DNA from: Candidatus Bathyarchaeota archaeon
GTDB lineage: Archaea > Thermoproteota > Bathyarchaeia > Bathyarchaeales > Bathyarchaeaceae
Assembly: GCA_029882515.1 (NCBI GenBank)
Contig: JAOUKN010000012.1
Coordinates: 1 to 35,991 of the forward strand
Length of the DNA: 35,991 bases
Direction of reading: 5' to 3'
Below are positions 1-35,991 of the stretch, in pieces. Made by a program: the position numbers and the translations under genes. Each line of letters starts with the position of its first letter. Position 1 is the stretch's first letter. A model generated the notes under the pieces. It was not told the DNA's origin. It searched no databases and was given only the letters and a program-made list of their open reading frames with translations.

Positions 1-158
1 CTGTTTCCATAGCTCATGGCCACCGTCAGCAAAACGATAGCAAACAGCGAAACAAGAGCCATAAAATTCGTCTGGAAAGGAAGAGAAGACCCTAAGAAGA
101 AGAGAAGAAGACCACAAAGCGTGACAATGCCGTACCGAGCGTATTTTCCCAAGTTCAT
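1..158 (-). CDS. partial hydrophobic (membrane) protein, N-terminal part, continues beyond window start
   Basis: Reverse-strand open frame from ATG at 158: MNLGKYARYGIVTLCGLLLFFLGSSLPFQTNFMALVSLFAIVLLTVAMSYGN, running off the left edge. Confidence 0.5.
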   Translation of the reverse strand, partial: MNLGKYARYGIVTLCGLLLFFLGSSLPFQTNFMALVSLFAIVLLTVAMSYGN

Positions 159-294
159 GTTGATCACGTGGTTTTTCAGTTAATCCATCATAATAAATGT
201 TATCTACCCTAGGATTCCAGCTTTTTACCCTCAATTTCATATAACGCATTCACATACTAAACAAACCGGCAAACAGAGTAGACGAGGGAATAAC

Positions 295-594
295 ATGCAT
301 ATCCACGAATTTCAAGAAATGATGCGACGAATCTATTTCCACAGGGACTCAAAGCGGGGAGCAAAAGGAACCTACGACTGGCTTAAAGACGAGGTTAACG
401 AGTTAGGAGACGCCATGAAAGAAAACAACGCCAAGGCATTAAAGGACGAATTCGCAGATGTTCTCGCATGGTTAGCCTCCCTAGCCAACGTATTAGAGAT
501 CAACCTCGAAAAAGCAACATTGACAAAATATGACGGCACATGCCCCAAATGCCAAAAGACAACATGTGGATGCACATTTTCGAAGCAACCATAA
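295..594 (+). CDS. MazG-like nucleotide pyrophosphohydrolase with C-terminal Cys cluster
   Basis: 99 aa; LKDEVNELGDAMKE...LKDEFADVLAWLASLAN resembles MazG EExxE/ExxD motifs; CPKCQKTTCGC tail. Confidence 0.8.
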   Translation: MHIHEFQEMMRRIYFHRDSKRGAKGTYDWLKDEVNELGDAMKENNAKALKDEFADVLAWLASLANVLEINLEKATLTKYDGTCPKCQKTTCGCTFSKQP

Positions 595-790
595 CAACGA
601 TGGACCCACTCTTATAAGCCCAATGACCAAGACTATCCCAAATGTGGCACGCCAACTGGAAAGAGACCAAGATCGAACGCAAACGCATAGACTAGTAGGA
701 AAAAAATTTTCACCCGTTTTAGCTCACCACAAAACTCTTAAGAAGACTCGAAGAAAAATACAAACTACCACAACATAGGAGAATGATATT

Positions 791-1120
791 TTGGTCTATT
801 GCACTAAATGCGGTGCCAAAAACGAAGAAGGCGCCGTAGTATGCGTCAAATGTGGAGCAAGCCTAGAGACAGTACCACGCGCTCGAAAACACGAACGCAA
901 ACGCGTAGAAGAAGAATGTTTTGGAATCCCGTACGGTGGTGCAATTGTAGGCTTAGCCATAGGCGCAGTAATCCTACTCTGGGGACTTATAATGCTCCTG
1001 CAACAACCAGGGATCGACGTGATCCCCTCAGGCGTGTCTGCCTGGCCCTTTGCAATCATAATCTTTGGAATCCTAATCATCATAGGCGCCTATTTCGGTC
1101 TCCGCCGCAGATATTACTAG
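791..1120 (+). CDS. zinc-ribbon membrane protein
   Basis: N-terminal CTKCGAKNEEGAVVCVKCGA zinc ribbon followed by two hydrophobic segments; TTG start with GGAGAA upstream. Confidence 0.7.
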   Translation: MVYCTKCGAKNEEGAVVCVKCGASLETVPRARKHERKRVEEECFGIPYGGAIVGLAIGAVILLWGLIMLLQQPGIDVIPSGVSAWPFAIIIFGILIIIGAYFGLRRRYY

Positions 1121-1836
1121 CTAAGCCCTTCTCTCATTTTTCGAAATTCACACACGGCCACATCACAAGTGTGACAAATCCTTTCGTGATCCCAATGCGA
1201 AATCGAGATTCGAGTAAACAGCCAGAAAACAATCAACGCAACCAAAAAAAGATCAGCAATTACGCTCTGTAGAAGGCCATCAATCCCGACTAGACCCCAA
1301 AATGCTCCCAAAACGAAACCGGCATTCAAAGAAAAGCGGACACCCCGCTGCCTCACCCGAAACTGAAACAAACCCAAGGCAACCGCCAAGAGCCCAGCCA
1401 AAACCATCAAAACATTGTTTTGTTCAACACGCCAACCAACGAAAAAATAGATAACGGTTCCAAAAAGAGCCAACAGTCCTCCCACGGTCAGTCCAGTGCA
1501 AGCGACACACAACCTTCTGTTTTCTATCTGGAATACATGCGGCGAAAAGTTTCCACAATGAGGATGATGCCCACCCAGTTCAGAGTCTCCATGAAAAGCA
1601 GGCCCTCTTTCTTTTCTGAAACTCAATACGTTTGTGCATTGCTTTGGAAAAAAAGCTGCAACGACCCCTAACACACAAATTAATCCGAAAACAGAACCAA
1701 CAATAGGTTTTCTCCAACCGAAATCTTCATGCAGAGAAGGTGGAAAAAACGCGAGCAGCATTGAGAGTAGGACGCCGAAAAGTGACATGTAAAGCAGAAA
1801 CATGAGGGGACGATTCTGGAGTATACTTTTCGACAT
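1117..1836 (-). CDS. polytopic membrane protein, DUF2085-like
   Basis: 239 aa; HHPHCGNFSPHVFQIENRRLCVACTGLTVGGLLAL resembles the CxRCxG pattern of DUF2085 proteins, several TM segments. Confidence 0.55.
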   Translation of the reverse strand: MSKSILQNRPLMFLLYMSLFGVLLSMLLAFFPPSLHEDFGWRKPIVGSVFGLICVLGVVAAFFPKQCTNVLSFRKERGPAFHGDSELGGHHPHCGNFSPHVFQIENRRLCVACTGLTVGGLLALFGTVIYFFVGWRVEQNNVLMVLAGLLAVALGLFQFRVRQRGVRFSLNAGFVLGAFWGLVGIDGLLQSVIADLFLVALIVFWLFTRISISHWDHERICHTCDVAVCEFRKMREGLS

Positions 1837-1848
1837 GGGAACCGCGAC

Positions 1849-3273
1849 TTAAAACAAGTTTCTGAATTGTTTTATGATGCCTCGGCCAGCCATATACCAG
1901 TAAATTCGTCTTTTCAATTCGTTTCTGGAAAATAATCCTTTGACTCGTCTCCCCCAAGAACCATAAAAACTTCGGTAGCACTTATAGAGTTCTTCCTGCA
2001 CATCTTCCCGTGATAACGTCTCCGTAGGCATTATAGCATGAGCCATGTCATAATGTGACCAATTGAAATCTTCAATCCATCCACTTCGCTTAGCTTCCTC
2101 AAAAATTTCTGTCCCAGGAAATGGTGTGAGAGCAGTAAATAATGCAAAATCCGGGTCCAACTCATTCACAAACTCTCTCAAATACGCAATTGACTCAGCT
2201 GTGTCTCTCCGCTCACCCATAATGAACATTGTATGGGCAAAAATATCATTCTCCTTCAACAGCCTCACAGCCTTCTTTGCACCTTCTGGAGTTATACCCT
2301 TCTTAAACCTCTCAAGAGTCGAATCTCTAGGACTCTCCACGCCAACCATTACCCAGTTAAGCCCAGCCTCCCGCATCTTAGGCAAAAGCTTTCTGTTTCT
2401 GACAACATCATCACATCTCCACTGCAAAAACCATGTCAAATCATCTCCTATTTTCCGCTGAAGAAGCTCAGAAGTAAGACTACTTGCCCGCTTGCCCGAG
2501 CCGAAATTATCATCTGTCAACCAAATAAATCTGCTTCCATAATTCTGATAGCAAAACTCCATCTCATCTGCAATTCGTCTAGGCGACTTCTGTCTCCACG
2601 TCCCGTGCCAGTGCCGCCATTGTGTACAGAAAGTACAGCGGTGTAAACATCCTCTTGAACCCTCGATTAATGCGTAAGGTGCTTTGCGACCAGCCATAGC
2701 GGCGAAGTGATATTTGTGCACAATATCCTTGACGAAATGGTATCCCGGATAGGGGAGATCATCCAGATTACCAATTAATGGTCTAGGGGGATTATGAAAG
2801 ATTCTTCCTTTATATCTGAAGGAGATGCCCTTTATTTCTGGAAGAGATGATCTCTTCTCGGCATTCCTAACAAGTTCTGCAAAAGTTTGTTCTCCCTCGC
2901 CCCGCACAATAACATCAATCTCAGGATATGTCTCAAGGCTTTCTTGGGCTGTTGCTGTAAAATGTTGACCTCCAGCGACTGTGAGGAAATTCGGATTTAC
3001 TCTTTTTGCAGTTTCCAACGTTCTAGCAACCACGTAGGTGTTGCAGGTGGCCAATGCGCTTGAAGCCACAACGTCAGGATTGAAGGATTGTATTCGCTTT
3101 TCCAGCTCTTCCCAATACAACTGCTGGGCATTACAATCCAACACCTCAATCTCAACATTCTTCACCTCTCTCTCAAGATAGGCCGCAAGCTGAATAATAC
3201 CATAGGGCGGTGGCAAATACTCGCCCATGACGAACCATACGTCCTTTGGCGGTTCAACAAACAAAACTTTCAT
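1849..3273 (-). CDS. B12-binding-domain radical SAM protein
   Basis: 474 aa; N-terminal cobalamin-binding-like domain, radical SAM CxxxCxxC (RGCLHRCTFCTQW). Confidence 0.88.
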   Translation of the reverse strand: MKVLFVEPPKDVWFVMGEYLPPPYGIIQLAAYLEREVKNVEIEVLDCNAQQLYWEELEKRIQSFNPDVVASSALATCNTYVVARTLETAKRVNPNFLTVAGGQHFTATAQESLETYPEIDVIVRGEGEQTFAELVRNAEKRSSLPEIKGISFRYKGRIFHNPPRPLIGNLDDLPYPGYHFVKDIVHKYHFAAMAGRKAPYALIEGSRGCLHRCTFCTQWRHWHGTWRQKSPRRIADEMEFCYQNYGSRFIWLTDDNFGSGKRASSLTSELLQRKIGDDLTWFLQWRCDDVVRNRKLLPKMREAGLNWVMVGVESPRDSTLERFKKGITPEGAKKAVRLLKENDIFAHTMFIMGERRDTAESIAYLREFVNELDPDFALFTALTPFPGTEIFEEAKRSGWIEDFNWSHYDMAHAIMPTETLSREDVQEELYKCYRSFYGSWGRRVKGLFSRNELKRRIYWYMAGRGIIKQFRNLF

Positions 3274-3380
3274 GCTGCACTTTCCTCAACGAATGGTTGT
3301 ATCACTTTCTTTTAAGAATGGTGATAGCAAACATTAAAAGAAGAAGAAAATATCTAAACATCTCAAGGAAGACACAAAAT

Positions 3381-3851
3381 ATGACTCAAGGACGACATTC
3401 AAAAGGTACAGATTGGCTTGGCATAGTCTCTCTAGGATTCTTCTTGATCGCCGTAGGCATAGTTTTCGTCGCCGCCCCAAATCTCATCGAGGAAATTGGA
3501 ACATTCGTTAGGGACTTCCATCTGGAAGCATACGCAAATATTAAATTGCCTGCCCCAAAAACCCCTCACCCAATAATCTATGACACCATCAAGAACTTTT
3601 GTTACATCTTTGGTGCATCACAAATCATCATTCTGATTCTCAGATTCGCGCTCAGAGACCTCTCGAGCAAAAAGGCAGAAACAGGCTCCGGAATAATCTT
3701 TTGGTTAGGAATGGGAGTCTTTGCAGACTTCGCAAACTCATTACTAGCCGAACCCACTCGCTGGTTTTCTCTCGTCAGTGGACTCATAATAATGGTAGGG
3801 CTCTTAATAATTTCAAGAATTCTCTTGAGAGAACTATTGCGCATGCTCTAG
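3381..3851 (+). CDS. hypothetical membrane protein
   Basis: ORF 3246..3851, likely start at internal ATG 3381 (MTQGRHSKG...); four hydrophobic segments. Confidence 0.55.
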   Translation: MTQGRHSKGTDWLGIVSLGFFLIAVGIVFVAAPNLIEEIGTFVRDFHLEAYANIKLPAPKTPHPIIYDTIKNFCYIFGASQIIILILRFALRDLSSKKAETGSGIIFWLGMGVFADFANSLLAEPTRWFSLVSGLIIMVGLLIISRILLRELLRML

Positions 3852-4123
3852 TATTCTTTCTGGCTTGTCAGTCTCTGCTGCCCAGCACCAGTCAAACTCC
3901 ATAAGAAGGGTCTAGTTCCCTTTCGCCCAATGATCTTTTCAGTCCACAGGAGACGGAGATGATGAAGAACCGCCGAGTAACTCAGCCCAATCTTCTCGGC
4001 AAGAACTCTTGCCGTAAATTCTTCGTTTTCAAGAAGCAACACTATTTTTGTCCTCGCAACCAAGCCTAAACGAACATTTCTGATCAAGGACAAAAAGGCC
4101 TTAGGGTGATAAGATTCCTTCAA
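3848..4123 (-). CDS. ArsR-like winged-helix transcriptional regulator
   Basis: 91 aa; ARTKIVLLLENEEFTARVLAEKIGLSYSAVLHHLRLLWTEKII wHTH pattern. Confidence 0.7.
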   Translation of the reverse strand: MKESYHPKAFLSLIRNVRLGLVARTKIVLLLENEEFTARVLAEKIGLSYSAVLHHLRLLWTEKIIGRKGTRPFLWSLTGAGQQRLTSQKEY

Positions 4124-4178
4124 GGTGCTTCCCTAAACAAACTTATTGCGGGCATAGAAAAAGGTTCTACTATTTCTG

Positions 4179-7100
4179 TTAGGCTATAAAATCTGAGAGA
4201 CTGATCTGCTTGGGTTTCTTACCCTCAAAGAGGGTATCTATTTCATCTTCGATTAGTGACAGACGCTGACTATAGTAGGTTGAAAGACCATATTTTTTCA
4301 CAAGTTGATACGCCGGTTCTAAGTATTTTTCAATACCACCACGATGGACAGTTAACATTAGTGTACCTCCACACTCTGGACACTTACCCTGAAGAGGTAG
4401 TCTTCTAAAACGTTTGTTACATTTCTTACACCGGAAGGTCTGAGTCGTAAAAGCACGAAGATTACCCACAATGTCACGAATAAAATGAGTAGTCAAAACC
4501 TTTCGAGCAACAATCTCCGCATCAACAGCCTCAATCTTCTCCGCCAAGAAAAGCTGACTATTCAACTTATCAGTCATACGCCGCAACTTCTTATATGCGC
4601 TCTCCTTGTTCCCCGAATTAATATTAGAAACGGGAATTGTATACCTAAAACCTTGAAACTGTGCCTCAGTGTTTAGCCTATCACCAATCAAGTCTATAAT
4701 CTCGTTAACTTCCTTGGGAGCCATTTCTTTCAGAGTTTTTTCGTAAAACTCCAGAGGGTAGATGCCGGACACATCAACTTCATGAGCTTGCCTCTGCACC
4801 TCGCTAGGGCTTATCAAAGAAATAATGAAAAGTGGGGCATCCATCATACCTCCAATCTGGGCTGGCAAATAAGACTTTGAAAAGTTTAGTAAAGGATCCA
4901 AAGCTAACATCAGCGCATCTTCATCTCCATCACAGTCTCTGCGTTTTGCGGAGTGCCAAATGGGATGGGCATAACAAACACTTAGGGTAGTGAACCCTAC
5001 GATTCTTCCAAGAATTCCCACAGAGGTGTGAGGTGCTAAGCCTATAGTGAGGTGCCCAACTAAATCATCAACTCCTTTTACGTTGTAATGTGGCGGAAGA
5101 TCATAGACCCTCTCAAGTAATTCATCTAAGAAGCTGGCTACACGCACAAAATATTCCGCACAGGCCAGCGGAATCACAACATCCTGCATCTTAAGCTCAC
5201 AAATCTGATCTGAAGCAGTTAGTGGCTTTCCACCGTAGTCAGAACCATAACCTAATTGCTGAAGCCTCTCTAAAGTCACACCTATTTCTTTCGGTTTAAA
5301 GTGTGTCAAAGGAGCATTCGTAGCGTCAAACCGAATTGTTCCATCCTTAAAAACAGACAAGTCATATCTTACACGCAAAATCCCCTTTTCAAGAATCTCG
5401 GCCGTTTTCGTTTCATTAATCAGTCCCTTCACACCTTTAACAAGTTCAGGCGGGGAATGTCTCAATTTCCTACAGGCTTCATCTACCACATCTTTAACGT
5501 TAACTGCTTGCTTCGCATAATCTCTAGAAGAAACTTTGCAGACTGGACAAAGATTCTCTTTAACAACTCTTCCACAACGGGGGCAAGACTTCTCTACCAC
5601 CGTGTCAACACCGCATCTAGGACACATTATCCTAAATGTCACTATCCCACACTGGGAGCACCTCCGCTTGATCAAATCAACTTCAATCACAGTCTTTCTT
5701 GCGGCGTCAATCACATTTCGGCGGGAACCACCAGCTAGCCCCACTGGGAAGAGCGTGTGAACGAGAGGCCTCATCTCTCTTCTCTTTGCCTTTTCTGGAC
5801 GTCCCATTCTGGAGCCAAGAAAAGTGCATATTTTTTCTCTAACAAGAACGCTACTAACATCCCTAATGTTTTCCAAAATGGATTTTTTCAGAGATATCCG
5901 TTTATTTGGTTTGTGGAACCCAAGGCAGAAAGCGAGGGCATGCGCGTCGTCATTTTCCAGTTTACAAATCTTTTCTTCATCAATTCTATGAGGTACGTAG
6001 AGTCTCTCAAGGATATCCTTAACAGCTTCATTTATTTTTCCAGTTATTTCACAAACGGCGCCGTTTTCCACTTGAACTTGGGAAGCTAAAAGCCAACGTC
6101 TTAATGACCGAAATTCTTCACACGAGATGTTAGACCACGCATATGTGAACAAAGGATGAAGAGGAACATCTAGGCTTCTAGCTATGGATATGGCCTCCTT
6201 CGCAGTCGGCTTGGTTCCATAAAGATCAGTTAAAATATCCTGTAGACGCGCTACAGAGATTTTTGCAGATTCGCCTACCCTTTCAATGTCTCCGCCAAAA
6301 CTCTTCTTAATAACCAACTGGAGGTCTTGGCACCACCATTCTTCAGTATATCCAGACGGAAGGAGAGGTTTATTATTGTACAGAAAATCGCCGAAGCTAA
6401 TGAGAATATCACCAAGAAACAGAATTTTGTCAATCCTGTTTCTTATTTGCTCAAAATCTTGAAGCGAAACCCGAACAACAGACCCATCTTTTAACCGAAC
6501 AATTGGAGGCTCTATAGTATCTACTGGAAGAACAATGCTTGCTTTTCCTGGACCTTGAATACGTAATTGAGTACCAGCAGCAAGAAAGTGCTGAAGTACT
6601 GCCATTGTTGCAGGATGCAAGCCTACTGCAGCAAGACCTGTGTTTCTAGACCGTCCATAGCGAAGTCTGAAGCCACCACGTCGTGAAGGAAACGAAAATA
6701 TCGGACGCCCAGCGATAACATCTTCCATAAACCCAGCTGTCTTTTTCTCTTCAATTTCTCGAATTCCACCAAGCCAGTCCCATCCCATAATCCCTAGTTT
6801 TTCTACAACAGTCCAAACTTTTGCAGAACGCCCCACCACCCCATCATTTACAACACGAAGAGCTCCACCTCTCACCCGATTGGTTTCGATGCGAGGTAGA
6901 TTACGGAAGGATGAAACTTCAACGCGATCAGTTTCTGTACCTGTAACTTCCACAGGAAGTGATTCAAGGGCTTTCCTCAACTCTTCGTCGAAAACGTGAT
7001 ATTGGAATCTAGCTACTGAACGTTCATACAATCTCACTTCTTCAATGAAACGGCCGATTTCCTCTTCCGTTGGCTTATAACGATCTAAGCCGAGAAGACG

Positions 7101-7583
7101 ACGCACAAAATCTCCTACAACGAGGGTCAATGGAGCATCTGTACCACCTGCCGCTCTTATAGGACCGGCAAAATAGATCGCTAGGTATTTTGTACTATCT
7201 TCATTAACTTTTATTGCCACTTTTGCCACGCCTTGTAAGGGGGCAACAGTGATGCCCTCAGTCAATATAGCAAGGGAGGTTCTTACGGCCTGTTCCGCTG
7301 CTTCACAAGCATCCAAGTGTCCAAACTTTCCATGGACTATTTCCTCGGCTATTTTAAATGCCAAGTCTTCCCGAGGCAATTTCCTACTAAGATCCCGTAT
7401 ACTTTCAGCAACTCCTGAGGGCCCAACAAGCCCTTCAACTAGCTCAGCCAAGTCCGTTGCTATTCTAATTTCAGGACTTACAGTTGGGTCTAATCTTTTT
7501 GCTCTTGCTTTTTTTGCTATGTTGTAAATGTTGTGTAAAGTCTTCTCTAAGTTGGACGTGTATTCTTGGTATTCTTTGCTCAT
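4179..7583 (-). CDS. polC: DNA polymerase II (PolD) large subunit DP2
   Basis: ORF 4179..7616, likely start MSKEYQEY at 7583; AKRRDCDGDEDALMLALDPLLNFSKSYLP catalytic motif, zinc-finger CxxC pairs, C-terminal PIP-like QISLSDFI; no intein visible. Confidence 0.97.
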   Translation of the reverse strand: MSKEYQEYTSNLEKTLHNIYNIAKKARAKRLDPTVSPEIRIATDLAELVEGLVGPSGVAESIRDLSRKLPREDLAFKIAEEIVHGKFGHLDACEAAEQAVRTSLAILTEGITVAPLQGVAKVAIKVNEDSTKYLAIYFAGPIRAAGGTDAPLTLVVGDFVRRLLGLDRYKPTEEEIGRFIEEVRLYERSVARFQYHVFDEELRKALESLPVEVTGTETDRVEVSSFRNLPRIETNRVRGGALRVVNDGVVGRSAKVWTVVEKLGIMGWDWLGGIREIEEKKTAGFMEDVIAGRPIFSFPSRRGGFRLRYGRSRNTGLAAVGLHPATMAVLQHFLAAGTQLRIQGPGKASIVLPVDTIEPPIVRLKDGSVVRVSLQDFEQIRNRIDKILFLGDILISFGDFLYNNKPLLPSGYTEEWWCQDLQLVIKKSFGGDIERVGESAKISVARLQDILTDLYGTKPTAKEAISIARSLDVPLHPLFTYAWSNISCEEFRSLRRWLLASQVQVENGAVCEITGKINEAVKDILERLYVPHRIDEEKICKLENDDAHALAFCLGFHKPNKRISLKKSILENIRDVSSVLVREKICTFLGSRMGRPEKAKRREMRPLVHTLFPVGLAGGSRRNVIDAARKTVIEVDLIKRRCSQCGIVTFRIMCPRCGVDTVVEKSCPRCGRVVKENLCPVCKVSSRDYAKQAVNVKDVVDEACRKLRHSPPELVKGVKGLINETKTAEILEKGILRVRYDLSVFKDGTIRFDATNAPLTHFKPKEIGVTLERLQQLGYGSDYGGKPLTASDQICELKMQDVVIPLACAEYFVRVASFLDELLERVYDLPPHYNVKGVDDLVGHLTIGLAPHTSVGILGRIVGFTTLSVCYAHPIWHSAKRRDCDGDEDALMLALDPLLNFSKSYLPAQIGGMMDAPLFIISLISPSEVQRQAHEVDVSGIYPLEFYEKTLKEMAPKEVNEIIDLIGDRLNTEAQFQGFRYTIPVSNINSGNKESAYKKLRRMTDKLNSQLFLAEKIEAVDAEIVARKVLTTHFIRDIVGNLRAFTTQTFRCKKCNKRFRRLPLQGKCPECGGTLMLTVHRGGIEKYLEPAYQLVKKYGLSTYYSQRLSLIEDEIDTLFEGKKPKQISLSDFIA

Positions 7584-7705
7584 TATAAGGTTCAATCTTC
7601 TTCCACTGTTAGTCATTCACAAGTTTATTATTGAGTTTTCCAACACAAAACAGTCAAAACATCGAGAGTCGTTTGGATTATTCTACGTACATATACACGC
7701 GCATT

Positions 7706-8452
7706 TTACCTGCTCGTTATTTGCCCTATCAGTTCCCTAAGTTTAGGTTTTGCTGAAGCTCGTTCAGTCACTGTGCCCGTCACAATGATGCCGGCACCTG
7801 CTTCAACCAGTTGTTTGACTTGTTTCTTGGTATTAATTCCTCCTCCGACGATTAAAGGAACACTGAGAAAATCTTTTACCATCTTTATCATGTTGTTTGG
7901 AACTGGCTGTTTAGCGCCAGAGCCAGCCTCTAAGTATACAAACCGCATACCTAAGTATTGAGCCGCTAACGCGTGTGCAGCTGCCAACTCTGGTTTGTTA
8001 TACGGGATTGGGCAGACTCGACCTACAACTCCAACTGCGCCACCTTCTCCAACAACTATGTACCCCAATGGAATGGCCTCCAGACCAAACTTTCTGATTA
8101 AGGGGGCGCCTAAGACTTGGGCTCCGAATATGAAGTAGGGATCAGAGGAATTGAGAAGGGACATAAACCATATAGCGTCAGCGTATCTACTGATGCCACT
8201 TACATTGTTTGGGAAAAGAATGATTGGAATCTTCACAGTTCTTTTTATCGCCTTTATGACACGATCTAGATGGTTAGTTAAGACGAATGTGGATCCACCT
8301 ATCATGATGGCTGTTGTTCCACAAGACTCAGCATCATGGGCTACGGCAGATGCCGATTGAGGAGTCACCTTCTCTGGATCGATAAGAGTGATATGGATGG
8401 ATCCCTCTTCCAGAATCTTGTCTTTTAGATACTTTTCTACATTATTGACCAT
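7706..8452 (-). CDS. geranylgeranylglyceryl phosphate synthase
   Basis: 248 aa; HITLIDPEK, YLEAGSGA, PLIVGGGI, GAGIIVTGT motifs of GGGPS/PcrB family. Confidence 0.93.
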   Translation of the reverse strand: MVNNVEKYLKDKILEEGSIHITLIDPEKVTPQSASAVAHDAESCGTTAIMIGGSTFVLTNHLDRVIKAIKRTVKIPIILFPNNVSGISRYADAIWFMSLLNSSDPYFIFGAQVLGAPLIRKFGLEAIPLGYIVVGEGGAVGVVGRVCPIPYNKPELAAAHALAAQYLGMRFVYLEAGSGAKQPVPNNMIKMVKDFLSVPLIVGGGINTKKQVKQLVEAGAGIIVTGTVTERASAKPKLRELIGQITSR

Positions 8453-8464
8453 CTATATCTCATC

Positions 8465-8710
8465 CTAGGTAGCTGGACGAGAATAGAACTTATCAGTGAA
8501 ATGGCAGTATACATCAATTTCCTTCAGCGCTGGCTTGATAGACAATTCTTGGGTCAGGCCACAACTTCCGCACCGCACAGTTGCATGCTCATGATCTTTA
8601 GATATTTCAACTCTAATCGCTTCCTTTCCGCACTGAGGACAAAGGAAAACCTTCGGCAGCTTTTTCTTAGGAATACGAACTGCCTTTCTGCGTCTTCTGC
8701 CCATATTCAA
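8465..8710 (-). CDS. Elf1-like zinc-ribbon transcription elongation factor
   Basis: 81 aa; MGRRRRK...[15 protein letters not shown]...VRCGSCGL, Elf1 family. Confidence 0.85.
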
Positions 8711-8859
8711 ACTCCTCTAGTAACTATCTGGAACAATATCACGGAATTCGCCAAATGCTCAGTACTCCCTAATTGCTTAAATATTTGTCTAAGTTTCAAC
8801 ACAGACATGAAACACCCCAGCTATAAAAAAGCGTATAGTAGTTGGATCACGTGATCACA

Positions 8860-9702
8860 ATGGAATTGAAGGACTCTGTCTTAAAATTAGATTCATCATC
8901 CGTAGAAGCGAAGATTAAACGTTTCGTAAAAGACTATGTAGAGAAATGTGGAACCAAAGGTGTTGTTTTAACAGTGTCAGGCGGAGTGGATAGTTGCACA
9001 ACAGCCGCCCTCGCCGCACTATCCTTAGGTGGAAAGAAAGTGTTAGGGCTTATGTTGCCTGAAGAAGAAACCTTCAATGCAACTGACATCAATCACGCAA
9101 GATTAGTGGCGAAGAAATTCAGCTTCACCCTTAAAACCATTGATATTTCACAAACTCTCAAAGCATGTCTCAGCTCCATTCCGATTTATGATAAGAATGA
9201 CAAAATTAGCAAAGGCAATCTAAAAGCAAGAATTAGAATGGTCTACCTCTACTATTATGCCAACAGACTTGGAAGGATAGTATGCGGTAGCTCTGACAAG
9301 TCAGAAACCATGATGGGCTATTTCACGAAATGGGGAGACGCTGCAGCTGACATTGCTCCTCTTATGGACCTATATAAAACTCAGGTTAGACAATTGGCTA
9401 CACACATCGGTCTTCCTCCAGAAATCGCAAAAAAACCTTCAACTCCAGCTCTTTGGCCGGGTCAACTCGCAGAAAAAGAACTAGGCGTCAAATATGAAAC
9501 ATTAGACTTGATCCTATATGGTCTGGAACACTTCATGACAACTGAAGAAATTTGCGGTCAACTAGACGTTCCCACTCAACTAGTCAATGACATAAAGACA
9601 AGGTGGCTAATCATGGAACACAAAAGACGCCCCCCATTAACAACAAAACTTGGGTACAGAACGATAGGAGCAGATTTTAGACTCCCATATACAACATATT
9701 AA
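8860..9702 (+). CDS. nadE: NAD+ synthetase
   Basis: SGGVDS PP-loop, VCGSSDKSETMMGYFTKWGDAAADIAPL; ATG at 8860 more likely than 8842. Confidence 0.95.
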   Translation: MELKDSVLKLDSSSVEAKIKRFVKDYVEKCGTKGVVLTVSGGVDSCTTAALAALSLGGKKVLGLMLPEEETFNATDINHARLVAKKFSFTLKTIDISQTLKACLSSIPIYDKNDKISKGNLKARIRMVYLYYYANRLGRIVCGSSDKSETMMGYFTKWGDAAADIAPLMDLYKTQVRQLATHIGLPPEIAKKPSTPALWPGQLAEKELGVKYETLDLILYGLEHFMTTEEICGQLDVPTQLVNDIKTRWLIMEHKRRPPLTTKLGYRTIGADFRLPYTTY

Positions 9703-9721
9703 GATTGAAGGAGAAAACAAG

Positions 9722-10555
9722 ATGTTAAGTGAAGTTAACATAGCACTTTCCCAGATTAGCCCTAAGATTGGAGACAAAAAACGCAACCTGAATCACATGA
9801 AAAAACAGATTAAACAAGCAAAGGAAAACGGTGCGAACCTAATTGTATTCCCAGAACTGGCACTAACAGGCTACACACTTCGAGACACCGTGTACGAATC
9901 AGCAGAACCTATCCCTGGACCGTCCACAAATCTCTTAACAGAAGTCGCAAAAAAAGAAAATATCCACATGATTTTCGGGATGGTAGAGAAGAGCCAAAAA
10001 GCCAATGCAGTCCTATACAACACTGCAGTTCTCTTAAGTCCAAAAGGCTTGGTAGGAAAATACCAAAAGATGCATCTGCCAACCCACAGCGTTTTTGAGG
10101 AGAAACGCTACTTCCGACTAGGTTATGAGTTACCTGTATTTGAAACAAACGTCGGAAAATTGGGGATAATAATCTGTTACGATGTGTTTTTCCCTGAAAC
10201 AGTTCGCTTGCTTAGACTAAAAGGCGCCCAACTCATCATCTGTATCTCAGCTTCACCAGCAGTACGGAGCAAGTTCTTCGAGGCACTTATTGTTGCCAGA
10301 GCAATTGAAAACACCGTCTTTCTGGCTTATGTGAACTTAGTTGGTATCGAAGACGGCTTGCAATTTTGGGGGGGAAGCAGACTCATAGCTCCAAACGGCA
10401 GTGTCATATCACAAGCTAAGTATGATGATGAAGACCTTGTGATAGGAAAAATTAATTATGGTGATCTGAAACGAATAGAAACCTTTGTACCCACTCTTCG
10501 TGACCTTCGACCAGAATTGTTTGGCTTCTTAAAGAAACAGGCAGAAAATCTGTGA
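9722..10555 (+). CDS. carbon-nitrogen hydrolase (nitrilase superfamily), candidate glutaminase for NAD synthesis
   Basis: 277 aa; intact Glu (FPELALTGY), Lys (KYQKMHLPTHSVFEEKRYF), Cys (GIIICYDVFFPE) triad. Confidence 0.92.
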   Translation: MLSEVNIALSQISPKIGDKKRNLNHMKKQIKQAKENGANLIVFPELALTGYTLRDTVYESAEPIPGPSTNLLTEVAKKENIHMIFGMVEKSQKANAVLYNTAVLLSPKGLVGKYQKMHLPTHSVFEEKRYFRLGYELPVFETNVGKLGIIICYDVFFPETVRLLRLKGAQLIICISASPAVRSKFFEALIVARAIENTVFLAYVNLVGIEDGLQFWGGSRLIAPNGSVISQAKYDDEDLVIGKINYGDLKRIETFVPTLRDLRPELFGFLKKQAENL

Positions 10556-10583
10556 AGAACGTATCTTCTGGAGTAGAAGATCC

Positions 10584-11756
10584 CTAGTTGAACGTTTTCA
10601 CAGCGTTTTCAATTCGATCCAAAGCTTCCCTAACCTTGTCATAGGCGGTAGCGTACGAGAAACGTAGATAACCCTCGCCATGTTCACCAAAGGAAGACCC
10701 TGCTACAGTCACCACCTTCTCCTTGTCGAAAAGGTAATCAGCAAATTTCTCAGATGATAACCCAAACTCTTTGACATTTGCAAATGCATAAAACGCTCCC
10801 TGAGGAAGAAGACATTGGAACCCCTCTATTTCATCAAGCCTTGAATGGAGCAGGTGGCGGCGTCTGTCAAACTCTTGGACCATGTTTTCAGTGAAGGTTT
10901 GTGGACCTTCTAGGGCTGCGACTGCGGCATATTGTGCTGGGGCATTTGTGCATGCGGCAACGTATTGATGACATTTTAACATGGAAGCAATTAATTCTTT
11001 GGGACCAAGTGCGTAACCGACACGAAAGCCCGTCATGGCATATGTTTTGGAGAAGGAGTTTACAACTATTGTGCGGTCTCGCATCCCACGAAATGTGGCT
11101 AAACAATGGTGCTTAACATTGTCATATAAGATTTTTTCGTAGACTTCATCAGAAATCACAATCAAATCACGTTCCACAGCTAGTTTGGCTAGACCCGCTA
11201 TGCTGTCATAAGACAAAACTGAACCTGTTGGATTGTTAGGAAAATTCAGAATCATCACACGTGATCTGTCCGTGATCAGTGATGTCACAACATTGGCATT
11301 AAGTCTGAAGCTATTTTCCTCACACAGAGGCATAGAGACCGGGACACCGCCCGCCATCAAAATGTTGGGCTCGTAACACACAAAACCTGGATTAGGAACC
11401 AAAACTTCATCACCAGGATTTATCAGCGCTGTTAAAGCCAAAAAAATTGCTTCGGTTCCTCCTGCTGTAACTAGAACCTCTGACTGCGGATCATACAACA
11501 AACCATAATCCTTTTTCGCTTTTTTCGCCAATCCCTCGCGCAGCTCGAGGATGCCCGCATTAGGCGTATAGTGCGTCTTGCCCTCATCCATAGCCTGCTT
11601 TGCAGCTTCCAAAACATGAGATGGAGAGACAAAGTCTGGCTCACCTACTCCCAAGCTGATGACATCGGGGTCTCCTTGTGCCAAGTCAAAAAGACGGCGA
11701 ATGCCAGAAGGCTTAATTCCACTTAGTCGTGTTGCGATTCTGACGCGTCTGGACAC
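10584..11756 (-). CDS. class I/II pyridoxal-phosphate aminotransferase (AspB-like)
   Basis: 390 aa; NFPNNPTGSVLS, VISDEVYEKILYD, NSFSKTYAMTGFRVGY. Confidence 0.93.
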   Translation of the reverse strand: MSRRVRIATRLSGIKPSGIRRLFDLAQGDPDVISLGVGEPDFVSPSHVLEAAKQAMDEGKTHYTPNAGILELREGLAKKAKKDYGLLYDPQSEVLVTAGGTEAIFLALTALINPGDEVLVPNPGFVCYEPNILMAGGVPVSMPLCEENSFRLNANVVTSLITDRSRVMILNFPNNPTGSVLSYDSIAGLAKLAVERDLIVISDEVYEKILYDNVKHHCLATFRGMRDRTIVVNSFSKTYAMTGFRVGYALGPKELIASMLKCHQYVAACTNAPAQYAAVAALEGPQTFTENMVQEFDRRRHLLHSRLDEIEGFQCLLPQGAFYAFANVKEFGLSSEKFADYLFDKEKVVTVAGSSFGEHGEGYLRFSYATAYDKVREALDRIENAVKTFN

Positions 11757-11919
11757 TGATCTTCACCTTTTCATGAGTTTCCCACGATGAAGGGTTTACA
11801 TTTGCCAATATTTGTGTAATACCTATATAAATTAGTTCAAAGCTGAACCTGTCATAAACCTTTTCTTTTCACCCGTATACAAAGTTGTATTCTCTAGGCG
11901 TCACGGATTGGTGTAAGAA

Positions 11920-12402
11920 ATGAAATTAAAGGAAAGCGTTCAAAAATGGGTAAGGGATTCCCTAGGAGACCCGATTGCAGAAATACTTGTAAAAAACAGC
12001 CATTTAACCAAAATACAGATTGAAACACTGTTAATCGACATATTAGCAGAAAATATCGTGGGAAAACCACTAAAATACGACGAAAAGGCCAGATTACGCC
12101 TATTAAAGGGAGGAATAAGCCGCGGTGCTTTCAATAGGACTCTAAAACAAGCTAAGAAAAATGTCATCAAATCAATTTACACTATAATCCTCCTTGGATA
12201 CTTGGGGATTTTTGAAAGCACCCAATTGGATCCCTACATAGAAGTTGCAAGCAAACTACAAACATACATAAAAGCTTACAAAGATATCTTAAAGGGAAAA
12301 AGGCTAACTAATGAACATGTAAGAATAATGAATATGCTTCGAGAGGAACTAGAAGATAGTCTAACATTGTTATCTAGCGGCTCCATTCCCAAAAATTTGT
12401 GA
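11920..12402 (+). CDS. conserved hypothetical, alpha-helical
   Basis: 160 aa ORF with upstream TATA-like and ATG start; no motif recognised. Confidence 0.6.
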   Translation: MKLKESVQKWVRDSLGDPIAEILVKNSHLTKIQIETLLIDILAENIVGKPLKYDEKARLRLLKGGISRGAFNRTLKQAKKNVIKSIYTIILLGYLGIFESTQLDPYIEVASKLQTYIKAYKDILKGKRLTNEHVRIMNMLREELEDSLTLLSSGSIPKNL

Positions 12403-12717
12403 TGTCACAGATCACAGATTACCTAATACAAAATATCTACCTAAGTACAGTTCGCGAATTAGCATCATTAAGTGAAGAACTGTTTTGGACCCTCTTTGCA
12501 AAAATACGCTTAAAAACAACCAGATCGTAACAATTCTTCAGCGGTATATCTATACTCTTCAACTCAACAAACTATGAGCTACTACTGACACATACTCTTG
12601 TCATAAACGTGACTTGTGATGTCACATTATGATCTACGCCTTTTATCACCATAATCTTTAAGTTTCCCTATGGGCAATGTGATGTGTGATGTCTTATGCA
12701 CATCACAAGTGATCACA
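12398..12717. promoter_or_regulatory. array of TGTGATGTCACA-type palindromic sites upstream of HTH gene
   Basis: TTGTGATGTCACA at 12397-12409 and 12614-12626; inverted repeat TGTGATGTG (12678-12686)/CACATCACA (12699-12707); GTGATCAC at 12709-12716. Confidence 0.6.
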
Positions 12718-12760
12718 TTCGAATCACAATCATACCAAACCATTTGGAGAATATTTCTAC

Positions 12761-13468
12761 TTGTTCGATCTAACCTTGTTGGTTGCGATTCTTCTATTAT
12801 TTGTGACGGTGGTCGCATCTGCGCTATATTACAAGAAAATAAGAAAAGTTCAGACGAAATATGAAGAAGCGAAAGGTATCGTTGGTGACGTAGTCATAAG
12901 TTTCAATGCAGACATGGAGAGGGAGAGGCAAGAACTTTCAGTTATCTCCAACAAAATGGGAGTGTTACTTTCAGAGAACAAGCACCTCCAAAAGAAAATA
13001 GAAAGCCACAGTGACCAATTGAGAAAGCTTGCAACCAGAATAGAAGTTCCAGAGTTGGACCCAAACCTTTCCACACAGTTAGAAGAACTTCAAAAAAACA
13101 TTACAAATCTAATGAACAGTCATAAACGCATTGACTGGCGAGTTACAAAGATTGAGCAAGTAAACCCACAGGCCTCTGCACCCCAAGAAACGAAAATAGA
13201 AACGGCTATTCCTATAAGGCGAGAAAAAGCTTTAGCCTCGCTGACACAAACGGAGCTGGAAGTATTAGAAGTTCTTGCAAAGGAAGGAAGGAAAACTGCT
13301 CCAGAAATAAAGGAGAAAATAAATCTTACAAGAGAACACACCGCCCGCTTAATGAAGAATCTCTACGAAAGAGGTTATTTAGAACGACGCACAGAAAAAA
13401 TCCCTTATTCTTACAGCATTAAAGATGAGATGCTAAAGATCTTGAAGAAGGCATCAGAGTCACAGTAA
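12761..13468 (+). CDS. membrane-anchored coiled-coil protein with C-terminal winged-helix (MarR-like) domain
   Basis: 235 aa; N-terminal TM (FDLTLLVAILLLFVTVVASALYY), coiled coil, then TQTELEVLEVLAKEGRKTAPEIKEKINLTREHTARLMKNLYERGYLERR; TTG start with GGAGA upstream. Confidence 0.8.
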   Translation: MFDLTLLVAILLLFVTVVASALYYKKIRKVQTKYEEAKGIVGDVVISFNADMERERQELSVISNKMGVLLSENKHLQKKIESHSDQLRKLATRIEVPELDPNLSTQLEELQKNITNLMNSHKRIDWRVTKIEQVNPQASAPQETKIETAIPIRREKALASLTQTELEVLEVLAKEGRKTAPEIKEKINLTREHTARLMKNLYERGYLERRTEKIPYSYSIKDEMLKILKKASESQ

Positions 13469-13482
13469 AAGTTTTCAGATGA

Positions 13483-15030
13483 CTATTCCAACGATTCTCC
13501 GGCTCTGCGAATTTTTCGAAGTTTTTCATCCATCTCAGCAAGGGAACTCGATTGAGGAAGGTTATAATCAACTTTTTCTGAATCTGCCTCCAGATATTCT
13601 GGATAGTGAATAATCTTTACTGGAACCGCAAAGCGAATTTTAGGCTCAGAAATAAGCAATGCCTCGCCAACATCCAGCATCTTTATCTCAGTGTCGCTGT
13701 ACTCAAGATACGGCGTATTTTCCGTAACGTAAGTTCTGTCGCGGCGTAACTCTGTCTTCATGATGACTTTAGTCCAAAGCTCGGCAAAGACATTGAGATT
13801 TATTCTTGAAGGCCGTGGTGTCACAGCATTCAGTCCAACACGGTATTTACGATATGTCAGGGCGATGTCAGAGAATATGGTTTTGGGTAGAGATGGATCG
13901 AGGAATTCGTGAGCCTCTTCTAAGGTTATTAGCACTGTAGGAAGCTTTTTCCATTTCTCGAAATTACCTTCCCACATACGTTTATAGTGAAGAGAGACAC
14001 TGGAGGCCGTGAGGCATGTTACATGGTGTTGTTCCTCGAAACTGATTCCCGAAATATCGATCAGACAGGTGATGCCTTTGCTTACATTCTGAACCACATC
14101 GTCAACGAAACTATAGTCAGAGGGTGGGAAAAGGTCTAGAGAGAGACTTGAAAGTTTTAGCATAAGGGCATCTATAACAGCCTTGCTCTTGTAGTCCGTG
14201 AGCCCGGCCACTCCTTTGTAGCCTTCTCTAACATAGGCTTCGCGCGACTGTTCTATCCAAGTTCTCCCTAACTTTTTGTAAAGTTTTTGAGCAAGCCTTA
14301 CTTGATGCTGCGTGATGTCGGGAAAAAGTGTTCGAAGTTTATAGGGGTGGACTGTATAAAGACCCACAAGCATCTTCTTCTCTCTAGCAGAGTAGTAACG
14401 AACTCTGGTGTGAAAGAGTTGATGATCGCGCAAGCCCCGTTGAGGAGTTATTCCCCTCCCGTCCAGAAGCTGTCCAGCAAAGTCAAAGATTAGACCCACA
14501 GTACGTGGACTTGAATCTATGATCCGCGCATTAAGCATTAATTCACAATTCGTTTTTCCAGAACCTGTCATCCCGAACATGCCCATCATCAGAGGTATAG
14601 CCTCAACACTTATGCCCACAGTACCAAGCACTTGTTCGCCAGAGCGCAAACGTGCTATCTCTAAATCCCCACCAAGTCTCAAAACCGAATAATCTTCTTG
14701 GCTCGTTGTGTGTACTTTGTCCATGTAATCTGGATTAAAAGTTGGAGAACGAATCCTCTTACCACCTTTTTCAAGAAAGAGAATTGCATCAACATGCCTG
14801 TAGCTGGAGTATGGTCCAAAGGATTCCTTTCCTTCTGCTTCACGGAGTTGTTCGTCCGTTTTCAGCGTGGAGGAACTCCCAGCGTCCACGATGCGTGCAT
14901 AGAAGCTTTTGCTGGCTGAATCTATCCTAACTATCTGACCAAATGAGAGGTTGGTTCCTCTATTGAGGAAGAAGGAAACCTTATCTCCTTTTACTTCACG
15001 GATAAACCCTACAGGTTCAGACATGTTCAA
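13483..15030 (-). CDS. herA: HerA-family DNA translocase ATPase
   Basis: 515 aa; N-terminal HAS-barrel-like, Walker A GMTGSGKT, Walker B TVLITLEEAHEF. Confidence 0.88.
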   Translation of the reverse strand: MNMSEPVGFIREVKGDKVSFFLNRGTNLSFGQIVRIDSASKSFYARIVDAGSSSTLKTDEQLREAEGKESFGPYSSYRHVDAILFLEKGGKRIRSPTFNPDYMDKVHTTSQEDYSVLRLGGDLEIARLRSGEQVLGTVGISVEAIPLMMGMFGMTGSGKTNCELMLNARIIDSSPRTVGLIFDFAGQLLDGRGITPQRGLRDHQLFHTRVRYYSAREKKMLVGLYTVHPYKLRTLFPDITQHQVRLAQKLYKKLGRTWIEQSREAYVREGYKGVAGLTDYKSKAVIDALMLKLSSLSLDLFPPSDYSFVDDVVQNVSKGITCLIDISGISFEEQHHVTCLTASSVSLHYKRMWEGNFEKWKKLPTVLITLEEAHEFLDPSLPKTIFSDIALTYRKYRVGLNAVTPRPSRINLNVFAELWTKVIMKTELRRDRTYVTENTPYLEYSDTEIKMLDVGEALLISEPKIRFAVPVKIIHYPEYLEADSEKVDYNLPQSSSLAEMDEKLRKIRRAGESLE

Positions 15031-16030
15031 TCCACTCCCACTGAAACGGATGTTTTACGCCATGCAGTTCATCTGGGAAATTACATGACACTTCTTCCAT
15101 GCGAAGTACATCCAACAAATCAGCGGTAGCCAGCGTTTCCTCAACTTGATCATGATAGTGAAGAAGTTTTGAGTCGGACGGCCCAGAAAAATCGTGAGCA
15201 AGCCAAAGGGTGACAGGATATCCGAGGCACCTTGGGTCTTCTGAGATGGAAATGAGCGGGGAAAGTAGTTCGTTTATTTCATACTTAGTTAGGTAGTCCA
15301 TTATATCACACCGAAAAACGCGTGGACTTTCTTCATATAATTTCACAACAGAAATATCACCATACAAAGTTTGATCTTTGTTTGCCTTCCTAATGGGATG
15401 GTAAACCCACACCCCATAGGGTGAAAGCATGGTCGTAGTAGCCACAAAATCCCTACCCTTATCATCGTGAAGCAAAGGAGAGTTCTTGCTTATAGCTAAA
15501 AGGTTGATCCCCTCTTTTTTGCATTCTTCGTATAGTGACACGCGGAATTTCCTTTCTCCACCAAAGTAAGCTCCACCGTCTAATAGAAGGTAATTACTAC
15601 GACCATTGGTATGGTCGTAGTAAGGCGTTGTAATCCTTCCACGAAGAAGCTTTAGACCCATTTGGCTTTCTAACTCAATTCTGAAGTCCTTTAAGAAGTT
15701 ACTACGACCATACGCGTCTCCAATTACAGTGCACATTCTTTCTTCATAGCCCCAGTCCACGTTGCGTCCTTCCACAGAAGCATACGCCGCTCGCATGAGG
15801 TAAACGCCCCAGTTATTTGCTCTTTTTAATGTCCTTGTTGAGCAGTCTACAGCCATGAAATGTACGTCGCAGTTTTTCATTTTTTTCAAAGGCTTTATTT
15901 TAGACTTATCAGGGGTAATTGCTATTACAGGTTCTTTCCTAACTTCATGGAAGCCTATTGCGCGCCCTTTGTTAACGTAGTCACCAAGTTTTTTCTTCAT
16001 CTCTTCTAGGTCTTCGATTATTTTTCTCAT
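15017..16030 (-). CDS. nurA: NurA-domain nuclease
   Basis: 337 aa; MAVDCSTRTLKRANNWGVYLMRAAYASV, LLLDGGAYFGG, LLAISKNS, LAHDFSG; overlaps herA by 14 bp. Confidence 0.75.
   Translation of the reverse strand: MRKIIEDLEEMKKKLGDYVNKGRAIGFHEVRKEPVIAITPDKSKIKPLKKMKNCDVHFMAVDCSTRTLKRANNWGVYLMRAAYASVEGRNVDWGYEERMCTVIGDAYGRSNFLKDFRIELESQMGLKLLRGRITTPYYDHTNGRSNYLLLDGGAYFGGERKFRVSLYEECKKEGINLLAISKNSPLLHDDKGRDFVATTTMLSPYGVWVYHPIRKANKDQTLYGDISVVKLYEESPRVFRCDIMDYLTKYEINELLSPLISISEDPRCLGYPVTLWLAHDFSGPSDSKLLHYHDQVEETLATADLLDVLRMEEVSCNFPDELHGVKHPFQWEWIEHV
15429..15711. repeat. four copies of TTACTACGACCAT (both orientations) inside nurA
   Basis: ATGGTCGTAGTA 15429-15440; TTACTACGACCAT 15594-15606; ATGGTCGTAGTAA 15611-15623; TTACTACGACCAT 15699-15711. 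The middle pair forms a perfect 13-bp inverted repeat with TGGT loop. Confidence 0.95.
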
Positions 16031-16106
16031 TTGACCTCTCTCTCAGAACCCCTGTAAAGATTCTCTTTGATATCATGAGATGGAATGTCATTAATCTGAC
16101 TGACTG

Positions 16107-16553
16107 TTATTTATTATCTTTCATAAAACTTAATGTGCTCCGCGATATCTCAGTCACCATTCTGTACCGCAGATGTTGAGACATCTTATTTCGGATCACA
16201 AAACCACGATCAGCCATTCTGGATAGATAAGTTGAAACCGTGCTTAGGCTAATTGGTTCCTTCAACTTCTCTTCATACAAAGTTTGAACGTCACGAGATA
16301 AAAACCAAACAACTGGAAAATTCTCCTTAACAATATAACAAACTTTGTCAAACTTTGACAGTTCAGAATAGCCTTGACCTAACTCAGAATTGGCTCTTGG
16401 CATGCCTCCCAACAACTCAACAATATCGAGTAGGCGGAGGGCCTTGTCTCTTGTTACATGTCCCTGAAACGTCACAGTATAACGGTTTCCATCTCCATCA
16501 AAGACTTCCACCCGCACTTTTCTAGCAGGCATCCCTTTGCACCAATCAACCAA
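16107..16553 (-). CDS. winged-helix domain protein
   Basis: 148 aa; C-terminal EEKLKEPISLSTVSTYLSRMADRGFVIRNKMSQHLRYRM resembles wHTH with wing. Confidence 0.65.
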   Translation of the reverse strand: MVDWCKGMPARKVRVEVFDGDGNRYTVTFQGHVTRDKALRLLDIVELLGGMPRANSELGQGYSELSKFDKVCYIVKENFPVVWFLSRDVQTLYEEKLKEPISLSTVSTYLSRMADRGFVIRNKMSQHLRYRMVTEISRSTLSFMKDNK

Positions 16554-16730
16554 ATCCTTTACAACTTAACACTTCACACGTTATAGAAGTTGCGGTTAAG
16601 AGTTGAGATGAAAAAACGCCAAAAACTGTTTAAACAGCAAAAATAAGCCAAAAATTCACTTTGTCAAGTTCACAGCCTTCACGTGGAACACCAAAGAAGC
16701 AAAAGAGAATAGAAATGGACTGCTATCAGT

Positions 16731-16760
16731 TTTCCACAGGAAGGTGAGGGGTCTCCCCTC
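16731..16760 (+). promoter_or_regulatory. ORB-like origin recognition box A
   Basis: TTTCCACAGGAAGGTGAGGGGTCTCCCCTC. Confidence 0.65.
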
Positions 16761-16961
16761 TACAAAAAAGAGCTTTATAATAAGCAATAAACAAGAAATG
16801 AAGGCGAAATACTTCCGCTAATAAGATTAATTTCACTATCACTTCACTAAAATGTTAAAACACAACAGAGAAAACAATTCGATTCTAACTATCCAACGCT
16901 TGTAGGGGTATGCTATGAAAAGTCAATTAATTAATATACCCCACGGATATACAAATACACC

Positions 16962-16984
16962 AACCCCTTGATTTCCACTGCACC
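16962..16984 (-). promoter_or_regulatory. ORB-like origin recognition box B (inverted)
   Basis: Reverse complement reads TGGTGCAGTGGAAATCAAGGGGTT. Confidence 0.7.
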
Positions 16985-17144
16985 ATTTTTATCCAGAAAT
17001 AAGACGAGGTAACCTTTGAAAAGTGTTTTTTGTTAACTCTAAAGTCTTTTATAAAAATTATTAAAATAAGAAATTTAACGTAAAGACATGGGATGCTATT
17101 CTTTTTAATAAAAGAATACTCTTCACCCTCTTTTTCAGAAGCTA

Positions 17145-17175
17145 TCTCCAAGGGAAACAAAGGGGTGGACCCCTT
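17145..17175 (+). promoter_or_regulatory. ORB-like origin recognition box C
   Basis: TCTCCAAGGGAAACAAAGGGGTGGACCCCTT. Confidence 0.75.
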
Positions 17176-17276
17176 CTTCAGGTTTTTCTGAGTTGTGTTT
17201 AGTTTTTTGTATGAGAGTTCTTATTTTTCAATGGAGAGTTCTACGTTTCTTCTGTAATTCTACAGAGGAAACAGAC

Positions 17277-18554
17277 ATGACTAGTCATACTAACCACACA
17301 GTGTTAGACAATGTTTTCCAAAGATTTTTGAATGGCCCAAGCGTTTTTAAGGATCGGGATGTTCTACGTCACGACTATGTTCCAGAAAAATTACCGCATC
17401 GAGAGCAGCAGATCCGTTGTTTTGGAGAAATAGTTGCTCCAGTTCTACGCGGGTCACGGTGCTCAAACGTATTCATCTATGGAAAAACTGGGACTGGGAA
17501 AACTGCGGTTGTAAAATTTGTGTTGAACACACTTGTCCAAAGGGCTCGACAGTTTGGTGCTATTGTGAAGATTTGTTACGTTAATTGCCGACTAATCGGC
17601 ACAGAATATCGGATTCTTTCTAATTTATGCGCGGCACTTGGCGCAAAAGTACCCTTTACTGGTCTGGCGGTTGGAGAAGTGTATGAGAGATTTAAAAAAA
17701 CCCTGAACCAAAGAAAAATCCTCTTCATTGCTGTTTTAGATGAAATTGATGCCCTTATACACGCTAGAGGTGATGTTCTACTGTATGAGTTAACAAGAAT
17801 AAATGGGTGTCTTTGCTCTAGTAAAACTTCTATCGTAGGAATCTCTAATGATCTCCGGTTTAAAGAATTCTTAGATCCAAGAGTTCTCAGCTCACTGAGT
17901 GAAGAAGAGATAGTTTTTAGGCCTTACGATGCAGCTGAACTACGAGACATTCTTTCAGATCGTGCTTGGCTCGCGTTTCAAAAGGGGGCGTTGCTTGAAG
18001 GGTCAATAGATCTATGTGCGGCACTTGCTGCAGCAGAGCACGGTGATGCGAGACGTGCGTTAGATTTACTCCGGGTGGCTGGTGAAGTCGCTGAACGAAA
18101 GGGAGAGTCTCTAGTGACTGAGGGTCATATACGGCAAGCCGAGAGAAGGATTGAGCATGATCAGACTGTGGAAGCTTTGAAGAATCTTCCTCTTCACTCA
18201 AAACTTGTCTTGTGTAGTGTTTACCTTCTAGGCAAGGTGAAGATCAGTTCTGCTATTACTGGTGATATCTATGAGATCTACCGTGAACTCTGCGATCTTT
18301 CAGGGCTCTCACCTTTGACACAAAGGCGTGTGAGTAGTTTGGTTAACGAATTGGACGTAATAGGACTGTTGAATACTCGGGTCGTCAGTATGGGGCGTTA
18401 TGGACGTACGAGAAAAACTCGTCTAAGCGTTGCTAGGGGGCTTATTAGGGAAGTTTTTACGTCTGATGGTAGACTCAGGGGTCTTGTGGACCATGCACCA
18501 AAATGTTTTTCAACAATTTCGAGTAGTCGGGGCCGAAGACGGTTGCCCCTCTAA
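17277..18554 (+). CDS. cdc6: Orc1/Cdc6 replication initiator
   Basis: AAA+ Walker A GKTGTGKT, Walker B FIAVLDEIDAL, sensor SIVGISND, ALDLLRVAGEVAER, C-terminal winged helix; likely start MTSHTN at 17277. Confidence 0.95.
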   Translation: MTSHTNHTVLDNVFQRFLNGPSVFKDRDVLRHDYVPEKLPHREQQIRCFGEIVAPVLRGSRCSNVFIYGKTGTGKTAVVKFVLNTLVQRARQFGAIVKICYVNCRLIGTEYRILSNLCAALGAKVPFTGLAVGEVYERFKKTLNQRKILFIAVLDEIDALIHARGDVLLYELTRINGCLCSSKTSIVGISNDLRFKEFLDPRVLSSLSEEEIVFRPYDAAELRDILSDRAWLAFQKGALLEGSIDLCAALAAAEHGDARRALDLLRVAGEVAERKGESLVTEGHIRQAERRIEHDQTVEALKNLPLHSKLVLCSVYLLGKVKISSAITGDIYEIYRELCDLSGLSPLTQRRVSSLVNELDVIGLLNTRVVSMGRYGRTRKTRLSVARGLIREVFTSDGRLRGLVDHAPKCFSTISSSRGRRRLPL

Positions 18555-18630
18555 GAAGATACTAGATTATGACCATTCAGAAACCCTTTTCGTGGATGTT
18601 TTGTTGGATCATAATTGAATGATTTTTTAG

Positions 18631-18759
18631 TTGGAAAAAACAACGGTTGTCAGTTTGGATGTCACTGAAAATGGTTCAAAAAAATGCTTGATACGCGCGC
18701 ATGAACCTATTCGGGCTACTAAACTCATTGAACGAGGGCTTACAGAAAAGGTGACGTAA
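18631..18759 (+). CDS. possible small protein (42 aa)
   Basis: Open frame from TTG: (M)EKTTVVSLDVTENGSKKCLIRAHEPIRATKLIERGLTEKVT; no Shine-Dalgarno; overlaps 3' end of DP1. Confidence 0.25.
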   Translation: MEKTTVVSLDVTENGSKKCLIRAHEPIRATKLIERGLTEKVT

Positions 18760-20299
18760 AATCCAGTGATGTAACTTGTAGCGTTTGGAGGTTTACGACT
18801 GGTACAATTCCTGGAGTAGGTAGAAGACCCATACGCTTTTGATATTCTGTTTGTTGTTGCCACGCACCTGAATTTACAACTAGGACTCCGCGGTATACAC
18901 CATGGCTTTGCACATGCACATGCCCGGCTTGGAAGACATCTGGTATTCTTTCTATTACTAAGTAATCTTGTAGTTCAGGGGCTATGAGAGTTCTCTCTCC
19001 ATAAATGGGCGCTAAGTGTCTACCTTGCAAAAGCAAATTCATCGCCTTACCAGGGGTGTGAAAACTCATGTTTGGAGCAACTGCTATAACATCATCTAAA
19101 CTTCGCCCATGATACAGAAGAAGCTCCACTCCATGAAGACTCACAATGCTCGGATTTCCACACGAAAACACCTTTCTAGTTTTCAGTAAAGGTTCTATAT
19201 ACTCTTTCGGTATGGCAGGTTGGGGCAACGCCTTTCTAGAAGCGTCATGGTTTCCTGGAATAATTAGTAACTCTATGTAGTCAGGGATCTGCTCGATGAA
19301 ACTCGCCACTTCTTGATATTGCTTATAAATGTCTTTGATCGCCAGTTCTTCTATCTGTTTTGGATAAACACCTATCCCATCTACGAGATCTCCAGCAACA
19401 ATAACATATTTGACGTGACTTGCAACGTACTTCATTTTTTCGTTTCCTACTTTCCCGTTTAGCCAAAGCAGAAAACGCTTGAATGCCTCTTGCATGAACT
19501 TTTTGCTTCCGACATGGAGATCTGAAATGAGGGTTGCGTAAACCGGCATTGAGGCTCTCCGTGGCTTCCTTTTTGGAATATCGGGTAAAATGAAGTCCTC
19601 AGCGATGAGTAAATCGTTTTTTCCTTTGAAACCAATTACACATACGACTTGGTCAAGTAACAATATTTGTGCTTTTTCTACTAGACTTGGATTTTTCGTT
19701 GGCGATGCCAATACGGTGATGTTTGCGTCAAGATCTTCAACTTGTAGAAAAATCTTCTGTTTAGATTCGCGTTTCTCTGTGATCATTCCGATGATCTTGA
19801 CTTTTGAGTTGACAGGGGCTTTTCGTGCTTCTGAGATAGACATTGCATCCTTTGCATCCATTCTTTGTCTTAGAATCTTCCGTAACTTTCTGAAGCGATC
19901 TTGGAAATATTCTACGTATTCTTCAATAGCACCAGTTGCACAGATCTTGTCTGTTGGGTCATCAATTACTTTCATATCCGCGTCAATGTCTTTCGCATAA
20001 GCATGAAAAGCTTTTTTCGTCTCTATCATAGGTGGTGAAGATAGAGCTAATGGAGGTTCTTTCTCCTCAAGGAGAGTTTCTTTTGCCACCTCCTCCAAAA
20101 GGTCTTTGCTTACGAACAAGGGTTTTTCAGGGGTATTCTTCATTTTTTTGATGATTTCTTCTGTCAACTTGAGAATGTCTTCTGTTTGAGGTAGTGTATG
20201 CAAAAAACTGAAGGCGTCAGTGTCTAGTTGGTATCCTGCCGCTATGATGGAAGAGACCGCCTTTTGTAATAGCTCGTTCATGTCCGAGTATTTCTCCAC
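18740..20299 (-). CDS. polB: DNA polymerase II (PolD) small subunit DP1
   Basis: 519 aa; OB fold plus calcineurin-like phosphodiesterase motifs ISDLHVG, AGDLVDG, PGNHDASRKA, GHVHVQSHG. Confidence 0.95.
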   Translation of the reverse strand: MEKYSDMNELLQKAVSSIIAAGYQLDTDAFSFLHTLPQTEDILKLTEEIIKKMKNTPEKPLFVSKDLLEEVAKETLLEEKEPPLALSSPPMIETKKAFHAYAKDIDADMKVIDDPTDKICATGAIEEYVEYFQDRFRKLRKILRQRMDAKDAMSISEARKAPVNSKVKIIGMITEKRESKQKIFLQVEDLDANITVLASPTKNPSLVEKAQILLLDQVVCVIGFKGKNDLLIAEDFILPDIPKRKPRRASMPVYATLISDLHVGSKKFMQEAFKRFLLWLNGKVGNEKMKYVASHVKYVIVAGDLVDGIGVYPKQIEELAIKDIYKQYQEVASFIEQIPDYIELLIIPGNHDASRKALPQPAIPKEYIEPLLKTRKVFSCGNPSIVSLHGVELLLYHGRSLDDVIAVAPNMSFHTPGKAMNLLLQGRHLAPIYGERTLIAPELQDYLVIERIPDVFQAGHVHVQSHGVYRGVLVVNSGAWQQQTEYQKRMGLLPTPGIVPVVNLQTLQVTSLDFTSPFL

Positions 20300-20478
20300 T
20301 GCTCTCTACTGGAACGGCAATTTATCCTCTTTACTGTTTCCTACCAATTTGGTTTTTTGGGGATTCTTTAAATCTATACCTATGATGATATTTTCTTTTT
20401 ATTTCTGACATTGCCTGCCAATTTTGAATGATAGATTATTATTTTAGATGTGTTGATATTCCCTTTTGGGGTTTTGCT

Positions 20479-21465
20479 ATGGAACTTCGCAAAGTTCAGA
20501 AGACAAGTGGGGGAACTTTCTTTGTTTGTTTGCCGAAAGGTTGGGCTGAGCATAGTGGAATTAGTAAGGGATCGGTAGTTTCCGTCTCTGAGAGGGTTGA
20601 TGGACGATTGGTCATTGATGCCAAGTATGGAGTTGAGCGTGCCCTTGAAGTGGCGGTTGTTAAGCCTGGGCTCCTTCTTTACCGTGAGATTATGGGGAAG
20701 TATTTGTTGGGTTACGACGTGATTCGGGTTGAGGGGAAGGAGCGGATCAGTGTGGAGGATCGTGAGAGGGTTAAGGAGACTGTTAGGCGTTTGGTTGGTT
20801 TGGAGATTGTTGAGGAGGACTATATGCGGATCGTCATGCAGTGTTTGTTGGAGCCTTCTGCTTTTCTGCCCGAGAAGATTTTGAGGCGTGAGTATTCTAT
20901 TGCTGCGGGTATGCATAGAGATGCTGTGACTGCTCTTGTTGATGGCGACGTACATTTGGCTAAGAATGTTGTTGCGAGGGATGATGAGGTTAATCGTTTG
21001 TATTTTCTTTTGGTTCGGATTTTGCGTACTGTTATTCAGAATCCGGGTTTGAGTGAGAAGTTGGGGATTTTTCCTATTGATTGTTTGGATTATCGTTTGG
21101 TTGCGAGTTTGGTTGAGTCAATTGGTGATCAGTCGGTGATGGTTGCTCAGAAGGCCATGGGATTGGAAGGCGTGAAGTTGAAGAAGGATGTTTTGGGGGC
21201 TGTTGCGAAGTTGCACGGATTTGTGTTTGACGCTCATGAGCAGGCTGTGAGGGCTTTGTTTAGTAGAGACGTTGCTTTGGCTGAGTCTTTGAGGGTTGAT
21301 GGGCGTAAGAGGTTTGTTTCCATGTTCCAAGAAGCTGAGAACGTTGTGGGGTCTTTGGGTGGTGGTGAGGCGGCTCCCCATGTGTTGGCTGTTGTTTCTT
21401 TTCTTGGGCGGATTTTTGATGCAGGTGTTGATATTGCGGATTTGGTTATGCCAAAAACGAGTTGA
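20479..21465 (+). CDS. PhoU-domain protein with N-terminal AbrB/SpoVT-like domain
   Basis: MELRKVQKTSGGTFFVCLPKGWAEHSGISKGSVVSV, then PhoU-like helical repeats; start at ATG 20479. Confidence 0.85.
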   Translation: MELRKVQKTSGGTFFVCLPKGWAEHSGISKGSVVSVSERVDGRLVIDAKYGVERALEVAVVKPGLLLYREIMGKYLLGYDVIRVEGKERISVEDRERVKETVRRLVGLEIVEEDYMRIVMQCLLEPSAFLPEKILRREYSIAAGMHRDAVTALVDGDVHLAKNVVARDDEVNRLYFLLVRILRTVIQNPGLSEKLGIFPIDCLDYRLVASLVESIGDQSVMVAQKAMGLEGVKLKKDVLGAVAKLHGFVFDAHEQAVRALFSRDVALAESLRVDGRKRFVSMFQEAENVVGSLGGGEAAPHVLAVVSFLGRIFDAGVDIADLVMPKTS

Positions 21466-21531
21466 CCTTCTACATTTGATAGTGTCTGTCTCTAGGTCTC
21501 TCTATTGGAGAGGGGTGTGAGTTGTTGCCGC

Positions 21532-21543
21532 TTTTTTTTCCCT
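21532..21543 (+). terminator. oligo-T transcription terminator
   Basis: CTTTTTTTTCCC downstream of the PhoU-like gene. Confidence 0.4.
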
Positions 21544-21596
21544 TGTTAGGTAACAAAACGCTTTTAGACGTGAAGGGGCTTTGAAGGTTTGGGTGT

Positions 21597-21767
21597 GCCG
21601 GGGCTTGTAACCTGTCGTTGCCAAGACATGTGATGAACATTTGTCTCAATAAGGGGTGGCAGAGTGGTAATGCGCTGGTCTCGAGATCACTATTGTTGAT
21701 AGGGGCTTAGACGTGTCAACCAGTGGGTCTTCGGCCCTCATGGGTTCAAATCCCATCCCCGGCGCCA
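21597..21767 (+). tRNA. tRNA-Ser(CGA), CCA encoded, with two putative introns (21603-21655 and 21686-21717)
   Basis: Acceptor GCCGGGG/CCCCGGC, D arm GCA/TGC, anticodon stem CTGGT/ACCAG with loop CTCGAGA, long variable arm GGGTC-TTC-GGCCC, T arm ATGGG-TTCAAAT-CCCAT, discriminator G, CCA. Confidence 0.85.
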
Positions 21768-21851
21768 AAAGACTTGTGTTCATATTTCAGTGTACGTGAT
21801 GAAGAATTGTTATTTGCGAGATCGGTTGTATGATTTGGGGGGACAGAAAAG

Positions 21852-22712
21852 ATGAAAACTTCTTTACTGGAGATATTGGCGTGTCCGGTATGTCAAAACT
21901 CCTTACAATTTGAAGGAACCATGTCAACTGATCGCTTTGTCAAGGGAAATCTCCATTGTGTAGCAAGACACTTCTATCAAGTGAAAGACGAAATTCCCGT
22001 ACTAAAAGATCCGCAGATAAGCACGAACGGGTTCGTTTGGAAAGTGAAGTTTCCCAACATAGAAAAATATGATACGATGCGCAAACAGTACGCATCCTAT
22101 CTTTCTGAAGAGCAAAGGAAAGCAGACAAAGAGCTTATGCAGGCAGTAGTACAAAACGTTTCAAAGGAGGGCCTAATATTAGATGTTGCCTCCGGCATGG
22201 GTCGACTGCTCTCAGTTTTGTCCCAACACTTAGGAAAAAAGGTCAATCTACTGGGAACTGACATTGACGAGACCCCACTTCGAGGCGCCAAACTTAAACT
22301 GGCGCAACAGAGAAGCTATACCCAGACTTCTCTGAGTGTAATGGACGGCAAACACCTCGCCTTTAAGCCACAAAAAATTTGTTCCGTCACATCCTTCTTT
22401 GGGTTGGATAACATCCCTGAACCCAAGAAAGCCTTCCAAGAGGTATACCGGGTTCTACGGCCAGAAGGGCGATTAGTCTTGGCAACTCTTTGGCTCAAAG
22501 AAGGCTCAAAAAGCCTAGCCATGGCACAAAAACTGGATTATGGAGGAATCCCGACAAAAAATAGACTTACACGTATGCTTGAAACAACTGGATTTGAACT
22601 GGATTCCACTGAAATCTTCTATTCAGGGGAATGGCCTCATAACCCGATGGATCAGCTTCCGCTCGAAGGCGACTGGTTTGCGCACTCATTTGTACTTGCA
22701 CATAAAAAATAG
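21852..22712 (+). CDS. class I SAM methyltransferase with Trm112-like N-terminus
   Basis: LLEILACPVCQNSL...; LILDVASGMGRLL, DIDETPL, EVYRVLRPEGRLVLATLW. Confidence 0.88.
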   Translation: MKTSLLEILACPVCQNSLQFEGTMSTDRFVKGNLHCVARHFYQVKDEIPVLKDPQISTNGFVWKVKFPNIEKYDTMRKQYASYLSEEQRKADKELMQAVVQNVSKEGLILDVASGMGRLLSVLSQHLGKKVNLLGTDIDETPLRGAKLKLAQQRSYTQTSLSVMDGKHLAFKPQKICSVTSFFGLDNIPEPKKAFQEVYRVLRPEGRLVLATLWLKEGSKSLAMAQKLDYGGIPTKNRLTRMLETTGFELDSTEIFYSGEWPHNPMDQLPLEGDWFAHSFVLAHKK

Positions 22713-22785
22713 GCTCATCTTTCAACTTCTGGTTTAATTCTGATTTATATCTAGATTACGCGTCTTAAGGTTTATATAAATAAAA

Positions 22786-23364
22786 GTGACCGTTAGTCTT
22801 CCGGTGTCTGAAGTGCTTGAGGGTAAGAGAATTCGCTTGCGAAGCTTTGAACTCTCAGATCTCGACGAGATCATGAAGCACTGGAACAACATGGAACTCA
22901 GAAATCTCCTTGGAAGTGCAGACCGAGGTCCAGCGTGCCGCAATGAAGAAGAGGAATTCATCAGGCGGACATGGAAAGAGCGTCAAGAGAGGAAGGCATT
23001 CACATTTGCGATCGAAACTATCGTAGATAACAAGCTCGTAGGTGGAACCAGCATTTTTGATATTAACTGGACCAGCAGATCTGCTGCAACTGGGATAAGC
23101 ATATACAATCCAGATTATTGGGGGAAAGGTTACGGACAAGAATCCATGAACCTAATCCTTGGCTTTGCCTTTCAAATCCTAAACCTCAATAGAGTAGAAC
23201 TTGAAACCTTTGACTTCAACAAACGGGCACAGAAATGTTACCTGAAAGTCGGCTTCAAAGAAGTTGGAAGAAGAAGGAAAGCCTGTTTCATAGACGGTCA
23301 ATATCACGACGACATCATAATGGACATCCTAAAAGGAGAATGGCTCACAAAACCCAGAAAGTGA
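22786..23364 (+). CDS. GNAT-family N-acetyltransferase
   Basis: 192 aa; RLRSFELSDLDEI...ISIYNPDYWGKGYGQESMNLILGFAF...NKRAQKCYLKVGF. Confidence 0.92.
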   Translation: MTVSLPVSEVLEGKRIRLRSFELSDLDEIMKHWNNMELRNLLGSADRGPACRNEEEEFIRRTWKERQERKAFTFAIETIVDNKLVGGTSIFDINWTSRSAATGISIYNPDYWGKGYGQESMNLILGFAFQILNLNRVELETFDFNKRAQKCYLKVGFKEVGRRRKACFIDGQYHDDIIMDILKGEWLTKPRK

Positions 23365-23460
23365 AGACCCGGCAGATCCTTCTTTTTTGACAAATACGTC
23401 GCAAAATAAATAATTACCCATTTACATTGCGTGCGCACCTATTCCTTTTCAGTTGCGGTA

Positions 23461-24048
23461 TCAGCAGTTGAGTTCCTTTTCCTTGGTTCTGGGTTTAGCT
23501 ATCACTTCTCTCACTTCGAGGTCAAAAAAGCGGGACGCACTTGCAGACTTTATCACCAAAGCAGTGTCCGCTCCACGTCCAGTCCCACCTATTGCTATAA
23601 CCTCCCTACCATCAGGAATCAGCCCAGCATCAACTGCCATAATAGCAATTTCAATACAAACTTTGGTGCCTTCCCCAAAAAGCCTCAAGGTATGAGCAAC
23701 GAGTTCCAAGGGCATAATCGTCTCAAACTTCTTACGTATAGCCCTTTCAACTCCACTTAGAGCATGAGTTGCCGTGAAGATTTTGGCGCCATTTTCGAGG
23801 ATTTCTTTGCGATTTTCTTCCAGTAACTCATGCATGCTTGGTTGTCGAAAGCCGACGTGGTGCGTAACGACAACAACGTTGAAGTCTTTGAAAATTCTTG
23901 CAGCTTTGACTCCAGTTTCACCGGTCGTAGAGGCAACTACAATATCCTTTGTTCCCTTAATTTCCGCATACTTCTTAACCAGTTTCAGCACGGTTTCGGT
24001 GTTTTCCTTTCCTGATCTCTCAAAATACATAGTCTTACCTTCCATCAA
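23461..24048 (-). CDS. pyruvate kinase C-terminal-domain-like protein (COG1751 type)
   Basis: 195 aa; TGETGVKAARIFKDFNVVVVTHHVGFRQP, VIAIGGTGRGADTALVIKSASA. Confidence 0.8.
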   Translation of the reverse strand: MMEGKTMYFERSGKENTETVLKLVKKYAEIKGTKDIVVASTTGETGVKAARIFKDFNVVVVTHHVGFRQPSMHELLEENRKEILENGAKIFTATHALSGVERAIRKKFETIMPLELVAHTLRLFGEGTKVCIEIAIMAVDAGLIPDGREVIAIGGTGRGADTALVIKSASASRFFDLEVREVIAKPRTKEKELNC

Positions 24049-24608
24049 ATCTGTTTCAACTCCTTCTCCTTTTTAATAGATGTCTTTTTTAGTGGTTTGC
24101 GTTTGAGTTTGGTTCCACAGATCTTACACTTCTTAAATTTATAGTCTGCAGGATATTTCCGGTAACATGCCGGACAGTAACGAATCCAATGTAAACGGAA
24201 TCTTATACCAAAGGTCATGAGCGGAGAAAATTCCACACCTATTTGATTCGCAACGTTCTGAATTGAATAATCATCTGTGACAATCAAGGGAGTTTCACCC
24301 CTATTCTTGACTTCGAGGGCCAAAGCCAAAACCTGTAAATCCGCTTCCGAAAGGAAGGAAATATCCCCGACCGTCTTGGATGCTTCCCTGACTTTCTGGA
24401 TGAAGTCGGCGGTTGGCTCAGTGATGCGTAATTTCTTGTTTTCAACAGCTGCATTAAATCGTGTCCAAGAGAGAGAGTCTGAAAATAGCTCTTTCTCCAC
24501 CATTGGAACTGAATACTGTTCATTTTGAATTGAGAAAGGATCAAATCCCGCAATAAACGCTGATGTGTCTAGAATGACTACTTTTTCTATTTCACTCAAT
24601 TCTTTCAT
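24045..24608 (-). CDS. nob1: Nob1-like rRNA endonuclease (PIN domain + zinc ribbon)
   Basis: VVILDTSAFIAGFDP, LIVTDDYSIQNVA, CPACYRKYPADYKFKKCKICGTKL. Confidence 0.88.
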   Translation of the reverse strand: MKELSEIEKVVILDTSAFIAGFDPFSIQNEQYSVPMVEKELFSDSLSWTRFNAAVENKKLRITEPTADFIQKVREASKTVGDISFLSEADLQVLALALEVKNRGETPLIVTDDYSIQNVANQIGVEFSPLMTFGIRFRLHWIRYCPACYRKYPADYKFKKCKICGTKLKRKPLKKTSIKKEKELKQI

Positions 24609-25449
24609 CCTTTGGGAAGAGGCGTCTTCCTTTTAGACGGTGATAAAAATCTTTTTTAAATCGAATGAATGATGTTTCATGCTCTGATTTTGTGATTGTT
24701 ATCCGGTTTCTTTTAGGTTCGATTTTTTTCTGAAGATGACCATCCAAGACTAGTATGGCCTTTTTTGGCCTTAGAAGTTCTACCTTGATTCTTGATTTTG
24801 TGGGAAAGACAATTGGATAAAACACTGTTAATGGGCAGATTGGTGTTAGAACGAAGGCATCTAATTCTGGATCTAGAACTGGTCCTCCTCCAGATAGGGA
24901 ATATCCCGTCGAACCCACTTGAGATGCGATTACTATTCCATCCGCGCGACACTCAGCAACCATTACGTCATCTTTCCATATTTTTGCGTACAGGATTTTA
25001 GCAGGAGCAGGTGATGTGATGAAAACTTCGTTTAGCGCATCGGGTAGTCTAGTGTCACCAACAACGGATGCAAGTTTCATGTGATGTTCCACACTGAACT
25101 TTCCTTCTAAGCATTTATCCACAGCATCTATTCCTTCTTTTGGCGACACTTCTGTAAGGAAGCCTCGCACGCCCATGTTTATGGCGAGGATTGGCGGTTC
25201 AGGTTTGGGGAGGGCAAGGCAGGTTCGCAGTATGGTGCCATCGCCACCTATTGTGATGATAAGATCGGGCTTCATTCCTTCCAGCGGCAATGCGGCGGTA
25301 GTTCTATTGAGGTGTTTTGCTAATTGCGGTTCAAGGAAGAACGTGATTTCTTTCGTTTCTAAATGATCTATTAGTCTCTTAGCCAATTCCAGTGCTTGTT
25401 TGTGGTCTGTTCGTGAAACAACTCCAATAACATTGAACAGCCTTGGCAT
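24592..25449 (-). CDS. nadK: NAD+ kinase
   Basis: LIITIGGDGTILRT, GVRGFLTEV, GSTGYSLSGGGPVLDP. Confidence 0.95.
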   Translation of the reverse strand: MPRLFNVIGVVSRTDHKQALELAKRLIDHLETKEITFFLEPQLAKHLNRTTAALPLEGMKPDLIITIGGDGTILRTCLALPKPEPPILAINMGVRGFLTEVSPKEGIDAVDKCLEGKFSVEHHMKLASVVGDTRLPDALNEVFITSPAPAKILYAKIWKDDVMVAECRADGIVIASQVGSTGYSLSGGGPVLDPELDAFVLTPICPLTVFYPIVFPTKSRIKVELLRPKKAILVLDGHLQKKIEPKRNRITITKSEHETSFIRFKKDFYHRLKGRRLFPKDERIE

Positions 25450-25529
25450 CCTCCTACTTCTCCGAATGTATCATAAGCGATAAGTTATTAAAGATAAACT
25501 CTTTGTAGAAAATGCCATAAACGAGGCAC

Positions 25530-25931
25530 ATGAAAATGAGTAAGCCCGCAGAAATCGGAGCCCTTAAAGTTGGCAGTTACGTAATTGTTGACAATGAACC
25601 TTGCCGAATTGTCAGCTATACAAAATCGAAGCCGGGGAAACACGGCTCTGCAAAAGCCAGAATTGTCGCCATAGGAGTCTTCGATGAGATCAAAAGGAGT
25701 TTTGTCAAACCAGTTAGTGCTCAGGTAGAGGTGCCGATGATTGAGAAACGAGCCGGCCAAGTTATATCATTGTTACCTGCGTCTGTCCAAGTTATGGACT
25801 TGGAAACGTATGAAGTATTTGAAGCACCTTTACCCGAGGATGAAGGGTTGAAATCGAAGCTTATTTCTGGCATTGAAGTTGAATATTGGCGAATTTTGGG
25901 CATAACAAAAATAATGCGGACGAAAGGTTGA
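25530..25931 (+). CDS. eif5a: translation initiation factor aIF5A
   Basis: 133 aa; VDNEPCRIVSYTKSKPGKHGSAKARIVAIGVFD including the hypusinated Lys loop. Confidence 0.96.
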   Translation: MKMSKPAEIGALKVGSYVIVDNEPCRIVSYTKSKPGKHGSAKARIVAIGVFDEIKRSFVKPVSAQVEVPMIEKRAGQVISLLPASVQVMDLETYEVFEAPLPEDEGLKSKLISGIEVEYWRILGITKIMRTKG

Positions 25932-26003
25932 GAACCTTCTCACTGTTCTATGGAACTACTCAGGTTTTAAGTGTCCAAAAATAATGGTTGAAAGGTGCAA
26001 AGT

Positions 26004-26933
26004 ATGACGCATGTTAAACAAATGCAGTTACGACCGAGAATGAGCGTAAGTGAACTAACAGCTGAAATGAAGGCGGCAGGGGTCCTTGGTGCAGGAAAAA
26101 TCGGAGAAGCCGCCAAATTGACGGCGGAAATGTTCAGCGACCCAGACTACACAGTCTTTTTAACCATTGCCGGCGCCTTAGTTCCAGCTGGTTTAAGAAA
26201 AATCATACGCGACCTAATCGACCAAGCATATGTGAATGTACTTGTTACCACCGGAGCCAACATGGTTCATGATATGGTAGAAGCATTAGGTTACAAACAT
26301 GTTAGAGGGTCTTTTTTTGCTGAAGATAAAAAACTCAAAGACGAAAACATTGGCAGAATCGGTGATATCTACATCCAACAAGAAGCCTTCACACATCTGG
26401 AAAAATGGCTATTCCCAATCTTAGAAGCTATACCAGAAGAAAAAAGGGAACACATGTCCGTAGCAGAACTTCTACGTCAAGTCGGGACACAAATCAAAGA
26501 TGAGAACTCAATCCTCGCCACTGCAGCAAAAAAGAGGGTTCCTATTATATGTCCAGCCTTTATCGACTCTATAGCGGGTTTCCATCTGTGGATTTTTGGG
26601 CAAGACAAAAAACTTGTTATTGATCCGCTTCTTGATGTGAATCGGTTGATGGATGTAGTGTATGACGCAAAGAAGGTGGGCATGATCATTCTTGGTGGTG
26701 GCTTACCCAAACATTTCGCACTTTTCGCAAATACATTCCGAGAAGGAGTAGATTCTGCTGTTCAAATCACGATGGATCGACCTGAACCAGGAGGTTTAAG
26801 CGGTGCACCTTTGGAAGAGGCGATTAGTTGGGGGAAGATCAAACCCGAAGGGAAAGGAATAACGGTGATCTGTGACGCAACTATAGCTTTTCCTTTAATA
26901 GTCGTATCAGCTCTCGAAAATTTGGACAAATAG
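26004..26933 (+). CDS. dys: deoxyhypusine synthase
   Basis: TTGANMVHDMVEALG, VPIICPAFIDSIAGF, GGGLPKHFALFANTFREGVDSAVQITMDRPEPGGLSGA. Confidence 0.95.
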   Translation: MTHVKQMQLRPRMSVSELTAEMKAAGVLGAGKIGEAAKLTAEMFSDPDYTVFLTIAGALVPAGLRKIIRDLIDQAYVNVLVTTGANMVHDMVEALGYKHVRGSFFAEDKKLKDENIGRIGDIYIQQEAFTHLEKWLFPILEAIPEEKREHMSVAELLRQVGTQIKDENSILATAAKKRVPIICPAFIDSIAGFHLWIFGQDKKLVIDPLLDVNRLMDVVYDAKKVGMIILGGGLPKHFALFANTFREGVDSAVQITMDRPEPGGLSGAPLEEAISWGKIKPEGKGITVICDATIAFPLIVVSALENLDK

Positions 26934-26994
26934 ATTAGAATAAGGAGAGTTTCTAAGGAAGACTTTCGTGAACGCTAGGCGCCTGACTCTCTAA

Positions 26995-27444
26995 TTACTC
27001 GACCCTGATTCTATAATCCTTCCTCCTCGGTAGATGAACTTCTAGGATACCTCGTTTAAACTGAGTCTTCATTTGTTTAATGTTCACTGGCATTGGGATA
27101 CGGGTTTGGCAACGGAAAGCAGAAAACTCACCTTGACGATGTGTGATGCCGAAATCCTCGAAGTGTACCTTTCTTTTCATTTTAGCTGTGATTTCGATTA
27201 AGTCTTCCCCTACTGCTTCCACTTTGATATTTTGAGGGTCAATATTTGGAAGGTCGGCAGTGACAATAACTTCATCCGTTGAGACAAAGACGCTGCAGAG
27301 CGGTTCAAGGCAACACGACTGGAGGTCCCAACTTGGGCGTTCTACCAAAGCGGACTCGATTAGTTCATCAGCAAATGCTTCGAGTTCTTCCACATGTTCA
27401 CGTATTATTTCGAAGATTGAACGCCTTTTTCTTCTTGTAGACAT
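26995..27444 (-). CDS. hsp20: small heat-shock protein (Hsp20/alpha-crystallin)
   Basis: Alpha-crystallin-like domain DEVIVTADLPNIDPQNIKVE... RIPMPVNIKQMKTQFKRGILEVHLPR; start MSTRRKRR at 27444. Confidence 0.88.
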   Translation of the reverse strand: MSTRRKRRSIFEIIREHVEELEAFADELIESALVERPSWDLQSCCLEPLCSVFVSTDEVIVTADLPNIDPQNIKVEAVGEDLIEITAKMKRKVHFEDFGITHRQGEFSAFRCQTRIPMPVNIKQMKTQFKRGILEVHLPRRKDYRIRVE

Positions 27445-27457
27445 GTACCTCTGCCTC

Positions 27458-28201
27458 CTACATAACGTAAGGAAGGTCATATTCCTGTGACTTCTTCATT
27501 TGGGTTAGTTCTCGTTGGGTGCGCTTCATGATGTCTCTTGCCCTTAACCGAATTTCCTCACCTTTATCAAGCAGATCGGAGACATCTACTTTTATGTCCG
27601 CAATTTTGGTAACCTCTCTGATCACCGCAGCTGCTGCCTCAGGATCAGGGTAATTGTAGAACGATTGAGCCAGAAGGGCTATGGCGGGGATATTTTTTTC
27701 CGCACAAAAACGCATGGTTAACGCTTGTGGACCAACCATGTAACCTTGTTCTAGGATGTTTAATTTCTTCTTGTGGAGAAAGTCCACGAGGTCTTTGTTG
27801 GATGCTGCCCCAAAAACTTTCGGTTCTTTGATGTCCTGTCGATTCTGAACAGGCATTCCCCCCATGGAGATCACCATTCTAACCTTTTTTGATCGCCCCC
27901 AGTCGACAAGTGTCCGCATAACTGGATAGAGAGCAGCTTCAGAAACGGGCATCTCGGAGATTGTTGCGATCAAGTTTTTGCCTCCGTATATACGGAGAGG
28001 GGCATGAGGGAGCCCGTTGTGCAACACAACGACAGGTGGAAGAAGGTCTGAGTCTACGTATGCTATTTCAGGAAAATCGAGTTCTGATATAATGTAGGAA
28101 GTTGCGATGAGACCAACAAGTCCTACATCTGGAAGTCCATAAAGCATAATCGCATCAGAAGGTATCGCCTTCTTTTCAACTACTTTAACAACTGCAGACA
28201 A
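27458..28201 (-). CDS. PAC2-family proteasome assembly chaperone-like protein (COG2047 type)
   Basis: GLPDVGLVGLIATSYIISEL, VISMGGMPVQNR, VGPQALTMRFCAEKNIPAIALLAQSF. Confidence 0.88.
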   Translation of the reverse strand: MSAVVKVVEKKAIPSDAIMLYGLPDVGLVGLIATSYIISELDFPEIAYVDSDLLPPVVVLHNGLPHAPLRIYGGKNLIATISEMPVSEAALYPVMRTLVDWGRSKKVRMVISMGGMPVQNRQDIKEPKVFGAASNKDLVDFLHKKKLNILEQGYMVGPQALTMRFCAEKNIPAIALLAQSFYNYPDPEAAAAVIREVTKIADIKVDVSDLLDKGEEIRLRARDIMKRTQRELTQMKKSQEYDLPYVM

Positions 28202-28440
28202 GAATACTCCTCAATTGATACGCTTCTGTGAATGATAAAAAAGTTGTGGAAAACTTCATCGCACTCATTTGGCATAACATTTATACGCAACTTATTTTCA
28301 TTGCCTAGTTTTGTAAACCAGAAGGGAATCTGCTACGCAAATAGGTCTTGCATTACAAGTTCCACTACCGGAACCATCGGTTTTTAGTAACAGCAATGCA
28401 TGCTTGAGAACTCTTCAGAAAAGAAGTTGGTGAGACAATT

Positions 28441-29637
28441 ATGGAAGACATAATGCTCCTAATCGTAATCACTTATAGTGTTTCATTAGGCTTTGGCTAC
28501 TTGTTACAGAAATATCTCAGAATACCTTGGATGTTCGCTTCTTTATTCTTTGGTCTCATTCTATCCACACTCGGTCTATTCAAGCCCGCCATTGAAAGCG
28601 ACCTTTTTAAGATGTTAGAAACCCTTGGAATGTATCTTCTCCTCTTCATAATAGGTTTTGAACTAGACTTCAAAAGAATAGGTAGATTAAAAAATTATGT
28701 TTTTTTAGGCACCCTTGTCATTATTGCTTTTGAAGGCTTTTTTGGAAGCTTGCTTCTTTATTTTGTCTTCCCAGCTGAAGTGAGTCACTCGTACTTAATT
28801 GCTGTAATTACAGCTCTGTCCTTTGCAACTGTTGGAGAAGCTGTTCTGCTGCCTATTCTTAATGAATTTGGAGTCATACAAACAACTTTTGGTCAACTCA
28901 CGCTAGGAATAGGAACTCTTGACGACGTCATAGAAGTTTTGATGCTTGCAGTTGTTGCTATTTTACCTGGATTTCTACCAGCAACACAAACCCAAAGTTT
29001 TCCAGATCCCTTGATGATTCTTTTAGATTTAGGCTGTCTGCTCCTTCTAACCTTTACATTGATAAAACTTGGGGGTAAAATTAAGAGAATTTTGGAGAAG
29101 AATCATCCAGCACCTTATGTGACCTCCCTACTAACTTTACTTGTGTTCTTTTCATTTGTCGCTCTAGGAGGGTTTGTCTTCGAAAGTCTCGCAACGGTTG
29201 GTGCAATATTTGGCGGGATAGTCATTAGAGGATTATTACCTAAGGAAAGGCTATATCAAAACGAGAGGGCAGTAGAATTTTTGGGTTACATCTTTCTTTC
29301 CCCCCTCTTCTTTCTAAGCATAGGCGCCTCGGTTTCCGTAACCTCTCTTCTTATATACCCATCAATGATTGTACTCATCTGGGCTGTTTCGAAAGGTTCG
29401 AAACTTTCATCTTCTTTTTTGCTTTTCCGAAAATTGCTTGGAAATAAATACTCTTTGTTGCTGGGTCTAGGGCTTAGTGTAAGATTCAGCACAAGCCTGA
29501 TTGTTCAGTTTATCTTGTTAAATTCAGGATTTATTTCGCTATCCCTATATTCCACACTCATTGCAACAGCTATCTTAATGAAGCCAGTAATAATAGGAGT
29601 TTACTCATTGGGATTATCTAAAGGGAAGCCCCCGTGA
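28441..29637 (+). CDS. cation:proton antiporter (CPA2/KefB-like)
   Basis: 398 aa, ~12 hydrophobic segments, LLFIIGFELDFKRI, ALSFATVGEAVLLPIL, GIGTLDDVIEVL. Confidence 0.88.
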   Translation: MEDIMLLIVITYSVSLGFGYLLQKYLRIPWMFASLFFGLILSTLGLFKPAIESDLFKMLETLGMYLLLFIIGFELDFKRIGRLKNYVFLGTLVIIAFEGFFGSLLLYFVFPAEVSHSYLIAVITALSFATVGEAVLLPILNEFGVIQTTFGQLTLGIGTLDDVIEVLMLAVVAILPGFLPATQTQSFPDPLMILLDLGCLLLLTFTLIKLGGKIKRILEKNHPAPYVTSLLTLLVFFSFVALGGFVFESLATVGAIFGGIVIRGLLPKERLYQNERAVEFLGYIFLSPLFFLSIGASVSVTSLLIYPSMIVLIWAVSKGSKLSSSFLLFRKLLGNKYSLLLGLGLSVRFSTSLIVQFILLNSGFISLSLYSTLIATAILMKPVIIGVYSLGLSKGKPP

Positions 29638-29723
29638 ATGTTGGCACTTCTTTCTGCTTAATGCTCGACACGCTAATTGAGTACCTTTCCATGTATGCAT
29701 GCACCGAAATGACAAGAGTTATC

Positions 29724-30155
29724 TCAGAAAGGTCCTTGATAAGGTCTGAAGAGTTCTTTCAGTATAGATAGCATGGTAGGCACTTGAGTTACGATATCTG
29801 TGAGTGTCACTATTCCGGCAAGTTTCTGGTTGCTTATGACTAGAAGCTTTTTAACTTTCTTCTTTGTCATAAGTTCAGCCGCTTCTTCTATGCTGGCTGT
29901 TTCGCTGATGGTTAACACTGGGCTGGTCATGACCTGCCTTGCGGTTATGGTTTCTGGCGCTAAACATGGCTCCACCACCCTTCTGAGTATGTCGCGTTCG
30001 GTTATAATTCCTACTGGCCTGTCGTCTTGCACAACTACTATGGAACCTATGTTGAACTTGTTCATAGTAGCTACCACCTCTTTGACAGTAGAATCTGATT
30101 GTACTACTTTGACGTCTTTTGACATTACGTCTCTCACAAGGGCTATACTCGCCAT
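29724..30155 (-). CDS. CBS-domain pair protein
   Basis: 143 aa; VRDVMSKDVKVVQSDSTVKEVVATMNKFNIGSIVVVQDDRPVGIITERDILRR and second CBS repeat. Confidence 0.92.
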   Translation of the reverse strand: MASIALVRDVMSKDVKVVQSDSTVKEVVATMNKFNIGSIVVVQDDRPVGIITERDILRRVVEPCLAPETITARQVMTSPVLTISETASIEEAAELMTKKKVKKLLVISNQKLAGIVTLTDIVTQVPTMLSILKELFRPYQGPF

Positions 30156-30290
30156 CTTATTGTTGCCTCCAAGCCGTGACTAACCATTTTTTGGCTTAGT
30201 CCTTTATGTGTTTTGGCTCGTTTGTGCGCGCCACTCAAAACATCGTTGGGTTTATTTAAAAGTAAGTCCAGTTTAAGTTGGAGAAAAGTT

Positions 30291-31622
30291 ATGGCTTTAG
30301 ACCGTCTCGGTTCATCGCTTTACGATGCCTTAAAGAAGGTCTTTCGAGCGCCAGTTATTGACGAGGAAACCGTCAAAGAGTTAGCCCGTGACATCCAAAG
30401 AACATTGCTGCAAGCAGACATGAACGTAAAACTGGTCCTTGAAATATCAAAGCGAATAGAAGACAGAGCCCTTAAAGAGAAGGTTCCACCAGGAGTTTCA
30501 AGGCGAGAACATGTAATAAAAGTGGTCTATGAGGAACTGACTCGTTTCTTAGGTGAAAAACCAGTTCCATTAAAAGTGGAACCTGGAAAAAGGAAAATCA
30601 TTATGCTTGTTGGAATCCAAGGTTCAGGCAAAACCACAGGTGCCGCAAAACTGGCAAGGTACTTCCAGAAAAGGGGACTAAAGACAGCACTAGTTTGTAC
30701 GGACACCTACCGCCCCGGAGCATACGCACAGCTGCAACAACTAGCAAATCGGATAAAAATTCCCATATATGGAGACCCTAAAGCCAAAAAATCCGCAGTC
30801 ATCGCTTCAGACGGATTAAGAAAATTCGATGATTATGAAGTTGTTATCATTGACACTGCTGGGCGCCACAAAGAGGAGAAAAGTCTCATCCAAGAGATGA
30901 AGATGCTTGAAAAAGCAATTAGACCAGACGAGGTAATCTTAGTCATTGATGGAACCATAGGTCAACAAGCAGCAATACAAGCACAAGCATTTCACGACGC
31001 CACACCTATAGGATCAATCTTCGTTGCAAAACTCGATGGCTCCGCAAGAGGAGGCGGCGCCCTCTCTGCAGTCGCCGCCATCGGAGCACCCATAAAATTC
31101 ATTGGTACAGGGGAAAAGATCAATGACATAGAACCCTTCGTTCCATCACGCTTCGTCGGCAGACTCCTAGGTATGGGCGATCTCGAAAGCCTCATCGAAA
31201 AAGTTCGTGAAGCAGAAGTGCACCTGCCCGAAAAGAAGATGAGGGCATTTCTAAGCGGCAGGTTCACGTTAACTGACATGTATGACCAATTTGAATCCAT
31301 GAAAAGCTTAGGTCCACTTAGACATATTCTGAAATTGGTTCCAGGGCTGTCATATAACATTCCAGATGGAATGATGGAAATGGCGGAAGATCGTCTAAAA
31401 AAATGGAAGGTAATGATTGAATCCATGACTCCAGAAGAGAGAGATAACCCGAAAATCTTTACATCTTCTCGAGTAAAACGAGTGGCTAGAGGCTCAGGAA
31501 CGAACGAAAAAGAAGTTAAAGAACTCCTAAAGCAGTATTCAATGATGAAGAAGATGATGAAAACTCTAAGAAGGAAAAGACTTCCCTTTTTTGGAAAGAA
31601 ATTTCCGATTCCGCAAGGATGA
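30291..31622 (+). CDS. srp54: signal recognition particle 54 kDa protein
   Basis: GIQGSGKTTGAAKLARYFQKRG, DTYRPGAYAQLQQLA, IDTAGRH, KLDGSARGGGALSA, M domain; start MALDRLG at 30291. Confidence 0.97.
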   Translation: MALDRLGSSLYDALKKVFRAPVIDEETVKELARDIQRTLLQADMNVKLVLEISKRIEDRALKEKVPPGVSRREHVIKVVYEELTRFLGEKPVPLKVEPGKRKIIMLVGIQGSGKTTGAAKLARYFQKRGLKTALVCTDTYRPGAYAQLQQLANRIKIPIYGDPKAKKSAVIASDGLRKFDDYEVVIIDTAGRHKEEKSLIQEMKMLEKAIRPDEVILVIDGTIGQQAAIQAQAFHDATPIGSIFVAKLDGSARGGGALSAVAAIGAPIKFIGTGEKINDIEPFVPSRFVGRLLGMGDLESLIEKVREAEVHLPEKKMRAFLSGRFTLTDMYDQFESMKSLGPLRHILKLVPGLSYNIPDGMMEMAEDRLKKWKVMIESMTPEERDNPKIFTSSRVKRVARGSGTNEKEVKELLKQYSMMKKMMKTLRRKRLPFFGKKFPIPQG

Positions 31623-31669
31623 AATTAGAACGCCCTTCAGTTTCATCGATATAGAAAAAGGCAAATCCC

Positions 31670-32992
31670 ATGGAAATACTTGAGAAAACACGGAAAATGC
31701 TCGGGAAACATCCACTCTGCGACTGCTGTTTAGGAAGACAATTTGCCCTCTTAGGCTACGGTCTAGATGACCAAAAAAGAGGTGAAACCTTAAAGCTTCT
31801 CTTGACCATGAAAGCCCACCGAGAAGCACTGCTTGGAAAAAAAACGGGAGTGACGCTTCTCAAAACTTTGGCTGCAAACGGCGCCTGTAGCATGGCAGCT
31901 GAAATATTAAGAAAAATAAAAAAGAGAGTTGGAGACAAGAGAGAATGTTACCTTTGTGAAGGGCGATTTGACCTGCTGGAAGACTTGGTAAAAAGGTCTG
32001 TTAAGAAACTGAAACATTATGAATACAACACATTTCTAGTAGGTATGAAACTGCCAACAGAAATAGAGGAAAGAGAAGACGAGTTTAAGGCAGAATTCGA
32101 TGTAAACCATGGAGAAAGCATGAAAAACGAATTCAGCCGTGACATCGGCAAAAGGCTTTCAGAGATAACGAAAAAACAAACCGAATACAAAAGACCTGAA
32201 ATCGTGATTCATATTAACCCCTTCACTAGGGAGACCAAGATTCAACCAAACCCGCTCTACATTGCTGGAAGATACAGAAAACTTGCACGCGGAATACCAC
32301 AATCAAAATGGTTTTGCTCTAACTGTAGAGGCGAGGGGTGTCCCAAATGTGACTGGACCGGAAAAAAGTATCAAGAATCTATCGAAGAAATCATTGCAAA
32401 TCCAGCTCTAAAAGCAACTGAAGGAGATGATGTTTCCCTTCATGCAGCTGGCAGAGAAGATATAGATGTTCGCATGCTAGGAGAAGGTAGACCCTTCATC
32501 CTCGAAGTTAAAAGACCTGTAAAAAGATTTGGTGACTTGGAAACCCTTGCAGAAACCATTAATGAGAAGGCAAAGGAAAAACTTGAGGTTGTGAATCTCC
32601 ATTTCGCAGATAAAGATGCTGTAAGAAGCCTGAAGAAAAAGGAGACGGCTGAAAAAGTTTACAAGGTTACCATTAGGTTTGACCGAAATGTATCAAACGA
32701 GGAACTGTCGCGGGTAAAAGAAACCTTAACGAATGCAACCATTCACCAACAAACACCTTTACGTGTGTTGCACCGGAGAGCTAACAGAGTACGAGAAAAG
32801 CACATATATAAGGCAGAAATAAAGAGATTGGCACCTGATAGCGCAGAAATGAGAATACAATGTCAAGGAGGGCTATACATTAAAGAATTAATCACAGGAG
32901 ACGAAGGTCGAACTAAACCATGCGTTGCAGAGGTCGTCAATGCTAAAGCTGAGCCCTTCGACTTAGATGTCCTCGACATTATTAATAGGTGA
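31670..32992 (+). CDS. pus10: tRNA pseudouridine synthase Pus10
   Basis: CDCCLGRQFALLGYGL, THUMP-like region, AAGREDIDVRMLGEGRPFILEVKRP, GGLYIKELITGDEGRTKP. Confidence 0.95.
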   Translation: MEILEKTRKMLGKHPLCDCCLGRQFALLGYGLDDQKRGETLKLLLTMKAHREALLGKKTGVTLLKTLAANGACSMAAEILRKIKKRVGDKRECYLCEGRFDLLEDLVKRSVKKLKHYEYNTFLVGMKLPTEIEEREDEFKAEFDVNHGESMKNEFSRDIGKRLSEITKKQTEYKRPEIVIHINPFTRETKIQPNPLYIAGRYRKLARGIPQSKWFCSNCRGEGCPKCDWTGKKYQESIEEIIANPALKATEGDDVSLHAAGREDIDVRMLGEGRPFILEVKRPVKRFGDLETLAETINEKAKEKLEVVNLHFADKDAVRSLKKKETAEKVYKVTIRFDRNVSNEELSRVKETLTNATIHQQTPLRVLHRRANRVREKHIYKAEIKRLAPDSAEMRIQCQGGLYIKELITGDEGRTKPCVAEVVNAKAEPFDLDVLDIINR

Positions 32993-32996
32993 TGAA

Positions 32997-33293
32997 ATGA
33001 AAAAATCCAAAGGATACCGTGCAAAAACTCGCTCTCTCTTAAGGAAAAAGCCACGAGATCGAGGAAAATCAGGACTCAGCAAAATCCTTTATGATTATAA
33101 GATAGGAGACAAAGTTGCAATCAAAACAGATCCAAGTGTCCATAAAGGTATACCCCATCGAAGGTATCATGGAAAAATCGGCATCATAACGGATAAGAGA
33201 GGCAAAAGTTACGTCATAAGCGTTAAGCAAGGGAATGCCGCTAAAGAAATAACTGTGCGTCCTGAACATATTAATCCTCACCAAGAGGGATGA
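32997..33293 (+). CDS. rpl21e: 50S ribosomal protein L21e
   Basis: MKKSKGYRAKTRSLLRKKPRDRGKSGLS... DPSVHKGIPHRRYHGKIGII. Confidence 0.96.
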   Translation: MKKSKGYRAKTRSLLRKKPRDRGKSGLSKILYDYKIGDKVAIKTDPSVHKGIPHRRYHGKIGIITDKRGKSYVISVKQGNAAKEITVRPEHINPHQEG

Positions 33294-33634
33294 AAATACC
33301 TAAAAAAGAAGTAAAAGAACGTGTACTTACTGTGCCACAAGTAAAAGAGGTGCTAGATAAGATAGGTGAAGAAAAACTAGACCAGTTTCAAAGAAGAACG
33401 TTAGATTTTGCTGCAAAGTTTTCCAAATTAAATTCTAAAACCGCGAAAGAATTGATGGCTAAACTTGTTGACCAATTCGAGTTGGATGATGAAGAAGCAT
33501 CTCAAATAGTAAATTGCATGCCCGAATCCATTGAAGAAATTCGGGTTTTCCTAGCTGGAGGACGTAAGATCATAGAGACCTCTAAGTTAGAAGATATCCT
33601 ATCTTTTCTAAACAAATACCGGAAAAACGGATAA
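33290..33634 (+). CDS. rpoF: RNA polymerase subunit F (Rpb4)
   Basis: 114 aa; location after L21e and helical Rpb4 pattern DEEASQIVNCMPESIEEIRVFLAGGRK. Confidence 0.9.
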   Translation: MKIPKKEVKERVLTVPQVKEVLDKIGEEKLDQFQRRTLDFAAKFSKLNSKTAKELMAKLVDQFELDDEEASQIVNCMPESIEEIRVFLAGGRKIIETSKLEDILSFLNKYRKNG

Positions 33635-33819
33635 GTTCTTTCAAATATATTTGTTCTTTCAAAACGTGTTATGCCAAAATAATTATATTGATTAGATATT
33701 ATTATGAATTAAAGCAGTTTAGTGCATTCCAATGAAGACAAGAAATAACGGCTACGTTTATTTCGTGAAGACGTTTAACCAGTGGGGATCCTAAGTATTC
33801 CAGTGGCTGGAGGTGTCAC

Positions 33820-33852
33820 ATGCAAATTTTAGGTGGAAGTAAACCAAGGTAA
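33820..33852 (+). CDS. possible 10-aa leader peptide
   Basis: ATG...TAA = MQILGGSKPR with GGAGGTG at 33809-33815, located 9 nt upstream of the DUF655 gene start. Confidence 0.3.
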   Translation: MQILGGSKPR

Positions 33853-33861
33853 GGGAGGACT

Positions 33862-34428
33862 ATGAGTCAGATGTCTGAGAAGCGTTACGAAGAATATGCA
33901 TACGTCCTTGATTTTCTTCCTCACGGAAGACCTGGAGGTAGACAAAGCTACCGAGCAGGTGCTCTAGTTCAAGTTATCGGCAAAGAATATTTCACACTTC
34001 TAGAGGCAATTGCAAGAGAAGGCGTTGTTCTTGAGCCATCTCAGAGAGTTTATGTGGGGAAAGATGCTCGAAATCAGATAACCTATATCATTGGTAGGAT
34101 AGGCTATAACGAACTGACTACCACTGCAAAAACGGAACTGCCCACGGTGGTGGAGAAAATAGTGCTCAATCGTGAAAGTTGGTTTGTTAATTTCTTTGAT
34201 ACGGCACAGGCAATAACGCCTAGAATGCATGCTTTGGAGCTTATTCCTGGAATCGGCAAAAAATACATGTGGCAAATTATCAATGAACGCGAAAGGAATT
34301 CTTTCAAAAGTTTCAAGGACTTACAGCAGCGAACCAATATTCCAGATCCAGTGAAGCTTGTTGCAAAAAGAGTTTTAGAAGAGTTGTCTGAAGAGAGTAA
34401 ATATCGCTTCTTCACAAGGGCGACCTAG
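33862..34428 (+). CDS. DUF655-family RNA-binding protein
   Basis: 188 aa; YVLDFLPHGRPGG...HALELIPGIGKKYMWQIINERE (HhH), GGGAGG Shine-Dalgarno at 33853-33858. Confidence 0.92.
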   Translation: MSQMSEKRYEEYAYVLDFLPHGRPGGRQSYRAGALVQVIGKEYFTLLEAIAREGVVLEPSQRVYVGKDARNQITYIIGRIGYNELTTTAKTELPTVVEKIVLNRESWFVNFFDTAQAITPRMHALELIPGIGKKYMWQIINERERNSFKSFKDLQQRTNIPDPVKLVAKRVLEELSEESKYRFFTRAT

Positions 34429-35282
34429 TGGCTCAAATAATGAGTCTTCTTGAAAAGACGAAACATCTACTTCGCCTTTACAAAGTTTCACCCAAAAAGC
34501 GTTTGGGACAAAACTTCATTGTAGATGGTTCTCTTTTGCAAAGACTATTGTCCTATGCCTCTATAACGAGTGAAGACGTGATTCTGGAGATAGGAGCTGG
34601 TCTTGGTTTCCTTACAAGGTTGCTTTCTGAGAAATGCAAGAAAGTTATTGCCGTTGAAGTGGACAGGAATTTGGTAGAGGTGTTAGAGATGGAGCTTAAC
34701 GATCTAAAGAATGTGGAATTGATAGAAGGAGACATTCTTAACGTTTCAGTTCCATGCTTCAACAAAGTTGTTTCAGTTCCCCCTTATTCAATTTCTTCCC
34801 CTATGTTATTTTGGCTCTTACAAAGGAAATTTGACTGCGCAGTATTACTGTTCCAGAAAGAATTTGCAGAAAGACTTGCAGCCTCCTCTGCTGAAGGCAA
34901 AGATTATGGAAGATTAACAGTCACAGCCTATTATTTCACGGGCACCGAACTTTTGGAACAAGTGCCTAGAAAGATGTTTTGTCCACCACCAAAAGTTGAC
35001 TCTATGGTTGTTCGTTTAAAACCTAGAAAACCGCCCTTCATAGTGGAGGACGAAGAAGCTTTTTTTGAACTCGTACGGGTGATGTTCACTCAACGAAATA
35101 AGAAAGTGAGGAACGCTATTATTCCTTTTTTGCATAAACGAAAAATGGCTGGAAGGAATGCAGTGAAGTTAGCTGATTCTTTATCTTTCCACAACAGAAG
35201 GGTTTGGGAATTGACCCCAGAAGACTTTGGAGCCCTTACTAATGAAGTTATCCAGAAAACCAATGAAGAAGCTCTTCTTTGA
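34428..35282 (+). CDS. rsmA: rRNA adenine N6-dimethyltransferase (KsgA/Dim1)
   Basis: KKRLGQNFIVD, ILEIGAGLGFLTRLL, IEGDILNV, FQKEFAERL; alternative ATG at 34440. Confidence 0.93.
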   Translation: MAQIMSLLEKTKHLLRLYKVSPKKRLGQNFIVDGSLLQRLLSYASITSEDVILEIGAGLGFLTRLLSEKCKKVIAVEVDRNLVEVLEMELNDLKNVELIEGDILNVSVPCFNKVVSVPPYSISSPMLFWLLQRKFDCAVLLFQKEFAERLAASSAEGKDYGRLTVTAYYFTGTELLEQVPRKMFCPPPKVDSMVVRLKPRKPPFIVEDEEAFFELVRVMFTQRNKKVRNAIIPFLHKRKMAGRNAVKLADSLSFHNRRVWELTPEDFGALTNEVIQKTNEEALL

Positions 35283-35865
35283 TGACTGCGTTTTTCACGT
35301 TTTAGAGGATGTTTACGAGCCAGCTGAGGACACCTTTCTTCTTGCAGAAAATCTTCGTCTGAACAAAGACGAGTTTGTGCTAGATATGGGTACAGGTTGC
35401 GGAATATTGGCAATTCTAGCTGCGAGAAGAGCTCGGGAAGTTATTGCTACAGACATAAATCCTTACGCAGTTTACTGTGCGAAAATAAATGCAAAACTCA
35501 ACGGGGTCGAGAGAAAAATGAACATACTACGGGGAGATGTCTTCCAACCTATTAGGGAAGGTAAACAGTTTGATCTCGTCCTTTTTAACACTCCATACTT
35601 ACCTTCAGAGGAGGAAGACCAGAAACCATGGATAGAAAAGGCGTGGGCAGGTGGATTTGATGGACGAGGACTCATTGATAGGTTCTTGTTGGATGCTCCA
35701 GAATATTTGGAAATGGATGGCAGAATTCTCTTAGTACAATCGACCCTGTCCGATGTTGACAAAACGCTGAAAACTTTCAGGAAAGTTGGGTTGAAGGCAA
35801 AGATTACTGCTAGAGAGAAAGTTGCTTTTGAAACGATAGTAGTGATTGAGGCTGAGGTGTTTTAA
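35245..35865 (+). CDS. HemK/Mtq2-like class I methyltransferase
   Basis: VYEPAEDTFLLAENL, VLDMGTGCGILAILAA, TDINPYAV, FNTPYLPSEEE, WAGGFDGRGLIDRFL. Confidence 0.9.
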   Translation, partial: KLSRKPMKKLFFDDCVFHVLEDVYEPAEDTFLLAENLRLNKDEFVLDMGTGCGILAILAARRAREVIATDINPYAVYCAKINAKLNGVERKMNILRGDVFQPIREGKQFDLVLFNTPYLPSEEEDQKPWIEKAWAGGFDGRGLIDRFLLDAPEYLEMDGRILLVQSTLSDVDKTLKTFRKVGLKAKITAREKVAFETIVVIEAEVF

Positions 35866-35991
35866 AACAACATAAATGAAGGCTTTGGTAGATGGTATGG
35901 GCGCCGTAAAAAGAAGTAAATAACACCTCTGCTGTATTGTGTTAAGTCTGGTGAGTGATAATTTGTGCATCCTAGGTAAAAGCAAGTTGTT

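Follow-up and report, generated by a model that had tools for sequence, protein, structure and literature searches.

Introduction

In the published layout of an oriC1-type origin, two inverted ORBs surround an A/T-rich tract and a third ORB lies outside them (PMC12141716). Sulfolobus/Saccharolobus oriC1 carries these as ORB1–ORB3 beside a gene of the Orc1-1 type (PMC12141716), and its ORBs combine a dyad with a G-string (PMC4164010). In S. islandicus, loss of either inner ORB abolishes oriC1 activity, and the role proposed for ORB-bound Orc1 is to guide MCM onto the A/T-rich DNA that separates the inner ORBs (PMC12141716). Initiators read the ORB with arginines of the winged helix, which are missing from non-initiator Orc1 proteins (PMC9738581). 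Inverted G-string ORBs around an A/T-rich tract are also found in Haloarcula hispanica oriC1, beside cdc6 and with extra G-rich repeats nearby (PMC3936714). In the oriC island of Thermococcales/Pyrococcus, ORB repeats are intergenic and cdc6 adjoins the gene for the PolD small subunit, DP1; linkage of orc1 and DP1 beside oriC is known from other archaea (PMC2643942).

Our search of the open-access literature found no paper describing a Bathyarchaeia origin. Here we analyse a 35,991-nucleotide stretch of DNA (the window) from a Candidatus Bathyarchaeota archaeon, for which an earlier note had proposed a candidate origin upstream of orc1/cdc6. That proposal is supported by the exclusivity of the ORB sites, by their conservation, and by a switch in AT skew in a relative. 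We consider it very likely that positions 16554–17276 are the primary chromosomal origin of this genome, of the oriC1 type, and that it works by the mechanism proposed below. The origin is ordinary in kind and, in the literature searched, apparently new for Bathyarchaeia, with the addition of a lineage-specific conserved module.

Results and Discussion

Three ORBs upstream of an Orc1-1-type gene

The window is contig C141 of an archaeal assembly of 2.2 Mb in 230 contigs. The 723-bp intergenic region (16554–17276) has a minus-strand winged-helix gene on its left and plus-strand orc1/cdc6 on its right. Within it are three ORBs: the outer site, ORB A (CCACAGGAAGGTGAGGGGT; 16734–16752, plus strand), the inverted ORB B (GCAGTGGAAATCAAGGGGT; 16963–16981, minus strand), and ORB C (CCAAGGGAAACAAAGGGGT; 17148–17166, plus strand). 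All three were identified by string match, a genome-wide pattern search and comparison with relatives, supplemented by gap-free alignment for A and by the DoriC motif for B and C. Every string quoted in the earlier note, for the ORB-like sites and for the palindromes discussed below, is found in the window. Site B is on the minus strand as described, one base away from the reported end at 16962, and the shared core is real and one N longer than had been written (CANNGGAANNNNAGGGGT).

Compared to the independently derived DoriC 'common' ORB motif, TCCA[CG]T[TG]GAAA[TC][GA]AAGGGGT (Table 1 of PMC4164010), sites B and C each match at 18 of 20 positions and site A at 15. B and C are the only sites within the 36-kb window with two or fewer mismatches to this motif (Markov expectation 0.0). 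Site A by itself is unremarkable, as 2.9 sites with its five mismatches are expected per window; we accept it as an ORB because of its position and its conservation in relatives. The region therefore resembles an oriC1-type origin in having several ORB elements (TCCA..GAAA plus a GGGGT G-string). The presence of three full G-string ORBs differs from Thermococcales/Pyrococcus, where one ORB is accompanied by several mini-ORBs.

The array shares with Sulfolobus/Saccharolobus oriC1 a pair of ORBs inverted around A/T-rich DNA and a third ORB beyond them. The DNA separating B from C (16983–17146) is 73% A+T, rising to 82% in its core (17049–17120), and the G-strings of B and C are both directed away from it. 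The earlier note had suggested that B and C flank an unwinding element here, and the tract does hold the A/T maximum of the window: only two other 72-mers exceed the core in A+T, both of them also between B and C. Relatives are arranged alike, and we regard the interval as a putative duplex unwinding element. It differs in two respects from Sulfolobus/Saccharolobus oriC1. The B–C distance is about 186 bp, compared to 130 bp for the ORB3-DUE-ORB2 region. Furthermore, nothing between B and C scores above 8/11 (three mismatches, in the A/T-rich tract) against the ucm of Sulfolobales and Desulfurococcales origins, using a ucm sequence deduced from published oligonucleotides (ATTATACAAAC).

The gene beside the sites (17277–18554, plus strand) encodes a 425-aa initiator of the Orc1-1 group. 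It scores 513 bits with NCBIfam NF001625 (cut-off 501), also matches TIGR02928 and the Pfam families Cdc6_C and Cdc6_lid, and is 65–74% identical to orthologues from Candidatus Bathyarchaeota and Bathyarchaeum. Its best solved relatives, with which it aligns over the full length, are 2qby_A (Cdc6 homolog 1 from Sulfolobus; E 1.5e-112) and 2v1u (Aeropyrum ORC1). Its winged helix contains QRRVS and GRYGRTR, which align with QRRVS and GRYGKT of 2qby_A. A second Cdc6 is encoded elsewhere in the same genome (contig C41; L005:956-2137), is closest to 1fnn, and has a counterpart in most relatives. In place of the ORB-reading arginines it has HTQVW and GQRGKT, and it has no ORB core nearby, because C141 alone contains the exact core. 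Judged from its sequence, the second Cdc6 is probably a non-initiator comparable to Sulfolobus Orc1-2.

The surrounding genes include both subunits of DNA polymerase D. The gene for DP1 (18740–20299, minus strand; NF003118 above cut-off) keeps its position in relatives, recalling the cdc6-PolD linkage of Thermococcales/Pyrococcus, and the gene for the large subunit, DP2, is on the same contig (4179–7616, minus strand). Unlike in Thermococcales/Pyrococcus, RFC genes were not identified beside the origin here. To the left of the winged-helix gene, a HerA-like ATPase (13483–15030, minus strand) is preceded, in the position of NurA, by a gene for a conserved 337-aa protein (15017–16030, minus strand) with no Pfam or NCBIfam match at E 0.001. 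Relatives largely keep the order NurA-like, winged helix, origin, orc1, DP1, PhoU-like.

Conservation and exclusivity of the ORB array

All three occurrences of the exact core CANNGGAANNNNAGGGGT in the 2.2-Mb assembly fall in this region, and the reversed-pattern control gives no match. As the pattern was built from the three sites themselves, the relatives are the fair test. Whole-genome searches of 16 good genomes placed exact ORB matches at this locus only in 15. The ORB cluster is thus confined to the origin region in the window's own genome (3/3 matches) and in 15/16 relatives. The earlier note had identified equal matches elsewhere in the genome as evidence against an origin; their absence favours the origin reading.

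Conservation among relatives, another check proposed in that note, proved very strong. Of 29 relatives, 25 have the three-site array upstream of their own orc1 orthologue, in the orientation plus, minus, plus. Of the four exceptions, one has a run of N in the assembly (L014) and one has a contig that begins 340 bp before the gene (L027). Another has B and C next to a non-homologous left flank (L017), and the last has A and B with a C that is one base shorter (L033). B–C spacing is mostly 184–190 bp with a further cluster at 211–214 bp, and A–B spacing varies between 141 and 249 bp. In more distant loci from Njordarchaeota and Thermoplasmatota (L050, L051), no ORB-like site with two or fewer mismatches was found upstream of orc1.

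It should also be noted that one genome, G009, has extra exact ORB matches away from orc1 (C9:2365, C12:4780, C48:2701 and C105:22242) and a further match with one mismatch (C12:5433). Two of the extra matches resemble this genome's own site A. They may mark a second origin or belong to a mobile replicon.

AT skew in a relative and the proposed mechanism

Fragmentation of the window's own assembly precludes a skew plot. Using 60 stretches of 20 kb sampled from a single-contig relative (G012; 2,152,501 bp), we found that the best split in AT skew is at 1,757,875, compared to 1,748,321 for orc1, which is within one 36-kb step (permutation P 0.0002). The detrended cumulative AT-skew curve has its peak at 1.81 Mb and its minimum, roughly opposite, at 0.59 Mb. 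The earlier note had proposed a GC-skew plot as a check; in this relative the switch at orc1, an extremum of the disparity curve, is seen in AT skew, and GC skew in the same genome gave no signal (P 0.41). Across orc1 within the window, AT skew changes from +0.056 to -0.002 and GC skew from -0.10 to +0.08, a change that gene orientation could also cause. Two further genomes presented as single-contig, G018 and G059, are in fact made up of contigs stitched together with N (each had N in 28 of its sampled stretches), and neither their gene order nor their skew can be relied on.

The skew result also bears on whether the ORBs serve mainly as an autoregulatory operator through which Orc1 represses its own gene, with replication starting elsewhere or without a fixed origin. 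The sites do lie directly upstream of orc1, and a recognisable ORB/cdc6 locus can persist in archaea that do not need it, such as Thermococcus kodakarensis, which can lose cdc6 and the ORB region without phenotype (PMC5663688). However, B and C are 110–315 bp from the orc1 start codon and stand in inverted orientation on either side of the window's A/T maximum, and AT skew in G012 switches at the orc1 locus. We therefore regard a mainly autoregulatory role as very unlikely.

For the origin reading, comparison with S. islandicus oriC1 suggests a mechanism in which Orc1 on B and C loads MCM between them. By analogy with the archaea studied so far, Orc1 from the downstream gene would bind the inverted ORBs B and C around the A/T-rich tract. 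In its ATP-bound form it would recruit MCM hexamers onto 16983–17146, where the DNA would unwind, and PolD, with DP1 encoded in the adjacent gene and DP2 on the same contig, would carry out extension. ORB A would be an outer site within a rigid nucleoprotein module built on TTCACA repeats. The module would also take in the promoter of the winged-helix gene, and it may modulate firing or link firing with expression.

An origin here brings an uncultured and widespread class of archaea within the range of oriC1-type initiation. Its location gives a reference point for re-phasing closed genomes and for estimating growth from metagenomic read coverage.

A rigid conserved block around the outer ORB

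Gapped alignment of the intergenic region revealed conserved blocks in addition to the ORBs. When 25 sequences were anchored on ORB A without gaps, 104 columns between -176 and +113 were above the maximum of a jittered control, defining an 'A block' of about 290 bp (16559–16848). The same treatment of the flanks of B and C returned essentially the ORB alone (23 columns each above 0.8 bit), with flanks that drift freely. Mean pairwise identity of the A block is only 47%, so its conservation is not due to recent copying. Conservation within the block has a period of 9.7 bp (P about 0.016 by block shuffling, for a test picked after viewing the data).

The block contains pairs of TTCACA repeats, a hexamer that is 11 times over-represented in the region (84 vs 7.7); among the 25 sequences, 57 pairs were observed compared to 6.2 expected. 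In the window, pair 1 (16669–16682, plus strand) has its two copies 9 bp apart and lies 66 bp before ORB A, an offset of -65 or -66 in 24/25 sequences. Pair 2, a TTCAC pair (16832–16847, plus strand), has copies 11 bp apart, a distance that is mostly 10 bp across the 25 sequences. It lies 97 bp after ORB A, counted from the first base of ORB A (+96 to +98 in 23/25 sequences). Among 151 genomes from the class, 8 match a strict composite of pair 1 and ORB A and none matches the control pattern; all eight belong to the window's family or to one neighbouring family. L048 shows a looser version of the arrangement. We also considered the TTCACA pair alone as an origin-specific signal and rejected it, as its genome-wide counts are just modestly above those of the reversed control. 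Specificity resides only in the arrangement around ORB A.

The left end of the block carries a conserved element, TTCACANGTTATAGA..GGTGAA, which in the window reads TTCACANGTTATAGANNTTNNGGTGAA (16573–16599). It includes a TATA-like core, GTTATAGA (TCTATAAC on the minus strand), whose position suggests a promoter for the divergent winged-helix gene (16107–16553, minus strand). This gene encodes 148 aa, or 141 aa from the ATG at 16532, and 26 of the 29 relatives have it next to the origin. Its product has a MecI-like winged helix: in a structural model of moderate confidence (mean pLDDT 75), the best Foldseek E is 2.4e-3 and MecI is among the top matches. The winged-helix protein is a candidate binder of TTCACA.

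These features can be accommodated in two ways, and we are about evenly divided on whether the A block is the operator of the divergent gene or a nucleoprotein module that also affects the origin. The TTCACA repeats and A block could be promoter and operator of the winged-helix gene only, with ORB A inside by positional accident. The TATA-like GTTATAGA at a promoter-like distance, and the MecI-like character and usual proximity of the gene, are consistent with this explanation, to which we give slightly less than an even chance. However, distances hold to within about 1 bp on either side of ORB A, and this fixed spacing takes in ORB A and continues about 270 bp past the promoter end. A simple operator would have no need to extend beyond an ORB. 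A more tentative proposal, which we hold to be possible and somewhat doubtful, is that the outer ORB of Bathyarchaeia origins centres a helically phased nucleoprotein module of about 290 bp, with the TTCACA pairs at set distances to either side and conservation repeating at close to 9.7 bp. Here a further protein, perhaps the winged-helix protein, would bind together with Orc1 and gate firing. If this proposal is true, the module is a form of origin control for which no counterpart has been described in other archaea. The rigid TTCACA arrangement around the outer ORB is a difference from Sulfolobus/Saccharolobus oriC1, and in the open-access literature searched we found no paper linking TTCACA with an archaeal replication origin and nothing described that matches the A block. 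The TTCACA/ORB-A module is a sharp, testable lead on how archaeal origins may be regulated, a subject on which little is understood beyond haloarchaea and Sulfolobales.

Palindromes and other elements of the intergenic region

Two of the three ORBs in the window carry a GGGGT-spacer-CCCC palindrome, GAGGGG-TCT-CCCCTC after site A (16746–16760) and AAGGGGT-GG-ACCCCTT after site C (17160–17175), which the earlier note had read as an extension of the ORB. A functional extension would have a parallel in Haloarcula hispanica, where oriC1 is enhanced by a G-rich inverted repeat adjacent to its ORBs (PMC3936714). Among relatives, however, such a palindrome is present at a single site (site C of L034). 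The haloarchaeal element also consists of a single repeat whose arms are divided between the two inverted ORBs, rather than a palindrome after each ORB (PMC3936714). No split G-rich inverted repeat of this kind lies inside two ORBs here, the G-string is not extended, and the palindromes follow individual ORBs and are not conserved. Thus, we consider a functional role as an ORB extension highly improbable. A further palindrome, CTGTTTAAACAG, is present at 16626–16637 as had been reported and is likewise not conserved in relatives.

An Rfam scan of the region found no RNA above threshold. The best candidate for a non-coding RNA, RAGATH-30, scored 19.6 bits compared to the 59.5 needed (E 0.4) and was rejected. 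Between ORB C and the orc1 start (17167–17276), many relatives share a conserved T-rich stretch, TTTTTTGTANGAGAGTTNTTAT, which is possibly the promoter or leader of orc1.
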